Positions 1 to 64,000 of a DNA stretch of 64,000 bases are shown here, one piece after another. The notes under the pieces were generated by a model. That model did not search any database. It was not told the DNA's origin and was given only the letters and a program-made list of their open reading frames with translations. Positions within the stretch are counted from its first letter, which is position 1. Each line of letters begins with the position of its first letter. The position numbers and the translations under genes are program-made. The DNA lies in contig NZ_JAHLMU010000001.1 of the NCBI RefSeq assembly GCF_018919485.1, positions 2,630,048 to 2,694,047 on the forward strand, given 5' to 3'. The DNA comes from Psychrobacter sp. TAE2020. GTDB taxonomy: Bacteria; Pseudomonadota; Gammaproteobacteria; Pseudomonadales; Moraxellaceae.

Positions 1-79
1 AATCAATTATTTAAATTCGAAGTCAATGTTTATATAGGTCTAAAGATCCTATGATAGGCGTTGGTGAAGAAAAAAAAGA

Positions 80-107
80 TTGACACTGTCGTAATAGTTG
101 TTAGAAT
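80..107 (+). promoter_or_regulatory. Promoter of the tRNA-Gly gene
   Basis: A TTGACA hexamer at 80-85 and a TAGAAT hexamer at 102-107 are separated by 16 bp, close to the sigma-70 consensus. Transcription would start near 115, leaving a leader of about 40 nt before the mature tRNA. Seen directly; promoter activity is inferred. Confidence 0.7.
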
Positions 108-156
108 AGCCAGCCTATCCAGAGGTAGTCGTGAATAACACTACGTTCTGATATAT

Positions 157-231
157 GCGGGAATAGCTCAGTGGTAGAGCATAACCTTGCCAAGGTTGGG
201 GTCGAGAGTTCGAATCTCTTTTCCCGCTCCA
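157..231 (+). tRNA. tRNA-Gly (anticodon GCC)
   Basis: The sequence folds as a full cloverleaf. The acceptor strands GCGGGAA (157-163) and TTCCCGC (221-227) pair, there is a D-arm with AGCTCAGTGGTAGAGC, and the anticodon loop TTGCCAA carries GCC at 189-191. The T-arm has GTTCGAATC, and a genomically encoded CCA lies at 229-231. It decodes GGC and GGU glycine codons. It sits alone between a strong promoter and a terminator. The tract downstream is full of broken genes, as often seen beside tRNA integration sites, but I found no duplicated tRNA 3' end that would mark an att site. Confidence 0.97.
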
Positions 232-253
232 AATATGGCTTGAAAAAGCAGGA

Positions 254-286
254 AGCCTCACTATGTAATGTAGTGAGGCTTTTTTT
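254..286 (+). terminator. Terminator of tRNA-Gly
   Basis: A 10-bp perfect stem (254-263 with 271-280) with a 7-nt loop is followed by six T residues. It ends the single-tRNA transcript. Confidence 0.9.
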
Positions 287-668
287 ATGCCTGCAATTCG
301 GTGCTTAAGTCTATAAATCCGCCGCCTTCTATATCTTAATTAAAGCTGATACAGAATTAACTTGATCCCTAGCATAGTGGTGGTCACTGTAATTGAGCTT
401 ATATCAGTGTGTTTTTCATATTTTCTCTGAGTTTACTGCCTTTAGATCGGAATATTTAGGCGATAAAGATAGATGGTTTTACAATAAATTAGTAATGTTA
501 ATCGAAAGCATTAACAGTTACTGGGGTAGCTGCTAATGCGTTTGTTGTATTAACAAACTAAATTTAATGAGAGAAATAAGGCTTTTCTGCTATTTTTGTA
601 GGATGGGTAGAGGCTCAGTAGAACAAATACTAATAGGCTTCATTTTTCGCTTACTTAGAGGTAATGAC
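287..668. other. Intergenic region without recognisable gene
   Basis: About 380 bp of AT-rich sequence between the tRNA terminator and the broken lipoprotein gene. I see no ORF with a ribosome-binding site, no RNA structure and no repeat that I can name. Confidence 0.5.
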
Positions 669-1661
669 ATGAATAGCAAAATATTATTATCGCCAGTACT
701 AGTAATAGCAATGAGTCTAATTGGTTGTCAAATGATGGCTGGCAATCAGCTATCCAATGCTGATATTGCAATCAATAAAATCAAGTAGAAAAAGAGTGGA
801 GTTGTTTTTGAGCAGCCCAGTGACAGCATACTAAAAGCTAACGAAAGCCGAATTGTTTTTATACGTCAAAGTGAGACTGCTACTCAAACAAACCCTATCG
901 TAGTGGGCATTGGTTCTGATGATCTTGTTGGCGCTAATTTAGACAATCTGTTTCAAGTTAGCTTAACTAGTAATCATTATTCAGACGTTGTTATCTGTAA
1001 TCGCTCACAGATAGTTACTGTTCAAAATATGAATAGCATAAGTGCACAAGTACTAGCTCAGTCAAAGCGGTTTAACTTTATACCGCAAACCACGACTTAT
1101 TTAAAAATAAGCCTGTCTGCAGCAGGCGCATCTACGATTGAAAAACTGCCTACTACACAAGTATTGTCGCTGTTGAGTCAAAGCATGCGTCAAACGCATC
1201 AAATTAGTCGTGTTTTCATAGACTGTAGCACCCCTAAACCAGCAGTGATTCCTCAACCTATTGTTGTAATGCCGTTAACAGTAGAACCTCCAGCAATAAA
1301 TCTACCGATAAGAAATGAAAAACAGTTTACGGTCTTGTTTGACTTTGACAGCACTAAAATTACAACCAATACCACAGCTGAGTTAGGTGCAATGGCTGAC
1401 TTTATCAAAACCCGTCGTACGATTAATATAGTTATTTTAGAAGATCACACTGATAACAAAGGCTCTGATAACTACAACTTAGAGCTTTCTCAGGCACGCG
1501 CTAATAAAGCCAAAGGTATTTTAGTAAATAAATATGGCGTCGACAGTATGAAGCTGACTACTATGGGATATGGTGAATATAAACCTGTAGATACTAATAC
1601 TACTAGACAAGGACGTCGAAATAATTATCGAATTGTCGCTACTGTCATATTGGAAGAATAG
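669..1661 (+). pseudogene. OmpA-family lipoprotein, interrupted by an in-frame TAG
   Basis: The ATG at 669 follows an AGAGG Shine-Dalgarno and starts a lipoprotein signal with lipobox LIGC. After 39 codons a TAG at 786-788 stops the frame, but the same frame stays open to 1661, giving about 330 codons overall. The C-terminal part (from about 1320) is an OmpA-type peptidoglycan-binding domain: it has FDFDSTKI, a region resembling HTDNxGSxxYNxxLSxxRA, and a closing RxxNYR. The family anchors the outer membrane to murein. In this copy the expected Gly before HTDN is Asp. The single nonsense codon suggests recent inactivation. Reinitiation at 903 would yield a signal-less fragment. Readthrough or a sequencing error cannot be excluded. 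Confidence 0.75.
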
Positions 1662-1724
1662 ATCTCTCAATAATTTTATTTCGATAATAATTTCTCTCAA
1701 AATCAATAGTCCAAGTATGAACTT

Positions 1725-2233
1725 ATGAATGACATTACGGTTAAAGTTAACGGTAAAGACAGTGTGATTGCTGAAAAAATCATTGTTACAAAAGATAGCT
1801 CACCTACAGTTATCCAAGCCAGAAATAAAGTGAACTATGAGCTTATTGAGCAAGTTACTGGAAAGGCATCAGATCACATAATAACTAAGCGGATAGGTAA
1901 GCATTTAGAAATCTCATTTGAAGAGGACAGCAATACACCTGATCTTATCATTGAAGGCTTCTATGACAGCACCGATAGTGCTCTTATAGGTTTAGGCGAA
2001 GATGGTAGCTACTATTAATACGTGCCAGATACAGGAAAAGTAGGGGACTACGTTATTGAATTACAAGCTGGTGAAATTGAAGGTCAAGCCATTGGCGGTC
2101 AGTCACAGGCTTCCCCTTGGTGGGTTGATGCTACAGAAGGCTTTAACGCTCTTCCTTGGCTAGTTGGACTAGCTGGTGTTGGTTAGCAGCAGCTATTTTT
2201 GGTCATGCTGATGATAGCGACGCTGACGCCCAT
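1725..2233 (+). pseudogene. N-terminal remnant of a BapA-like giant adhesin
   Basis: The first 97 codons, MNDITVKVNGKDSVIAEK onward, resemble the BapA prefix-like domain that starts very large biofilm adhesins secreted by type I systems. A TAA at 2016-2018 interrupts the frame, which then continues in register (YVPDTGKVGDYVIELQAG) to a second stop at 2184-2186. Adding one T there restores LAAAIFGHADDSDADAH, so a 1-nt deletion is likely. After about 2233 the similarity ends and an unrelated carboxypeptidase fragment begins. The thousands of repeat codons and the C-terminal secretion signal of such adhesins are absent. No good Shine-Dalgarno precedes 1725. Family assignment is from memory of the prefix pattern. 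Confidence 0.6.
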
Positions 2234-2234
2234 A

Positions 2235-2798
2235 GACTTATTAAGAGGAAGTAGTGATTACTACAAGTTCTATAAAAAAGGTGAAAAAATCTCTTTATCA
2301 ACGCTTATCCAATCCACTTTGATCGCCAGTTCTAATGAAGCTGCCTATGCACTAGCTTGTTGGCATTCTGGTAGTGAGAGCTATTTTATACCCCAAATGA
2401 TTCGTAAATCACATATGCTTGGCCTTACAAATAGCCATTATACTAGCTGTTCAGGTCTCGATAGAAGTGCTTATACTACTGCCCAAGATATGAGTAAGCT
2501 TGCAAAGGTATTTGTCAGCAAATACACCACATTAGCTTCCTACTGCTCTTTAAAATATTTTGAATTTAATGGTAAAAAAGTTTCTAACACTAACAAACTG
2601 CTACTTGCTCATGCCGCTGTTATAGGACTGAAAACAGGTAATCTTGTGGGTATTGGGTCCAATTTAATCAACTATTGGATCGATGAGGATGTGCACTATA
2701 TAAGCATTGTGTTGGGCGCTGAAAGTCAAGAGAGTTGCTATGAGCTATCTAAAAGAATTATGCATAATTATGCTTCTTTAACAGCATCTGAAAGTTGA
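2235..2798 (+). pseudogene. Truncated D-alanyl-D-alanine carboxypeptidase (peptidase S11)
   Basis: The reading frame around 2240-2798 matches the C-terminal two thirds of PBP5/6-type carboxypeptidases. It has GEKISLSTLIQSTLIASSNEAA, where SSN is the SxN motif, then LGLTNSHYTSCSGLD, a TNKLL segment and LKTGNL (the KTG motif). The N-terminal part with the signal peptide and the catalytic SxxK motif is missing, so no active enzyme can be made. The fragment joins the adhesin stump at about 2233-2240 without a spacer, as expected if one deletion removed everything between the two genes. The longest ATG/GTG-initiated frame (from 2199) begins inside out-of-frame adhesin sequence, with no ribosome-binding site. 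Confidence 0.75.
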
Positions 2799-2962
2799 TG
2801 AGCTATAAAAATATGACAACTTGTTACCACGATATTGATATTGATATCAGGCTAAGCTAGTTATATAGGTGGCAATAATGGCTAACAGCATAATGAGGCT
2901 CACTAGAATAAAGATTAAAGCATTTTTTGGTTTTCACCTTATTATACGGGCGAGTACATAAT

Positions 2963-3994
2963 ATGAAGACCTTAAAATTAGTGCTAGTGTTATTAATACT
3001 AATGACTACAGTTATTGTTGTAAGACATAATTTTGCTAATGACAATCATAATGGCAAAAATAGTGACTTAGACAAAGATGAGGGTAGGTGTCACGCTATG
3101 AAGAAGGCTTATGAACCATTATCTTTTATTGACCAAAAATATAAAGAAAAAGGTGATTTTAAATTTGTAATCGATAGTCAAAAAGTAGCAGAAACTAAAG
3201 CGCTTATATCTAATCAACAACTTGTTGATTTACAGCGCCAATTAGTAGCTGCGGATATGCTTTATCAACAAGTACTAGGGTTAACGGCGCCATTGGACAA
3301 ACCTCGTTATCAGCGAGCTAATTATATTAAAGTTATAATGGCGCTTATAGACGGTAACGGTTTGAGTTACGATGAAGTTACTGCCGATAAAGCCTTAGAT
3401 ACTCTTGACTGTAATATTTCTATGAAGCTTAAAGCCACGTTAAAAGCTACTAATGGAACCCCTGCCCATGAACTGTTCCATATGTATCAAAACAGCTATT
3501 TTATGTTTAAGAATAGATGGTTAACAGAAGGCACTGCTCAGTGGTCTGAATCCTTGTTAAATAAAGGCTTAGGTAAACGAATTAGTGCAAGCTTACCGCA
3601 GAATTTAGAGGAGTTAGAAGCTACTATGCAGTTAAGCTACAATGCAAGTGCAATGTGGACTCGGCTGTTTCAGTTGGTTGACGAGAAAAAAGAGTTTAAT
3701 ATTCCCCGTTCTATAAAAGCTACTACTTATACTAATGGTGATTCCATCATTAAAGACAATAAAGCCTATGGTACTTCTTTTATAAAAGTACTATTTCAAG
3801 AACTTGAAGCACAGAGTAAGCAAGCCTCAAGTGATAATGGTTGGGATACTTATAACTGGAAAGAAAGAGATCAAAAGAGCGCTGCTAGCAACAATGTTTA
3901 TATCTGGAGAGCGGTTCAAAACGCAGTTAATAAGACCGTACCAGTAGGTCAACAGTCAGAGGAGTTAAAGCATTTTATTAATATTTCTTTATAA
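2963..3994 (+). CDS. Putative secreted HExxH zinc metallopeptidase
   Basis: The protein (343 aa) begins with a signal peptide or N-terminal membrane anchor (KTLKLVLVLLILMTTVIVV), so I prefer the ATG at 2963 to the upstream TTG at 2927. The central motif is HELFH at residues 169-173, followed by WLTEG with Glu189. This is the layout of gluzincin/peptidase MA-like proteins, in which the two His and the second Glu bind zinc and the first Glu is catalytic. Two cysteines (in GRCHAM and LDCNIS) could form a disulfide. I do not recognise a named family or substrate. It is intact but lies in the decayed tract after the tRNA, and its Shine-Dalgarno is weak. Confidence 0.6.
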   Translation: MKTLKLVLVLLILMTTVIVVRHNFANDNHNGKNSDLDKDEGRCHAMKKAYEPLSFIDQKYKEKGDFKFVIDSQKVAETKALISNQQLVDLQRQLVAADMLYQQVLGLTAPLDKPRYQRANYIKVIMALIDGNGLSYDEVTADKALDTLDCNISMKLKATLKATNGTPAHELFHMYQNSYFMFKNRWLTEGTAQWSESLLNKGLGKRISASLPQNLEELEATMQLSYNASAMWTRLFQLVDEKKEFNIPRSIKATTYTNGDSIIKDNKAYGTSFIKVLFQELEAQSKQASSDNGWDTYNWKERDQKSAASNNVYIWRAVQNAVNKTVPVGQQSEELKHFINISL

Positions 3995-4426
3995 GGATAA
4001 AGCTGATCTAGATTGCGGATGATATCAATATAAGATCCCATTAGTTAGTATCTTCCAGCAGCGATGAAAGTATTAGGCTAGGACTATGTTTATGAGCCAC
4101 TGCCTTTACGAGCAACTGCTTAAATAAAGAGAGTGTCGAAGGCTATGTTGAAAATACAGTTAGAGCAAATTGATTGTCAAATCAACCTTTACAAAAATAT
4201 CGTTACTATTATAGGCATTGAATAAATAAATATTACAAAAATTAGCCAACTTGCCACACTAATTTTAGGGCAGCAGAGCATAATTATTGAGTGGCTTGTT
4301 AAAAAGCCTAAGATAATTGTTTAACACCGATACAAGGTAAATTACTACCTATTGGCGGAAATAACTAAGCTTTTAGCATTAAATATTTAATAACCGTTTT
4401 TTCAATAATTATTATAAGGTATCGTT
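3995..4426. other. Intergenic region, possible degenerate sequence
   Basis: About 430 bp with only short open stretches, such as a 26-codon frame at 4145-4225 beginning MLKIQLEQIDCQINLYK. The fragments look like broken coding sequence rather than a promoter region, but I cannot identify the parent gene. The last 12 bp before 4427 hold the AAGG ribosome-binding site of the next gene. Confidence 0.35.
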
Positions 4427-5221
4427 ATGCAAGAATTTAAACATAAACAGTTTGATGAACTGTTCGATTTGACAGGAAAGACCGCCATTGTTACTGGTGG
4501 TGCTAACGGTATCGGTAAAGCTACGGCTTTACGTCTAGCAGAAGCTGGCGCAAACATCGCCATTGCAGATTTAAAGTTAGAGGACGCTCAAGCTGCTATC
4601 AAAGATATAGAAAAACTAGGCGTTAAAGGCTTAGCGATAGAATGTAACATTCTAAAAGACGATGACTTAGTGGCTATGGTCGATAAAGTCATGGCAGAAT
4701 TTGGTAGTATAAACATTCTTATTAATAACGCTGGTGGTGGTGGTGGTGGTCGTGAAAACCCATCTAAAATATCTGTCGATGATATCCGTCGCGACTTTGA
4801 GTTAAATGTATTCAGTGGCTGGCGCTTATGCCAATTATGCGTACCGCATATGAAAAAATCTGGCTATGGTTCTATTGTATTCACTACTTCTATGTCAAGT
4901 ATCAATAAAGACCCAAGCATGAGTGGTTACGCTAGCTCAAAAGCAGCTGTGAACCATATGGTAGCTAACTTAGCCCATGATTTTGGTCCAGAAGTCCGTA
5001 TTAATGCTGTCGGACCAGGTGCCACTCGTACTGACGCTTTAAAAACAGTATTAACGCCTGAAATCGAAAAGAAAATGCTAGCACATACACCTATTCAGCG
5101 TTTAGGTGAAGCTGATGATATAGCAGGTGCTATGCTGTATTTTGCCTCACCAGTTTCGACTTGGGTGAGTGGGCAGACTATATTTGTTAACGGTGGTGGT
5201 GTGCAAACACTCGATCAATGA
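4427..5221 (+). CDS. Short-chain dehydrogenase, 7-alpha-hydroxysteroid dehydrogenase-like
   Basis: A classical SDR of 264 aa. The NAD(P)-binding TGGANGIG is at residues 23-30, NNAG at 100-103, Asn127, and the catalytic Ser155, Tyr168 and Lys172 (YASSK). Much of the C-terminal half resembles Escherichia coli HdhA (RINAVGPGATRTDALKTV, HTPIQRLGEADDIAGA, WVSGQTIFVNGGGVQ). Six glycines in a row at 103-108 are encoded by a GGT-rich repeat. The acidic Asp48 after beta-2 suggests a preference for NAD over NADP. The natural substrate in this organism is unknown; a bile acid is unlikely for an environmental bacterium. AAGG precedes the ATG, and the gene is monocistronic with its own terminator. Confidence 0.8.
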   Translation: MQEFKHKQFDELFDLTGKTAIVTGGANGIGKATALRLAEAGANIAIADLKLEDAQAAIKDIEKLGVKGLAIECNILKDDDLVAMVDKVMAEFGSINILINNAGGGGGGRENPSKISVDDIRRDFELNVFSGWRLCQLCVPHMKKSGYGSIVFTTSMSSINKDPSMSGYASSKAAVNHMVANLAHDFGPEVRINAVGPGATRTDALKTVLTPEIEKKMLAHTPIQRLGEADDIAGAMLYFASPVSTWVSGQTIFVNGGGVQTLDQ

Positions 5222-5278
5222 TGGATTGCAGTGTTTGATTCATACAGCTATTCAATAAAGCTTTAATAGATAATTGGT

Positions 5279-5326
5279 AAAAAGCGCGGCCTTGCTATTA
5301 ATCTAACAGCGAGGCCGCGCTTTTTT
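5279..5326. terminator. Bidirectional terminator
   Basis: AAAGCGCGGCCT at 5281-5292 pairs with AGGCCGCGCTTT at 5312-5323, with further pairing inside the loop. There are T residues on the + side and A residues on the other, so it can serve both the dehydrogenase (+) and the gene ending at 5398 (-). Confidence 0.85.
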
Positions 5327-5397
5327 ATTTATGAGATAGTAGTGAATAGTGTGCTGTTGGTATTTAATGGACTTTTCTAGAAGTTCTGATTGTTAGC

Positions 5398-5853
5398 CTA
5401 AGTGTTTTTAGAAGGTCTATTAGGTAGTAAACTATTAATAACCCACGCTGGCCCAATTAATAAAAACTGTAGGTCTTCGAAAAATGAAGGTTTCTGGCCT
5501 TCAATTTTATGACCGACGAACTGTCCAATCCAAGCAATAACAAATACTCCCGCCCAAAGCTTAAATCCTAAAGGTAGGCTGGCCATTACCGCTAAGCAAA
5601 TAGCAATAAACAACCCCATCGCTAAAAACAGAGGGGTAGATAGCTGCATATAGAATAATAAAACCAAAGCGCTCAGTACTAGAGTGAACCATACTGATAA
5701 TGACATGCCCATCCCTAAAATACTGACAAAGATAGCAGGTACGCATAGCCAATGGATTTTTTTATTAATAAGGTTTTGATGACTTACCGCGTATTCACTG
5801 AGCCACTGTTCAAGTGAGCGCTTAGACATCTGGGGTTGTCGAGTACGAGACAT
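5398..5853 (-). CDS. Mpo1-like (DUF962) membrane protein
   Basis: A 151-aa protein with four hydrophobic segments and the conserved features of the Mpo1/YGL010w family: a region near NKKIHWLCVPAIF at the N-terminus, then WIGQFVGHKIEGQKPSFFEDLQFLLIGP near the C-terminus. The family's His residues are kept (HQN, IHW, GHKIEG). Yeast Mpo1 is an Fe(II)-dependent dioxygenase acting on hydroxy fatty acids; the bacterial role is unknown. An ideal AAGGAGG seven bases before the ATG at 5853 decides this start over the upstream one at 5892. It is transcribed downstream of nadR and pnuC but after a 230-bp gap, so probably separately. Confidence 0.75.
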   Translation of the reverse strand: MSRTRQPQMSKRSLEQWLSEYAVSHQNLINKKIHWLCVPAIFVSILGMGMSLSVWFTLVLSALVLLFYMQLSTPLFLAMGLFIAICLAVMASLPLGFKLWAGVFVIAWIGQFVGHKIEGQKPSFFEDLQFLLIGPAWVINSLLPNRPSKNT

Positions 5854-6087
5854 ACTAACCTCCTTGTTAGTGATAGAGCTATTAATGATCAAGCTACATG
5901 GTGCTATCAGTTATAGCACCATTTAACATAGCTGACTATATTATCTAGTAAAGCGTTACACTGATAAGGTGTTATTTTAATAGTGTTAGGTATAGCGACT
6001 ATTTATTAAAGACTATTCATTAGAGAGTAAGCATAACCTATACGGTCATGTAGAGCATGCTTAGGCCCTCTAATTAAATACTCGGTT

Positions 6088-6837
6088 TTATACCGTTTTC
6101 TCTAGGGCATTTTGCTCGCTACGATACCATTCATAGAGTCCGACAAAAGAGTTTACTTGGTAAACCATGGTTTGAATGGCAAATATATAGTTGCCAGACA
6201 TTAAGTTTACTGTCAACCAGACGAAGTTAGACAGAATCCATAGCCACCAGTTAAACGAGTAACGCAAGATCATCGCTGCCTGCGCGGTAATGGAGATTAT
6301 AAAAGCAATAACGTTAATCCAGAAGAATGAAATAAAGCCTAAAAACTTACTATTATCATCTTCTACAACGGCATAGCCATAGCTGCTCAATAGATCATTA
6401 ACAGTGGGAAATAGCGCTAAACCAATAATCATAAAGCTACCAGTAATTAGCCACACCCATTTATTAGCTGATTTAGGAATCATATCACCATCAGCATCGG
6501 TGTTTTTCGTCCAGTAGAAAAGTCCGTATAAATGAGTGAAGAAGTTAAATAGTGGTGCTAGCATTAAGCCAACAGACCCTGCTGTCGCTTGTACTACCAC
6601 TTCGCCAGCGGTTGCGCCCATACCAAAGCCGTTACCTAAGATGTTTTTGCGGAAAGACAGTGATACTACACAGACTAACCCTACGAAAGAGACGCCCAAA
6701 TAAAACCAATCCAGCGTTTCATGATTAGTAGTCAACCAAAAGCCTGCAGATAATGCTAGCACTCCTGATATAAACCAAGTGACTATCCACTGTAGCGCCC
6801 ATTTCCCAGTAATATTGTCCAATAGCTGAATGCGCAT
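6088..6837 (-). CDS. pnuC: Nicotinamide riboside transporter PnuC
   Basis: A 249-aa inner-membrane protein with about seven to eight hydrophobic segments and the PnuC signature NWWLWILSNFVWL, followed by a C-terminal YQVNSFVGLYEWYRSEQ. PnuC carries nicotinamide riboside by facilitated diffusion, and uptake is driven by phosphorylation inside the cell. The ATG at 6837 lies eight bases after GAGG; the frame also opens four codons earlier at a TTG that overlaps this GAGG. It lies 180 bp downstream of nadR on the same strand, and the kinase domain of that protein traps the imported riboside, so the two form a functional pair for NAD salvage. Confidence 0.92.
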   Translation of the reverse strand: MRIQLLDNITGKWALQWIVTWFISGVLALSAGFWLTTNHETLDWFYLGVSFVGLVCVVSLSFRKNILGNGFGMGATAGEVVVQATAGSVGLMLAPLFNFFTHLYGLFYWTKNTDADGDMIPKSANKWVWLITGSFMIIGLALFPTVNDLLSSYGYAVVEDDNSKFLGFISFFWINVIAFIISITAQAAMILRYSFNWWLWILSNFVWLTVNLMSGNYIFAIQTMVYQVNSFVGLYEWYRSEQNALEKTV

Positions 6838-7018
6838 AATTATCCTCAAAATTTTTGCTTAAAGTTGTACTTAGAATGGTATTTGGCAGTCGTACTTAGC
6901 ATTACGTTAAAACTTATATTTGAATTTAAAATCCTCATTAAAACCTTTATAAGTCAGGTCTTTGCTTAAGTAAGTGACGACTATATGAGCTGTAAATTAT
7001 AAGTTATTATAGTTTTTA

Positions 7019-8074
7019 CTAAATCGGTTTGCCGGTTTTGCCATAGATATGCTGATCAATAAAGGCGATTGCCTCTTGATAACGTGCATCATAGTCAGGC
7101 TTGTCTATCAGGTGTGGGTCGATATTATGACGGTCAAAAATCTCTAATAGTCGCTGCTCAAAGCGTCCTCGTGATTCAGTATCTCCTAACGAGCGCATAC
7201 CGTCAGCGACCCATGGTGTATTATTATCCAACATAATAGTATGGTCTAACTGAAACTCATTAATACAAGCACTGACGAAGGGATGGTTACGACCTTCGTA
7301 CTCTTCACAGAAAGCTTGAGTAGTGACAAAGTCAGTATCAACGATAGTTACTGGAGCAGTAGCGTTGGCAGTTGCTATCCGTATGGCTTGGGCATGATTT
7401 AGGGCGATAGGGCCATAGTCACTATATTGCAGTCCAACCTCACTGCCACCTAAATCAGTACCTACATACAGCCGACCCATCTCTAACGCAAAAGTAGCAC
7501 CATAATAATTGGCTAGTTTGTGTACTAAGGTGGTTTTACCTGAGCTTTCACCACCTACGATAGCGATAGTCTTAGTATAATTACCACGCGCTTGTGGGTG
7601 CAATGCCAACCAATGTGCTATTGGATTACGAGCAATAGCATAAGAGTCAAACTCTGGCTGCAATGGGGTAGTGGCGACAGGCATTAATAACTGCTCACAT
7701 AACTCTGGTTGCGCTAGAGGATGATTATCAGCGACGAACAGTACGGCATCCTTTGGCAAGCTCAAAGCGTCCGTTAAGCGTTGCAATTTAGCGTTGCTAG
7801 TTGATATATCAATAATCACATCATCAAATCGCTCATGTAAAGGTAGAGCAATCTCTTTAGTGGTATGAATATGGATAAAGGGTAGATTAGCACAGGCCAT
7901 CTGTAGCCAGCGGGCCTTGTCTTGTAAAGTAATATAAAAGTCTGGGTGTGGTGATGGATGCTTAGTAATGACAATGTGCAAGCTTTTGGCTTGTCCTGCT
8001 GCTGCCAATATACTGCGCATTTGTCCTAAATGTAGCGGTTCAAAATGTCCAATCATCAGACCAGCATCGTACAT
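7019..8074 (-). CDS. nadR: NadR-type nicotinamide riboside kinase with degenerate NMN adenylyltransferase domain
   Basis: 351 aa in two domains. Residues 1-160 correspond to the HIGH-superfamily NMN adenylyltransferase domain, and residues 165-345 to ribosylnicotinamide kinase with Walker A GGESSGKT at 174-181. The kinase part is strongly conserved with E. coli NadR (LQYSDYGPIALNHAQAI, DTDFVTTQAFCEEYEGR, NNTPWVADGMRSLG). The N-terminal DNA-binding HTH of enterobacterial NadR is absent, so no repressor role is expected. The nucleotidyltransferase motif GxFxPxHxGH reads GHFEPLHLGQ (residues 9-18), losing the second His, and the ISxxxIR motif before the linker reads FDSYAIARNP. The adenylyltransferase activity may therefore be lost or changed, leaving kinase activity that traps riboside imported by PnuC. 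Confidence 0.9.
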   Translation of the reverse strand: MYDAGLMIGHFEPLHLGQMRSILAAAGQAKSLHIVITKHPSPHPDFYITLQDKARWLQMACANLPFIHIHTTKEIALPLHERFDDVIIDISTSNAKLQRLTDALSLPKDAVLFVADNHPLAQPELCEQLLMPVATTPLQPEFDSYAIARNPIAHWLALHPQARGNYTKTIAIVGGESSGKTTLVHKLANYYGATFALEMGRLYVGTDLGGSEVGLQYSDYGPIALNHAQAIRIATANATAPVTIVDTDFVTTQAFCEEYEGRNHPFVSACINEFQLDHTIMLDNNTPWVADGMRSLGDTESRGRFEQRLLEIFDRHNIDPHLIDKPDYDARYQEAIAFIDQHIYGKTGKPI

Positions 8075-8614
8075 AATAATCCTTAAAAATTCATTTTAAA
8101 TGATAGGTTGGTTTTCTTACAAGCAGTTTTGGTTAAACCGTTAGCTTTATCAAAGACAGTAGTAGAGATCACTTTAATGAGTGATTTATAATTGTTATTT
8201 ATTGGCGCTATTTATTAACCTAATTCATTAACGTCAATTATGAACATTATTTATTGGTATGGTATAAAGGTTTGTATAGATATACAGGTGAGTTATTGTA
8301 AATACTCTTATTATCATGATTAGTGACGGTGAAAATATAAGCTGTTTTATGGTTAATGATGCCTAGTGGATAAAGGGTGTTGTAACTGTTTGAATTAAAC
8401 CGTATAAAATAGTGGCAACAAAGGCGCAACAACAGGGACTCTGAAACATTTTGAAATAACTATTTAGAATCAGCTACTTACAAGGCACAATGACAGACTA
8501 TGGCAACTTTAGTTATCATAAATTCACAAAGTACGCCTACATTTTAAACAGATATAGTAGAAATGATTGCTATACTTATTGGCAAGTTAAGTAGAATAAT
8601 AAGGAGTATAAGAT
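8075..8614. other. Intergenic region between divergent nadR and pspC-like gene
   Basis: 540 bp of AT-rich sequence that should hold the divergent promoters. I see no ORF with a ribosome-binding site and no named RNA element. An AAGGAG at 8601-8606 belongs to the downstream gene. Confidence 0.4.
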
Positions 8615-8839
8615 TTGGCCAACTCGTCAAACAAGTTAGTAAAGTTGCATCGCTCTAAGAATAATCGCATGTTAGCCGGAGTAATGGGTGGCGTTGCAGA
8701 ATATGTAGGGTGGTCACCAACTTGGGTACGCCTGTTATTCGTGATTATATCTTCTTTAAGCGCAGCAGTACCCGGAATCTTAATTTACATTATATTGTGG
8801 ATTATCATGCCTAATGCTAACGCCCAATCGTATGAATAA
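8615..8839 (+). CDS. PspC domain protein, small membrane protein
   Basis: A 74-aa protein that is almost entirely a PspC domain: KLHRSKNNRMLAGVMGGVAEYVGWSPTWVRLLFV, then one long hydrophobic segment ending IILWIIMP. In enterobacteria PspC takes part in the phage-shock envelope-stress response; stand-alone PspC proteins like this one are common and poorly studied. The start is a TTG at 8615, chosen because AAGGAG lies eight bases upstream. No pspA or pspF is adjacent, so a link to the classical phage-shock operon is not supported here. Confidence 0.85.
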   Translation: MANSSNKLVKLHRSKNNRMLAGVMGGVAEYVGWSPTWVRLLFVIISSLSAAVPGILIYIILWIIMPNANAQSYE

Positions 8840-8952
8840 TAAAAGTCTTAATCTTAGTCTACTAGTTTGACCAAGTAATCTTATAGCATCACTAGATGCT
8901 AAAAAACAAAAAGCCTGTCTAAACAGGATGACATGACATACCTTTCCTCCTA

Positions 8953-8984
8953 CTCAGATGTTTATTCATCTGGGTATTTTTTTA
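8953..8984 (+). terminator. Terminator after the PspC gene
   Basis: An 8-bp stem (8953-8960 with 8967-8974, one G-U pair), a 6-nt loop, then a T-rich run. A smaller CCTGT/ACAGG hairpin lies about 40 bp upstream. Confidence 0.6.
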
Positions 8985-9173
8985 ATTTTATTTCTACTAT
9001 CAATTAGCGTATAAGCTTAGCAACTATAAATTAATTGCTGTAAATATAGATAAAATAGCCATTTTTTAGTAAGGTAGGTGGTTAAACAGATACGTCATCA
9101 AATAGACTGCATTACTTATGCACAAGTAGGTTTTAGTTTTGTCTAATTTTACTCATTCCACAGTGATTCCTCT

Positions 9174-10205
9174 ATGACTTCCGAAGTTACAAATACCCAA
9201 ACATTGACCTTTCAAGATTTAATTTTAACTCTACAGAACTATTGGGCCTCAAAGGGCTGTGTAGTGTTACAACCTTATGATATGGAAGTGGGCGCGGGTA
9301 CTTTTCATACCGCAACTTTTTTGCGTTCTTTAGGTCCTGAACGTTGGAATGCCGCTTATGTGCAACCCTCACGTCGACCCACTGATGGCCGCTATGGTGA
9401 CAACCCTAACCGTTTGCAGCATTATTATCAGTTTCAAGTGGTACTCAAACCTAACCCCCCTAATATGCAAGAGCTGTATTTGGACTCTCTAAGAGCTATA
9501 GGAATTGATCCTTTAGTTCATGATGTGCGTTTTGTGGAAGACAACTGGGAGTCGCCAACGTTAGGAGCGTGGGGTCTAGGTTGGGAGATATGGCTCAATG
9601 GTATGGAAGTGACGCAGTTTACTTATTTTCAGCAAGTCGGCGGTATTGAGTGTTTCCCTGTTACTGGTGAGATTACCTATGGTCTTGAGCGTTTGGCTAT
9701 GTATGTTCAAGGTGTCGATAGTGTTTACGACTTAGTATGGGCGGATGGTGAGTTCGGCCGTGTCACTTATGGTGATGTGTTTCATCAAAACGAAGTGGAG
9801 CAGTCTACTTATAACTTTGAGCATGCTGATGTGCCAAAGATGGCTGAGTTTTTTGATTTCTATGAGCAGCAAGCGGATAAATTGGTCGCTGAAGGGTTGC
9901 CACTACCTGCTTATGAGATGGTTCTTAAAGCTTCGCATGCTTTTAACTTGCTCGATGCCCGTGGGGCGATTTCGGTCACTGAACGTCAACGTTTTATTCT
10001 ACGAGTGCGTACTTTGGCACGTAAAGTAGCACTGGGCTATGTTGAAGCACGAGCAAAGTTAGGCTTTCCATTAGCTGATGAGGCACACCGTCAGGCGGCT
10101 TTAGATAAGTATTTACCTAAGAAAAAGTTTAACGTAGATAATGCTGATGATAATAAGTTAAACAGCAAAAAAGCTAACCACAATACTAACAATAATAATA
10201 AATAG
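9174..10205 (+). CDS. glyQ: Glycine-tRNA ligase alpha subunit
   Basis: 343 aa. This is the catalytic class II subunit of the alpha2beta2 glycyl-tRNA synthetase, which forms glycyl-adenylate. The first 300 residues are typical throughout: [45 protein letters not shown], then [19 protein letters not shown] and the central [18 protein letters not shown]. The C-terminus continues about 28 residues past the usual end with an Asn/Lys-rich tail ([21 protein letters not shown]) encoded by AAT/AAC repeats. It is followed after 9 bp by glyS in the same operon. Confidence 0.98.
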
Positions 10206-10214
10206 GAGCATCCC

Positions 10215-12308
10215 ATGAGTAGCATTTTGTTTGAACTGGGGTGTGAAGAGTTGCCCCCAAAGAGCCTAAAAACCTTGCGTGATGCGCTACAAGCTAGCGT
10301 TACTGAGCAATTAAATGAGGCTGATATTAGCTTCGATAGTATCCATTCTTTTGCGGCGCCGCGTCGTTTAGCGTTACAGATTCAAGGTATCAGTGACAAG
10401 CAGCCGGATCGTAGTGAACAAAAACGTGGCCCAGCGATCAAAGCAGCTTTTGATGCTGAAGGTAATGCTACTCGCGCAGCGCTTGGCTTTGCCAAAGGTC
10501 TTGGCATTGAGGCAAGCGAGCTGATCACTATTAACACTGACAAAGGTGATTATATTGGCTATGAGCAAAAAGTCACTGGTCAGGCGGTCACTGAATTATT
10601 GCCACAAATATTACAAACCGCATTAGATCACTTGCCTATAGCTAAACGTATGCGTTCAGGCACCTCAAGAGAGGAGTTTGTGCGACCAGTACAGTGGGCA
10701 GTGCTGATGCAAGATGATCAGGTTATTGAAGCTGTTATTCAAGGTCAGCAAACAGGTACGCAAACACGTGGCCATCGTTTCCATAGTCCTGATTACCATA
10801 CTATTGACCATGCTGATAACTACGAAGAGCTTCTACAAAGTCTCAAGGTAATCGTTAATTTTGATAAGCGCAAAACGCTGATCAAGAATCAAGTCAAAGC
10901 CTTAGCTGATCAAGTTAATGCTAATGCTATCGTCCCACCAGAATTATTGGATGAAGTGACGGCGTTGGTTGATTTCCCAATTGCCTTGCGCGCAAGCTTT
11001 GAGCCAAGGTTCTTGCAAGTACCGCAAGAAGCGCTAATCTCAACCATGCAAGCGGATCAAAAGTATTTTTGTTTGACTGATAAAGCTGGCAAGCTGCAGC
11101 CTTATTTTATCTTTATCACTAATATTGAATCCAAAGACCCTAATCAAATTGTGCAAGGTAATGAAAAAGTAGTACGTCCACGTTTGGCCGATGCTGAGTT
11201 CTTCTTCTTACAAGATCAAAAGCAGCCATTATTTGCGCTAACTGAAAACCTAAAAACCCGAGTGTTTCAAGACAAACTCGGTACTATTTGGCAGAAGTCT
11301 GAACGTATTGCTAAGCTAGCTGCTTTTATTGCTGCCCTCATGCAACAGCAAGGTATGCAAATTAATATTGATGAAACGGTGCGTGCGGCTATTTTGTCTA
11401 AAGCTGATTTAGCCAGCTCTTTAGTCGGTGAGTACCCTGAACTACAAGGTATCGCTGGCACTTATTATGCCCGTCTTAATGATGAGCCTGAAGCGGTTGC
11501 TGCTAGTTTGGAAGAGCAGTATTTGCCGAAATTCAGTGGGGATGTATTACCAAAAACCCCTATTGGAATATGTTTGGCCTTAGCGGATCGTTTAGATACC
11601 TTAGTAGGTATTTTTGCTATCGACCAAGCGCCTACTGGCTCAAAAGATCCGTTTAGCTTGCGCCGTTCAGCTATTGGTATCTTGCGTATCTTGATCGAAA
11701 AGCAACTACCTATTGATTTGGTTACTCTAGTTGAGCAAGCGGTTAACAACTATACTAGTGGCGAAGACAGCAAAATTGCTGAAATGGGTGATACTTTTAC
11801 TCAAGTAATGGCCTTTTTGAATTCACGCTATCGGGCGATGTATACTGAACAAGGTGTCAGCGTTGATACTATTCAAGCTGTACAAGCCATCAACCCGCAT
11901 ATGCCATTAGATTTTGATCAGCGTATTCGTGGCGTACAAGCCTTTAGTGAATTGCCGCAAGCATCAAAGCTAGCAGACTCTAATAAGCGCGTGGCTAATA
12001 TTTTGGCTAAGTCTGAATCTGATGTGGCAAGTAGTGTTGATGAGTCGTTATTAGCAGAGCCTGCGGAGCAGGAGTTATATCGGGCGGTGAGTCAAGCACA
12101 GACAGCAGTAGAGCCTTTGCTGGCACAAGCTGATTACACTCAGATCCTGCAAACGCTAGCTAACTTAGATGAGCCATTAACCCAATTCTTTGAAGGGGTA
12201 ATGGTCAATAGCGAAGAGCTAGCGCTTAAAAACAATCGCTTGGCACTGCTAAAGCAAGTTCGGGCGTTGTTCTTGACGGTTGCTGATATTAGTGAGCTGC
12301 AGTTATAG
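10215..12308 (+). CDS. glyS: Glycine-tRNA ligase beta subunit
   Basis: 697 aa, the normal size for the tRNA-binding beta subunit. It opens with the family signature ILFELGCEELPPKSLKTL and contains FAAPRRLALQI, KRMRSGTSREEFVRPVQWAVLMQ, GHRFHSPD, DFPIALRASFEPRFLQVPQEALI and DPFSLRRSAIGILRIL, with a C-terminal anticodon-binding helical region ending FFEGVMVNSEELALKNNRLALLKQVR. It pairs with GlyQ to charge tRNA-Gly, one gene of which lies at 157. AGGAG lies before the ATG, 9 bp after the glyQ stop, indicating an operon. A strong terminator follows. Confidence 0.98.
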   Translation: MSSILFELGCEELPPKSLKTLRDALQASVTEQLNEADISFDSIHSFAAPRRLALQIQGISDKQPDRSEQKRGPAIKAAFDAEGNATRAALGFAKGLGIEASELITINTDKGDYIGYEQKVTGQAVTELLPQILQTALDHLPIAKRMRSGTSREEFVRPVQWAVLMQDDQVIEAVIQGQQTGTQTRGHRFHSPDYHTIDHADNYEELLQSLKVIVNFDKRKTLIKNQVKALADQVNANAIVPPELLDEVTALVDFPIALRASFEPRFLQVPQEALISTMQADQKYFCLTDKAGKLQPYFIFITNIESKDPNQIVQGNEKVVRPRLADAEFFFLQDQKQPLFALTENLKTRVFQDKLGTIWQKSERIAKLAAFIAALMQQQGMQINIDETVRAAILSKADLASSLVGEYPELQGIAGTYYARLNDEPEAVAASLEEQYLPKFSGDVLPKTPIGICLALADRLDTLVGIFAIDQAPTGSKDPFSLRRSAIGILRILIEKQLPIDLVTLVEQAVNNYTSGEDSKIAEMGDTFTQVMAFLNSRYRAMYTEQGVSVDTIQAVQAINPHMPLDFDQRIRGVQAFSELPQASKLADSNKRVANILAKSESDVASSVDESLLAEPAEQELYRAVSQAQTAVEPLLAQADYTQILQTLANLDEPLTQFFEGVMVNSEELALKNNRLALLKQVRALFLTVADISELQL

Positions 12309-12378
12309 CTCTATTAGAGTGATTATTCAACGGTTGCCTAATCATTAGCTGTACGCTGATTAAAGCTTTATAGAAATA

Positions 12379-12422
12379 AAAAACTGGCTCTGCTAATTGG
12401 TTATTACAGAGCCAGTTTTTTA
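12379..12422 (+). terminator. Terminator of glyQS
   Basis: A 14-bp stem, AAAAACTGGCTCTG (12379-12392) with CAGAGCCAGTTTTT (12407-12420), 14-nt loop and a T run. The A/T symmetry also allows function on the other strand. Confidence 0.88.
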
Positions 12423-12636
12423 TGGGCTATTGTATTAAGCGACTTACTAAGCAATGTATTAAGTAACTTACTTTTTAGTAACTAAATCTTTAATAGCTTA
12501 GTTTTTAATACTTGTACTTTACTTAACGACTAGTTAATTAATGAGTAATTACACAGATCAGCCATTGTGCTGGCTGCGTCAGTTACAGTAAACTTTAAGT
12601 CATAGATCATTAAATATTGTTCAAAGGAGCACTATC

Positions 12637-12927
12637 GTGTTTGCTATTATCATCATAATAATTATAGTTTGGATCTGCATGTGGCTGTTTTATAAAGTCA
12701 TGTACCCACGTGCACCAAAAAGCATGATGCCACAAGAAGGCGACGTAACCGAACCACGCAATTGCAATTTTTGTGGTCATAGCTTAGCCGAATACCGTGG
12801 TGTGCTCGAAACCAAAACTGTGGCATCCAAGGCTGCTGTTAGTGATACAACAGAAGACAATACCTTGTTCTTTTGCAATTATGAACATCAAGCTGATTTT
12901 CATGCAGGCAGAGGTTATGAGCCATAA
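12637..12927 (+). CDS. Small membrane protein with CxxC/CxxxH zinc-finger-like motif
   Basis: A 96-aa protein with a very hydrophobic N-terminal helix (FAIIIIIIIVWICMWLFYKV) and a cytoplasmic part containing CNFC at residues 47-50 and FFCNYEH at 78-84, spaced like a treble-clef or MYND-type zinc site. It resembles the PP0621 family of small proteobacterial proteins, though the match is only by pattern. The start is a GTG at 12637 set by AAGGAG seven bases upstream. Function is unknown. The gene is convergent with zapA. Confidence 0.7.
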   Translation: MFAIIIIIIIVWICMWLFYKVMYPRAPKSMMPQEGDVTEPRNCNFCGHSLAEYRGVLETKTVASKAAVSDTTEDNTLFFCNYEHQADFHAGRGYEP

Positions 12928-13004
12928 GGCAAAAAACTAGCTCTTTATTTTGACTTTATACCAGTTAATCCCAATACTTATTTATAGTGGCTGCTATAAA
13001 GTTG

Positions 13005-13472
13005 TTATAAAATGGACTGCGCATCTTTTATGACTTTGTTTAAAAATGCTTCGTTTTGATCATTTTGCTGCTGACGACTGATCTCGGCCTTATTATTGTC
13101 TTGAATTTTTTCGTATAAGTTTAAGCAAGTTAAAACCAGTAAGTCTTCTTGACTCAATTTAGGGGCGTCTTTTTTTATATCGGTAGCGAAGTTATTGATG
13201 TAATGCACAGCCGAGCGTAATTCTTGTTCTTCATGTACTGGACAAAAGATATTGTAACTGGAGTCAGCAATAAAGATATTGACCATTTTCATTGGTGATT
13301 CAGCAGGTTTTACCGTTTTTTTAGAGCTATCAGCACCTTTGGCTGCTAATGGTGCACTATTAGCGCTTAGCGTCTGAATAGCCGACTTAAGCTCTTGATT
13401 GTCAGGTTTTTTATCAGTAGCTGCTGATTTTTGTGGCGCTGTAGCTTGAGTATTTGAGTTATTATCGGTCAT
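13005..13472 (-). CDS. zapA: Cell division protein ZapA
   Basis: 155 aa. Residues 62-150 match ZapA: KMVNIFIADSSYNIFCPVHEEQELRSAVHYIN, then LTCLNLYEKIQD and a C-terminal coiled coil. ZapA binds and cross-links FtsZ filaments at mid-cell. The first 60 residues are an Ala/Ser/Lys-rich low-complexity extension that typical ZapA (about 100 aa) lacks. It follows the zapB-like gene by 63 bp on the same strand and faces away from a UPF0149 gene, the arrangement seen in Pseudomonas and relatives. Confidence 0.9.
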   Translation of the reverse strand: MTDNNSNTQATAPQKSAATDKKPDNQELKSAIQTLSANSAPLAAKGADSSKKTVKPAESPMKMVNIFIADSSYNIFCPVHEEQELRSAVHYINNFATDIKKDAPKLSQEDLLVLTCLNLYEKIQDNNKAEISRQQQNDQNEAFLNKVIKDAQSIL

Positions 13473-13535
13473 AAAAAATCCTACAAAATATAAGAATAGT
13501 TAAAGTGTGGTGAGCTAAGTAAAGGGCAACTGAGC

Positions 13536-13997
13536 CTAACCATCTATTTGGTCAATACGAGTCAAACGCTGCAGTACCACTTGGGTGCGCTCTGCTGCCA
13601 ATTGGTTTTTCTCTTGCAAATCATTATTTTGCTTTTTGATCTCTTCGTTTTGCTGTTGCAGCTCCAAGCTTTGCTGTTTAAGCGTATTGTTATGCTGCTG
13701 CAACTGTTCATTGCTTTGTTGCAACTCAGCCAGTTGGTTTTGAATTTTATCTTGTTCTTCCCCTATCATATGATGAGCTTCAGCTAAACTTTGATAACGA
13801 TTATCTAACTCAACCAAGCGTTTTTTACCATTGTCACGTTCGGCATAACTGCTATCTAGTTTGGCCTTGAGTGCTGACAATTCTTTGGGATCGATGTTTG
13901 GCCGCTGTTTGAGGCGATTAAGTTCGCCACTGACAAGTTGATGCTGCTTTTTGATATCGAGTATCATTTTTTCTAAGACTTTTAATTGATCATACAT
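13536..13997 (-). CDS. ZapB-like coiled-coil protein (TIGR02449-type)
   Basis: 153 aa, nearly all coiled coil and very rich in Gln, Asn, Leu and Lys (for example LQQSNEQLQQHNNTLKQQ). The size, composition and position directly upstream of zapA and divergent from a UPF0149 gene match the ZapB-like TIGR02449 family of gammaproteobacteria. By analogy it would support Z-ring assembly through ZapA. Assignment rests mostly on gene context because coiled coils carry little family signal. The Gln-rich middle (residues about 90-130) is low complexity. Confidence 0.72.
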   Translation of the reverse strand: MYDQLKVLEKMILDIKKQHQLVSGELNRLKQRPNIDPKELSALKAKLDSSYAERDNGKKRLVELDNRYQSLAEAHHMIGEEQDKIQNQLAELQQSNEQLQQHNNTLKQQSLELQQQNEEIKKQNNDLQEKNQLAAERTQVVLQRLTRIDQIDG

Positions 13998-14206
13998 AGT
14001 CAGTTTGTATCCTTAACCAGTAGAGTGTGAATGAATTTATGCTTATACGTTTAATAATGCCATAGGTGACCGCATAATATCTATATCAACAAGGTAATTA
14101 CCCTTATTGTCTTACTTTATATCTCGATTGGTCAGTTGGCTATAATTATTTATAGCTACGCTAATTAATAACTAAATAGCATTAACCAATAACTAGGACA
14201 TCTTTT

Positions 14207-14860
14207 ATGAATGATAATATCTCAGGCTGGAATACTTGGTCTACTGTATTTGAAGAGTGGACTGATGTGACTATCAGCGAATTGCACGGCTTTATGACTG
14301 GTATGATGACTGCCTGTGATGCGCCTGATGAGCAAGTCTGGGCTACTGTACTTGAGGAACTAAGCTTTTCGCCACTACCAGAGCCTGCATTGACCTTATT
14401 AGCCGAAGAGGCTGAAGATACGGTATTTCAGCTCAAAGATAAAGATGATGCTTATGCTTTTGCGCCATTAGTACCTGATGATGAACATGATTTATACGAG
14501 CGAGTAATGGCCTTGAAACAGTGGTCAAATGGCTTTATGACTGGGTTTGGTATTACGGATAGTCATTTAACTAGCGAAGAGAACGAAATGCTCATTGATC
14601 TAGCTAAGATCGGTGGTATTCGCCTAGAAGACGATGAAGATTTTGAAGGGGGCGAAGAGTCTTACCTTCATCTTTATGAGTTTGCCCGTATGGTGCCAGT
14701 CAGTTTTGCTACTCGTCCACGCAAACCAGTAAAAGATCTGCCGCTGATTGCAGGTTTGGCTATAGATGCCAAAACTACTAAAGAGTTACAAGCAGAGGGC
14801 AAGTTGCCAAAGCGTATCCCACCTGTGATCGATATAATGAATAAAAACAATCCATCGTAA
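14207..14860 (+). CDS. UPF0149 (YgfB/YecA-like) family protein
   Basis: 217 aa, with the family pattern ISELHGFMTGMMTACDAP near the N-terminus, LYERVMALKQWSNGFMTGFGI in the middle, and ESYLHLYEFARMVPVSF toward the C-terminus. The two similar segments (ELHGFMTG and WSNGFMTGFG) are the internal helical repeat of the fold. Homologues next to zapA are widespread. YgfB in Pseudomonas is reported to influence ampDh3 and beta-lactam tolerance, but no function can be assigned from sequence here. The last 40 residues (KLPKRIPPVIDIMNKNNPS) extend past the usual domain. Confidence 0.88.
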   Translation: MNDNISGWNTWSTVFEEWTDVTISELHGFMTGMMTACDAPDEQVWATVLEELSFSPLPEPALTLLAEEAEDTVFQLKDKDDAYAFAPLVPDDEHDLYERVMALKQWSNGFMTGFGITDSHLTSEENEMLIDLAKIGGIRLEDDEDFEGGEESYLHLYEFARMVPVSFATRPRKPVKDLPLIAGLAIDAKTTKELQAEGKLPKRIPPVIDIMNKNNPS

Positions 14861-15107
14861 ACCTTTTAGCTTTTATGTTTAACTGCCTCGCTTTAACGAC
14901 TGATCGTTAGCAATTAAAGCCTATTCACGGTTTAGTAACCTCAGTAAGCTATCGGGAGCAAATTGCCCTCAATACAATGCTGAAATAAAAGCTAATATGG
15001 GGGTTAAGCATTAGAGCGTGTTCGATAGTGATAATTAGATAGGGCTGTGTGTACCGAACTGCTGAACACCGCCTACTGATAAATAAAAATAAGCTGGAGA
15101 ATAGATT

Positions 15108-15590
15108 ATGACAAAGGATAATGACCAACAACATTTGCAGCGCTGCATTGAGCTAGCAACTGAAGCTTTAGAGGCTGGCGATCAGCCATTTGGTAGTGTG
15201 CTAGTCGCCGCTGACGGTACGGTAATGAATGAAGATCGTAACCGTGCTAATAGCGTTGATCCTACTTATCATCCGGAAATTGCAGTAGCTCGTTGGGCGG
15301 CGCAAAATATGACTGCAGAGGCACGAGCACAAGCCACAGTCTATACTTCAGGTGAGCATTGCGCTATGTGTTCAGCGGCGCATGCTTGGGCTGGTCTTGG
15401 CCGTATTGTCTATATTAGCTCATCTGAACAATTGGGCGAGTGGATGCAGGAGATGGGGGTGGAATCGACTTCACCGATCAACAGCTTAGCTATTCAACAA
15501 GTTGCGCCCAATGTACCAGTAGAAGGGCCGATTGCCGGATTAGATCAACAAGTAAAAGAGTTGCAACGTCGTGCCCAGCAACAAGCCTAA
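15108..15590 (+). CDS. Nucleoside/nucleobase deaminase of the cytidine-deaminase superfamily
   Basis: 160 aa. The zinc site is clear: H55-P-E57 supplies the histidine ligand and the proton-shuttling glutamate, and C85-x2-C88 supplies the two thiolates (HCAMCSAAH). The first ligand motif is HPE instead of the usual HAE, and the residue before the first Cys is His instead of Pro. FGSVLVAADG and the fold order match the guanine deaminase/TadA-like branch, so guanine, cytosine or a related base are possible substrates. It is followed 73 bp later by argE, but the two may not share a function. Confidence 0.85.
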   Translation: MTKDNDQQHLQRCIELATEALEAGDQPFGSVLVAADGTVMNEDRNRANSVDPTYHPEIAVARWAAQNMTAEARAQATVYTSGEHCAMCSAAHAWAGLGRIVYISSSEQLGEWMQEMGVESTSPINSLAIQQVAPNVPVEGPIAGLDQQVKELQRRAQQQA

Positions 15591-15663
15591 AAAAGCAAGA
15601 TTTTAGCCTCGTTCGGTGACTTGCTCTTATATTGAATGTACTAATGTACTGAAGGGATATCCA

Positions 15664-16911
15664 ATGGTTGTAACTACTAGCACTACCACTGATTATCAAA
15701 CTGATCGTCAGCCTAAGCCTACTGAGGCTTACCCTCATAACAGTGTTGATTGGCTGAGCCATTTGATCAGTTTTGATACTGTCAGTCGCTATTCAAATCT
15801 AGCTCTTATTAAACAAGTGCAAGCTTACTGTGAGCAGTTGGGTTTGTCAGTGGATTTGACTTTTAATCAGGCGCAAGATAAAGCCAATCTATTCGTTACA
15901 GTGGCTGCTGGTGAGCACGCGGATATTAGCACTGGCGGTCTAGTATTATCTGGGCATACTGATGTGGTACCAGTCGATGGGCAGCAATGGACTTCTGATC
16001 CGTTCAACGCTACTATTCGTGGCTCACGCCTTTACGGACGTGGCTCTTGCGACATGAAGGGTTTTATCGCTTGTGCACTGAATCTACTACCAGCGGCAGT
16101 AAAGCTCTCTAAAGCCGGTAAGCTGCATCGTCCTATCCATTTGGCTTTATCTTTTGATGAGGAAGTAGGCTGTCTAGGAGCGCCATTAATTTTGGCAGAT
16201 TTGGCAAATCGTGGTATCAAGCCTGATTATTGTATCGTTGGCGAGCCGACTAATATGACTATGGTGGTGGCGCATAAAGGTATTGCGGTGTATCGCTGCC
16301 GTGTGCATGGCAAGTCTGCTCATTCGTCACTGACTACTCAAGGGGTCAATTCAATCAGCTATGCTAGTCGCTTAATTGGTTTTGTCGATGATTTGGCAGA
16401 AAAATTAAGTCACCGTGATGATAGCGATGCCCTATTTGATGTACCGTACTCCACGCTCTCAGTAGGTACGATTCAAGGAGGCACGGCGACTAATATTGTG
16501 CCGAATTTATGTGAATTTACTTTTGATTATCGCAATCTACCGCATATGACTCAAGAGGATATCCTACTACCTATTCAGGGCAAAGTTGCGGAGCTAAACG
16601 CGCAGATGCAATTACGTGCCCCCGAGACTGGTATTGAGCTGCTACAAGAAGAAAGTGTGCCAGCGATGACTGACAGCACTAATGACGAGCTACAACAGCT
16701 AATAGCGGCATTAGTTGAGGATAGTAAACGCCATAAAGTTGCCTACGCTACTGAAGGAGGGCAGTTCACTAATGCTGGCATTCCAACTATCATCTGTGGC
16801 CCAGGTAGTATTGAGCAGGCTCATAAAGCGGATGAATATGTCGAACTTGCTGAACTTGAGCGCTGTGATGGATTTCTACAGCGTTTGCTTGAGAATTGTA
16901 CCAGCGTTTAG
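15664..16911 (+). CDS. argE: Acetylornithine deacetylase (M20 family)
   Basis: 415 aa from the ATG at 15664, which follows AAGGG; the frame extends upstream to 15616 without support. The metal-binding residues of the M20 family are present: H98-x-D100 (LSGHTDVVPVDG), D130 in YGRGSCDMKGF, E166-E167 in SFDEEVGC, and a C-terminal His in SIEQAHKADEYV. These place it with ArgE, which hydrolyses N-acetylornithine to ornithine in arginine synthesis. Related succinyl-diaminopimelate or other acyl-amino acid deacetylases share the fold, but the VGEPTNMTMVVAHKG segment fits ArgE well. Confidence 0.9.
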   Translation: MVVTTSTTTDYQTDRQPKPTEAYPHNSVDWLSHLISFDTVSRYSNLALIKQVQAYCEQLGLSVDLTFNQAQDKANLFVTVAAGEHADISTGGLVLSGHTDVVPVDGQQWTSDPFNATIRGSRLYGRGSCDMKGFIACALNLLPAAVKLSKAGKLHRPIHLALSFDEEVGCLGAPLILADLANRGIKPDYCIVGEPTNMTMVVAHKGIAVYRCRVHGKSAHSSLTTQGVNSISYASRLIGFVDDLAEKLSHRDDSDALFDVPYSTLSVGTIQGGTATNIVPNLCEFTFDYRNLPHMTQEDILLPIQGKVAELNAQMQLRAPETGIELLQEESVPAMTDSTNDELQQLIAALVEDSKRHKVAYATEGGQFTNAGIPTIICGPGSIEQAHKADEYVELAELERCDGFLQRLLENCTSV

Positions 16912-16961
16912 CTACTATAAAGTTAATCATCATTTCAAATGAGCTTCAATAGGTATAAAAT

Positions 16962-16988
16962 ACACCGTCTTTATGGCGGTGTTTTTTT
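16962..16988 (+). terminator. Terminator of argE
   Basis: ACACCGTC (16962-16969) pairs with GGCGGTGT (16975-16982, with one G-U pair) around a 5-nt loop, followed by a run of T residues. Confidence 0.88.
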
Positions 16989-17087
16989 GATGGTTGTTGT
17001 TTAGCGTGGCACGGCGTTTCAGTGTAAGCTTTCTAATAATAGCCTCTCTAAGCACAGGCTTTTAATCAATACATTAGGGGTTAGTTG

Positions 17088-17846
17088 ATGTCTTGGCATC
17101 TGTTTGCAGTGTTCTTTGCGAGTACGTTTTTTATATCAGCGACCCCCGGTCCTAATATGCTATTGGCGTTTCAATATGGCATGAACTATGGCGTCAAACG
17201 TACCTTATGGACGCTGGCAGGATTGAGTCTGGGACTGTTTATTCTGCTGTTATCGACATTGCTTGGACTGGATGTCATTAGTCGTCAATCGCCTTGGTTA
17301 TTAGAGGTTATCAAAACAGTGGGTGCTGTTTATCTAATCTATTTAGGTATAAGCTCATGGCGTGATACTAGCGACCGTAGCTTGATGGACGCCGCCCGCG
17401 CAGTGAGTGCAGAGGTAGCTGCTGACTACTCAGATAACGATGAAATGTCGGATAACGCTAATAGGTCTTATAGCCTTCATCAAGCCCCTAAGCCACGATC
17501 ATTATCTAGCGCTGCGGTCAACACTAGCCCTACCAACTTAACCTTATTCCGTACTGGAGTTTGGGTGTCGCTATCTAATCCAAAAGCTATTTTATTCTTC
17601 GCAGCTTTTTTCCCCAAATTTATCAATTTTAGCGCAGCGCTTTTTCCGCAATATATCTTGCTAACTATAGGGCTATTCTTAAGTGAGACTATATGGCAAA
17701 TAATCTATACTGTCGGTGGTAAAAAACTAGCGGGCTGGCTCGATGTTGGTAACCGTCTAACTTGGTTAAATCGTGCTTGTAGTGTCATTTTTATGTTAAT
17801 TGCTGGCGCTTTATTAGTGGAAGTTATTAGTAGTTTATTAAATTGA
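17088..17846 (+). CDS. LysE/RhtB-family amino-acid exporter
   Basis: 252 aa with about six transmembrane helices. The N-terminus FFISATPGPNMLLAFQYGMNYGVKRTLWTLAGLSLG carries the family's TPGPN motif, and the C-terminal half has GVWVSLSNPKAILFFAAFFPKF. These proteins export amino acids such as lysine, threonine or homoserine lactones; the substrate here is unknown. A hydrophilic loop of about 60 residues rich in Ser, Asp and Asn separates helices 3 and 4 and is longer than usual. The ATG at 17088 is preferred to the TTG codon directly before it; TAGGGG lies upstream. Confidence 0.88.
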   Translation: MSWHLFAVFFASTFFISATPGPNMLLAFQYGMNYGVKRTLWTLAGLSLGLFILLLSTLLGLDVISRQSPWLLEVIKTVGAVYLIYLGISSWRDTSDRSLMDAARAVSAEVAADYSDNDEMSDNANRSYSLHQAPKPRSLSSAAVNTSPTNLTLFRTGVWVSLSNPKAILFFAAFFPKFINFSAALFPQYILLTIGLFLSETIWQIIYTVGGKKLAGWLDVGNRLTWLNRACSVIFMLIAGALLVEVISSLLN

Positions 17847-17905
17847 TATAAAATATTTTATTAGCTGACTATAGTTTTTTATAGCTATTAACATAATTTT
17901 TCTCT

Positions 17906-17939
17906 ATCAAAACATGTTATTGATCAAAACATGTTATTG
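17906..17939. repeat. Perfect 17-bp tandem direct repeat
   Basis: ATCAAAACATGTTATTG occurs twice with no spacer (17906-17922 and 17923-17939). Each copy contains the 8-bp palindrome AACATGTT, so the array presents two helically offset dyad sites 17 bp apart. Confidence 0.85.
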
Positions 17940-18116
17940 TGTATTAATATAATAAATTTTTATTGGAATATTTAAAAAATTATTGACTTTATAATTTAAA
18001 CCTTTAATATAATTCAATATTAGCGAGTAACTTTATAACGCTCACTAATAACTTATCTTAATTACCCTGCTATTGTCAGCCTTTGACAGTTAGCCACAAC
18101 CTATGGAGGAATGACG

Positions 18117-18212
18117 ATGTCCCACCTAAAAGCTAAGATGTTTTTGACGTTTTTAAAGATTGAATGTGTTAATGAAATGACAGCAGTGATGACCTCGCAA
18201 AGGTTGGGCTAA
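18117..18212 (+). CDS. Possible small ORF (31 codons)
   Basis: The ATG at 18117 is preceded seven bases upstream by GGAGG (18105-18109), the best Shine-Dalgarno in this non-coding stretch. It opens 31 codons (MSHLKAKMFLTFLKIECVNE...) ending at TAA. An in-frame ATG also lies at 18111. The peptide is unknown to me and has no clear signal or membrane segment. It could be a leader peptide, a small protein, or the start of a decayed gene. Evidence is limited to the ribosome-binding site. Confidence 0.3.
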   Translation: MSHLKAKMFLTFLKIECVNEMTAVMTSQRLG

Positions 18213-18774
18213 GTTTTAGACAGCAGTTCTCTGCTAGTCTATTGGCTTTATCAAAATCTGCCGAGCTAATCACCTTAGACTATGTTTAGTGGCTTATACC
18301 TTAAGTCTTGCTATACAATGCTTAGTCTAGCGCTGCACGGAAATATCTATTTATATAATACGATTATATCGACAATTCTGCCTAGCGTTTTGCTAGTTCT
18401 TGGATGATACACAGCCGTATTATGGTAAATAAATAATCCTATCTACTCAGTTTGTCACTTTCATAGCTACTATTTCTAAGCACTAGTACCAGCGATATTT
18501 ATTAGTAAATATTATTTTCGCTAGTACCTGCTATCAATCTTTTATTAAACTTCAAAAACCAAAAAATAGAATATATCTTTATTGAGATTATTTATTTGCT
18601 CTCAATAAAAATAACGGTATTTTATTGTCTAAAATTTAACTTATTAAAAATAATTTTCTTATTTAATTAGGCGGGATAAGTATTGCCTAATAATTGATAA
18701 AGAATAATTGATAAAAAATAATAAAAGCTTAGCAATAAAGTATCAATGATAATTAAAATATGGAAAAATGATTA

Positions 18775-19989
18775 ATGAGCATTCAATTAGTATTAAATGA
18801 AAGTGGTAAAAATGGGCTGCCAGTGAAGATTTACACTACTGATATAGAGCAAGGTGCCTTACAACAGCTGCGTAACTTAGCACAGTTGGAGTTTGTGCAT
18901 TCACATATTGCAGTGATGCCTGATGTACATGTGGGTAAAGGGGCAACCGTAGGGAGTGTGATTCCTACTAAATCGGCCATTATTCCAGCGGCAGTCGGGG
19001 TCGACATTGGCTGTGGAATGAATGCAGTGCGACTATCACTAACAGCAAGCGATTTACCCGATAGCCTAAAGTCACTACGTTTAGCAGTGGAGCAACAAGT
19101 ACCGGTTGGTTTTAATATGCATAAGCAAATTCAAGCCAAAATATCGACTCTTGACCCACTGGCAAAACGGTTAAAGCCGATTACTGATAAACATCCGGGG
19201 CTGCTTAAAATGCTCAGAGGTTTTGAACGTACTTGGGCCAAGCAAATAGGGACTTTGGGCGGGGGTAATCACTTTATTGAGTTGTGCTTAGATGAGAATA
19301 ATGATGTCTGGGTAATGCTACATTCTGGCAGTCGCGGCATTGGTAATTGTATTGGTCAGTATTTTATTAATTTGGCTAAGAAGGAGCGTCAATCACGCTT
19401 TGGTCATGTGCCTGATCGTGATTTGTCCTACTTTGCTGCGGGTTCTGATAGCTTTGCTGATTACATTGAAGCTGTGGAATGGGCGCAAGACTATGCCTTG
19501 GAGAATCGTCGCGAGATGATGCGCTTGGTTATCAAATCCTTGCAGTCGCCGCAAGTAGGATTGCCACGCTTTCAGCTAACCAAAGAGGCTATCAACTGTC
19601 ATCATAATTACGTCAATGAAGAAGTGCATTTTGGTGAGCAAGTCTATGTCACTCGTAAAGGGGCTATTAGTGCTTATGCCGGTGAGCTAGGGATTATTCC
19701 TGGCTCGATGGGCGCTAAGTCGTTTATTGTTAGTGGTCTAGGCAATAGTGAGTCGTTTTGTTCCTGTTCACATGGAGCAGGGCGACGTATGAGTCGGGGT
19801 AAGGCGGTGCGTACTTTCACTATTGATGAGTTAAAAGCACAAACCCAAGGCGTCGAATGTCGTAAAGATAAAGGGGTTATCGATGAAATTCCTAACGCCT
19901 ATAAAGATATCGATGAAGTGATGGCCAATCAGAGCGACTTAGTAGAAGTCGTGCATACGCTAAAGCAGGTTATGTGTATTAAAGGCTAA
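18775..19989 (+). CDS. rtcB: RNA-splicing ligase RtcB
   Basis: 404 aa, matching RtcB along its length. It shows VMPDVHVGKGATVGSVIP near residue 50, AVGVDIGCGMNAVRL with the metal-binding Asp-x-x-Cys, GTLGGGNHFIELC, HSGSRGIGN and the C-terminal SCSHGAGRRMSRGKA, which supplies the His that is guanylylated. RtcB uses GTP and Mn(II) to join RNA 2',3'-cyclic phosphate ends to 5'-hydroxyl ends, repairing tRNA or rRNA cut by stress endonucleases. No rtcA or sigma-54 regulator rtcR is next to it. The ribosome-binding site is weak. A small basic ORF follows 55 bp later. Confidence 0.95.
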   Translation: MSIQLVLNESGKNGLPVKIYTTDIEQGALQQLRNLAQLEFVHSHIAVMPDVHVGKGATVGSVIPTKSAIIPAAVGVDIGCGMNAVRLSLTASDLPDSLKSLRLAVEQQVPVGFNMHKQIQAKISTLDPLAKRLKPITDKHPGLLKMLRGFERTWAKQIGTLGGGNHFIELCLDENNDVWVMLHSGSRGIGNCIGQYFINLAKKERQSRFGHVPDRDLSYFAAGSDSFADYIEAVEWAQDYALENRREMMRLVIKSLQSPQVGLPRFQLTKEAINCHHNYVNEEVHFGEQVYVTRKGAISAYAGELGIIPGSMGAKSFIVSGLGNSESFCSCSHGAGRRMSRGKAVRTFTIDELKAQTQGVECRKDKGVIDEIPNAYKDIDEVMANQSDLVEVVHTLKQVMCIKG

Positions 19990-20044
19990 TGCTTGCCGCT
20001 AAAAACCAAAATTGATCGAATAAATTATAAATATAGGTAATCTA

Positions 20045-20290
20045 ATGAGCTTAAAACAAACCTTAAAAAAGGCCAAGCAGATTGAACGGCAGCTAGAAAG
20101 TTGCAATAGCGATGTTCTCAATAGCCCTAGTCAATTACTAGGCACTGTCAAACCACGCAACTATTTGGCGCTTGACCCGCTGTTAAAAAAAGGCGGGATT
20201 CATGAAAGAGAAGATATCGATATCGCTCGTAAAAAGCGCCGTCGTGAAACCAAGCAACAGCTGCGACGCACGGACTGGTCATCAGAGTAG
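20045..20290 (+). CDS. Small basic protein of unknown function downstream of rtcB
   Basis: 81 aa, strongly charged and Lys/Arg-rich at both ends (SLKQTLKKAKQIERQ and ARKKRRRETKQQLRRTD), predicted mostly helical with no membrane segment. AGG precedes the ATG. It lies 55 bp after rtcB on the same strand and before a shared terminator, so it is probably co-transcribed with the ligase. The basic composition would suit RNA binding, but that is inference. I do not recognise a family. Confidence 0.6.
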   Translation: MSLKQTLKKAKQIERQLESCNSDVLNSPSQLLGTVKPRNYLALDPLLKKGGIHEREDIDIARKKRRRETKQQLRRTDWSSE

Positions 20291-20323
20291 CTTTTGATTA
20301 AATCTAGATAAACATTTACCCAT

Positions 20324-20361
20324 AAAAAAGCCGTTCACTATCAATAGCGAACGGCTTTTTT
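20324..20361. terminator. Bidirectional terminator between rtcB operon and miaB
   Basis: AAAAAAGCCGTTC pairs with GAACGGCTTTTTT around a 12-nt loop; the A and T runs on both flanks suit the two convergent transcripts. Confidence 0.9.
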
Positions 20362-20437
20362 ATTCTATAATCGTTGACTGTCAAAAGCTCCACGCCAACC
20401 TACAAGATTTCCATCAACTAATTAAAGATAAATCAAC

Positions 20438-21934
20438 CTAAGCCAAGACCTCAACCAGATCGCCCTTGACCATATGCGGACTAACGAAGTCAGTAATGCG
20501 CACGTTAACGATCTTGCCTAGTAGCTCGTCCATTTTATCAGCGTCATAGGGGAACATCACCGTACGAGTATTATCAGCAGTGCCGATCAGGCAATCAGGA
20601 TGACGATTGGCTACTTGCTCGACTAATACTCGAGCGGTTGTACCAACCATCTCATGAGATTTTTGTAGCGTTGAATCGATAATAACCTTTTGAAATTCGG
20701 CTAAGCGTGCTTTTTTAGTTTTAAAGGTCACATCATCAGGCAGTTCAGCAGCTGGGGTACCCGGACGCTTAGAATAGATAAAGCTATAGGAATGATCGAA
20801 GTTCAATTCTTTAGCTAAATTTAGCGTTTGCTGAAAGTCTTCATCGGTCTCACCAGGAAAGCCGATAATGAAATCACTAGAGAGATGAATATCAGGACGA
20901 ATAGCTTTAAGTTTATTGATCTGATCGATATAAACATCAATAGTATGGTTGCGCTTCATCGCAGCCAATATCGCATTAGAGCCACTCTGCACTGGTAGAT
21001 GTAGATGTGATACTAGCTCTGGTAATTGGGCATAAGCGTCAATAATATCATCAGTGAACTCTAATGGATGACTAGTAGTATAACGTATACGCTCTACACC
21101 ATCGACATGTGAGACGTAGTGTAATAGCTCAGCAAAACGGCAAATGCTGCCATCGTCTTTTTCGCCACGATAGCCGTTGACGTTCTGACCTAATAAGTTT
21201 ATCTCACGAACACCTTGCTCTGCTAAGCTGTCAATCTCAGCCAATACATCATCGAGTGGGCGCGACAACTCTTCGCCGCGAGTATAAGGCACTACACAGA
21301 ATGAACAATACTTTGAGCAGCCTTCCATAATCGAGACAAAAGCTTTATAACCTTCGACGCGAGGCTCTGGTAAGAAGTCAAACTTCTCAATGCTAGGGAA
21401 GGACACATCGATAGTACCGATACGGTTTTTTGGGGCAATATCTTGCTGCTTATTGGATTGATCATACAACTCAGGTAAGCGATGCAAAGTTTGTGGTCCA
21501 AATACCATATCGACATAAGGCGCACGCTTTTGGATATTATCGCCTTCTTGTGAAGCTACGCAGCCGCCGACACCAATCACTAACTCTGGACGTTTTTCTT
21601 TTAACTTGCGCCAGCGGCCTAATTCGGAGAAGACTTTTTCTTGTGCTTTCTCACGAATAGAGCAAGTATTCATCAATAGCACATCAGCTTCATCGATATT
21701 ATAAGTGACTTCCATACCATGCGAATCGCCGAGCACATCAATCATTTTGCCAGAATCATAGACATTCATCTGACAGCCTTGAGTAGTAATAAAGACTTTT
21801 TTAGCTGCTATGGCTGGCGCTGCCTCTGAGGCTAGCTTTACAGGAGCATTGACCATAGTACCACTAACCATATCGCTATCAGTTTGGTTAGCAACAGCGT
21901 CATCGATGCGGGGGTTAAATACAGTAACACTCAT
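20438..21934 (-). CDS. miaB: tRNA-2-methylthio-N6-dimethylallyladenosine synthase MiaB
   Basis: 498 aa. The N-terminal UPF0004 domain starts at residue 45 with [20 protein letters not shown] and uses Cys54, the Cys in [11 protein letters not shown] and the one in GVGGCVA to bind one Fe-S cluster. The radical-SAM motif CSKYCSFC binds the second. A C-terminal TRAM domain closes the protein. MiaB adds the methylthio group to i6A37 of tRNAs reading UNN codons. The first 44 residues are a low-complexity leader not found in most MiaB. The gene is convergent with the rtcB pair. Confidence 0.97.
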
Positions 21935-22482
21935 AAGTAAAGTCCATGATTAACAAACAGAATATAGCGGCAGCAGGCCATTAATGGTGGCATATTTTAT
22001 CATAATCGGTCAGCAATGTGAAAAAGAAGCTTAGTCTGATAGCTATAATTATGATAAATTATTTATAATAGTATCAATTGCTTATCTAATCGCTGTCTAA
22101 GCTAAGCACAGACTTTGATAACAGCGCTTTAATGCTAGCTTTTAACTCATAGCATTTTTAGTAATAGAGCTTTATTAGTTATTACTAGGCTTTAACCATT
22201 ATCTTATACAGTTAACTTAAAGTATTAGATTACAACTAGTTGTGCATTTTAAAGCATTGATATCACGGTCGTGTTACTCGCTATTGTCCTATTTATTTAT
22301 AATTAGTAAAGGTAAGGGTTCAACATTGGCCTAATGTTGGCTTAATATAGTATGATAAGCGCCATCACCTTAGCGATATTCAATGAATCGCTGTTTAAGC
22401 CTTATTAGGGCGTGTCTGATAATTCGATAATAACCTTAAGGTCGAGTATCTAATACGTCTTTACATAATTAAGAGAGTCAGA
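21935..22482. other. Intergenic region between divergent miaB and slt
   Basis: About 550 bp that must hold the promoters of both genes. A possible -10 element, TATGAT at 22351-22356, follows TTGGCC at 22326-22331 with a long 19-bp spacer. Otherwise nothing recognisable. Confidence 0.4.
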
Positions 22483-24666
22483 ATGACAAAGCATAATGTT
22501 GCCCACAACCTTAGTAATAGTGACACTAGGCCCAAACGCTTCAATGCCGCCACCCTGAAAATGAGTGCTCTTAGCTTAGCAACGGCAATGAGTGCGCTAG
22601 GGTTATCACAAGTCGCTCATGCTGAGCTGACATGGGGTAATAGTGAAGAGAATACTTATCAGCAACCAACCAATTTTGAGCAATCGAATAACTTTGAGCA
22701 ACCAAGCAACTTTCAGCAATCGACTAATTTTCAGCAATCGACTAATTTTCAGCAAGATAGTAGTGTTAGCTCCTTTAATGCTGCCGCCCAAGCGGAAAGT
22801 CGTGGCGATGTGAATGCGCTCTATAATTATGAGCAGTCGATGAGCGGTGGTTTGTTTGCGATGTATCCTACTTATTGGCGAATGAACTTAGATTTGAATT
22901 CGCAAAGTTCAGCAGCAGTATCACAATTTGTTCGTCAATATCCAAATACCGTTATGGCAGAAAAACTGGCTGCTGATTTTGCTGAAACTAAAGCAGCTGC
23001 AGGGGATTATGCTTCCGTACGTCAAGTGGCCAATTTGATCACCAACGCCGATGCGAGCGAGCGCTGTGCTATTGGGCTAGGTTTTAATAATGGTGGCGAT
23101 ACTATGCGTGCCATGGCAGAGAAATCAGACGTTTGGCTTAAAACTCTCAAGCAGCCAGCACTATGTGAGCAGCTAGCGACTGAGATGAATAACAATGCGT
23201 TGATCAGTAATCAAGATCGAGCGGCACGGCTAAAACGTATGCTGCGTAAGGGTAAGACTGGGGACATAATGACTCTATCATCGCGTCTTGGCACCACTAT
23301 TCCTTATTCAGCACTCAGTGAAATCCAGCTAAGCCCAACGTCGTTCTTCAGTCGTTTTGGCATGCAGCCTAATAGCCAAACCAACCAATACTTATATCTA
23401 TATGCTATGGGACGCTTAGCTGACAAATCTTATCGTGAAGCCTCGCTACAGCTGGACTTCGATATTAAGCAAGACAATCAGCGTTCAGCGCGCTTGTTAA
23501 ATGATGAAACTCGTCGTTATGCCTATCGTATCCTTGGGGTTGAGCGTATGGGGCACAATACTGATGATGGCTTCAATGCTGAAGCTGTTGATTGGTTCCA
23601 TAACAGCTTGGATGATGACTTTAACTTCGAAGAAGCTGAAGATTATGCTATGGCTGCCATTCGTTTTAGTCGTTGGGATGATGTCGTTGAAGCCATCTCC
23701 AAAATGGATGCTGAGACTCAAAAGCTTAACAAATGGCAGTATTGGCTAGCACGTGCTTATGAGCAGTCAAGTAACAGCAGCAATCGTAATACGGCCAAAA
23801 AAATGTACCAGCATCTAGCCAAGAGTAATGAGTATTATGGTTTAATGGCTAAAGATAAGGCGGGTCAGCGTTTTGATATTAATGCCTTAGGCGGCAGTAA
23901 CTTACCTAACGTTAGTAACGCTGATCGTGCTCGTGTCCTGCAAGACCCAAACTTCGCCCGTGCTTTCGCCTTATATAATGGTGATGCCAATCGAACTCAT
24001 GCCAATCGCGAATGGAACTGGGCGGTTAAGCAGGCTCGTGACAAGCGTGATGACAACTTGATCATTGCAGCAGCGCTACAAGCACATGATCTAGGCTGGC
24101 TTGATCGTGCTGTTTATGCGGCTGATAATACTGATAAAGCCAGTAGTTTAGCGCTATCACATCCAATGCCACATCAGAGCTCTGTAGTTCGTTATAGCCA
24201 GTCAGCAGGTATCGATCCGGCTTGGGCTTATGGCATTATGCGTCAAGAAAGTCGTTTTGTGACCTCGGCACGCTCGAACGTTGGCGCTAGTGGTCTGATG
24301 CAAATTATGCCTGACACCGCAAAGTATATTGCTCGTAATTTAGGCGAATCTTATAGCTCAACTAAAGCTAATAGTGGCGATACTAATATTCGTTATGGCA
24401 CTTGGTATATGAGTGATATTTTGGCTAAGTTAAATTATCAGCCAGTACTAGCAACGGCAGGCTATAACGCAGGACCTAATAAAGCTAAGCGCTGGCAGCC
24501 AGTGTATGGGACGCTTGATGCTGACCAGTATGTTGAATCTATCGCTTATCCTGAGACCCGCAATTATGTTAAACATGTGATGGAGAATGCTACGATATAT
24601 AGTAATCTATTAGGTCGTGGGCAGCCCATCACTCAGCGTATGGGTACTATTCCAGCCGCTTTTTAA
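22483..24666 (+). CDS. slt: Soluble lytic murein transglycosylase with N-terminal hexapeptide repeats
   Basis: 727 aa. A long signal peptide ends at AHA-E (residue about 49). Residues 62-91 are five copies of a six-residue unit (x-x-N-F-E/Q-Q). A superhelical region rich in helical hairpins follows, as in the U-domain of Slt70. The C-terminal SLT domain has YGIMRQESRF with catalytic Glu589, VGASGLMQIMPDTA, and ATAGYNAGPNKAKRW. The enzyme cleaves glycan strands in the periplasm to yield 1,6-anhydromuropeptides, which AmpD (32225) later processes. The gene is monocistronic with its own terminator. Confidence 0.92.
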   Translation: MTKHNVAHNLSNSDTRPKRFNAATLKMSALSLATAMSALGLSQVAHAELTWGNSEENTYQQPTNFEQSNNFEQPSNFQQSTNFQQSTNFQQDSSVSSFNAAAQAESRGDVNALYNYEQSMSGGLFAMYPTYWRMNLDLNSQSSAAVSQFVRQYPNTVMAEKLAADFAETKAAAGDYASVRQVANLITNADASERCAIGLGFNNGGDTMRAMAEKSDVWLKTLKQPALCEQLATEMNNNALISNQDRAARLKRMLRKGKTGDIMTLSSRLGTTIPYSALSEIQLSPTSFFSRFGMQPNSQTNQYLYLYAMGRLADKSYREASLQLDFDIKQDNQRSARLLNDETRRYAYRILGVERMGHNTDDGFNAEAVDWFHNSLDDDFNFEEAEDYAMAAIRFSRWDDVVEAISKMDAETQKLNKWQYWLARAYEQSSNSSNRNTAKKMYQHLAKSNEYYGLMAKDKAGQRFDINALGGSNLPNVSNADRARVLQDPNFARAFALYNGDANRTHANREWNWAVKQARDKRDDNLIIAAALQAHDLGWLDRAVYAADNTDKASSLALSHPMPHQSSVVRYSQSAGIDPAWAYGIMRQESRFVTSARSNVGASGLMQIMPDTAKYIARNLGESYSSTKANSGDTNIRYGTWYMSDILAKLNYQPVLATAGYNAGPNKAKRWQPVYGTLDADQYVESIAYPETRNYVKHVMENATIYSNLLGRGQPITQRMGTIPAAF
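22666..22755 (+). repeat. Five 18-bp tandem repeats inside slt
   Basis: Five in-frame 18-bp units encode PTNFEQ, SNNFEQ, PSNFQQ, STNFQQ, STNFQQ. The last two units are nearly identical at the DNA level. Copy number may vary between strains by slippage. Confidence 0.9.
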
Positions 24667-24740
24667 CTATAGTTGATAGCCGTCAACCGTAGCGTTGCTA
24701 TAGTCTGTCTGTCGCTATTATTTAAATCATTATTTGTGCA

Positions 24741-24782
24741 AATAAGCCATTAGTAGTTCGCTACTAATGGCTTATTTTTTTA
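24741..24782 (+). terminator. Terminator of slt
   Basis: A 16-bp stem (AATAAGCCATTAGTAG with its complement from 24761) is closed by a TTCG tetraloop and followed by a long T run. Confidence 0.93.
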
Positions 24783-25083
24783 GCCTTGTTGCTAAAAGTA
24801 TTCAATAAACACACCCTAAGCAGGTGTTCCTTGGTGTTACCTTATTTACTCTATTTTTCAGAGTTTATTTTATAGTCTTATTACCTACTATTTTAGTAGA
24901 AGCTACTGTCGAAACTGGGCGCTAATAAAAGAATATCCTCAGCGGTTTGCTCAGCAACTTACGTTTCTGCTATAGATTAAAAAAAGGGTTTTGTTACCAT
25001 TGCATTAAATATTATCACTATTCTGAGTATGGTTACCTAAGTCTATAACCATCGCTTGATAACGACTGAATGTTTTATTAATT

Positions 25084-25860
25084 ATGATAAAAAAATCCTT
25101 ACAACATACCAGTCCTATAATCACTAACTCGCAGTTGATTAAGCAGCTATGGTGGTGCTGTATCATAAAATTAAAGTCGATAACCGGCAGCTATTCAGCA
25201 GCTAATACACCTACTAAGTCTACTAAGTCTACTTTGTTTAGTGCTATCGTAGGATGCTGCCTGCTACTAGGGATGACATCAACGCCCGCTCAAGCTGCCA
25301 ATGTATCTAAGAGCGGGCAGCGAGTACTGATGATTGAGATGACTCCAGCGTTATGTAAAATGCAACCCTCGCGTTCGCGCATGCGCCAGTGTTTAGAAGG
25401 CTATTCACTGACTGTAGCAGGTCTCAATCTAGGTTATGGCAATCGTTGTGAACGGGGTAGCGAGCCTGATTTGACGCCTTTGCAACTTAAAGTGGTCAAC
25501 CGTATCATGCCAGATAGTACGGTTCGAAGCCAAGCATGGTATAGATACGGAGCTTGTAGCCCACTGAGTGCCAACAGCTACTTTCGCCAGATTGTCAGTC
25601 TTGCTAGCGAGTTAAAGTTACCAAGTGAACTCAATAGTGGCAATAGTTATACCGTTTCTAAGTCAAGTTTTCTAGGTCAGATGACTCGACTAAACAGTAG
25701 AATGAATAGTGCCAGTATTGACCTGATCTGTCAGGATGCTAACCGGCGTCAATCTATTCTTACCGAAGTGCATATCTGTTATGAGGGCAGCCAGTTCGGT
25801 ACTTGTAGCAGTCCAATAAATAGTTGTGGTAAAAACTTTATCATTTCAGGCGGCAAATAA
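25084..25860 (+). CDS. RNase T2-family secreted protein lacking catalytic histidines
   Basis: 258 aa with an N-terminal hydrophobic signal (SAIVGCCLLLGMTSTPAQA) after an unusually long 50-residue leader. The body has the T2 layout: EMTPALC, CLEGYSLTVAGLN at the place of the CAS I box, QAWYRYGACSPLSANSYF at the CAS II box, KLPSELNSG, and a Cys-rich C-terminus (LTEVHICYEG...CSSPINSCG). In active enzymes the boxes read HGLWP and HEWxKHGTC. Here the residues are A112-GLNL and Q150-AWYRYGAC, so both catalytic His and the Glu are gone, while the disulfide Cys framework is kept. It is probably a non-catalytic RNA-binding or inhibitor-type protein. Function unknown. Confidence 0.7.
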   Translation: MIKKSLQHTSPIITNSQLIKQLWWCCIIKLKSITGSYSAANTPTKSTKSTLFSAIVGCCLLLGMTSTPAQAANVSKSGQRVLMIEMTPALCKMQPSRSRMRQCLEGYSLTVAGLNLGYGNRCERGSEPDLTPLQLKVVNRIMPDSTVRSQAWYRYGACSPLSANSYFRQIVSLASELKLPSELNSGNSYTVSKSSFLGQMTRLNSRMNSASIDLICQDANRRQSILTEVHICYEGSQFGTCSSPINSCGKNFIISGGK

Positions 25861-26056
25861 GCGCTGATATCTTTAAGTTATGGTAAGTATAAAATGTAAC
25901 AAAATAGACTATAATGCACTTACCGTTGTCCCTAGACGGTTTGGCAAACGAAGTGCTACACTAGCCTCGGTTTATGGCAGTTGCTACATACAAGCTCAAT
26001 GAGCATAAATTAATAAGCAAGAAAACCATATCTAATAATCAATTAGGGAGTATTTT

Positions 26057-27040
26057 ATGAAACAGCCTATACGTGTTGCCGTAACTGGTGCTGCAGGTAA
26101 TATCAGCTATGCAATGTTATTTCGTATTGCATCTGGTGAGATGCTAGGTAAAGATCAGCCTGTTATTTTGAATTTACTTGAAATCACTCCAGCACTTGAT
26201 GCCCTTAAGGGTGTGGTTATGGAACTACAAGACTGTGCCTTTCCTTTATTAGTAGATATCGTTCAAACGGATGATGCCAAAGTAGCGTTTAAAGATGTGA
26301 GTTATGCTTTATTAGTAGGTTCACGCCCACGTGGTCCAGGTATGGAACGCAAAGACTTATTAGAAGCTAACGCGGCGATTTTTTCAGCACAAGGTAAAGC
26401 GCTTAATGACGTGGCTAACCGTGATGTAAAAGTTTTAGTTGTGGGTAACCCTGCAAACACTAACGCGGTTATCGCTCAGCGTAATGCACCAGATCTTGAT
26501 CCACGTAATTTCACCGCAATGACTCGTTTGGATCACAACCGTGGTATAGCTCAGTTGGCTGAAAAGACAGAAACTACGGTCAACGATGTTAAAAAAATGA
26601 TTATCTGGGGCAACCATTCATCCACTCAGTATCCTGATCTAACCGCTTGTACGGTTAACGGTAAGCCAGCATTAGACTTGGTTGATCGTGAGTGGTATGA
26701 AAACACTTATATCCCAGAAGTACAAAAGCGTGGCGCAGCAATTATTAAAGCACGTGGTGCCTCTTCAGCAGCCTCCGCTGCTAACGCAGCTATTGCCCAC
26801 GTACGTACATGGGTAATGGGTACAGAGGGCGACGATTGGGTATCTATGGGTGTCTATTCTAATGGCGAATATGGTATTGCTAAAGGTTTGATCTACTCAT
26901 TCCCTTGTACTTGTAAAGATGGTGACTGGTCTATCGTTGAGGGTGTTGATGTATCATCAGACTTCTCAAAAGATAAAATGGCAGCTACTGAGCAAGAGCT
27001 TAGCGAAGAGCGTGATGCCGTATCACATCTATTGCCATAA
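26057..27040 (+). CDS. mdh: Malate dehydrogenase
   Basis: 327 aa, the NAD-dependent type 2 form that is close to cytosolic eukaryotic MDH. The nucleotide-binding loop is GAAGNISY at residues 11-18. NPANTNA, the [13 protein letters not shown] segment and the catalytic His187 in [12 protein letters not shown] are in place. It interconverts malate and oxaloacetate in the TCA cycle. This family is well studied in cold-adapted bacteria, where loop changes raise flexibility. The gene has an AGGGAG ribosome-binding site and its own terminator. Confidence 0.97.
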
Positions 27041-27066
27041 GCTAAATTTTATAGCTAATAGATAAT

Positions 27067-27100
27067 AAAAAAGTCTTACTATTATGGTGAGACTTTTTTT
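27067..27100 (+). terminator. Terminator of mdh
   Basis: A stem of about 13 bp (with G-U pairs) rooted in an A/T run around a short loop, ending in eight T residues. Confidence 0.85.
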
Positions 27101-27251
27101 TAAGACTTTTTTGCTGCTCTATAAGTATAGGGTACAACGTTAACATAACTGGTAACGTTGGATAACAGATCGTTCAATCTAGCTTGCTACAATAGTTGCT
27201 GATTAGTGAAACAATAAACACAAAAATAATCGCCGAAATTAAAGGAGAGAG

Positions 27252-27494
27252 ATGATGTTAGGTGAACCAAGTTACAGTATAAATGACTTATTTGCTCAAT
27301 TAGGATTAGCTAGCTCAGATGCAGCCATTGATACTTTTATTGAAAATAACCCATTAGCCAAAGATGAAGAGCTGACAGAGTCGAAAATTTGGGATGAGAA
27401 GCAGCGTATGTTTCTACAAGAAGAATGGAAAAAAGACGCAGTATGGGTAGAGATTATTGATGAGTTGAATGTGCGTATGCATCCTACCGCTTAA
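27252..27494 (+). CDS. DUF2789 family protein
   Basis: 80 aa, matching the DUF2789 pattern: YSINDLFAQLGLASSDAAIDTFIENN, then FLQEEWKKDAVWVEIIDELNVRM. It is a small cytosolic helical protein of unknown function that is common in gammaproteobacteria. Two adjacent ATG codons (27252 and 27255) follow AAGGAG; the second has the better spacing of seven bases, so the true product may be one residue shorter. The gene is flanked by terminators on both sides and is expressed alone. Confidence 0.82.
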   Translation: MMLGEPSYSINDLFAQLGLASSDAAIDTFIENNPLAKDEELTESKIWDEKQRMFLQEEWKKDAVWVEIIDELNVRMHPTA

Positions 27495-27605
27495 CGGGCA
27501 TCAATACTTAGTTTTAAATGATTAGTCCCAAATACTTAGTCTTAAAGAATTAGTTGTCTTAAATAATTAGTTTCAACCGCCAGTTATATGGTTAATAATG
27601 CAAAG

Positions 27606-27639
27606 AAAAACCCACAAACAAGCGTTCTGTGGGTTTTTT
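27606..27639. terminator. Bidirectional terminator between DUF2789 gene and ribF
   Basis: AAAAACCCACA (27606-27616) pairs with TGTGGGTTTTT (27628-27638) around an 11-nt loop; usable by both convergent genes. Confidence 0.88.
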
Positions 27640-27727
27640 ATGCAAGGGGTGTAGAGGCTATATAGAATCGGCACTTAGCACTAGCACTGAGCAAACAGGT
27701 TACTTTATAAATGAGCCTAGGATAAGG

Positions 27728-28858
27728 CTAGTCAAGCTGCTGCTGTCGCCATACTAATAAATCTGCCACATCGTTATGTATCCCTGCTTTCAAAGCTTCT
27801 AAGCCGTTATAGTGACGTTCACCATGCAAAAAATGCAGAAAACGTACTTGCAAGGTCTGGTCATACAAGTCGGCTTGCAACTGTGGAAAGTGTACTTCTA
27901 AACGCCATTCATGAGGCTTATCAACTGAAGGTCGAGTGCCGATACTAGCCGTACCAAATAGACTATGCGGCTGTAAACCGGCAACGCCGCTCTGGCCATT
28001 AGTCGCAAACTGGCTTAGCCCATCAGCGATAACTTCACCTTTATCATCGAGCGCAACCACATCAACAGCGAAAATACCGTGTAGAGCGGGTTTAATACGA
28101 GCCAAATCGATATTAGCAGTAGGGAAGTCCAAAGTACGCCCGATCTTATCACCACTGACTACTAGTCCGGTAATAGTATAGTCGCGACCCAGTAACTTAT
28201 TAGCAGCGTTGATATCACCAGCCAATAGTAAGTCACGCACTCGTGTAGAGCTAATACGCTCAGCAGCGTTCAATTCAGCAGTATCGTTAGCAACGCCGCT
28301 ATTATCATTGCCATTATGGCTATAGTCACTGTCGTTATGATTAGTGTCAGTAACTGTATGTAGGTTAATCACCTGCAAGCCATAATCACGCAAAAACTGA
28401 CTGTCACCAATGCGGTCATGACCAAAACGAAAGTCATCGCCTAATACTAAGGCTTGTACATTGAGCTGCAAGGCCAATAAATCAGCAAACGCCTTAGCCG
28501 ATAAAGCACGAAAGTCGCTATCAAAACTGACTACTATCAACGTCTCAACGCCATGCTCAGCTAATAAGGATTGTTTTTCTGCCAAATTAGTTAAGCGAGC
28601 AGGAGCAGTATTGGGAGAAAAGAACTCTCGTGGCTGTGGCTCAAATATCATCACTGCTGAGCTCAAATTTGATTCGTTAGCTATAGTACGCACTTGCGCA
28701 AGCATAGCTTGATGACCTAAGTGCACACCATCAAAATTGCCAATAGTTAACACGCAAGGCGCCAGTTCTGACGGATAGTTATCCGCTGCCAACGAATCAT
28801 TGTCCATCAGCATTGCGTTTGATGCGGTAATCAGTTGCTCAAGAAAATAGGTATTCAT
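27728..28858 (-). CDS. ribF: Bifunctional riboflavin kinase/FAD synthetase
   Basis: 376 aa from the ATG at 28858, preferred over an upstream TTG. The FAD synthetase domain opens with IGNFDGVHLGHQ (residues 39-50), has an EPQPREFF motif, a VLGDDFRFGHDR segment and the ISSTRVRD motif. The C-terminal flavokinase domain has the FPTANI motif and ends RFLHFLHGERHYNGLEALKAGIHNDV. It makes FMN and then FAD from riboflavin. An Asn/Asp/Ser-rich insert of about 30 residues (NHNDSDYSHNGNDNSGVAND) interrupts the first domain just before ISSTRVRD and is unusual. Confidence 0.96.
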   Translation of the reverse strand: MNTYFLEQLITASNAMLMDNDSLAADNYPSELAPCVLTIGNFDGVHLGHQAMLAQVRTIANESNLSSAVMIFEPQPREFFSPNTAPARLTNLAEKQSLLAEHGVETLIVVSFDSDFRALSAKAFADLLALQLNVQALVLGDDFRFGHDRIGDSQFLRDYGLQVINLHTVTDTNHNDSDYSHNGNDNSGVANDTAELNAAERISSTRVRDLLLAGDINAANKLLGRDYTITGLVVSGDKIGRTLDFPTANIDLARIKPALHGIFAVDVVALDDKGEVIADGLSQFATNGQSGVAGLQPHSLFGTASIGTRPSVDKPHEWRLEVHFPQLQADLYDQTLQVRFLHFLHGERHYNGLEALKAGIHNDVADLLVWRQQQLD

Positions 28859-29181
28859 AAGTTTGCAGCTACGATAAGAGCGAATAAATAAAAACACTGC
28901 CAAGAATAGATTTGCAGGGTTTAAAGCCAGTCATTATAAAGTAAAATAGCGTCAGTGACATTACTACTGACATTATCATTAACATTACCGATAACATTGT
29001 CAATAAGGTAACCGATGACGTCATTAATAGCTATTCTATAGCACTGATTACTCTAACAGGCACTATTCCAGCACTAATTAACGGCCCAACCTTTATTAAG
29101 TCCATAACTGAGTCAATAAATACTGCAATAACCCTTACAATAACTAAGACAACACCTCCTACAATAACTACGAGAGCTATT
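28859..29181. other. Intergenic region with imperfect GA(C/T)ATTA-type repeats
   Basis: About 320 bp between divergent ribF and the acetyltransferase gene. The part at 28949-29030 repeats ACATTA/ACATTG-like words (TGACATTACTACTGACATTA and variants) with loose periodicity. I see no ORF with a ribosome-binding site. Function unknown. Confidence 0.4.
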
Positions 29182-29766
29182 ATGAGTGACTTATATATTG
29201 AGCCAATAAGGCTAACTGATAAATTTATAGTTCAACGCGCAACTGTTGATGATCTAGCCGTTGTGTTAGCTATTTATAACCAAAGTATCGCTGGTAAGCA
29301 AGCTACGGCCAACTTAGTGCCAGTCAGTTGTGACGAGCGCGCCGCTTGGTTTAGCGAGCACATTAACAGTCCTACACGGCCCATTTATGTGGTTAAAGCA
29401 AGCAACAACCAAGAGCAGAACCAAAACCCTAATCAGCAACCGTCAATCATCGTAGCTTGGGGCAGTTTTAGCGATTTATACTCGCGTACGGCTTATCATA
29501 TCAGTAGCGAAATCAGTGTTTATTTGCATAGTGATTATCACGGCCAAGGATTAGGCAGCTTGCTTACCCGCTGGATGCTTTTGCAAGCACCGAATTTAGG
29601 TATTCGCAATATTGTCGCTCTTGTCTTTGCCCATAATAAACCCAGCTTAGGACTATTTCATAAGCTGGGTTTTGAGCAGTGGGGCTATATGCCCCAAGTC
29701 TGCGATATGCAAGGCTTTATAGCCGATGTGGTGATGCTAGGTATAGCGGTCAAGAGCGAAGATTAG
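29182..29766 (+). CDS. GNAT-family N-acetyltransferase, phosphinothricin acetyltransferase-like
   Basis: 194 aa. The acetyl-CoA binding motif A appears as SVYLHSDYHGQGLGSLLTRWML, and the C-terminus has ALVFAHNKPSLGLFHKLGFEQWGYMPQV, which matches the Pat/YncA (MnaT) branch that acetylates methionine analogues or phosphinothricin. The N-terminal part (VQRATVDDLAVVLAIYNQSI) also fits. A Gln/Asn-rich insert (NNQEQNQNPNQQP) lies before beta-4. The substrate is unknown. There is only a weak ribosome-binding site before the ATG at 29182. Confidence 0.82.
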   Translation: MSDLYIEPIRLTDKFIVQRATVDDLAVVLAIYNQSIAGKQATANLVPVSCDERAAWFSEHINSPTRPIYVVKASNNQEQNQNPNQQPSIIVAWGSFSDLYSRTAYHISSEISVYLHSDYHGQGLGSLLTRWMLLQAPNLGIRNIVALVFAHNKPSLGLFHKLGFEQWGYMPQVCDMQGFIADVVMLGIAVKSED

Positions 29767-29834
29767 CGCAAGGTTTTGCTAAATACTTACTCAAAACCTT
29801 GCTTGCAACCTTCGTTAAAAATTTGCTCAGCTAT

Positions 29835-30440
29835 TTAGCCTAGTATTTTCCATTTGCCATCTACTTTTTGTAGTTCATAAGACAGTGGTGCGGGTTGTTT
29901 TTGACCTTTTAGCATGAGCTCACCGTCTATAGTAGCGCGGGTCTTATCGTCATTATAGCTAGTATTAGTGATAGTAACGCCCTCTACGGTCTGCTGAAAA
30001 GCGTACTGAGTCTTCGCAAGCTCTTGCTCAAAATTAGCTAGATCTACTTTATAGTAAGTAGCTGCTTGTTTAACATCGCCATAATATAAAGTGTTGAGCG
30101 CTTGTTTTACCGTATCTTCAGGGGTGCCAGCTTGAGTAGGATTATTGACCAGACTGGGCTGCTCACCAGTAGCAAGTGCTGGATTGGTAACGTCACTAAC
30201 CGCCTGATCAGTAGTTGCATCGCTAGGGGCACTGTTAGGGGCCGCTACTGATTTTTCTGTGCTATTACTGCTGCTATCGGTAGCACTATCAGCCTTCTGT
30301 TTGTTAGCGACCGTATCAGCTGAGTTGCCCTCAGTACTAACTTCGTCGACATCATTACTACTACAGCCACTTAACAGCAAGCCAGTGCTTAACAAGCTAG
30401 CCATTAGTAGTGGTGGTAACTTTAAAGTTTTGGTTCTCAT
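29835..30440 (-). CDS. Lipoprotein with DUF4878-like domain
   Basis: 201 aa. The signal peptide ends in a lipobox (LLLSGC, Cys26), so it is a lipid-anchored envelope protein. A Ser/Asn/Asp/Ala-rich linker of about 70 residues leads to a C-terminal domain, TPEDTVKQALNTLYYGDVKQAATYY to DGKWKILG, with the NTF2-like pattern of DUF4878 proteins. The function is unknown. It is transcribed in the same direction as, and just downstream of, murJ (80 bp), so it may be co-transcribed. Confidence 0.7.
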   Translation of the reverse strand: MRTKTLKLPPLLMASLLSTGLLLSGCSSNDVDEVSTEGNSADTVANKQKADSATDSSSNSTEKSVAAPNSAPSDATTDQAVSDVTNPALATGEQPSLVNNPTQAGTPEDTVKQALNTLYYGDVKQAATYYKVDLANFEQELAKTQYAFQQTVEGVTITNTSYNDDKTRATIDGELMLKGQKQPAPLSYELQKVDGKWKILG

Positions 30441-30520
30441 AGCAGACCTCAGAATTTGTATATATTTATATAGTAACAGCCAATGGACAGCTTAATCCTG
30501 TTTTGGTGACTGGTATCTCT

Positions 30521-32071
30521 TTAACCGTGTCTAAGCTGGCGTGGACGAAAGCCACTAGCGATTAGCACTAGCGCATACACTAAGGCACCTACCGTACAGA
30601 TAATCAATAGAGCCACTAGTCGCTTCCATTGCGCTGAATCAGTTGGGAAGTAAGGAAGCATTAAGTATAGAGCTGTCACCATCGATATGGTAGCAGCCAA
30701 AAACTGGGTAAAAAGTTTTTTCCAATGGCTGTCAAAGCGAAAAATATCACGCTTATGTAAGAAATAATACAGCAGACCCGCATTGACAAAGGAAGCAAAA
30801 GTAGTCGCCAGCGCAAGGCCGCCATGCAGGGGTATGTCGAATAGATAAAAAATACCAATAAAGATCACACTAAAAATCATGTTAGCAAATACTGAAATAA
30901 TACCAACCTTTACTGGTGTTCTGATATCTTGACGAGCAAAAAAGGCGGGCGCAAAGACTTTAATTAGCATAAAGCCTAAGATTCCACCAGCCATACTACG
31001 TAGCGCTAAGCCACTCATTTGCGCATCACGTAAAGTGAATTCGCCACGCAAAAATAATGCTTGCATCAACACATCAGCAAGTATGAATAGCGCAGCAGCA
31101 GCAGGTAAACCGACGACGACGATTAAACGTGCCGCCCAATCGATAGTTTTCTTAAAGCTAGCATCGTCTTTTTGTGCCTCACTTTTAGATAAACTCGGTA
31201 AGATAACCGTACCAATAGCCACCCCAATCAATCCTAGCGGTAGCTCGCTCATACGCTCAGCGGCATATAACCAAGATACTGAACCGCCAATCATTAAGGA
31301 GGCGAATATGGTATTGAGTAGTAAGTTAATTTGGGTAACTGATACCCCAAAGATAGCTGGCAGCATCAGCTTCAAGATACGCCTAACGCCTTCATGTTGG
31401 AAGTCGATTTTAGGCATTACTAACAGCTTTTGTTGCGACAACTGCGGTAATTGGATCAATAGCTGTAGTAGACCAGCGATAGCCACTGCATAGCCTAGCG
31501 CCATAATAGGGGTGTCTAACATCGGGGAAACAACTACCGCTGCACCTATCATGCATAAGTTCAGCAATACTGGTGCAAAAGCAGGAGCAGCAAAGCGCCC
31601 ATAACTCTGCAAAATACCGCTGGCAAAGGCCGTCATAGAAATAAATAATAAATAAGGAAAAGTTAAGCGCAATAGTTCAGCAGTAAGCGCAAATTTATTG
31701 GGCTGATCAGCGAAACCTGGAGCGAACAAGGTTACTACCCAAGGGGCAATCAGAATCACCAAAAGAGTAAGCATCGATAGAATAAGCAGCAGTGCGCCTG
31801 AGGTGCGACTGACTAGAATTTGAACTTGTTGTAAGCTGTACTTTTCTTTGTATTCAGATAATACTGGTACGAAAGCTTGGCTAAATGCGCCTTCAGCAAA
31901 CAGACGTCGCAGAAAGTTAGGGATCTTAAAGGCTACCAAAAAGGCATCCATTAACCCACCTGCACCAAACACCCCTAGTAATACGATATCACGTACTAGA
32001 CCTAAGATACGCGATAGCATAGTCATGCTACTGACCACCATCGTGGAACGAAATAATCGACTTTTTGCCAT
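30521..32071 (-). CDS. murJ: Lipid II flippase MurJ
   Basis: 516 aa with about 14 transmembrane helices, a MOP-superfamily member. The N-terminus MAKSRLFRSTMVVSSMTMLSRILGLVRDIVLLGVFGAGGLMDAFLVAFKIPNFLRRLFAEGAFSQAFVPV is diagnostic and carries the Arg residues needed for lipid II transport. MurJ moves the lipid-linked peptidoglycan precursor made by MurG (39957) across the inner membrane. The ATG at 32071 is the natural start. Confidence 0.97.
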   Translation of the reverse strand: MAKSRLFRSTMVVSSMTMLSRILGLVRDIVLLGVFGAGGLMDAFLVAFKIPNFLRRLFAEGAFSQAFVPVLSEYKEKYSLQQVQILVSRTSGALLLILSMLTLLVILIAPWVVTLFAPGFADQPNKFALTAELLRLTFPYLLFISMTAFASGILQSYGRFAAPAFAPVLLNLCMIGAAVVVSPMLDTPIMALGYAVAIAGLLQLLIQLPQLSQQKLLVMPKIDFQHEGVRRILKLMLPAIFGVSVTQINLLLNTIFASLMIGGSVSWLYAAERMSELPLGLIGVAIGTVILPSLSKSEAQKDDASFKKTIDWAARLIVVVGLPAAAALFILADVLMQALFLRGEFTLRDAQMSGLALRSMAGGILGFMLIKVFAPAFFARQDIRTPVKVGIISVFANMIFSVIFIGIFYLFDIPLHGGLALATTFASFVNAGLLYYFLHKRDIFRFDSHWKKLFTQFLAATISMVTALYLMLPYFPTDSAQWKRLVALLIICTVGALVYALVLIASGFRPRQLRHG

Positions 32072-32224
32072 GGGAACCTATTCGCTAATTTGTCTGATAA
32101 TTGACTACTGCAAAAAAACTGACGGATTATAGCATTTTCATAGCTTATCTATAGCATATTCATAGCTCATCTATAGCATAGATTAACGAATTGCTTTTGG
32201 CGGGCATAAAGCTATTGGTCGAAA

Positions 32225-32836
32225 CTAGCCCATACGATTTTGAGTAACCATGGCGCGTAATTTAGCCCATTCAAAATAATCACCTGGATCGGTCTTACGT
32301 CCTGGAGCAATATCACTGTGTCCAGTCAAGTGCCGGCAAGTTTTAGGATAAGCCTGATAAATAGCGCTAATAACTTGCGCCAAAACTTGGTATTGCTGAT
32401 CGGTAAAAGGGCTAAAATCTGATCCTTCAAGTTCGATACCAATGCTATAATCATTACATTCAGTACGGCCCAAATAACTTGATCTACCGGCATGCCAAGC
32501 CCGCTCATTAAAGTTTACGAATTGAGTGATAGCGCCATCACGCTCTATAAATAGATGTGCTGAGACTTCTGCGCCTTCTATAGTTTGAAAATAAGGATGC
32601 GCTTGCCAGTCTAGTTGATTGATAAATAGCGCTTTGACATAGTGAGTCCCATTAGCGTCAGCAGCGCCGAACTCATTAGGTGGTAAGCTGATATTATGAA
32701 TAACGATAGTATCGATATCGATGTCATTAGGACGCGAGTTGCTATTAGGGGAGCACAGCCACGTAGCTGCTGATAATTGACCCTCGCTAATGGTCATCGG
32801 AGCAGCTGACGGTGACAGGTTTGCTGATATTGGCAT
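32225..32836 (-). CDS. ampD: 1,6-anhydro-N-acetylmuramyl-L-alanine amidase AmpD
   Basis: 203 aa, an N-acetylmuramoyl-L-alanine amidase of the PGRP/type 2 fold. By alignment with Citrobacter AmpD the zinc ligands are His47, His173 and Asp183, with Glu135 and Lys181 in the active site (GIELEG and GHSDIAPGRKTDPG). AmpD is cytoplasmic and removes peptides from 1,6-anhydroMurNAc during wall recycling; its loss induces AmpC beta-lactamase in species with AmpR. It is 153 bp upstream of murJ on the same strand. The N-terminal 35 residues are longer than in E. coli AmpD. Confidence 0.95.
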   Translation of the reverse strand: MPISANLSPSAAPMTISEGQLSAATWLCSPNSNSRPNDIDIDTIVIHNISLPPNEFGAADANGTHYVKALFINQLDWQAHPYFQTIEGAEVSAHLFIERDGAITQFVNFNERAWHAGRSSYLGRTECNDYSIGIELEGSDFSPFTDQQYQVLAQVISAIYQAYPKTCRHLTGHSDIAPGRKTDPGDYFEWAKLRAMVTQNRMG

Positions 32837-33054
32837 AGTATTCTCTAGGATATAGATTGATTTAAAGCAAGGTTGTCAGCAAGTTAATCAGTAAGATAGT
32901 GCGAAAAATATTACTAAGCAACCGACGCTAATAACTAATTATAAATATAGTGGACAAAGTTTAGGAAAATCAACAAAATTTATCCAAGCTTTTATTTGTA
33001 AATCACCAGCAAACCTTAGCAAATACACTTTAATAAAGCACGAGGATTTATTCT

Positions 33055-35337
33055 ATGCCTAAAAAACCCAATGTAATAGTATCCGCATACCCTCAAGCTA
33101 ACTTTAAAGTTGCCGAGGATAGTTTCGCTAGAAGTCGTTGGGCTAGAATAAGCGAACGTGCTCGTTTACCGGCTACTATCGCCGGCTTACTATTGACAGT
33201 GCAGTCGCAAGCGTTTTTACCGACTCCAGAATCAATAGTGACGACAGGGGCATTAGCTGATAAAACCCAGCCATTAGCAACTAAGGCCAAAGTAATCGAT
33301 GCAAACCCAGCGTTGACTGCTGCTAGTAAGGTGACTCATCAAGACCTTAATCAAGGCACTAAGCAAGTCACTAATGAGGCACAAAACAATAGCAATGCTA
33401 CGGCTGCTAGTTATAAAGCTAGCACTAGTGAGGTAGCAAACAACGCTGAACAGCTACTAACAACTTGGCGTCAACAAGTGCAATCGGACAATTTAGCTCA
33501 ACATACGACATGGCGCAGGTTATTATATTTTATTGATGATAATAAAAGTATTTTTGCCAAAAACACTAACAATAGTGTGATCGACAACCCAAAATTCTTT
33601 TTAAGCGCTACTGGTCAGCAAGATTCAGCTGCAGAACTTGATGCGACACTAGTTGCACTAGCGCAAGAGTTTACTCTGGCCCGCAGCGCTGCTAATACCA
33701 ATAGTAGTGCGCGCGTTGCTGTAAATGATTCGGTACTTTGTCGCTTTCCGGCGCGGGTCAAGTGGCTAACGGATACTTTGAATTTTCACGATGCTCAATT
33801 ACAGATTGAATGCCCAAAGCTTGATGCTTGGATGACAGAACTAGCCCCTGCGCAGCTGTCAGTAATGTTTGCTGAAGAGTATCTAGACAATCCCATCTCT
33901 GGGTTTGGACATACTCTGATGCGTATAGACTCAGCAGCTAGTGCGGCAGACTTCAATCAAATTCAACATGCTTATGCGCTCAATGATACGGTCGATGGTG
34001 ATAGTTCTGATAGCTTTATCCTCTACGCCATAAAATCAGCGACTGGTCGCTATAATAATTTGATCGAGATTGACCCTTATCCAAAGAAGCTGGCAGAGTA
34101 TTTAAAAACTGACGAACGGGACAGTTGGACCTATCAGTTAGATTTGACTCCGAGTGAGGTGCAGCAAATCATGTTGCATGTTTGGGAGACTAAAGACTTA
34201 GGGCTACCTTATTACTTTGCTACAGATAACTGCGCCTCTGAGATTTTACGGCTTATCGATGTGGTACGGCCCAATGAGCACTTATTGAGTCAGCTGCCTT
34301 ACGCCGTTATTCCCTCGGATGTAATCAACTTACTGCAAAAAAACCAGCTACTAGCCAGCAGTCGCTTTACCCCTGCTGATAGTAGCGTGCGCCAAGCACA
34401 GTTAAATCAAGCAAAACAACAAGCCAAGCTTACTAGTAAAGACCAGCTAGGCTATCAACAGCTGAGTAATAGTGAGATTGAAGCTATTAAATCAGTCGAC
34501 AGCAACCCGGCGTCAAGTATGGCTACTGATGGACAAACGCTATTACCGTTAGCTATTGCCGCCTCAAATAATAATCCGCTCGACCGTCATTCTTTACAGC
34601 GCGGCCATATTGGCATAGGTAATCGTGGCGACAACAGTTATATCGATGTCGGACTACGTGCAGGATTTCACGATACTCTGGATCGCCCTACAGGATTTCA
34701 TCAGTTCTTTAACTTAGAAGGGCTTGAAGCAACGTTGCGCTTTTATGATAACGATAAAAGTGAGCAACCAAGAAAGGTCGAATTACAGAACTTCACCTTG
34801 ATTCGTGGGCGCTCATTTAATCCAGTCAATACTGCCCAAAAAGGTAAAACTTGGGGTGCCAGTGTCGAAGCCACTCGGGTTAATGATGGCTCGCAACGCG
34901 ATGGCACTGATCATTTAGTGGCTAGCACCACCCTTGAATATGGCAAATCATGGACATTTGGTACGCCGGCTAAAGAGTCATCAGGCTTAGTAAGCGCCGA
35001 GATGCCACCGCAGCTTTGTTACGCCTTGGCTATGGGAGCGCTGCAAGGCGGGCGTGGGATTAGTAAAGGTTACCGTGTGGGCGCTGGGGTCAATGCCGGT
35101 TGTGTGTATCAGATTAACAATCAGTTACGTGCGCAAGCTGAATTGCAACTGCCATATTGGTATCATGGCAGCAGTGACGAAGATGCGCAGGGTAGCTACT
35201 GGCAGCCTATTACTACTCTTGGGCTGCAGTATGATATAGATAAAAAACAAGCATTACGTATCAATGCTAGTTACGATTGGCAAGATCGCGTCGATGCCAA
35301 CGATGATATCAAATTAGCTTATATGCGTTACTTTTAA
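33055..35337 (+). CDS. Secreted DUF4105 (Lnb-like N-terminal) protein
   Basis: 760 aa. After an N-terminal segment that may act as a signal (ARLPATIAGLLLTVQSQAFLP) and about 100 residues of low-complexity sequence, the DUF4105 domain appears: DSVLCRFPARVKWL, then NPISGFGHTLMRID (with the conserved His), YSS-like SFILYAIKSATGRYNN, and LPYYFATDNCASEIL with a conserved Cys. This pattern is papain-like. The C-terminal 250 residues (DVGLRAGFHDTLDRPTG... YRVGAGVNAGCVYQI... MRYF) have alternating strands and a terminal Phe typical of outer-membrane beta-barrels. It is likely an outer-membrane or periplasmic protein; no function is known. Confidence 0.75.
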   Translation: MPKKPNVIVSAYPQANFKVAEDSFARSRWARISERARLPATIAGLLLTVQSQAFLPTPESIVTTGALADKTQPLATKAKVIDANPALTAASKVTHQDLNQGTKQVTNEAQNNSNATAASYKASTSEVANNAEQLLTTWRQQVQSDNLAQHTTWRRLLYFIDDNKSIFAKNTNNSVIDNPKFFLSATGQQDSAAELDATLVALAQEFTLARSAANTNSSARVAVNDSVLCRFPARVKWLTDTLNFHDAQLQIECPKLDAWMTELAPAQLSVMFAEEYLDNPISGFGHTLMRIDSAASAADFNQIQHAYALNDTVDGDSSDSFILYAIKSATGRYNNLIEIDPYPKKLAEYLKTDERDSWTYQLDLTPSEVQQIMLHVWETKDLGLPYYFATDNCASEILRLIDVVRPNEHLLSQLPYAVIPSDVINLLQKNQLLASSRFTPADSSVRQAQLNQAKQQAKLTSKDQLGYQQLSNSEIEAIKSVDSNPASSMATDGQTLLPLAIAASNNNPLDRHSLQRGHIGIGNRGDNSYIDVGLRAGFHDTLDRPTGFHQFFNLEGLEATLRFYDNDKSEQPRKVELQNFTLIRGRSFNPVNTAQKGKTWGASVEATRVNDGSQRDGTDHLVASTTLEYGKSWTFGTPAKESSGLVSAEMPPQLCYALAMGALQGGRGISKGYRVGAGVNAGCVYQINNQLRAQAELQLPYWYHGSSDEDAQGSYWQPITTLGLQYDIDKKQALRINASYDWQDRVDANDDIKLAYMRYF

Positions 35338-35485
35338 GCTATGAGTTAAGATTTTTTACTAGGCTAGTTTATTTAAATAGGCTAGCATAACGGCTTATCA
35401 AACAGCAGGGTCAAAAATAACTATCGCAACTAACTGTTTTTGATAACTATCAAATTTTAATAGCTATCAAAGCTAATTACCAAAG

Positions 35486-35503
35486 ACAGTTATTAATAAC
35501 TGT
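35486..35503. promoter_or_regulatory. Perfect 18-bp palindrome upstream of the YeeZ-like gene
   Basis: ACAGTTATTAATAACTGT is a gapless perfect dyad ending 30 bp before the ATG at 35534, where an operator could overlap the promoter or leader. No T run follows, so it does not look like a terminator. Confidence 0.5.
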
Positions 35504-35533
35504 AGTAAAAACAATTATAAATAAGGACCGTTT

Positions 35534-36376
35534 ATGAGCACTCAGCAATGGCTAGTTATCGGTCAAGGTGATATTGGTTTACCAGTGACTAATAAGCTTG
35601 CCCAACAAGGTTACTCAGTGACTGGACTTGCACGCAGCGCGCGTAGCGATTACGCTTTAGCTGAGCAAGCAAATTTTATACAAGCCGATGCGCTTAAAGT
35701 CAGTGCCGAACAGTTGCAAGACTTTACTTGTATCACTATTATCGTTACCCCTGATGAGTACTCGACTAGCGGTTATAACAAGAGCTATTTAAGTATCTGT
35801 CAGCATTTGGCCCAGCTTGCTGAGCAGTTACCTAAACTTGAGCGTGTAGTGTTCATCTCATCAACAGGTGTTTATGGTCAAAATAAAGGCGAGTGGATTG
35901 ACGAAACTACGACACCAGCTATTCCTGAGCGTGATGCCTCAAAAGTAATCTTGCAGGCGGAGCAAGCGCTGCAACAAGGTTTTGCTGATAAGGCCATTAT
36001 TATTCGTCCTAGTGGCATTTATGGACGCCAGCGCTTAATGCGTTTACGTAAGGTCAAAGAGGACAACAAAGACCCTATAGCTAGTGACGACTGGAGCAAT
36101 CGGATCATGGATAGCGATTTGGTCACTATCATTAGTAAAGTACTGACCATTGAGGCCCCTAAGTCGCTTTATTTGGCTACTGATTATTTACCAGTGACTA
36201 CCTTACAATTGAGCGCTTGGCTAAGTCAGCAACTACAACAATCGCCGCCAATTATCGATGATAAGCACACAGCGATTACCGGCAAGCGCCTACACAGCAA
36301 TATTCCATTAGCTTGGCTTGAGTTTGCGGATTGGCAAGCTGGGTATAGTGATATATTGCAGCATCAACAGGATTAG
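35534..36376 (+). CDS. NAD-dependent epimerase/dehydratase-like protein (YeeZ-like)
   Basis: 280 aa, an extended-SDR protein with a Rossmann loop GQGDIG at residues 9-14 and FISSTGVYGQNKGEWIDETT in the position of the active-site serine/tyrosine region, followed by IIRPSGIYG. These segments match E. coli YeeZ, whose role is uncertain. The usual YxxxK catalytic pair is not obvious, so dehydrogenase activity is doubtful. AAGGA precedes the ATG. An 18-bp palindrome lies just upstream. The unknown gene at 36509 follows after 132 bp. Confidence 0.8.
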   Translation: MSTQQWLVIGQGDIGLPVTNKLAQQGYSVTGLARSARSDYALAEQANFIQADALKVSAEQLQDFTCITIIVTPDEYSTSGYNKSYLSICQHLAQLAEQLPKLERVVFISSTGVYGQNKGEWIDETTTPAIPERDASKVILQAEQALQQGFADKAIIIRPSGIYGRQRLMRLRKVKEDNKDPIASDDWSNRIMDSDLVTIISKVLTIEAPKSLYLATDYLPVTTLQLSAWLSQQLQQSPPIIDDKHTAITGKRLHSNIPLAWLEFADWQAGYSDILQHQQD

Positions 36377-36508
36377 AGTCGGTTGAAAAAATTATAATAT
36401 TATTTAGATTGTCTAAACGGTGACTTAGAGTAGCAGTAGCTATTATTGAGCTGGTTGCTAATTTATAAGTTACTGCTATTTTATGTTTTTAAGTATCACG
36501 GATATGCT

Positions 36509-37540
36509 ATGACTCAGCCCCATACTTCTAATGATTGTTTGCCTAGCAGTCATTCCATGCATCGAGAAGGTAAGCCAGTAGCAGATAGTGTTGAGCTATC
36601 GAGTCTGCCGACTAATCAGCAGCCAGCTATAGTGCATCCCAATTTTGATCCTAAGCAGACACCAATTGATCCAGCACGGTCGTTGAGTGATATTCCAGAG
36701 CCAGCACGACGAGAGAATAGTCAGTTGCGTCGGCTCTATGGTAAGTCCTCTCGCTTTCAGCAATCGGCTGCTGAACGTCTATCAAGATGGGCTTTAATAG
36801 CATCAGAACCTTTGGCTGAGCATTTAGCGCTACTCAAAGCGGCCCAGCTAATTGAGTTGCCTGATAGCTTTTATCAAAACTATAGATACGACCCTAATCA
36901 GGCTAGTGAACAGGCGTTGCTAACTAGTATTGACAGTATGCAGCTGATAGATATGGCAGATATTCAGAGCGCTATTATTGCCTATCCAAAACTGACACGC
37001 TTTGGTTTTTTGACCACTGAAATGACTACGAAAACCACTACGAAAACCACCACGCTGACAGATACTGCCACTCATGATAGTAAGTCAGCTACGCTACGCA
37101 CCTTAGTAAAACGTTATAACGCTGATGAGTTGCTTAACAGTGTTTATGCCGATGATTGGCAAGTGATATTGCAGCCGCAAGAGTTTGAGACTGGTAGCGG
37201 TAGTTTAGCCACTGATATTATGGCATGTAGCGTGGCTGTGAATGCTCTAAAGCAATGCCCTACGCGTAAAACCATTAATAAAAGCTACAGTGCTGCGCAA
37301 CTCTGTCAATATGTACGCAGTTACTTGCTTAGCCAGTTGGGAAACGCCCCAGCAAGTCGTCAACACTATCGACAGATTCGACTGTTTAGCGGACATATTA
37401 TCGTAGCGGCTCATCATTTAGGATGGGATATCCAACCTGATAAGAATGGCAATTGCTACTTTAATATCTCTTCACGCTGCGCGCTTCTTACTCGCTATGC
37501 CAATGTGCAAGATTATGCTATCAATGGTTGGTCAATTTAG
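36509..37540 (+). CDS. Conserved-looking protein of unknown function
   Basis: 343 aa from the ATG at 36509; the frame also opens at a TTG at 36446, but that adds hydrophobic residues without a ribosome-binding site. The N-terminal 70 residues are disordered (Pro/Ser/Gln-rich). Then comes a soluble, mostly helical segment (RLSRWALIASEPLAEHLALLKAAQLIELPDSF), a Thr/Lys repeat (TTKTTTKTTT) and a C-terminal part with YSAAQLCQYVRSYLLSQLGN and HIIVAAHHLGWDIQPDKNGNCYFNISSRC. I do not recognise the family. It lies between the YeeZ-like gene and pyrE, all on the same strand. Confidence 0.65.
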   Translation: MTQPHTSNDCLPSSHSMHREGKPVADSVELSSLPTNQQPAIVHPNFDPKQTPIDPARSLSDIPEPARRENSQLRRLYGKSSRFQQSAAERLSRWALIASEPLAEHLALLKAAQLIELPDSFYQNYRYDPNQASEQALLTSIDSMQLIDMADIQSAIIAYPKLTRFGFLTTEMTTKTTTKTTTLTDTATHDSKSATLRTLVKRYNADELLNSVYADDWQVILQPQEFETGSGSLATDIMACSVAVNALKQCPTRKTINKSYSAAQLCQYVRSYLLSQLGNAPASRQHYRQIRLFSGHIIVAAHHLGWDIQPDKNGNCYFNISSRCALLTRYANVQDYAINGWSI

Positions 37541-37752
37541 CTGACAATTTTTATAATGATATTTATAATGATGGCTTTTGTTACTTTTACAATTAACGCT
37601 TTAAAGCTATAAATTTTATAGTTATGAAATAATAGTGCAGTTAATAGTAGAGTGTATAGCTAAGTGCTGGCTGTGTAACTTTATTTCACACGCATTATGA
37701 TTCTAAAATTCACTGCTGCTTTGACCCTAAAACTCACTAACAGGACTGTCTA

Positions 37753-38466
37753 ATGCCCCATACTCAAAACCTTCAAAGTGCTCAAATCCCTTCATTTTCA
37801 GCGAAGCACTTTATTCAGCTGGCTTTAGACAACCAAGTACTAAAATTTGGTGAGTTTGTACTCAAGTCGGGACGTATTAGTCCTTACTTTTTTAATGCAG
37901 GCTTGCTAGCTTCTGGTGAGATGTTATCCTTATTGGCAAGCGGTTATGCTGACGCCTTGGCAGAACAGCATCAAACCGCAGATAATAAAGAGCTGGTCAT
38001 CTTTGGGGCGGCCTATAAAGGTATTCCTTTTGTAGCGGCAACCGCACAAGCGTTATGGCTGCATCATCGGATCAATGCCGAGTGGGGTTATAACCGAAAA
38101 GAAGTTAAACCCCACGGTGAAGGGGGCAACTTAGTCGGTGCTGATGTCAGAGGCAAATCGGTGTGGATATTAGATGATGTTATCACTGCAGGCACGGCTA
38201 TGCGTGAAGTGCTTGATATCCTAGAACAGGCTGGCGCTACTGTGGCAGGAATTATTGTCGCTCTGGATCGTAAAGAAAAAGGCCAAGGTGAGTATTCAGC
38301 GATTCAAGAATTGGCTTCTGCTTTACAAGTTCCGGTACTCACTTTGGTTGACATGGACGATCTAATCAGTTATTTGGCGCTCAATGATAACTCGGATGAC
38401 AATGCGCATAAAAACAGCAGTCCCTTAGCAAAAATGCAGCATTACCGCCAGCAATATGGAGTTTAG
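37753..38466 (+). CDS. pyrE: Orotate phosphoribosyltransferase
   Basis: 237 aa. The fold is clear: FIQLALDNQVLKFGEFVLKSGRISPYFFNAGLL at the N-terminus, the flexible loop YNRKEVKPHGEGG, and the PRPP-binding motif VWILDDVITAGTAM. It joins orotate and PRPP to give OMP in pyrimidine synthesis. Compared with E. coli PyrE (213 aa) it has a short N-terminal extension and an extra Asn/Ser-rich stretch near the C-terminus (LNDNSDDNAHKNSS). The ribosome-binding site is weak (AGGAC). The unknown ORF upstream ends 212 bp away. Confidence 0.97.
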   Translation: MPHTQNLQSAQIPSFSAKHFIQLALDNQVLKFGEFVLKSGRISPYFFNAGLLASGEMLSLLASGYADALAEQHQTADNKELVIFGAAYKGIPFVAATAQALWLHHRINAEWGYNRKEVKPHGEGGNLVGADVRGKSVWILDDVITAGTAMREVLDILEQAGATVAGIIVALDRKEKGQGEYSAIQELASALQVPVLTLVDMDDLISYLALNDNSDDNAHKNSSPLAKMQHYRQQYGV

Positions 38467-38671
38467 TCGCCTTATGTGTCACTAACTATTTATATTACCA
38501 ACAGACTTTACCGTTAATGCTTTTCTATTGCTGGAGCTACCTATTTAAAAAGCTTTTGCCGATCTGCAAAGACTTATACATACATTTAGATTTAGCCAAA
38601 AGCCTTATTTATTGTTGTTTTAAAGCCATCAATTATTCAGTTGTTTACTGTTACTACTAGCGAGCGTTCTT

Positions 38672-39643
38672 ATGTCTCAATCTGCTGTAAAGTCTTTAAA
38701 TATCCTAGTTATTATGGATCCTATCGAACGAGTAAACTACAAAAAAGACACGAGCTTAGCGATGATGTGGTCTGCGCAAGATCGCGGACACAAGTTAGGA
38801 TATTGTCAAATTCATGACTTATGGCTGGATCGCGGACAGTTAAAGATAGACTCGCAACCAGTGACAGTACAGCGTGATCCTGAGAACTTTTATACTTTAG
38901 GCGAAAAGACTACAGTCGCTGTTAGTGATTATGATGTGATTTTGATGCGTAAAGATCCCCCGTTCGATATGCGCTTTGTCTACGCTACTTACATGCTAGA
39001 TCATGCTAAGGCCGCTGGCGTGCTAGTAGTTAATGATCCGCAAGCGATACGTGACTGTAATGAGAAGCTATTTGCCACTTGGTTCAGTGACTATATGAGT
39101 CCAACGATTGTTACTAGTAAGCAGGCCCATATTCGCCAGTTTATCGCTGAGCAGCAGGACGTTATTGTCAAACCTCTTGATGGCATGGGTGGCACTGGTA
39201 TCTTCCGCTTAACAGCAGACAGTCCTAATATCGGGGTGACACTAGAGGTATTGACTGAACTCGAAACTTTGCCAATTATGGCACAGCGCTATTTGCCAGA
39301 GATTAAACAAGGTGATAAGCGAGTGTTGATTGTCGATGGAGTAGTAATAGATTATTGCTTAGCCCGAATTCCTACTAAAGGTGAAACTCGAGGTAATTTA
39401 GCAGCAGGGGGTAGTGGAGTCGCCATGCCATTAACTGATGCTGAACGTACAGTGGCTGAAATAGTAGCGCCTATCGTGAAAGAAAAAGGCTTGATGTTTG
39501 TAGGATTAGATTTGATCGGTAGCCGTATTACTGAGATTAATGTGACTAGTCCTACTTGTGTACGTGAGATCGATGATCAGTGCGGTACTGATATTGCGAG
39601 TGACTTTATTATAGCGGTAGAAGCACGCCATCAGAACCGTTAA
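38672..39643 (+). CDS. gshB: Glutathione synthetase
   Basis: 323 aa, an ATP-grasp enzyme of the proteobacterial GshB type. Signature segments are MDPIERVNYKKDTSLAMMWSAQDRGHKLGYC, LMRKDPPFDMRFVYATYML, VVNDPQAIRDCNEKLFATWF, VKPLDGMGGTGIFRL and GLDLIGSRITEINVTSPTCVREID. It adds glycine to gamma-glutamylcysteine. It lies directly upstream of murG, but with a 313-bp gap, so it is likely a separate transcript. Confidence 0.98.
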   Translation: MSQSAVKSLNILVIMDPIERVNYKKDTSLAMMWSAQDRGHKLGYCQIHDLWLDRGQLKIDSQPVTVQRDPENFYTLGEKTTVAVSDYDVILMRKDPPFDMRFVYATYMLDHAKAAGVLVVNDPQAIRDCNEKLFATWFSDYMSPTIVTSKQAHIRQFIAEQQDVIVKPLDGMGGTGIFRLTADSPNIGVTLEVLTELETLPIMAQRYLPEIKQGDKRVLIVDGVVIDYCLARIPTKGETRGNLAAGGSGVAMPLTDAERTVAEIVAPIVKEKGLMFVGLDLIGSRITEINVTSPTCVREIDDQCGTDIASDFIIAVEARHQNR

Positions 39644-39956
39644 AAGCTTGTTGTTTTTTGACTAGCTTCGAGACTTGTTTTGTCAGCTGGCATAAGCATT
39701 TTTTAATAAGTTTTTAACAGTAATCTATAGTTAAACGCTAAGCTTTAATGAGCTAGTAAAAAGCGAAGGAATACTGTTGATAATTGATCATTTTTAGCGG
39801 TTATTGATACAAAATAGCAGCTAAAGATTTAGCTTAAAAAACGTTATATATTTATAGATAATTTACTCTATACTATGCGTGCTTTTGCATCCCCAAAGCC
39901 AGTATCAGTTTAGAGCTCCTAATATTCATTAGTAAAGATAAGATAGGCAGGCATTC
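39644..39956. other. Intergenic region upstream of murG
   Basis: About 310 bp of AT-rich sequence expected to hold the promoter of the murG-murC-ddl group. I see no ORF, RNA or clear terminator. Confidence 0.4.
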
Positions 39957-41042
39957 ATGAAGACACCGCATATATTGATGATGGCTGCTGGCACTGGTGG
40001 TCACGTATTTCCAGCGTTAGCCGTTAGCGAAGAGTTGGTTAAGCGCGGCGCGGTGATTCATTGGTTAGGTACGGCAACTGGTATGGAAAATGGCTTAGTA
40101 CAGCCTACTGGTTACACCTTCCATCCTATTGCGATGCAAGGACTACGTGGCAAAGGAATAGGTCGCCTGTTTAAGATGCCAATCACTCTGTTATCGGCTA
40201 CTATGGCAGCTGCCAAAATCATTCGTGGCAACAATATAGATGTAGTAGTAGGCTTTGGTGGCTACGTTACTGCACCTGGAGGCATTGCTGCACGCATGAC
40301 TAGTAGACCACTGATCATTCATGAGCAAAACGCTATCGCTGGCATGAGCAATCGTTATTTAGCCAAAATCGCTAGCAAAGTACTGCAAGCCTTTGAAAAT
40401 ACCTTTGCAGATAGTAAGCTCGATGCCAAGCTGGAAACTGTTGGTAATCCAGTGCGTAATACTATCACTGGTGTTGCTGCGCCAACGCTACGTTATGATA
40501 TCGCTGATCAAACGCCACTACGTTTGTTAGTAGTAGGCGGCTCGTTAGGGGCGCAAGTACTTAATGACACAGTACCAAAAGCATTAGCCTTGATAGATAA
40601 GCCCTTTTCAGTACGTCATCAATGCGGCCGTAACAATGAAGCTGCTACCCAAGCGGCTTATGATAATGAAGATCTAAGCGCTCATCAGTTTAGCGTACAG
40701 CCTTTTATTGATGATATGGCAGCAGCTTATAATTGGGCGGATATCATTGTTTGTCGCGCTGGTGCCCTGACGGTTACTGAGATTCAAAACGTCGGTATTG
40801 CAGCGATTTTTGTACCTTTGCCGCATGCCGTTGATGATCATCAAACGGCCAATGCACGCACTCTGACTACACATGATGCAGCGCTATTGTTGCCGCAAGC
40901 CGAGTTAACGCCTAGCCGTCTGAGCACTAAATTGCTAGCTCTCGATCGAGCGGCTTGTTTAGCCATGGCCAGTAAAGGTCACGCTCTTGCCAACCGTACT
41001 GCCAGTCAACAAGTGGCAGAATTTATATGGCAAGCATTATAA
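39957..41042 (+). CDS. murG: UDP-N-acetylglucosamine transferase MurG
   Basis: 361 aa, a GT28 glycosyltransferase. It has AAGTGGHVFPALAV at residues 10-23, a GFGGYVTAPGGIAA loop and HEQNAIAGMSNR in the N-terminal domain, and VVGGSLGAQVLN, then CRAGALTVTEI and PLPHAVDDHQTANA in the UDP-GlcNAc-binding C-terminal domain. At the inner membrane it converts lipid I to lipid II, which MurJ (30521) then flips. It begins a cluster with murC and ddl. The upstream genes ftsW and murD that accompany it in E. coli are not here. Confidence 0.98.
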   Translation: MKTPHILMMAAGTGGHVFPALAVSEELVKRGAVIHWLGTATGMENGLVQPTGYTFHPIAMQGLRGKGIGRLFKMPITLLSATMAAAKIIRGNNIDVVVGFGGYVTAPGGIAARMTSRPLIIHEQNAIAGMSNRYLAKIASKVLQAFENTFADSKLDAKLETVGNPVRNTITGVAAPTLRYDIADQTPLRLLVVGGSLGAQVLNDTVPKALALIDKPFSVRHQCGRNNEAATQAAYDNEDLSAHQFSVQPFIDDMAAAYNWADIIVCRAGALTVTEIQNVGIAAIFVPLPHAVDDHQTANARTLTTHDAALLLPQAELTPSRLSTKLLALDRAACLAMASKGHALANRTASQQVAEFIWQAL

Positions 41043-41103
41043 GCTGTACTTTCTGACTACTTATTTAATTATATTTTATCGACTTTTATAAAGAGACTCC
41101 GTT

Positions 41104-42543
41104 ATGCCCACATCTGCAAAAGCTTTACCTAAACGCCTTATTGAGATTCCAGAAATGCGCCGTATTCAGCATTTGCATTTTGTCGGTATTGGCGGTTCGG
41201 GGATGTGTGGTATCGCTGAGGTCATGAACAACCAAGGTTATAGAGTGAGCGGCTCAGATATTGTCCAAAGCCCAGTCACTAATCGTTTGCAGCAGATAGG
41301 TATTGAGATATTTATTGGTCATGATTCAAAAAATATCTCTAATGCCGATGTGATAGTAGTGTCATCAGCGATTGATCGTAGTAACCCTGAGATTGAGGCG
41401 GCTCTTAAAGCCCGTCTACCAGTAGTGCGTCGTGCTGATATGCTCGGTGAATTGATGCGTTATCGTCACGGTATTGCGGTTGCAGGTGCGCATGGTAAAA
41501 CGACTACTACTAGCTTACTGACGACTATGATGAATGAGGGGAATCTTGATCCCACTTATGTGATAGGCGGTAAGCTCAATGCCTCAGGCAAAAATGCTGC
41601 ATTAGGCAGCAGTCGCTTTTTGATTGCTGAAGCTGATGAGTCTGATGCCTCGTTCTTATCCTTGCATCCGATGGCGGCGATTGTGACCAACATCGACCAA
41701 GATCATATGGAAACTTATGACAACAACTTCGATAAATTAAAAGCCGCTTATATTCAGTTTTTACAAAATATGCCTTTTTATGGTTTGGCAGTAGTCTGCG
41801 GCGATGACCCTGAGCTCTATGCTATGATCGATGATATAGGTCGTCCGGTACTAACCTTTGGCCTTGAGCCTTTTAATGACGTGCAAGCGATTGACGTTGT
41901 CGTTGAAGGTACTAAGACCCATTTTACTGTGCTACGCCGTGATCATGAGCCACTACGTTTGACCTTAAACATTCCGGGTATTCATAATGTTTACAATGCG
42001 CTTGCTGCTATTACTATGGCTAGCGATGAAGGCGTTGATGACCAAGCAATCAAGCGGGCATTACAGAAGTTTGAAGGGGTTGGCCGTCGTTTTGAGCAAC
42101 ATGGTCCTATCACCGTTGATAATGGTGATGTGCTACTAATAGATGACTATGGGCATCATCCAAAAGAGGTCGATGCTACCATCAAAGCCGCACGACAAAG
42201 CTTCCCTGAGCGCCGTTTAGTGATGATGTTTCAGCCTCATCGTTACAGCCGTACTCGTGACTGTTTTGATGACTTTGTTGAAGTGTTATCGAGTGTTGAC
42301 GAGCTATTATTATTAGACGTCTATTCAGCAGGTGAGAGCCCAATTACTGGCGCTGATACTAAGTCATTAGCACGTAGTATCCGTCTACGTGGCGCTGTTG
42401 AGCCCACTATCGTCGATAAAGACAATATCGCGCCAGTAATGCAACGCTTATTACAAGCAAACGATATGCTTATCACCCAAGGCGCTGGTAATGTGGGGCA
42501 AATAGCTATCGATTTGGTAGCTAATGGTCTATACCTCAAATAA
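41104..42543 (+). CDS. murC: UDP-N-acetylmuramate-L-alanine ligase MurC
   Basis: 479 aa. The Mur-ligase layout is complete: an N-terminal UDP-binding Rossmann domain ([16 protein letters not shown]), the ATP loop [12 protein letters not shown], the lysine-carbamate region ([14 protein letters not shown] and [15 protein letters not shown]) and the C-terminal domain ([33 protein letters not shown]). It attaches L-alanine to UDP-MurNAc, the first peptide step. It follows murG by 61 bp and precedes ddl. Confidence 0.98.
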
Positions 42544-42610
42544 GCTTTTAATAAACATTAAATAACCTAAGCGCTTAACGGTAGGTTTTAAAATTATAGG
42601 AGTTATTCAT

Positions 42611-43726
42611 ATGAGCCATGATGACAATAAAAAAAACTCAAATCAACCTAACCTAGACAACGTTGATGCTGTTGCTAATGAGCAAAATAACAGTACTAAC
42701 CATGATGCTACTAAGATTGAGAACCCAGAACTGGCGTTAGCAGCAGTGGCAAAAAATCAGCAACAGCCAGTTGAAGCCAACCAGTCACAGCAACAGCCAA
42801 TAGTTAGCAAAGTACAAGATGCTAGTGAATTCGGTAAAGTGGCTGTGGTATATGGTGGTAACAGCAATGAGCGCAGTGTTTCTTTGGATAGTGGAGCCGC
42901 TGTATTATTAGCTTTACAAAATCAGGGCGTTGACGCTACTCACTTTGACCCTAAACATCAACAGCTCACCGAGCTAATGGCTTATGATCGGGTGTTTAAT
43001 GTGCTGCATGGTCGTGGGGGTGAAGACGGTGTACTGCAAGGGGTGTTACAATGGTTAGATATCCCACAAACTGGATCTGGTATCCTAGCATCAGCTTTAG
43101 GTATGGATAAAGTTCGTACCAAACAGCTATGGCAAGGGTGTGGTTTAGCGACAGCGCCTTTTGCATTATTGACTGCAGATACCGATTGGCAGCAAGTGGT
43201 TAATATGTTGGGTCTACCGCTCATTATCAAGCCAGTTCACGAAGGCTCTAGTATAGGTATGACTAAGGTCAATAATTTAGACGAGCTACCAGCAGCTTAT
43301 GCAACGGCTATCGGTTGTGGCGATGCGGTAATGGCTGAACGTTGGATTACCGGCCGCGAATTCACTATCGCTATTGTCGATGATGAAGCTTATCCCATTA
43401 TCCGGTTAGAGCCAGCAGATATTACTAACTTCTATGATTTTGACGCTAAGTACAACCGTAATGATACTGGCTACTATATTCCCTGTGGCCTAAGTGATAG
43501 TGAAGAACAGCATCTTCAAGCTTTAAGTCTCGCAGCGTTCCGTGCGGTAAACGCTAAAGGTTGGGGCCGAGTGGATGCCATGCAAGATCAGCAAGGCAAT
43601 TTTTGGTTGTTAGAGATCAATACGGTTCCTGGGATGACTAGCCACAGTTTAGTGCCGATGGCAGCTAAGGCTCGTGGGATGGACTTTGATAAGTTATGCT
43701 GGCATATTTTAGCGCAAACTATGTAA
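42611..43726 (+). CDS. ddl: D-alanine-D-alanine ligase
   Basis: 371 aa. The ATP-grasp domain begins at residue 74 (FGKVAVVYGGNSNERSVSLDSG) and has FNVLHGRGGEDGVLQG, LIIKPVHEGSSIGMTKV, and WLLEINTVPGMTSHSLVPMAA with Glu/Asn metal ligands. It makes D-Ala-D-Ala for the MurNAc pentapeptide. The first 73 residues are an Asn/Gln-rich extension absent from ordinary Ddl (about 305 aa). AGGAG lies upstream of the ATG. In this cluster it takes the position of ddlB, between murC and ftsQ, though 467 bp separate it from ftsQ. Confidence 0.96.
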   Translation: MSHDDNKKNSNQPNLDNVDAVANEQNNSTNHDATKIENPELALAAVAKNQQQPVEANQSQQQPIVSKVQDASEFGKVAVVYGGNSNERSVSLDSGAAVLLALQNQGVDATHFDPKHQQLTELMAYDRVFNVLHGRGGEDGVLQGVLQWLDIPQTGSGILASALGMDKVRTKQLWQGCGLATAPFALLTADTDWQQVVNMLGLPLIIKPVHEGSSIGMTKVNNLDELPAAYATAIGCGDAVMAERWITGREFTIAIVDDEAYPIIRLEPADITNFYDFDAKYNRNDTGYYIPCGLSDSEEQHLQALSLAAFRAVNAKGWGRVDAMQDQQGNFWLLEINTVPGMTSHSLVPMAAKARGMDFDKLCWHILAQTM

Positions 43727-44193
43727 TCAACAGCGCTTATTTAGAATTGATGTAGCACAGCTTCATGTAAACTTGTGTAAATTCAATAGTCATAGCACGG
43801 GTTAGGCTATTGTTTAGCGTCAAAATACGTTAAGATTGCCATAACTGTGATACTCTGATAAAGATTGACTTGTTTTGGTAGTTAAGTATATGATATGTCA
43901 CGATTTTAACCATTGGTTAAGATAACTAAAGTTGACTAATAAATTAATGGCATGTAATCAACCGAATATTAGGCTTATTAATAGTTTAATTCGACTGAAT
44001 AATAGAATAAATAAACGTTAATTATATGTTAGCGCTTATTAACATGTTTGTTATTGATATTGTCTTAAATCACTTGTAGTTATTCGTTTATAACAGGCTA
44101 AAATAGCCGTTTAGACTTAGTGAGAAATTAGTAAAGTAGTAGTCTTAAAAGTAACTCAATACTAGCAAAAGTAAATTAGGGGCGAATACCATC
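43727..44193. other. Intergenic region between ddl and ftsQ
   Basis: 467 bp, unusually long for a position where these genes normally overlap or nearly touch. It contains a promoter candidate (43865-43894) and no ORF or terminator that I can support. Confidence 0.5.
43865..43894 (+). promoter_or_regulatory. Promoter candidate for ftsQAZ
   Basis: TTGACT at 43865-43870 and TATGAT at 43889-43894, 18-bp spacer. It lies 300 bp before ftsQ, so the leader would be long; start not verified. Confidence 0.4.
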
Positions 44194-45099
44194 ATGGCTC
44201 AAGCTGTCAATGAAGTAAATGACTTGATGAGTAATGACACCCTTCGTTCGAAGTCTAAGTTGTCAATGCCAAGTACAGCCAAATATTTTTTTATGGCACT
44301 AGTTATTGGTTTATTACTGCTGATATTGATGATGGGTGCAAAAGCCTTACGAGATGCACCGCCTGCAGCTATTCAGGTGAGTAGCGAAGGGTTGAATAGC
44401 ACTCAGTACCAAACCTTGAAACAAGCTATGGACCAACAGAAAGTTAGTAGTTTTTTTACTACTGATCTGCAAGCTTTGCGCGATATAGTTATAGGTATGG
44501 CTTGGGTTGATCAAGTAAGCGTAACTCGTGATTGGCAACAAGGTATTGTTATTACCGCACTGCCTAAACAGGCGATTGCTAATTTTGGTACTGAGCGCTT
44601 AGTAGATGCCAAAGGCGTAGTGTTTGTACCTACTGACAATAAAGACTTGCGCCAACAAAGCTTTGCCAATTTGCAAGGTGAAGTTAATCAAGCACCCGTT
44701 ATAATGCAACAAATGCAGCAAGTTAATGATTGGTATGCTCCTATCGATATGCAGGTAGAAGACATTATCTTAACTAAACGCATGACTTGGTTAATTCGTT
44801 TTGATAACGGTTTACGAGTAATAGTTGATAATGAAAATACAGCGCAAAAATTACTTAATCTTAGTCAGTTGCTGGGTAATCAGCTAAGTAGTCGCCGTGA
44901 TGAGATTCAGTCAGTGGATCTGCGTTATAAGAATGGCTTTACTATTACTTGGCATGCGATTGAACCGGTAGCAGCGACTACCGATGTGACAGCTACTGAT
45001 GCTGCTAGCGCCAAAGTTGATAGCCCTAAAGCTACTACTACTGAGGTTGCTACTACTGACATTTCTACTACTGATGTTACTCCTACTGAGCAACCTTGA
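44194..45099 (+). CDS. ftsQ: Cell division protein FtsQ
   Basis: 301 aa, a bitopic inner-membrane protein. A cytoplasmic leader of about 30 residues precedes one membrane helix (FFMALVIGLLLLILMMGAKAL, about residues 30-50). The periplasmic part has a POTRA-like region (AIQVSSEGLNSTQYQ ... MAWVDQVSVTRDWQQGIVITALPKQAIANFGTERLVDAKGVVF) and a beta domain with VDLRYKNGFTITW. FtsQ links FtsA/ZipA-bound early proteins with FtsL-FtsB. The last 42 residues are a repetitive Thr/Asp/Val/Ala tail (TTDV and TTEV units) not found in typical FtsQ. Next comes ftsA, 158 bp downstream. Confidence 0.9.
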   Translation: MAQAVNEVNDLMSNDTLRSKSKLSMPSTAKYFFMALVIGLLLLILMMGAKALRDAPPAAIQVSSEGLNSTQYQTLKQAMDQQKVSSFFTTDLQALRDIVIGMAWVDQVSVTRDWQQGIVITALPKQAIANFGTERLVDAKGVVFVPTDNKDLRQQSFANLQGEVNQAPVIMQQMQQVNDWYAPIDMQVEDIILTKRMTWLIRFDNGLRVIVDNENTAQKLLNLSQLLGNQLSSRRDEIQSVDLRYKNGFTITWHAIEPVAATTDVTATDAASAKVDSPKATTTEVATTDISTTDVTPTEQP

Positions 45100-45221
45100 T
45101 TGTAGCGGATAATTAATTGTAAGTTATAGCCTTTATAAAGCTGGGTGAATAAACTAATAATATTATATTTATTTAGATAATAGCCCAAAAAACTTTTTTG
45201 ATGATTTAATGGAGACGTCAT

Positions 45222-45260
45222 ATGGTTTCCTGTTTAGCGATAATTTGTCTGGTACCATGA
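45222..45260 (+). CDS. Possible 12-codon leader peptide overlapping the ftsA start
   Basis: GGAG at 45211-45214 lies seven bases before an ATG at 45222 that opens MVSCLAIICLVP and stops at TGA 45258-45260. The stop overlaps the ATG of ftsA at 45257 as ATGA. It is the best ribosome-binding site near ftsA, so translational coupling is plausible. The alternative is that ftsA starts at an in-frame ATG at 45209, which has no ribosome-binding site. Confidence 0.35.
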   Translation: MVSCLAIICLVP

Positions 45261-46549
45261 AAAATACTGAAAACCTAGTTGTAGTTCATCTAAGCGCCAC
45301 TGCAGTTTATGTAGTGATTGGCAGCGTCGTGTCTGAAAAAGACATCCGCATTATGGGCGTTGGGCAAGTCAAAAACAGTGACTTTTACCAAGGCCAAATT
45401 AAGCATCGTGAACGTTTACAAAGCGCTATCAAGCAAGCCATTCAAGAAGCTGAAGATGTTGCAAATTGTCGGGTTCATAGCGTATGGTTGACGCTGTCTA
45501 CACCTGAGCTATCTAGTAAGAATAGCGTTGGCAGCGTGTTGGTTGAAGATGATATAGTAAGTGCTAAAGACATGGTAAAAGCTTTGGCTAGTGCTAAGTC
45601 AAAGGACTTGCCAGCGGACTATTACTTGATGCATTGCTGTCAGCAGGGTGTCTATGTCGATGATCAAGACAATATCGTTGATGACGCTATCGAGATGTTA
45701 GCTAAAAACATCAGTGTTATGTATCACATGATGATGATGCCTGTGGTCAGTCGTCAAAATATCCAAAAACTACTACAGAGTTGTGACGTAGGCATTGACC
45801 ACGTGGTCTTTGATGCAGTGACTAGCGCTGAATATAGCCTAATGAGTGAAGAGCGTCAGCAAGGTATCTGTCTTATAGATATTGGTGCTAGCACAACTAG
45901 TATTTGCGTCTATAAAGAAAACAAATTAATATTCACCCATTGTATTGCTATTGGCAGCCATGCGGTAACTATGGACATATCAGCAGACTTTGGTATCTCA
46001 ATGATAGAAGCTGAAAAACTGAAAAAATTGCATGGTACTGCGGATATCAATAGTATAGATCCTAGCGTATTCTTGTTATATAAGACGCAAGGGTCGAGCG
46101 ATGCGCTTAATGTACATACTTACAGCTTAGCGCAAATTATTGAAGCACGTTATGTGCAGATATTTACTGAAGTGGCGCGTCAGCTACATGAGGTAGATCT
46201 GCTACATTACCTTGATCGCGGTTTTGTACTTACTGGCGGCGGTAGTGCTATTAAAGGCATGGTACCTTTTGCCAAAAAACTATTGAAAATGCCAGTAGTC
46301 TTGACCAATGCCCATCCTGCTATTAGTGCTTACAACCATTTTGATAATGACGCTTCGTTTAAGCAGCTTAATGATCAAATAAATGATAGTGCTTACCAGA
46401 CTGCTTTTGGTACTCTACTATATAGTCAGAGTGAACAATTCCGCCACAGTGAGCAAAGTGAGCCTGAAGCTGCCAAACAGCGACGGGTAAAAAATGTTTT
46501 TCAAGGTGTTGGCAAACGTTTCAGTAGTGTGCTCAAAAAAATATTATAG
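45257..46549 (+). CDS. ftsA: Cell division protein FtsA, atypical phosphate-1 loop
   Basis: 430 aa from the ATG at 45257; an in-frame ATG at 45209 would add 16 residues. It is actin-like and matches Moraxellaceae FtsA: QEAEDVANCRVHSVWLTL, MMMMPVVSRQNIQKLLQ, GICLIDIGASTTSICVY (phosphate-2), RGFVLTGGGSAIKGM (adenosine loop), and a C-terminal amphipathic helix FSSVLKKIL that anchors it to the membrane. The phosphate-1 loop, usually (D/E)IGT, reads HLSAT at residues 11-15, so ATP binding is probably altered. FtsA recruits FtsZ filaments to the membrane. It precedes ftsZ by 174 bp. Confidence 0.9.
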   Translation: MKNTENLVVVHLSATAVYVVIGSVVSEKDIRIMGVGQVKNSDFYQGQIKHRERLQSAIKQAIQEAEDVANCRVHSVWLTLSTPELSSKNSVGSVLVEDDIVSAKDMVKALASAKSKDLPADYYLMHCCQQGVYVDDQDNIVDDAIEMLAKNISVMYHMMMMPVVSRQNIQKLLQSCDVGIDHVVFDAVTSAEYSLMSEERQQGICLIDIGASTTSICVYKENKLIFTHCIAIGSHAVTMDISADFGISMIEAEKLKKLHGTADINSIDPSVFLLYKTQGSSDALNVHTYSLAQIIEARYVQIFTEVARQLHEVDLLHYLDRGFVLTGGGSAIKGMVPFAKKLLKMPVVLTNAHPAISAYNHFDNDASFKQLNDQINDSAYQTAFGTLLYSQSEQFRHSEQSEPEAAKQRRVKNVFQGVGKRFSSVLKKIL

Positions 46550-46723
46550 ATAGTTATTATAGTTAGTAGCGATCATAATCAATGATATGAACGCTAACTG
46601 TTATTTAGACCCTTATTCATCTCGATTTATTTACCTACATTTATATATAGTCAGTCGATAGCACGTTGTATAAGCGTCATTACGTATCGACCATCATGCT
46701 ATCTGCAACTGGAGAATCTTTTT

Positions 46724-47911
46724 ATGTCAAAATACACCATGCCACATGACAACCAACCTCAAAGTAATGGCCAAGCACGTTTTATCGTATTCGGTGTCGG
46801 CGGCGGCGGCGGTAATGCAGTTGAACACATGGTGCAACAGGGTATAAAAGGGGTGACGTTCGTCTGTGCTAATACAGATAAACAAGCGCTTGATCGCTTA
46901 ACGGCGCCGCACAAGTTGCAGTTAGGTGCTAAAAGTAATCGTGGTCTTGGTGCAGGCGCTAATCCAGAAGTAGGGCGTGAAGCTGCTGAGAGTGAAGAAG
47001 AAGCTATCCGCACTTTACTTGAACACTCAGATATGGTATTTATTACTGCTGGTATGGGTGGCGGTACTGGCACAGGCGCTGCTCCAGTAGTCGCACGTAT
47101 TGCCAAAGAGATGGAAGTTTTGACTGTTGCTGTCGTCACTACCCCTTTTAAATTTGAAGGTGGCAAGCGCATCAAAGCGGCTAAAGCTGGTATCGAGCAG
47201 TTGACTAATTTTGTTGACTCTATCATTACTATCCCTAATGATAAGTTAATGAGCATCTACGGCAATATCTCAATGCAGGATGCCTTCAAAAAAGCTGATG
47301 ATGTGTTATTACATGCTGTACAAGGTATAGCTGAAACTATCGCTCGTGAAGGGCTTATCAATATTGACTTTAACGATATCCGTACCGCAATGACTGCCAA
47401 AGGTCATGCAATGATGGGTATTGGTCGTGCAAGCGGCGATGATCGTGCTCGTCAAGCGACAGAAAAAGCAATCAGATCACCATTGCTTGATGATCTACGC
47501 CTAGAAAATGCTAAAGGCTTATTAGTTAATGTTATTTCATCTGAGTCTTTATCTCTAGATGAATTCAACCAAATCAGCGAAATCGTTGAAGGCATCACTG
47601 ATAATGACGATGCTAATATCTTCTATGGTTCAGTAATCGATGAAGAGATGGGCGATGATCTACATGTTACGGTTATTGCTACTGGACTGACTTTGAATGA
47701 AGACTTAACTGAAGTCGTAGCACCAATACCTTCAGTCACTAGTAATCAGTCTGTTGATCCTAACTTGCATACTAGTGCTTTAAACAGTCAAAAACAGTCC
47801 AAAACTCAGACGTTCCAAGACAATATAACTCGTCCTGGCGCAATCCAAGAGCATCAAGCCACCAAAACTAACAGTATTCAAGACTACTTAAAGCGTCAAC
47901 AAAATAAATAA
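46724..47911 (+). CDS. ftsZ: Cell division protein FtsZ
   Basis: 395 aa. The GTP-binding tubulin signature is AGMGGGTGTGAAPVVA, with FGVGGGGGNAVEHMV at the N-terminus, ANTDKQAL and the T7 loop NIDFNDIRTAM that completes the active site of the neighbouring subunit. A variable linker ends in a short C-terminal peptide (IQDYLKRQQNK) that binds FtsA. It polymerises into the division ring with ZapA (13005) as a cross-linker. GGAG lies before the ATG, and a terminator follows at 48065, so the group ends here. Confidence 0.98.
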   Translation: MSKYTMPHDNQPQSNGQARFIVFGVGGGGGNAVEHMVQQGIKGVTFVCANTDKQALDRLTAPHKLQLGAKSNRGLGAGANPEVGREAAESEEEAIRTLLEHSDMVFITAGMGGGTGTGAAPVVARIAKEMEVLTVAVVTTPFKFEGGKRIKAAKAGIEQLTNFVDSIITIPNDKLMSIYGNISMQDAFKKADDVLLHAVQGIAETIAREGLINIDFNDIRTAMTAKGHAMMGIGRASGDDRARQATEKAIRSPLLDDLRLENAKGLLVNVISSESLSLDEFNQISEIVEGITDNDDANIFYGSVIDEEMGDDLHVTVIATGLTLNEDLTEVVAPIPSVTSNQSVDPNLHTSALNSQKQSKTQTFQDNITRPGAIQEHQATKTNSIQDYLKRQQNK

Positions 47912-48064
47912 GGCTAAAAGCAATAGGCAGTATTTACTACTTAGTGATAGCAACTGTAATAATTTAGTCAAATATTATTAATAGCTATTATTTATTAATA
48001 TAGTATTTCTTATAAACATTAGTTATATATTGCTGTAGTTACTGCTCATTATCAACAATTATTG

Positions 48065-48097
48065 AAAAAGCCAATGCTTCGTCATTGGCTTTTTTTT
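48065..48097 (+). terminator. Terminator of ftsZ
   Basis: AAAAAGCCAATG (48065-48076) pairs with CATTGGCTTTTT (48083-48094) around CTTCGT, then a T run. It lies 150 bp past the ftsZ stop. The remaining sequence to 48356 is AT-rich with no ORF and should hold the lpxC promoter. Confidence 0.92.
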
Positions 48098-48356
48098 AAC
48101 TTTTTTTTGACTTTTTGTAGCTAATTAACGGTTTAATAGTGCATTAATGACCATTTTCGCTGTTTATTTAACTACTTAGTGATTGCCTACTAATTATCCA
48201 GCTGACTTATTATTGAATAAGCTTTTATAGGAAATTGTTGTTGATTTAACTAATCAATATAAGTAATAAGGAAATTAACGATTTGTACCTATAGCGAATT
48301 AGGGGTAGCTAGTGGTACACTATGGCAATTGTAACAAAATATGTGAGAGAGTAGCC

Positions 48357-49274
48357 ATGAATCAACGAACTATAAAAACAGCTATAGCCATAACCGGCAT
48401 CGGTCTGCATAGTGGCGAGCCTGTCGATTTAGAGTTTCATCCACAACCTATTAATACTGGCGTAGTCTTTGAGCGTTCTGATATTATCGGTAGCGCCCCT
48501 ATTCCTGCTAGTGCTTTTTTGGTACAAGACACTATGATGTCATCGAACTTAGTGTTTGGTGGTACGCGAGTGGGTACTGTAGAACATTTACTTAGCGCTA
48601 TCGCAGGTGTTGGGGTCGATAATCTATTGATTCGAGTATCCGCTAGCGAGATTCCAATCATGGATGGTAGTGCTTCTCCTTTCGTAGGGTTATTGCTACA
48701 AGCTGGTTTTCGTGAGCAAGAGGCTGCCAAGAGGTTCCTAAGAATCGTTAAGCCAGTAAAAGTGAAAGTTGACGATAAATGGGCAGAATTGCGTCCTTAT
48801 GATGGCTTTGAATTAAACTTCGAAATTGATTTTGATCATCCTGCCTTTGATAAGAACCAGCAGCATGCACAACTATGCTTTTCTACCCAGAACTTTATTG
48901 AAGAGTTAAGCTCTGCTCGCACTTTTGGGTTTTTAAGCGATATCGAAACATTACGCAGTAATAATCTGGCGTTAGGCGGTAGTATGGACAATGCCATTGT
49001 CATTGATGATGCAAAAATTCTCAATGCTGAAGGTTTACGTTATGCTGACGAGTTTGTTCGTCATAAAATATTAGATGCCTTAGGTGATTTGTATTTGATT
49101 GGCTATCCGATAATTGGTCGTTTTAATGCCTATAAGTCAGGCCATGCGTTAAACAATTTGCTAGTGCGCGAAATTCTTTCAGACAAAAGTAGCTTCGAAA
49201 TTGTAACTTTTGATGACAATGTAAGTTGTCCTATCGAATATTTACCTTTGAGTACCTTAACTATTGAAGGATGA
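48357..49274 (+). CDS. lpxC: UDP-3-O-acyl-N-acetylglucosamine deacetylase LpxC
   Basis: 305 aa from the ATG at 48357, where GAGAGAG precedes and the N-terminus MNQRTIKTAIAITGIGLHSGEPV is canonical; an upstream GTG at 48312 is less likely. Zinc ligands lie in VEHLLSAIAG (His) and HKILDALGDLYLIG (His and Asp), and the conserved EIPIMDGSASPF and SARTFGFL are present. LpxC performs the committed step of lipid A synthesis and is a major drug target. It follows ftsZ after a terminator, and a strong terminator ends the unit. Confidence 0.98.
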   Translation: MNQRTIKTAIAITGIGLHSGEPVDLEFHPQPINTGVVFERSDIIGSAPIPASAFLVQDTMMSSNLVFGGTRVGTVEHLLSAIAGVGVDNLLIRVSASEIPIMDGSASPFVGLLLQAGFREQEAAKRFLRIVKPVKVKVDDKWAELRPYDGFELNFEIDFDHPAFDKNQQHAQLCFSTQNFIEELSSARTFGFLSDIETLRSNNLALGGSMDNAIVIDDAKILNAEGLRYADEFVRHKILDALGDLYLIGYPIIGRFNAYKSGHALNNLLVREILSDKSSFEIVTFDDNVSCPIEYLPLSTLTIEG

Positions 49275-49422
49275 ATACACGAATATACAGGATGTATCGC
49301 AACAATTACGTAAGATTACATGGCAGGTACCATTAATTAGCGCTAAAATATCAATTTTTAGCCAAGTAAACAATTAATAAATAGCTCTATCCTACGCTGT
49401 ACAAACCCTTCGACTAGCAAAG

Positions 49423-49476
49423 AGTCGTCCCATCTTTATATTCATATAATGTATATAAAGATGGGACGACTTTTTT
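49423..49476 (+). terminator. Very stable terminator after lpxC
   Basis: A perfect 19-bp stem (49423-49441 with 49453-49471), an 11-nt loop, then TTTTTT. It lies between convergent lpxC and the dciA-type gene; the T run serves the + strand. Confidence 0.93.
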
Positions 49477-49559
49477 ATAATTCAAAAACTGTAAAAGATA
49501 GCGCTTTAGTCAGCTTTTTTTAGAGCGTATTTACATAGAATTACAATGTAACTTGGTTA

Positions 49560-50078
49560 TTATTCATCATTTAACAGTCGCATAAGGGCATTTTTGAGCT
49601 TTTTATCTGTGGTGACATGCTTTGCAGCCTGTGATATAGTCTTTTTTGTGTTCTGGCTTAGAGCCCGATATGTACTGGCCTTAGGTTGTTTTGATGAAGT
49701 CGTTGTTAGTACTGGTGGTTGTTGAGAGTGATGGTTATCACTAATTTTATTAACTACCACGACACGAATATGCTTGAGTTGTTGAAATGTTAAAGACTGC
49801 TCTGTTAACAGCTGTAGATAAGATTTTTGTAAATAACGGATGTGATTAGCAGCAGTAGTTGAGTTTACGCTGAGGGTTATTTGTTCAGCGTTTAACCCTA
49901 CTACCCAACAACTAGCAAGTATTTCATCTGGTAGACAGTCTACTAGAAGCTTTTTAATCTCATTAGTCGCTTCTACATAGAGACGCATATTATCAGCAAG
50001 GGTTTGGGGTAGCGCGCTACCAGCAAAGGTTTGATGATCAATAAGTTGAGCAAGCTGATTAGGCTGTTTTTTTGGCAT
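49560..50078 (-). CDS. dciA: DciA-type DnaB helicase loader/operator (DUF721)
   Basis: 172 aa. A central DUF721 region (LPDEILASCWVVGLNAEQITLSVNSTTAANHIRYLQKSYLQLL) resembles DciA, the ancestral replicative-helicase operator that replaces DnaC in most bacteria. The family's N-terminal Trp-containing motif is represented by SCWVVGL. The last 60 residues are a Ser/Thr/Lys-rich disordered tail. In Acinetobacter and relatives this gene also sits beside lpxC, which supports the call. It is convergent with lpxC, with a terminator between. Confidence 0.8.
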   Translation of the reverse strand: MPKKQPNQLAQLIDHQTFAGSALPQTLADNMRLYVEATNEIKKLLVDCLPDEILASCWVVGLNAEQITLSVNSTTAANHIRYLQKSYLQLLTEQSLTFQQLKHIRVVVVNKISDNHHSQQPPVLTTTSSKQPKASTYRALSQNTKKTISQAAKHVTTDKKLKNALMRLLNDE

Positions 50079-50337
50079 CGTGATAACTCATCTTATAGGT
50101 GAATAAAGCGATAGACAAAACCATTGAGCTAATTATTAACATAGATAAGATTGATCGCAGGCGCTTTAAGAGGTGGACTAACGCATCGGTAATACTGCCA
50201 ACGCTCCACTAAAGATTAAAGGGTAGCTGCTTTAAAAAGGATTTTATCATGTTTATTTGATAATTATATCCTCTAAATTAATTGATGTTTCGTCACGGAT
50301 GACGAACAATCTTGTATTAACAATAGGTAGTAAATTT

Positions 50338-51057
50338 ATGAAACGAGCTTTATTAATATTATCAGTATTGGGAATGGGCATAGCACAAACTAGTGGTGCT
50401 GCTGAAATAACCTTTCAACCTAATAATACCTTGACTCATATCACCAATAGCTCCATTTCTAAAAATTATGGTTCCGTAAAAAATATTTATAGTTCTAACA
50501 GCGGTGCCTATGTGTCTAGCAATGACGAAATTAGTCAAGCGATAGATAATCTTAGTGCTCAGGCCAAACAAAAAGAATATAAACTAGCCTCACTAACTAA
50601 CCGTCTATCTTATGAAAGACAACAGCAATCAGGTTCTGCACTGAATAGTAGCTCAGCTCCTGCTATTGCTGCTGCTCATGCTTCAAGAGTAGCTGTATCT
50701 AGAAGTACTGGATACTGTGCTCGCTATGTTCGTAAAGCCTTACAGATTGCTGGTTATGAATTCACTCCTAATCCTTCAGCTTACCAGTACGCTAGTCGTG
50801 GTACCCTTAGCAATGCAGGTTTTACTAAAATTAGTAATGGTTCGCAATCGCAAGTAGGCGACGTTGTTGTTTATGATCGCTCATCAAAGCATCCACATGG
50901 ACATATTCAGATCTTTGATGGCAATGATTGGGTATCGGACTTCCGTCAGAGTAGTATCAGCCCTTATAGTGATGCCTATAGCTACACGACATGGCGCGAT
51001 TCACAATATATGGATGACGCATCAAACCGTGGTATCTATCTAGCGATGGCTGAATAA
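50338..51057 (+). CDS. Secreted CHAP/NlpC-P60-like cysteine hydrolase, putative
   Basis: 239 aa from the ATG at 50338. A signal peptide (KRALLILSVLGMGIAQTSGA) leads to a segment likely to form a coiled coil (QAIDNLSAQAKQKEYKLASLTNRLSYERQQQ) and a C-terminal domain with GYCARYVRKALQIAGYEF (Cys127 as candidate nucleophile), QVGDVVVYD and HPHGHIQIFDG (His187/His189). This order of Cys then His matches papain-like murein amidases or endopeptidases. Similar proteins occur in Acinetobacter. The substrate and family are not certain. Confidence 0.65.
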   Translation: MKRALLILSVLGMGIAQTSGAAEITFQPNNTLTHITNSSISKNYGSVKNIYSSNSGAYVSSNDEISQAIDNLSAQAKQKEYKLASLTNRLSYERQQQSGSALNSSSAPAIAAAHASRVAVSRSTGYCARYVRKALQIAGYEFTPNPSAYQYASRGTLSNAGFTKISNGSQSQVGDVVVYDRSSKHPHGHIQIFDGNDWVSDFRQSSISPYSDAYSYTTWRDSQYMDDASNRGIYLAMAE

Positions 51058-51093
51058 CAGATCGCTTAAGACTGTTATAGAATTATAATGCTC

Positions 51094-51135
51094 AAAAAAC
51101 TCAGCAATGCTATTCAAAGTATTGCTGAGTTTTTT
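51094..51135. terminator. Bidirectional terminator
   Basis: AAAAAACTCAGCAAT (51094-51108) pairs with ATTGCTGAGTTTTTT (51121-51135); a 12-nt loop. It separates the + strand hydrolase from the - strand gene ending at 51189. Confidence 0.9.
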
Positions 51136-51188
51136 GCATCTGCTGCTTATATTTGTTATTAAAGGCTGTTTAGGATTACATAGAGCGT

Positions 51189-51980
51189 TTATGGGTTGAA
51201 TGCTGTCCAGTATTGGCGTTGATGGAAGTCGGGTGGATTTGCGTGTCTAGGGGCGAAGTATAAGGCAACCTTATTGAAGCTTAAAATCACACAAGGATGT
51301 AGTAAACCAATATTGTGATTAAAGCTTGTTGCGTCGGCTTCGGTAGTAGCAGTCATCGCCAGCTGATCTAAGCCAACAGAGAAACCACATTCATAAAAAT
51401 AATCAGGATTGTCACTGCTAGTACAAGGGTAGATAACAGTGCTGGACTCAATGCTGAGTTTCGAATCGGATTTTAGTAGCGATTGAATGGACAGCTTTGA
51501 TTGACTTACTGCACAAGTAGTCCAATTTATATTTGCCCTTTGGTTGCTATTTGGCTGTAGCAAAGGGGGTGGAGATAAAGAGCTAGGCTGACGATAGCTG
51601 TTAAATTCATAAACAGCATAGCTACCGTTTGGACTGGCATTAATTTCAATATAACTATTCGGATATTCTATTTTAGTTGTATCATTAGCAACTGGCTCTA
51701 GCTCGCTAGCTATAAAGCACTCAAGACAAGTCTGCTCCCATAGATAGTCAGTAAACTTAACTTGCTGCTGCTGCCATTGTGGCCAAGTTAATTGATCTGC
51801 TAAATACTGGTTGGGTAGTTGTATTTCATAGTTCAAATAGAGCTGAAGTGTTGACTGTGGTATAAGAGTGGCGCTCACAGTAATTTGAATAGCCAACAGT
51901 TGCGATACAGATACCCCAAGTTGCTGTGCATTTGCGTCTAAGTTTTCAGTAGCCAGCTGGAGTTGAAAGAGTTGACTCAT
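51189..51980 (-). CDS. DOMON-like domain protein
   Basis: 263 aa. The pattern LWEQTCLECFIASELE, YIEINASPNGSYAVYEFNSYRQ and LHPCVILSFNKVALYFAPRHANPPDFHQRQYW fits bacterial DOMON-like proteins, beta-sandwich domains that may bind carbohydrate or haem. No signal peptide is seen, so it is probably cytosolic. A Gln/Ser/Pro-rich middle part is variable. Its function is unknown. It lies 124 bp downstream of yhbY on the same strand, with a terminator between them. Confidence 0.75.
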   Translation of the reverse strand: MSQLFQLQLATENLDANAQQLGVSVSQLLAIQITVSATLIPQSTLQLYLNYEIQLPNQYLADQLTWPQWQQQQVKFTDYLWEQTCLECFIASELEPVANDTTKIEYPNSYIEINASPNGSYAVYEFNSYRQPSSLSPPPLLQPNSNQRANINWTTCAVSQSKLSIQSLLKSDSKLSIESSTVIYPCTSSDNPDYFYECGFSVGLDQLAMTATTEADATSFNHNIGLLHPCVILSFNKVALYFAPRHANPPDFHQRQYWTAFNP

Positions 51981-52025
51981 AATGTTGGTTCACAGTAGCA
52001 GTTGCTATTTGGAGTAAAAAATATA

Positions 52026-52062
52026 AAAGAAAAGCCGCGGTAGCTATTACTCGCGGCTTTTA
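52026..52062 (-). terminator. Terminator of yhbY
   Basis: AAAGCCGCG pairs with CGCGGCTTT around a 12-nt loop; on the minus strand a T-rich run (TTTTCTTTT) follows. Confidence 0.75.
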
Positions 52063-52103
52063 TAGTTGTAACTTTTGCAACAAGCAATTTTAGCTTATTA
52101 CAG

Positions 52104-52415
52104 TTATTCTGCGTGACGCGCCAAGTTTGAAAGCTTTGGGTTAGCGTTTGGGTTTTGACGTAGTAATAAAGCCATGCGACCAATAGTGTGAATCAGTTGA
52201 GCTTTGGCAGCAACAGCAAGTTCAGTGCAAATTAAATCACGGTCATGCTTACTACCAGCAGGTAGTTTGACTTTAATAAGCTCATGATCATTTAAAGCGC
52301 GATTAATCTCTTCGGTGATAGCTGGGGTAACGCCGTTATTACCAATCATAACTATGGGTTTTAGCTCATGACCGATACCTTTTAGGCGTTTGATTGTAGC
52401 GTTGTCGAGTTGCAT
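52104..52415 (-). CDS. yhbY: RNA-binding ribosome assembly protein YhbY
   Basis: 103 aa, a CRM-domain protein: MQLDNATIKRLKGIGHELKPIVMIGNNGVTPAITEEINRALNDHELIKVKLPAGSKHDR, with the GxxG-type RNA loop (IGNNGVT). YhbY binds pre-50S ribosomal particles. It is divergent from rlmE, the same pairing as in E. coli and many proteobacteria, where both act on the large subunit. The ATG start is unambiguous. Confidence 0.95.
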   Translation of the reverse strand: MQLDNATIKRLKGIGHELKPIVMIGNNGVTPAITEEINRALNDHELIKVKLPAGSKHDRDLICTELAVAAKAQLIHTIGRMALLLRQNPNANPKLSNLARHAE

Positions 52416-52865
52416 ATAATTCCTAAGCGTTAATAAAATAAAAAGGTAATGACCATCGTAGGTTGATGACTATTATAAATAACTTATACTCATCTTGCAC
52501 GGAAACTGTAGAATTGTGCACGATTTTAGCGAATGAAGATGTTAAACTGAATGCTTTAGCACATTATAGACGCTACTGAGTAATAAAGCAGTTAAATGAT
52601 GATTATCACTCTCTATTTAGAGAGTTGGTTTCAGGTAACGGCTGAGCTTAATAACTAAGTTAAATAAATAAGCTTAATGGCTAAGTTTCTTAACCAAGCA
52701 ATGCTGTAGACACTCTTTATTTCAAAATTATAAACCCATGTGTCCCTATGCTATAGCACTAAGTACTAATAACTACTCATGCCTATAGTCATGAGGGGCT
52801 GAGTGCTAGTTAATAGTCATAGTCAATAAGCATAATTGATAGTCATAGCAATAGGAGTAATTATT
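52416..52865. other. Intergenic region between divergent yhbY and rlmE
   Basis: About 450 bp. The last 80 bp (52781-52860) contain three copies of an ATAGTCAT-like word (TATAGTCATGAG, AATAGTCATAGTCAAT, GATAGTCATAGCAAT), which may be regulatory or just slippage. No ORF is supported. Confidence 0.5.
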
Positions 52866-53498
52866 TTGGCCACGCGTATCGATAACAAAAAGCTAACCAA
52901 AAGTAGCCGCGCTTGGATAAAAGAACATATTGATGATCATTATGTGAAAAAAGCCCAACAAGACGGCTATCGTGCACGTGCCGCTTATAAACTTATTGAG
53001 ATCAATGACAAGACTAATCTTATTAGTAAAGGTATGACCGTAGTTGATTTAGGAAGTGCCCCGGGTAGTTGGTCACAAGTAGCCAGCAAATTGGTTGGAG
53101 AAAAAGGAACATTAATAGCTTCTGATATCTTAGCCATGGATGCTTTGGCAGATGTTACCTTTATTCAAGGTGATTTTCGCGAAGCAGCAGTCTTTTATAG
53201 TATTATGGCTGAGGTCGGCGACAAATCAGTAGATGTAGTGTTGTCGGATATGGCCCCTAATACAGCAGGTAATAGTGCTATTGATCAGCCACGAATGATT
53301 TACTTATGCGAGTTGGCAGTAGATTTTGCTTTGGCCACTTTGCCAGAGGGCGGGGCGTTGATCATGAAAGTATTTCAAGGTTCTGGAACACAAGAGCTAC
53401 GTAAAAAGATGCAGATTGATTTTAGTAAAGTGCGTACTATTAAACCTGATGCATCACGCCCACGCTCAAAAGAGGTGTTTTGGATAGCTATAAAATAA
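52866..53498 (+). CDS. rlmE: 23S rRNA 2'-O-ribose U2552 methyltransferase RlmE (FtsJ)
   Basis: 210 aa. The start is the TTG at 52866 (MATRIDNKKLTKSSRAWIKEHIDD), set by AGGAG eight bases upstream; the frame extends to 52836 with no support. The methyltransferase fold is clear: RARAAYKLIEINDK with a catalytic Lys, VVDLGSAPGSWSQVA for SAM, SDILAMD, VLSDMAPNTAGNSAID with the catalytic Asp, and FQGSGTQEL with a second Lys. It methylates U2552 of 23S rRNA in late 50S assembly. The heat-shock gene ftsH follows, as in E. coli. Confidence 0.97.
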   Translation: MATRIDNKKLTKSSRAWIKEHIDDHYVKKAQQDGYRARAAYKLIEINDKTNLISKGMTVVDLGSAPGSWSQVASKLVGEKGTLIASDILAMDALADVTFIQGDFREAAVFYSIMAEVGDKSVDVVLSDMAPNTAGNSAIDQPRMIYLCELAVDFALATLPEGGALIMKVFQGSGTQELRKKMQIDFSKVRTIKPDASRPRSKEVFWIAIK

Positions 53499-53730
53499 TT
53501 TATATATTCAGGCTATTCAATAGGTTATGATAAGTTGAAAACCTATGATAAATTATCGGTAAGCTACTTTAAAGCAGATAGAAACTGCTACAATTGTTAA
53601 CTCAATAAACTCAACCCATGTATTGAATAATACGAGTCAAATCCACATATAATGCTATATTAACTTTGTTTCTAGTATTTATTTTAAGCAAAGTCGTCTG
53701 ATAATAAACGCTTAAGTTTATGGGCGTCAC

Positions 53731-53745
53731 GTGTCAAGTTGACAC
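53731..53745. promoter_or_regulatory. 15-bp perfect palindrome upstream of ftsH
   Basis: GTGTCAAGTTGACAC, two 7-bp arms around one G, ends 27 bp before the proposed ftsH start. A TTGACA is inside it. It could be an operator or a -35 region. Function not tested. Confidence 0.45.
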
Positions 53746-53772
53746 ACCAATAAGTAAGGGATGGGAAAACTA

Positions 53773-55665
53773 GTGAGCGACATGGTAAAAAATACCTTAT
53801 TGTGGCTGGTGATAATCGGCGTTTTGGTGCTGGTATTCAGCGGCTTTGATAAATCTACTGAGCCCGATAGCCTAAACTACTCTGAGTTTGTGACCGCAGT
53901 GTCTGAAAATCAAGTAGCTAGCATCGAAATTGACGGCGAGCAAATCACTGGCGAGAAGAAAAATGGCTCAACTTTTGAGACCATTCGCCCTGCTGTGGCT
54001 GACGAACAGCTACTGCCGCTACTGCGCGAAAACCAAGTAAATATTGAAGGTACGGCACCTAAACGTCAAAGTGTCTTAATGCAGTTGTTAATTGCCAGCT
54101 TCCCAATCCTGTTGATTATCGGCCTATTTTTATTCTTTATGCGTAACATGCAAGGTGGCGCTGGCGGTAAAGGTGGCGGTCCGATGAGCTTTGGTAAGTC
54201 AAAAGCCAAAATGCTCACTGAAGACCAAATCAAAGTAAACTTCGACGATGTGGCTGGTTGTGAAGAGGCCAAAGAAGAAGTCGTCGAAGTGGTTGAGTTC
54301 TTACGTGATCCTGATAAATTTACTAAACTTGGTGCTACTATTCCTCGTGGTATTTTGATGGTAGGTCCACCGGGTACTGGTAAAACACTGTTGGCGCGAG
54401 CCATTGCTGGTGAGGCTAAAGTACCATTCTTCTCAATTTCAGGTTCTGATTTTGTGGAGATGTTTGTCGGTGTTGGTGCTTCTCGTGTCCGTGATATGTT
54501 TGAGCAGGCCAAGAAAAGTGCACCTTGTATCATCTTTATCGATGAGATTGATGCGGTAGGTCGCCATCGTGGCTCCGGAATGGGCGGTGGTAATGATGAA
54601 CGTGAACAGACACTTAACCAGTTACTAGTTGAGATGGATGGTTTTGAAGGTAATGAAGGCGTTATCGTCATCGCGGCAACTAACCGCGCCGATGTACTGG
54701 ACAAGGCTTTATTACGTCCAGGTCGTTTTGACCGTCAAGTACAAGTAGGCTTGCCAGACATTAAAGGGCGTGAGCAAATTCTAAAAGTGCATTTGCGTAA
54801 GCTGCCTAATACTACTGGGGTCGATGCCAATTCACTCGCACGTGGTACTCCTGGATTCACCGGTGCACAGCTTGCTAACTTGGTGAACGAAGCTGCATTG
54901 TTTGCCGCTCGTCGCAGCAAGCGCAGTGTAGACATGAATGACTTTGAAGACGCTAAAGATAAGCTTTACATGGGTCCTGAGCGTAAATCTATGGTCATCC
55001 GTGAAGAAGAGCGTCGTGCTACTGCGTATCATGAGTCAGGCCATGCTTTAGTCGCCGAACTCTTACCAGGCACTGATCCAGTACATAAAGTTACTATCAT
55101 GCCGCGTGGCTTTGCCCTCGGGGTAACTTGGCAGCTGCCTGAGCATGACCAAACTAGTCTTTATAAGTCAAAAATGCTCAGTGATATCGCTATATTATTT
55201 GGTGGTCGAATTGCAGAAGAAGTGTTTATCAATCAGATGTCCACAGGCGCTTCTAATGACTTTGAGCGTGCGACTAAAATGGCACGAGCGATGGTCACTA
55301 AATACGGTATGTCTGATGCGTTAGGCATTATGGTCTACGAAGATGATGATAATTCACAAGGTTACTTTGGCGGCGGTGGGCGCTCAATTTCAGAAGCTAC
55401 TCAGCAAAAAGTAGATGATGAAGTGCGCCGAATGTTAGAAGAGCAGTATGACATCGCTCGTGAGCTAATCGAAGCCAACCAAGATAAGATGCATGCTATG
55501 GTAGATGCCTTAATGAAGTGGGAAACTATCGATCGAGATCAATTACAAGATATCTTAGCTGGTGAAGCGCCACGTCCGCCAAGAGTATATCAACATAATG
55601 AGGTCAATCTCTCAAAAGATCATACTACGACTACTATTACACCACCGCCGTTACCAGCGATGTAG
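53773..55665 (+). CDS. ftsH: ATP-dependent zinc metalloprotease FtsH
   Basis: About 630 aa. The first membrane helix is [18 protein letters not shown], a periplasmic domain follows, and the second helix is near [22 protein letters not shown]. The AAA domain has Walker [34 protein letters not shown] pore loops, Walker [15 protein letters not shown] and the [22 protein letters not shown]. The protease domain has HESGH (with Ser where most have Ala) as zinc site. FtsH degrades LpxC, heat-shock sigma factor and damaged membrane proteins. The start is uncertain: ATG 53761 has AAGGG with almost no spacing, so the GTG at 53773 with GGGA six bases upstream is preferred. The E. coli start MAKNLILWLV aligns near the ATG at 53782. 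Confidence 0.96.
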
Positions 55666-55709
55666 AGTAGGCTGTTAGATAGATAAATTAATTGAATATT
55701 ATGGTAAGA

Positions 55710-55736
55710 AGCCCTTTCTAGTAAAGGGCTTTTTTA
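55710..55736 (+). terminator. Terminator of ftsH
   Basis: AGCCCTTT (55710-55717) pairs with AAAGGGCT (55723-55730), a 5-nt loop, then TTTTTT. Confidence 0.9.
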
Positions 55737-55906
55737 TGTGCAGATTTGCACCTAATAACAAGATTAGTGCTAAGGGTGATAAAAAGTAAGCGTTGTTAAC
55801 GATAAAAAATCGCTATTAAGCGCTACTTACTCCTAAGGTTATTTTACTGCTATGATAAGTAAGATTTATTACCTTACTTATAAATGTTTCTACTATTGGA
55901 CGGCTC

Positions 55907-56857
55907 ATGTCATTATTTCAGCCTTTACCAGCACATAAAATAACTAGTCGTCATAAAGTGCTAGACTTATCCCAGCCTCATATTATGGCCATCCTAAATG
56001 TTACTCCTGATTCCTTTTCAGACGGTGGTCAGTTTAATGACGTTGACGAGGCCGTTAGCCACTGTCAAGAAATGATACAGGCAGGGGCAACTATTATCGA
56101 TATTGGTGGTGAGTCTACTCGGCCCAATGCTGAAACTATCGACACTATTGAAGAGATTAACCGAGTTATACCAGTAGTCAAAGCCATTCGCAAGCAGTGC
56201 GGTGATGATATATGGCTGTCTATCGATACTAGCAATCCTATGGTGATAGAAGCTGCTTTTGCAGCAGGAGCAGATATTTGGAACGATGTGCGTGCGCTAA
56301 AACGTCCAGGTGCAGCAGCCATGGCAGCGCAGCTGGACATACCGATTATGTTAATGCATATGCGCGGTGAACCGACGACTATGAACGACTTGGCACATTA
56401 TGAGGATGTTATAGCTGAAGTGATTGCTGAGCTGATTGCTCGTATAGAGCAAGTTACTACTGCTGGGGTCAAGCGTGATAAGATAATCATTGATCCGGGC
56501 TTTGGCTTTGCTAAGAATTATGAGCATCATTGTGCGTTATTAAACCAATTGCACCGCTTACAAGCACTTGAGTTGCCAATCATATTCGGTATCTCCCGTA
56601 AGCGTTTTTTGGCAGAAGTGTTACAAAAAAGTGGGGTAGTAACGGTGGCAGACACTCAAGCCGTACAACGTGATGCTGCGAGCACTGCGGCAGGATTATT
56701 AGCATTACAACAAGGGGCTAGCATCATCCGTACCCATAACGTGTCGATGATGCAGCAAGCACTAGCCTTATGGCAACAGCTAGTGGCTTGTGATAGCAAT
56801 AACAATAACAAAAGTACCAGTATTAACACCAACACTAACAATAGTAGCAAGATGTAG
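55907..56857 (+). CDS. folP: Dihydropteroate synthase
   Basis: 316 aa, a TIM barrel. It has the signature IMAILNVTPDSFSDGGQF, IDIGGESTRPNA, DIWLSIDTSNP, DIWNDVRALKRPG, IIIDPGFGFAKNYEHH, FGISRKRFLAEVLQ and the terminal IIRTHNVSMMQQAL. It joins p-aminobenzoate to a pterin pyrophosphate in folate synthesis and is the sulfonamide target. The C-terminus carries an extra Asn/Ser/Thr tail of about 20 residues (SNNNNKSTSINTNTNNSSKM). It follows ftsH, as in many proteobacteria, but glmM does not follow. Confidence 0.97.
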   Translation: MSLFQPLPAHKITSRHKVLDLSQPHIMAILNVTPDSFSDGGQFNDVDEAVSHCQEMIQAGATIIDIGGESTRPNAETIDTIEEINRVIPVVKAIRKQCGDDIWLSIDTSNPMVIEAAFAAGADIWNDVRALKRPGAAAMAAQLDIPIMLMHMRGEPTTMNDLAHYEDVIAEVIAELIARIEQVTTAGVKRDKIIIDPGFGFAKNYEHHCALLNQLHRLQALELPIIFGISRKRFLAEVLQKSGVVTVADTQAVQRDAASTAAGLLALQQGASIIRTHNVSMMQQALALWQQLVACDSNNNNKSTSINTNTNNSSKM

Positions 56858-56902
56858 TTTCGATGGCCTATTTTAACTTTTATAATATACAGAGCATATT
56901 CT

Positions 56903-57205
56903 ATGAGCACTATTGATTCAGGGATTAATAAACTAGCACAGCAGCCGGAAGCAACCACTGAGCAGCGCCGTATTATTTATCAAGCGCGCCGCGGACTCAA
57001 AGAGTTGGATTTTTATATTGACCCTTATATTAAAGAGATTTATCTATTAGCTACTCCTGCTGAGCAGCTAACCTTTGCTGAGATGCTTACTTATGAAGAT
57101 CCAGATTTATTAGATTATTTTACTAATCAAAGCCAACCAGAAGATGGAGCGGTATGGGCGCTGGTGAATAAGATAAAAACATGGCGCCACGGCAAAGGAT
57201 TATGA
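56903..57205 (+). CDS. sdhE: FAD assembly factor SdhE
   Basis: 100 aa, five-helix SdhE/YgfY fold. The conserved RGxxE motif is R30-G31-L-K-E34 in QARRGLKELDFYID, and the C-terminal half has LTFAEMLTYEDPDLLDYF. SdhE promotes covalent FAD attachment to succinate dehydrogenase. It sits 45 bp after folP and 105 bp before a ygfX-like gene, matching the conserved sdhE-ygfX pair, where the second gene is a membrane protein. Confidence 0.93.
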   Translation: MSTIDSGINKLAQQPEATTEQRRIIYQARRGLKELDFYIDPYIKEIYLLATPAEQLTFAEMLTYEDPDLLDYFTNQSQPEDGAVWALVNKIKTWRHGKGL

Positions 57206-57309
57206 TACGGTTTACTATTATAAGATAATGGCCAGCAGTTATAGAGTGAGCTTATGCAGAACTTTTATAACGTTATCAGCTAGTGTATAAGCCTAAGGAT
57301 ACGATACTT

Positions 57310-57756
57310 ATGACTTCGCTACGCATTGACACGGCTATCCGTACTGGTAGTTATTTAAGGGTGCTGCTATATGTGGCATTGACTAGCGTACTGATACTAT
57401 TAGCTTGGTCAGCTAATTTATCACTTTGGCAATATGGGTTACTAATAATCGTGACTGCGCTGATAGGAAGCTATTTGGCATTGTCACGACCAATCTTACT
57501 ACACTTAAGTCAGCCACCCCTAAGTCAGCCGCTCAATCAAGGCTGGCAACTGCTAATGCGTACGAGCCATGGTGATAATTTATGGCAAGCTGATCTAGTG
57601 AAAGTATATCGTTATCAGGCTATTATTCATTTTAGGTTTCAGCTGGTTGAACCTTATCGTAAACCTTGGGCAGTGACAGTATATCGTGACCAGATGAGTA
57701 GGGATCAGTGGCAACAGCTAAATATATTGGCTACGGTTACCTATGTGCAGACTTGA
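57310..57756 (+). CDS. YgfX (CptA)-like membrane protein
   Basis: 148 aa with two N-terminal membrane helices (VLLYVALTSVLILLAWSA and YGLLIIVTALIGSYLALSRP) and a soluble C-terminal domain, the layout of YgfX. Its place directly after sdhE supports this call, since sequence similarity alone would be weak. E. coli YgfX has been described as a toxin partner of YgfY that interferes with FtsZ and MreB, or as a helper of flavinylation. Both are from the literature and not shown here. The ATG at 57310 follows AAGGAT; the upstream GTG at 57283 is less likely. Confidence 0.65.
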   Translation: MTSLRIDTAIRTGSYLRVLLYVALTSVLILLAWSANLSLWQYGLLIIVTALIGSYLALSRPILLHLSQPPLSQPLNQGWQLLMRTSHGDNLWQADLVKVYRYQAIIHFRFQLVEPYRKPWAVTVYRDQMSRDQWQQLNILATVTYVQT

Positions 57757-57990
57757 GAGTGGGGTACAAGAATTAAATATGTTGATCCAAAGCGGTCTGT
57801 TAACCGATAACTAAATTTACAATGTTGGTTATTTAAGTGCTACAGCCTATAACAAAATGCCTATCTAGATACTTATTGATATCTGCTATCTTAAATAGCT
57901 ATTCCCTATCTCCTTGATAGGGGTGCTGACATGAAAGTTACTAATCGTTATTTGGTCAAACCAATATCTCAATAATAAAAGGATAATACC

Positions 57991-58716
57991 ATGAGTTTAT
58001 TAGGAAATTTAGTTTCACAAGTTGCCCGTAGTGCTTTAGACCCACAAGACGCTCAGCGCAATCCTGTTAATCAACAAAGTGCGCCACGTCGTACTGGTGG
58101 ACTAGGGGATATATTGGGTAGCGTATTGACTGGCGGTAGCCATCAGCCACGAGACTACAATCCGCAGCAGTATGAGCGTCAGCAAGACAATGGTTTTGGT
58201 CTGGATGATATTATAGGCGGCTTAGGTGGACTGATGGGCGGTAACCAACGTGGCGGTATGAGTTCAGGTGCAGGCGGCTTAGGCGATATTTTAGGCAGTG
58301 TGCTAGGTGGTGGACAACGCCGCAGTGGCTTCGGTGGCAAAGGCATGCTAGTAGCTGCTTTAATGCCTATGGTACTCAGCTGGGTACAACGTAATGGTGG
58401 CCTCGGTGGCGCACTATCTAAGATAACGGGCATGGGCTATGAGAGCCAAGCTAAGTCTTGGATGAGCAATAACCAACAAAATGACAATCTTGATCCTAAC
58501 GAAGTCAGTCGCTTATTTGATGAAAATGAGATTCAGCAAGTAGCTGCGCATACAGGAGCTAATGATAGCGAAGTCCGTCAAGGTTTAGCGGAGCTATTAC
58601 CTGAAGTAATGAATCAGCTGACTCCTAACGGTAACTTAGATCACGAATCTGAAGCCAACCAAGAGATCGACCAAATTATTAGTCAACTATCTAGCCGTTT
58701 AGGTAGCTTAAAATAA
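57991..58716 (+). CDS. YidB-like (DUF937) protein with Gly-rich repeats
   Basis: 241 aa. The N-terminal 130 residues are Gly/Arg/Gln-rich and hold a duplicated GGLGDILGSVL (about residues 36-46 and 96-106), with IIGGLGGLMGG between. A possible membrane or hydrophobic segment GMLVAALMPMVLSWV follows. The C-terminal domain, NLDPNEVSRLFDENEIQQVAAHTGANDSEVRQGLAELLPEVMNQLTPNG, is the homeodomain-like YidB/DUF937 fold. Function is unknown. AAAGGAT precedes the ATG. It is expressed alone, with a terminator. Confidence 0.85.
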   Translation: MSLLGNLVSQVARSALDPQDAQRNPVNQQSAPRRTGGLGDILGSVLTGGSHQPRDYNPQQYERQQDNGFGLDDIIGGLGGLMGGNQRGGMSSGAGGLGDILGSVLGGGQRRSGFGGKGMLVAALMPMVLSWVQRNGGLGGALSKITGMGYESQAKSWMSNNQQNDNLDPNEVSRLFDENEIQQVAAHTGANDSEVRQGLAELLPEVMNQLTPNGNLDHESEANQEIDQIISQLSSRLGSLK

Positions 58717-58784
58717 TAGTTTTATGCTATTTACTATGAAGAGATAAATAGATTGTTATTATAAATGTGAGTTTGTAGATAGCT

Positions 58785-58816
58785 AAAGAGTGCGCTAAAT
58801 AGCGTACTCTTTTTTA
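58785..58816 (+). terminator. Terminator of the YidB-like gene
   Basis: AAAGAGTGCGCT pairs with AGCGTACTCTTT (one G-U), loop AAAT, then a T run. Confidence 0.85.
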
Positions 58817-58973
58817 TTGTCTACTATAAAACAGTACTCATATAGTGGTTATACGTCATCTATAGAGTTAGTTTATGGTTACTTAACAGATTAACTGTGT
58901 TTTAATTATAAGTTAGTAAGATTTAATGTTATATATTAAGCCTATTAGATCAATAAATTATAGAAGAGAGTAG

Positions 58974-60434
58974 ATGATGCCGTTTAAGCCCATACCCAGT
59001 GCCATTGCTATTTTAGTCGCTTTAATTATTTGGTTTATCATTCCTGTACCTACTGGCGTGACCCCTGAAGCTTGGCATATGTTAGCGCTATTTATTGGTA
59101 CTATTGTGGCTATTATCGGTAAAGCCTTACCGATTGGGGCTATTGCTATTATCGCCGTAACTTTAGTAGCGCTTACTGGTGTTACTAATGAAAGCCCAAA
59201 AGAAGCTATTGCCGATGCCTTATCTAGCTATTCAAGCCCACTGATTTGGTTGATTGGGATAGCAGTTATGATCTCACGAGGCTTGATAAAAACTGGTCTA
59301 GGGCGGCGTATTGCTTATTACTTTATCTCAATTTTTGGTAAAAAAACTATCGGCGTGGCTTATTCACTAACCGCAGCTGAATTAATGATTGCCCCTATTA
59401 CTCCCTCTAATACTGCACGAGGAGGGGGTATTATTCATCCGATTATGAAGTCTATTGCCCAAAGTTTTCACTCGACTCCTGAGGAGGGCAGTCAAAAAAA
59501 GATCGGTAGTTACCTAGCGATGGTTAATTATCACGCTAACCCTATCACTTCAGGGATGTTTATTACCGCAACCGCTCCAAACCCTTTAGTCGTTGACTTA
59601 GTCAATAAAGCTACTGGTGGTGATATTCAGCTGTCATGGACTACATGGGCAGTGGCGATGTTTATACCAGGTATGTTGTGTTTGATATTGATGCCAATAG
59701 TTATTTATCTTATTTATCCTCCCGAAGTTAAAGAAACCCCTGATGCTAAGAATTTTGCAAAAGACAATTTGCTGGAGATGGGTCAGGTAAGTACTCAAGA
59801 GAAGATCATGCTTGGGGTCTTTGCGCTAATGCTTATATTATGGGCCAATATACCGGCGCTACTCTTAGGCGAGCAGTATAGCGTCGATGCTACCACTACA
59901 GCCTTTATTGGCCTCTCCACTTTGATACTGACTGGGGTGCTGACTTGGGACGATATACTCCAAGAGAAGTCGGCTTGGGACACTATTATTTGGTTTGGTG
60001 CCTTGATTATGATGGCCTCATACCTAAATAAACTAGGGCTAATCAGTTGGTTTTCAGAAAATATTGAATCTACGATTGCGATGACGGGCTTAGGTTGGAT
60101 CGGAGCGGTAGCGATTCTAACTTTAGTATATCTTTATATTCACTACTTCTTTGCAAGCACTACGGCGCACATTACTGCTCTATTCGCAGCTTTCTATGCG
60201 GTTGGACTAAGCTTAGGTGCTCCGCCGATGCTGTATGCGCTAATTTTGGCAGCAGCTGGTAATATTATGATGACCCTAACCCATTATGCAACTGGTACGG
60301 CACCAGTCATTTTTAACTCAGGCTATGTGACACTCGCAGAATGGTGGGGAGTTGGCGCAGTAATGAGTATAGTGAACTTAGTGGTTTGGATTGGAGCAGG
60401 GCTAATATGGTGGAAATTTTTGGGCTATTATTAA
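58974..60434 (+). CDS. Anion:sodium symporter of the DASS (SLC13/CitT) family
   Basis: 486 aa with about 12 to 13 transmembrane helices. It shows the DASS pattern: IAPITPSNTARGGGIIHPI (first SNT motif), TSGMFITATAPNPL, DTIIWFGALIMMASYLNKLGL, and a second helical-hairpin motif with FFASTTAHITALFAAF and THYATGTAPVIFNSGY. These transporters move di- and tricarboxylates such as succinate, 2-oxoglutarate or malate. The substrate is not determined by the sequence. Two ATG codons are adjacent at the start (58974 and 58977). The gene stands alone. Confidence 0.9.
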   Translation: MMPFKPIPSAIAILVALIIWFIIPVPTGVTPEAWHMLALFIGTIVAIIGKALPIGAIAIIAVTLVALTGVTNESPKEAIADALSSYSSPLIWLIGIAVMISRGLIKTGLGRRIAYYFISIFGKKTIGVAYSLTAAELMIAPITPSNTARGGGIIHPIMKSIAQSFHSTPEEGSQKKIGSYLAMVNYHANPITSGMFITATAPNPLVVDLVNKATGGDIQLSWTTWAVAMFIPGMLCLILMPIVIYLIYPPEVKETPDAKNFAKDNLLEMGQVSTQEKIMLGVFALMLILWANIPALLLGEQYSVDATTTAFIGLSTLILTGVLTWDDILQEKSAWDTIIWFGALIMMASYLNKLGLISWFSENIESTIAMTGLGWIGAVAILTLVYLYIHYFFASTTAHITALFAAFYAVGLSLGAPPMLYALILAAAGNIMMTLTHYATGTAPVIFNSGYVTLAEWWGVGAVMSIVNLVVWIGAGLIWWKFLGYY

Positions 60435-60483
60435 TTTGACTCTGAATTGATATCAGATGCTAGTTATAACTAAAAATTCACGC

Positions 60484-60502
60484 AAGCTTACTAAGTAAGC
60501 TT
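60484..60502. repeat. Perfect 19-bp palindrome between the DASS gene and recX
   Basis: AAGCTTACTAAGTAAGCTT: two 9-bp arms around one A. It lies in the short convergent gap. There is no adjacent T run, so a terminator role is uncertain. Confidence 0.7.
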
Positions 60503-60514
60503 AAGTCTCTACGG

Positions 60515-61537
60515 CTAAAAGCGTTCATCTAAAGTGTCTAAGGTATAGTTGAGCGCTTGAAAGCAAACGTCACCATTAAAACCGCGATATTGTAAAAAGC
60601 GGAGCTGTTTGGCTTTTTCTTTTTGTTCAGTAGGAATATGGTCGCCATATTTTTTGGTACGGGCAGTGACTGCTAGTTTAAGCCAATCAACTCCCTCAAC
60701 TAAGCTGTCCTCATTTTCATCAACAAACTCACTAAACTCTTCAGACTCAGTGTTAGCCATATCAATAAGCTCATCAATATTACTGGGCATAGCGATGTTT
60801 TTCTTATAAAACTCTTGTCTAATACGGCCACGGCCACGACCCTTACGAATGCTTTCACGAATCAGCATTAAAGTAGTACGATAATCGCTTTGATAACCTT
60901 TGTCCGCAAACTCATCGAGTAAGATATCAATGCTATCTGGGTCTTGCTCCTTGTCGAGTAGCTTTTGTTTGAGTTCAGCTCGACCATACTCACGCCGAGA
61001 CAAGTAATAAAAAGCCAGCCAACGTAAGCGACTTTCAGCTTTGATGGCATCTAACTCGGCTTGTTTTTGCTCAGGCGTGCGTAGATAGGCCTTTAAAGCA
61101 GGCGGTAGGTTATCTGTTGGATTAGCAGTTTTGTTATTGCTATTGCTGTCATCATTGCTATCAGCAGCATGGTTTTGACTAAGGTAGCCATCTTGCTTGA
61201 TTTCTGCGAGCATCTGTTTGATACTCTGTGCTGTAGGAGTCTTATAGACAGGTGCGTCATTAGGCTCAGCGATAAAGTCTGAGGCGGGGTGAAAGGCTTT
61301 TTTCCTTTTTTTCTTACTATTGGAGTTGGATTTAGCAGCTTGAATCGAAGAGTCGATAGTAGACTTTGGATAGGTAGTCTGGGTAAGAAGTGCGTTGTCT
61401 ACGCTAGACTTGGTTGGCTGTTCATTATTTGAGTAGTAAGCTTTATGTTTTTTATTTTGCTTACGCTCAGATACAGTAGAACTAGCCGAGTCGCCTGACG
61501 ACTCAGCTAGTATTTCGGCTAAGGTTTTAATCTGCAT
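60515..61537 (-). CDS. recX: Regulatory protein RecX, with long N-terminal extension
   Basis: 340 aa. Residues 169-340 form a RecX domain of three-helix repeats: SRLRWLAFYYLSRREYGRAELKQKL, then FADKGYQSDYRTTLMLIRESIRKGRGRGRIRQEF, and QLRFLQYRGFNGDVCFQAL at the end. RecX caps and inhibits RecA filaments. The first 168 residues, Ser/Asn/Lys-rich and disordered, contain basic KKKRKK and make this protein about twice the usual size. It follows recA by 54 bp on the same strand, the common operon order. Confidence 0.93.
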   Translation of the reverse strand: MQIKTLAEILAESSGDSASSTVSERKQNKKHKAYYSNNEQPTKSSVDNALLTQTTYPKSTIDSSIQAAKSNSNSKKKRKKAFHPASDFIAEPNDAPVYKTPTAQSIKQMLAEIKQDGYLSQNHAADSNDDSNSNNKTANPTDNLPPALKAYLRTPEQKQAELDAIKAESRLRWLAFYYLSRREYGRAELKQKLLDKEQDPDSIDILLDEFADKGYQSDYRTTLMLIRESIRKGRGRGRIRQEFYKKNIAMPSNIDELIDMANTESEEFSEFVDENEDSLVEGVDWLKLAVTARTKKYGDHIPTEQKEKAKQLRFLQYRGFNGDVCFQALNYTLDTLDERF

Positions 61538-61590
61538 AATAGTTAATCACGCGAGTTATATCAGAGCGCCTAAGCAAGCAACTGCAACTG

Positions 61591-62649
61591 CTACTGTATT
61601 GGTTCTGCTGTTAGCTCTTTATCAGTTTGCTCAACTTTTGCTGGTTTACCATCATCAACTGGGCCTAATTTCTCAGCACGGATTTTGGCTTCAATTTCTT
61701 CAGCAATAGCAGGGTTTTCTTTGAGATAGATGACGGAATTGGCTTTACCTTGACCAATTTTTTCATCGCCATAGCTATACCAAGATCCAGCTTTGCCTAC
61801 GGCACCGATTTCAACGCCTAAGTCGATTACTTCTGCTAAATGGTTAGTACCTTCACCATAAGTAATTTCGAACTCTGCTTGACGAAAAGGCGGAGCCATT
61901 TTATTTTTGATAACTTTGACTCGAGTCTGGTTACCGATGATTTCATCACCATTTTTGACTGCACCAATACGGCGAATGTCCATACGTACAGAAGCGTAGA
62001 ACTTTAGAGCGTTACCGCCGGTAGTCGTCTCTGGGCTACCAAACATTACCCCGATTTTCATACGGATTTGGTTAATAAACACTACCATACAGTTAGAACG
62101 TTTGGCATTACCAGTAATTTTACGTAGGGCTTGGCTCATCAAGCGTGCTTGTAAGCCCATATGTGAATCACCCATCTCACCTTCGATTTCAGCACGTGGC
62201 GTCAAAGCAGCTACCGAGTCAATAACAATCATATCGACTGCACCTGACCGTACCAGCATATCAGTGATTTCAAGCGCTTGTTCGCCATTATCAGGCTGAG
62301 AGATCAACAAATCGTCAGTGTTAATACCAAGTTTGCGCGCATAGACTGGATCTAGAGCATGCTCAGCATCGATAAAGGCACAAGTACCGCCTTGCTTTTG
62401 GCACTGGGCGATTGCTTGTAGGGTCATAGTGGTTTTTCCTGAGCTTTCAGGACCATAAATCTCAATAATACGACCTTTAGGGAGACCGCCAATACCGAGA
62501 GCAATATCTAATCCAAGCGAGCCTGTTGATACTACATCAACATCCATAGCGGCTGAATCATCACCCAGATGCATAATAGTATTTTTGCCAAATTGCTTTT
62601 CGATTTGACCTAATGCTGCTTTAAGTGCTTTAGCTTTGTTCTCGTCCAT
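61591..62649 (-). CDS. recA: Recombinase RecA
   Basis: 352 aa from the ATG at 62649, fixed by AAGGAG upstream; the frame extends to 62718 without support. The protein has [26 protein letters not shown], Walker [59 protein letters not shown] and the C-terminal acidic tail, here relatively short. RecA forms filaments for recombination and DNA repair. I see no E. coli-type LexA box (CTGT-N8-ACAG) in the 200 bp upstream, consistent with Moraxellaceae, which control damage genes differently. Confidence 0.99.
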
Positions 62650-62882
62650 AATGGACTCCTTGTTATCAACAAATATTATTAACAGATAATTTAAATATAA
62701 AACCATCTCAGCCAGCAATTAATGACTGACACTTAGCATCACCTAATAAGTAAACTATCTTAATAGCGAGTAAGTCGTTTAATTAGTAAATAGTGCTTAC
62801 CTTGCTATAATCGCTAGCGTTAAATCATATAACCATTAAGGTCATACCAAAGGTATAGCATTGAGAGTGAGACAAACAGTGC

Positions 62883-62909
62883 AAGATGATATGAGTGACA
62901 TATCATCTT
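62883..62909. repeat. 11-bp perfect inverted repeat upstream of recA
   Basis: AAGATGATATG (62883-62893) and its exact complement (62899-62909) are separated by five bases (AGTGA). It lies 234 bp upstream of the recA start. No T run follows, so an operator or a structured RNA is more likely than a terminator. Confidence 0.75.
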
Positions 62910-63077
62910 ACTATACAGGAAATATCAACGATATTAAGGATAAAAAGTCAATAATAGTTAGGCTTTGCACAGACATTATAGAAGAGGATTAGACGTTTGC
63001 TGTTACGGCCACCTGTTTACTAGATGAGGTAATTATAGCAAAATCCAAGGCTTTTATTTAGTGACCCTAGACGCTAA

Positions 63078-63094
63078 GCGACAATTGTTGTCGC
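63078..63094. repeat. 17-bp palindrome
   Basis: GCGACAATTGTTGTCGC is a perfect dyad with 7-bp arms around TTG. Its role is unknown. Confidence 0.7.
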
Positions 63095-63529
63095 GTAAAT
63101 TTTTAATATTTTAGTAGCTAGTTAGGGTTACTTGTTAGACAAAAGATGCTATAAATAAGCGTTAGCTATTATTATTTATACTTTATACTTTATAATTTAA
63201 AGCTGTTGATAACGGTTTAAGCTTTAGTGTTATTTATATCCTCAAGTAGCTAACCTATTAGCCGTTAACACTTCAATAAACTTGCAACATTATTGAGTGC
63301 CGTTGTCAATATTTAATTAACTTAGGGCTATAAAATAATTAGTATTAATTCTTAAGCTGTGAAACATAGATATTATTACTACCTTAATCAAAAATAATCT
63401 AAAATAATTTTATATCTATTTAAATTATGTATAAGCTGTTGATTTTATTAAAATTATAAATTGTATAAAAAGTGATCAATTTTACCTTATCCTTTAGGCT
63501 ATCAACTCAGATCGCTGTCAAGTAGTGAC

Positions 63530-63550
63530 TTATCCACAGGGTTATCCACA
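63530..63550 (+). promoter_or_regulatory. Two consensus DnaA boxes
   Basis: TTATCCACA occurs at 63530-63538 and again at 63542-63550, in the same orientation, 12 bp apart, next to an AT-rich stretch. Perfect consensus to the E. coli DnaA box. Confidence 0.75.
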
Positions 63551-63884
63551 GCTTCTGGGGAGAACTCAGCAAACCCTTATACTGTCAATGCTTGCGCAGA
63601 CGGCAGAACTACTGGCGCTTATATATCAGAGTTAAAAACGGGTAACTATTGGTAATCACTACTACTAGAATCACTAATAACAGCGAGGTTTCACATCAGC
63701 TACGGTTATCTGTAGAGGGCTTATTATAACTAGCTGACGGCTGATAGCATAAAACAGCAGCTAAGATAAAAATGATAATTAATTAAATGAGCTGGGCGAG
63801 CATCGAGAAAAACTATCCTTTAGAGGAATAAGCAAAAAAATCTAGTCTATCTAAAGTAAGCTATCAGCTATTTAGCCATAGACC

Positions 63885-63912
63885 TAAAAAAGCGACTGTC
63901 TAAGCAGTCGCT
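63885..63912 (-). terminator. Terminator of the partial gene at 63938
   Basis: AGCGACTG (63891-63898) pairs with CAGTCGCT (63905-63912). On the minus strand it is followed by TTTTTT (63885-63890), so it ends transcription from the right. Confidence 0.85.
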
Positions 63913-63937
63913 ATGTGTATTGTTGTAACAGTAGTTA

Positions 63938-64000
63938 TCAGCTGGCTACTGGTTTAGTCTTTACTGTAAATAAGATCCCAGACCCCATGACCACTCTGCA
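63938..64000 (-). CDS. Partial CDS, C-terminus of an unidentified protein
   Basis: The minus strand from the window edge reads CRVVMGSGILFTVKTKPVAS and then TGA at 63938-63940. The frame stays open to the edge and ends 26 bp before a terminator on the same strand, which supports a real gene continuing beyond 64000. Twenty residues are too few to name the protein. Confidence 0.5.
   Translation of the reverse strand, partial: CRVVMGSGILFTVKTKPVAS

Follow-up and report, generated by a model that had tools for sequence, protein, structure and literature searches.

The window, by which we mean the whole stretch of 64,000 nucleotides of Psychrobacter DNA that was analyzed, carries a division cluster in the order murG-murC-ddl-ftsQ-ftsA-ftsZ-lpxC (Table 1). 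The ftsA frame encodes a protein with the N-terminus MKNTENLVVVHLSATAVYVVIGSVV (translation of 45257-46549), which matches the NCBIfam equivalog TIGR01174 over residues 7-388 (245.1 bits, cut-off 175.85) and has the FtsA-specific SHS2/1C domain inserted in its actin fold (PF02491 35.4 bits, cut-off 25.4; PF14450 83.7 bits, cut-off 31.8). The maximum hydrophobic moment over the last 25 residues is 0.76, compared to 0.78 in E. coli FtsA, and the predicted helix there has a pLDDT <50. Descent, fold, and gene order all identify the protein as FtsA. Like FtsA of E. coli and other gammaproteobacteria (7Q6D, 7Q6F, and 7Q6G), it has the actin fold with its SHS2/1C domain, both the phosphate-2 and the adenosine motif, the gene order of the cluster, and a predicted amphipathic helix at the C-terminus, and from the place of the gene and the parts of the protein we infer an FtsA-like role in anchoring. 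No other FtsA was found in the genome: the two further PF14450 matches, MreB and PilM, each retain the Asp of the actin fold (AIDLGTANT and GVDICSTSVK), and this rules out both an additional, canonical copy of FtsA and a loss of the Asp across all actin-fold proteins of the genome. At its C-terminus (44974-45096), the FtsQ encoded upstream carries a long tail that is rich in Thr and Ala and includes TTDV-like repeats.

Table 1 Genes and protein features at the ftsA locus, in window coordinates.
Feature	Position	Strand	Evidence
ftsA, 430 aa	45257-46549	+	TIGR01174 245 bits vs cut-off 176; PF14450 and PF02491 above cut-off
ftsZ	46724-47911	+	TIGR00065 410 bits, cut-off 295
ftsQ, upstream of ftsA	44194-45099	+	FtsQ model 68.6 bits (weak, below the cut-off of 366) and gene order
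Phosphate-1 (P1) position H11-L-S-A-T-A-V17, replacing (D/E)-I-G-T-x-K-V	45287-45307	+	Alignment to E. coli E14; conservation rank 1/390
Asp186, close to the Mg site; aligns with E. coli Ala188	45812-45814	+	Asp in 129/131 of the clade; distance range from PMC10213515
Tyr193, at the E. coli Ser195 position	45833-45835	+	Fixed, 131/131 of the clade
Phosphate-2 (P2) motif D208-I-G-A-S-T-T	45878-45898	+	Asp in 129/131 of the clade
A252-E-K-L-K256, presumably the nucleotide-side helix motif	46010-46024	+	Lys in 131/131 clade members
Adenosine motif G322-F-V-L-T-G-G-G-S-A-I-K-G334	46220-46258	+	Motif alignment; conserved columns
C-terminal amphipathic helix, putative membrane-targeting sequence	46496-46546	+	Hydrophobic moment; pLDDT <50
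FtsZ C-terminal peptide NSIQDYLKRQQNK	47870-47908	+	Tail comparison across loci

The phosphate-1 motif across Moraxellaceae

FtsA of E. coli and other gammaproteobacteria has the phosphate-1 motif (D/E)xGTxK. In the window FtsA, H11-L-S-A-T-A-V aligns with E14-I-G-T-A-K-V of E. coli, placing H11 at Glu14. The first-pass annotation had reported HLSAT at residues 11-15 of FtsA, and the translation of the 430-aa frame agrees, coordinates included. It had also proposed an alignment across Moraxellaceae, and this alignment divides the family. His occupies the Glu14 column in all 131 sequences of one clade (Psychrobacter 104/104, Moraxella 21/21, and the M. atlantae/boevrei group 6/6), while Asp occupies it in all 43 sequences from the sister, Acinetobacter-like genera, which keep the Gly, Thr, and Lys of the motif as well (43/43). 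The change is thus confined to part of Moraxellaceae and is absent from the Acinetobacter-like genera. Within the clade, Ser or Thr replaces Gly16 in 130/131 sequences, the single member still with Gly being a Moraxella (L134), and Ala replaces Lys19 in 131/131, so that the clade has HxS[AS][TS]A in place of the gammaproteobacterial motif. Among the Psychrobacter genomes searched, the nearest relative (G101) is 99% identical.

These counts cover the 104 Psychrobacter genomes (g1) with a match among the 105 searched, 21 of the 22 Moraxella genomes (g10) sampled, and all six genomes sampled from the M. atlantae/boevrei group (g7). The sister sequences come from 34 of 90 genomes of g15, 4/4 of g9, 3/4 of g11, 1/1 of g8, and 1/1 of g16; the genomes of g7, g10, and g15 are an even draw from a larger family. 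We read g15 as Acinetobacter from its usual Gln at the position of E. coli Arg286, the residue that A. baumannii FtsA has there according to PMC11449484. The clade loci include Psychrobacter, Moraxella (bovoculi, oculi, oblonga, caprae, lacunata, and others), and M. atlantae/M. boevrei. A further set of 80 loci, kept among 113 confirmed, all read H[LI][ST][AS][TS]A[VI], an agreement that is not independent evidence because one of the two search patterns held the same motif.

The profile search gave no FtsA match in the 22nd Moraxella genome (G151). We do not accept this as a biological loss of FtsA; ftsZ is missing there too, which points to absent sequence. Three drafts (G138, G164, and G167) had FtsA matches that all fell below the cut-off, and one draft that is 77% complete (G081) had no match. 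Two further records are unusual. The FtsA of a genome in genus g14 (L125, G117) is placed as sister to the His clade, with a very long branch of its own, and its phosphate-1 motif reads SLGHRHI, with Ser replacing the acid. A record titled Streptomyces cinereus JCM 3040 (L286) carries a Moraxella-group FtsA and is mislabeled or contaminated.

Outside the family, the outgroup sequences besides E. coli have Asp at 14 and Lys at 19 in 45/45 cases. As a wider Pseudomonadota control we read 97 FtsA frames, 92 of them from 199 genomes (30 of them top-scoring loci) and five from another search; a few of the genomes also occur in the outgroup set, and one frame (L397) scores under the FtsA cut-off. 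Column 14 is D in 84, E in 9, N in 3, and a gap in 1, with His in 0/96; Gly16 is present in 96/96 and Lys19 in 82/96. The Asp/Glu and Gly of phosphate-1 are nearly universal in this wider sample. A separate Pseudomonadota lineage of another class than that of Psychrobacter (f76, with the altered site in 3/5 genomes read; L393-L395) resembles the clade in having lost the phosphate-1 acid, but it differs in having Asn (NIGSFRI), in keeping the Gly, and in having Glu for the phosphate-2 Asp. An open-licence library was searched for a changed FtsA in Moraxellaceae or an ATP-independent FtsA, and, judged by title and abstract opening, no paper returned there deals with an altered FtsA nucleotide site in the family. 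FtsA is a known protein; the fixed replacement of phosphate-1 in this clade is new, and the mechanisms discussed below are proposals. Because the protein has HLS where the nucleotide-site signature of the actin/Hsp70/sugar-kinase group (motif names as in PMC10213515) has the phosphate-1 (D/E)xG, it should be classed as an FtsA with a rewritten nucleotide site and not as a canonical bearer of this ATPase signature.

Constraint on the new motif and the rest of the pocket

The first-pass annotation had called the loop degenerate, and its conservation contradicts that description. In a set of 38 clade sequences (19 g1, 16 g10, and 3 g7), reduced by a filter at 85% identity, HLSATAV is the most conserved heptapeptide of clade FtsA, with the lowest mean entropy of 390 seven-residue core windows (rank 1/390). 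Its conservation equals that of the phosphate-2 stretch and exceeds that of the adenosine stretch, and both H11 and A16 are invariant in this set. Both His codons are used at H11 (CAT 117 and CAC 13, n = 130), so it is the amino acid, not the DNA, that is held. The 34 outgroup sequences share 122 conserved columns. In the clade, 24 of these are retained, 91 are variable, and only seven are switched and fixed: D14 to H11, G16 to S13, K19 to A16, T57 to L54, L187 to F185, E188 to D186, and A219 to C217. Three of these seven fall among the six phosphate-1 columns (hypergeometric P 0.002), and a fourth (188) is near the Mg. Some of the switches may be passengers of fast FtsA evolution, since FtsA evolves fast throughout the crown group. 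On this pattern of conservation, HLSATAV is evidently a new constrained motif, not decay. Also fixed is Tyr193 (131/131 clade members), which stands at E. coli Ser195; in E. coli, S195P is the ftsA27 change (PMC10213515).

The phosphate-2 and adenosine motifs do remain, as the first-pass annotation had stated. The phosphate-2 DxG is kept as D208-I-G210 within DIGASTTS, compared to DIG(G/A)GTTD in the outgroup, and its Asp is retained in 129 of the 131 clade members, the other two being Psychrobacter with Asn in place of Asp208 (L037 and L066). The adenosine motif is present as LTGGGSAIKG, with G327 and G328 in the window FtsA and both Gly in 130/131 of the clade. With phosphate-1 excluded, the clade keeps 11/22 outgroup-conserved columns in the other nucleotide motifs, compared to 13/94 elsewhere (Fisher P 0.0006, with motif ranges picked after viewing the column list). 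The kept nucleotide columns, in E. coli numbering, are G205, C207, D210, G212, K258, G331, V333, G336, G337, G381, and L383. This preferential retention fits a pocket that would still be in use, and it can also reflect the fold instead of binding.

AlphaFold2 models of the window FtsA (pLDDT 89.0, pTM 0.86) and of a Moraxella FtsA (pLDDT 88.8, pTM 0.86) both retain the strand-turn-strand of phosphate-1, which in the window protein consists of strands 5-12 and 16-26 joined by a short turn. The best solved matches were ATP- or ADP-bound FtsA structures (7q6f, 7q6d, and 7q6g by VIA-align; Z 44-45, ~375 residues aligned, ~25% identity).

Evolutionary rate, binding partners, and the sister lineage

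In a tree of 97 rows (IQ-TREE, LG+C20), the His clade is monophyletic with support of 99/99 and a stem of 0.73 changes per column; a branch of 1.54 in the same tree sets canonical FtsA apart, and the program warns of long branches meeting. Across 90 loci with both genes, the ratio of FtsA to FtsZ distances is 0.92 within other Pseudomonadales and 1.45 within basal Moraxellaceae, is 1.64 and 1.74 for E. coli against these two groups, respectively, and is mostly 2.3 to 3.1 in comparisons involving the clade. Lower values were found within g7 (1.26) and Psychrobacter (2.06), between g7 and Psychrobacter (1.77), and between g14 and either g7 (1.96) or Psychrobacter (2.10). Saturation may account for some of this increase, because the ratio is generally higher for distant pairs.

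The clade further differs from E. coli and other gammaproteobacterial FtsA at the double-filament interface (96 and 153), at Arg286, and in the tail of FtsZ. A tail of the form (D/N/E)(I/V)P(A/S)FL is present in 39/40 loci from basal Moraxellaceae and other Pseudomonadales (the exception is L120), and outside the crown group the peptide of relatives reads (D/N)IPAFLRRQAD or a near match, compared to NSIQDYLKRQQNK in the window. The Asp, Pro, and Phe of this C-terminal peptide are described as fully conserved in the set compared in PMC9939409. In the window FtsZ all three are replaced, likewise in the other Psychrobacter- and Moraxella-group loci read. Psychrobacter has SIQDYL and Moraxella has drifted further, and PAFL was found near the FtsZ end in 0/78 frames of the named clade loci (one of which ends inside the core).

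At the FtsA double-filament interface, I/V96 and R153 are present in 44/45 outgroup sequences. Positions 96/153 are E/N or D/N in 60/104 Psychrobacter and E/D in 3/6 of the M. atlantae/boevrei group. The latter pair is a natural equivalent of E. coli M96E R153D, which blocks double-stranded filaments and is dominant negative according to PMC11323482. In the wider sample (n = 97), position 153 is Arg in 78 and position 286 is Arg in 66; because both vary outside the family, changes there are not special to the clade.

ZipA was found in 24/25 genomes searched (the miss, G186, is an 88% complete draft), and a second anchor therefore exists. As ZipA occurs inside and outside the clade alike, its presence or absence is ruled out as the cause of the FtsA change. 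Among 14 loci examined for FtsN tails (two, L425 and L429, without a reading frame, and three, L401, L408, and L409, with frames that are not FtsN-like), SPOR-containing, FtsN-like proteins (L410, L412, L414, and L403-L406) share a [PQ][KR]G[AV][TS]x[KR] motif in their short N-terminal tail, which possibly binds FtsA.

The Acinetobacter-like sister lineage shares with the clade the same long branch from canonical FtsA and the loss of Arg286 and Arg153 (each lost in 43/43), and its FtsZ tail, SIQ[DE]YL in the two g15 loci read, is similar to that of Psychrobacter. It differs from the clade in keeping the Asp, Gly, Thr, and Lys of phosphate-1 and in having lost both Gly337, a residue of the adenosine motif, and the acid at 188. 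Position 337 is Gly in 95/97 of the wider Pseudomonadota sample; the 43 Acinetobacter-like sequences have D there in 37, A in 4, and E in 2, with phosphate-1 intact. As judged from these columns, this lineage has changed the opposite half of the nucleotide site.

Candidate fates of the Mg-ATP switch

In E. coli FtsA, Glu14 is the residue nearest the Mg, at 2.4 Å, and its replacement in E14R offers the closest known comparison (all statements on E14R are from PMC10213515). E14R does not complement in vivo or grow at the restrictive temperature, is membrane-bound without ATP, stays bound in the presence of EDTA, and fails to tubulate vesicles, and it retains 61% of ATPase activity in vitro; across E. 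coli variants the extent of the ATPase defect tracks division defects poorly. The clade resembles E14R in the loss of the acid at the same position. It differs in having His rather than Arg and several changes rather than one, and, unlike the non-functional E14R, its change sits in the only FtsA of the genome and is kept in 131/131. The likeness would predict membrane binding that is insensitive to Mg and a loss of ATP-driven tubulation. It bears on the suggestion in the first-pass annotation that this FtsA cannot bind ATP normally. A changed switch is likely, since the Mg-nearest acid, the Gly, and the Lys are replaced in the whole clade, but an inability to bind ATP is unsupported: the remainder of the pocket belongs to the best-conserved regions of this FtsA, and 61% ATPase activity in E14R indicates that loss of the acid need not halt hydrolysis.

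It is most likely that FtsA of the clade still binds nucleotide, with the Mg2+/γ-phosphate half of its site rewired and its Mg-ATP switch altered or lost. As a whole, the account in which a rewritten phosphate-1 accompanies bound nucleotide, a switch that is slowed, locked, or lost, and an FtsA that acts as a partner-set tether stands, in our estimate, at an even chance. The ancestor shared by Psychrobacter, Moraxella, and the M. atlantae/boevrei group exchanged D-x-G-T-x-K for H-x-S-[AS]-[TS]-A in its phosphate-1 hairpin, and the new motif has been fixed and under strong constraint since. Nucleotide would still be bound, and γ-phosphate and Mg2+ would be handled differently, with His11 in place of the phosphate-1 acid and Asp186 and Asp208 as the presumptive acids left around the Mg position. 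With this altered handling, the Mg-ATP switch, which in E. coli governs membrane release and polymerization, would be slowed, locked, or lost. FtsA would then serve as the membrane tether for FtsZ, and its assembly would be set mainly by binding partners, through the rewritten FtsZ tail and the rewritten filament interface.

The distribution of acids around the Mg could instead indicate full compensation, in which Asp186 together with Asp208 restores an ordinary Mg site and the protein binds ATP, hydrolyzes it, and forms polymers with the same dynamics as other FtsAs. Positions 14 and 188 each lie 2-8 Å from the Mg in 7Q6D (E. coli numbering; PMC10213515), and their acids are complementary across the three groups: the 14/188 pair is D/E in 43/45 outgroup sequences besides E. 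coli, D with S, A, or C in 43/43 Acinetobacter-like sequences, and H/D in 129/131 of the Psychrobacter-Moraxella clade. Each of the sister lineages thus retains one of two ancestral acids, and the pattern suggests that D186 with D208 carries the Mg site in the clade. Such a site is not strict, since two Moraxella (L099 and L133) have H/A and so neither acid, and the two Psychrobacter noted above have Asn at D208. Compensation through a newly gained acid at 188 is weakened in particular, as the acid is ancestral (E in the outgroups) and those two Moraxella are without it. Gly16 and Lys19 are replaced as well, and we consider full compensation unlikely.

At the other extreme, the site might bind no nucleotide at all, the conserved motif being structural and joining the two halves of the protein without a ligand. 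The replacement of both DxG signature residues and of Lys19, the change of Asp208 to Asn in two species, and the bulky Phe185 and Tyr193, fixed within ≤7 residues of the Mg-near Asp186, would all agree with such a pseudo-actin. Conservation of the phosphate-2 and adenosine motifs exceeds that of the remaining protein, the opposite of what a dead pocket leads one to expect, and we regard this explanation as distinctly improbable. The pairing of a kept adenosine side with a changed phosphate-1 side might also reflect tuning to another state or ligand, such as ADP that stays bound permanently or a different nucleotide; the analysis turned up nothing that points to a different ligand in particular, and we give this little credence. 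A sequencing or chance oddity is excluded because His is found in 131/131 sequences from separate genomes, and the census likewise refutes an artefact of sequencing, frame, or start choice, which is practically out of the question.

Returning to the reading with a rewired Mg2+/γ-phosphate half, a bolder form of it, which we put forward tentatively and with more doubt than conviction, is that the clade gave up the Mg-ATP switch. Nucleotide, if bound, would be locked, and anchoring and divisome activation would proceed by partner contacts only, with the FtsZ tail and filament interface rewritten to match. Since the Acinetobacter-like sister appears to have altered the other half of the site, the family may have taken the switch apart twice, by different routes. 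The role of the FtsA ATP cycle in division is not settled, and a clade with a fixed non-acidic residue at the Mg-touching position of its sole FtsA would provide a direct test of which division steps need the Mg-ATP switch. The changes that co-occur in the FtsZ tail and the FtsA double-filament interface would in turn be a natural record of their possible co-evolution.
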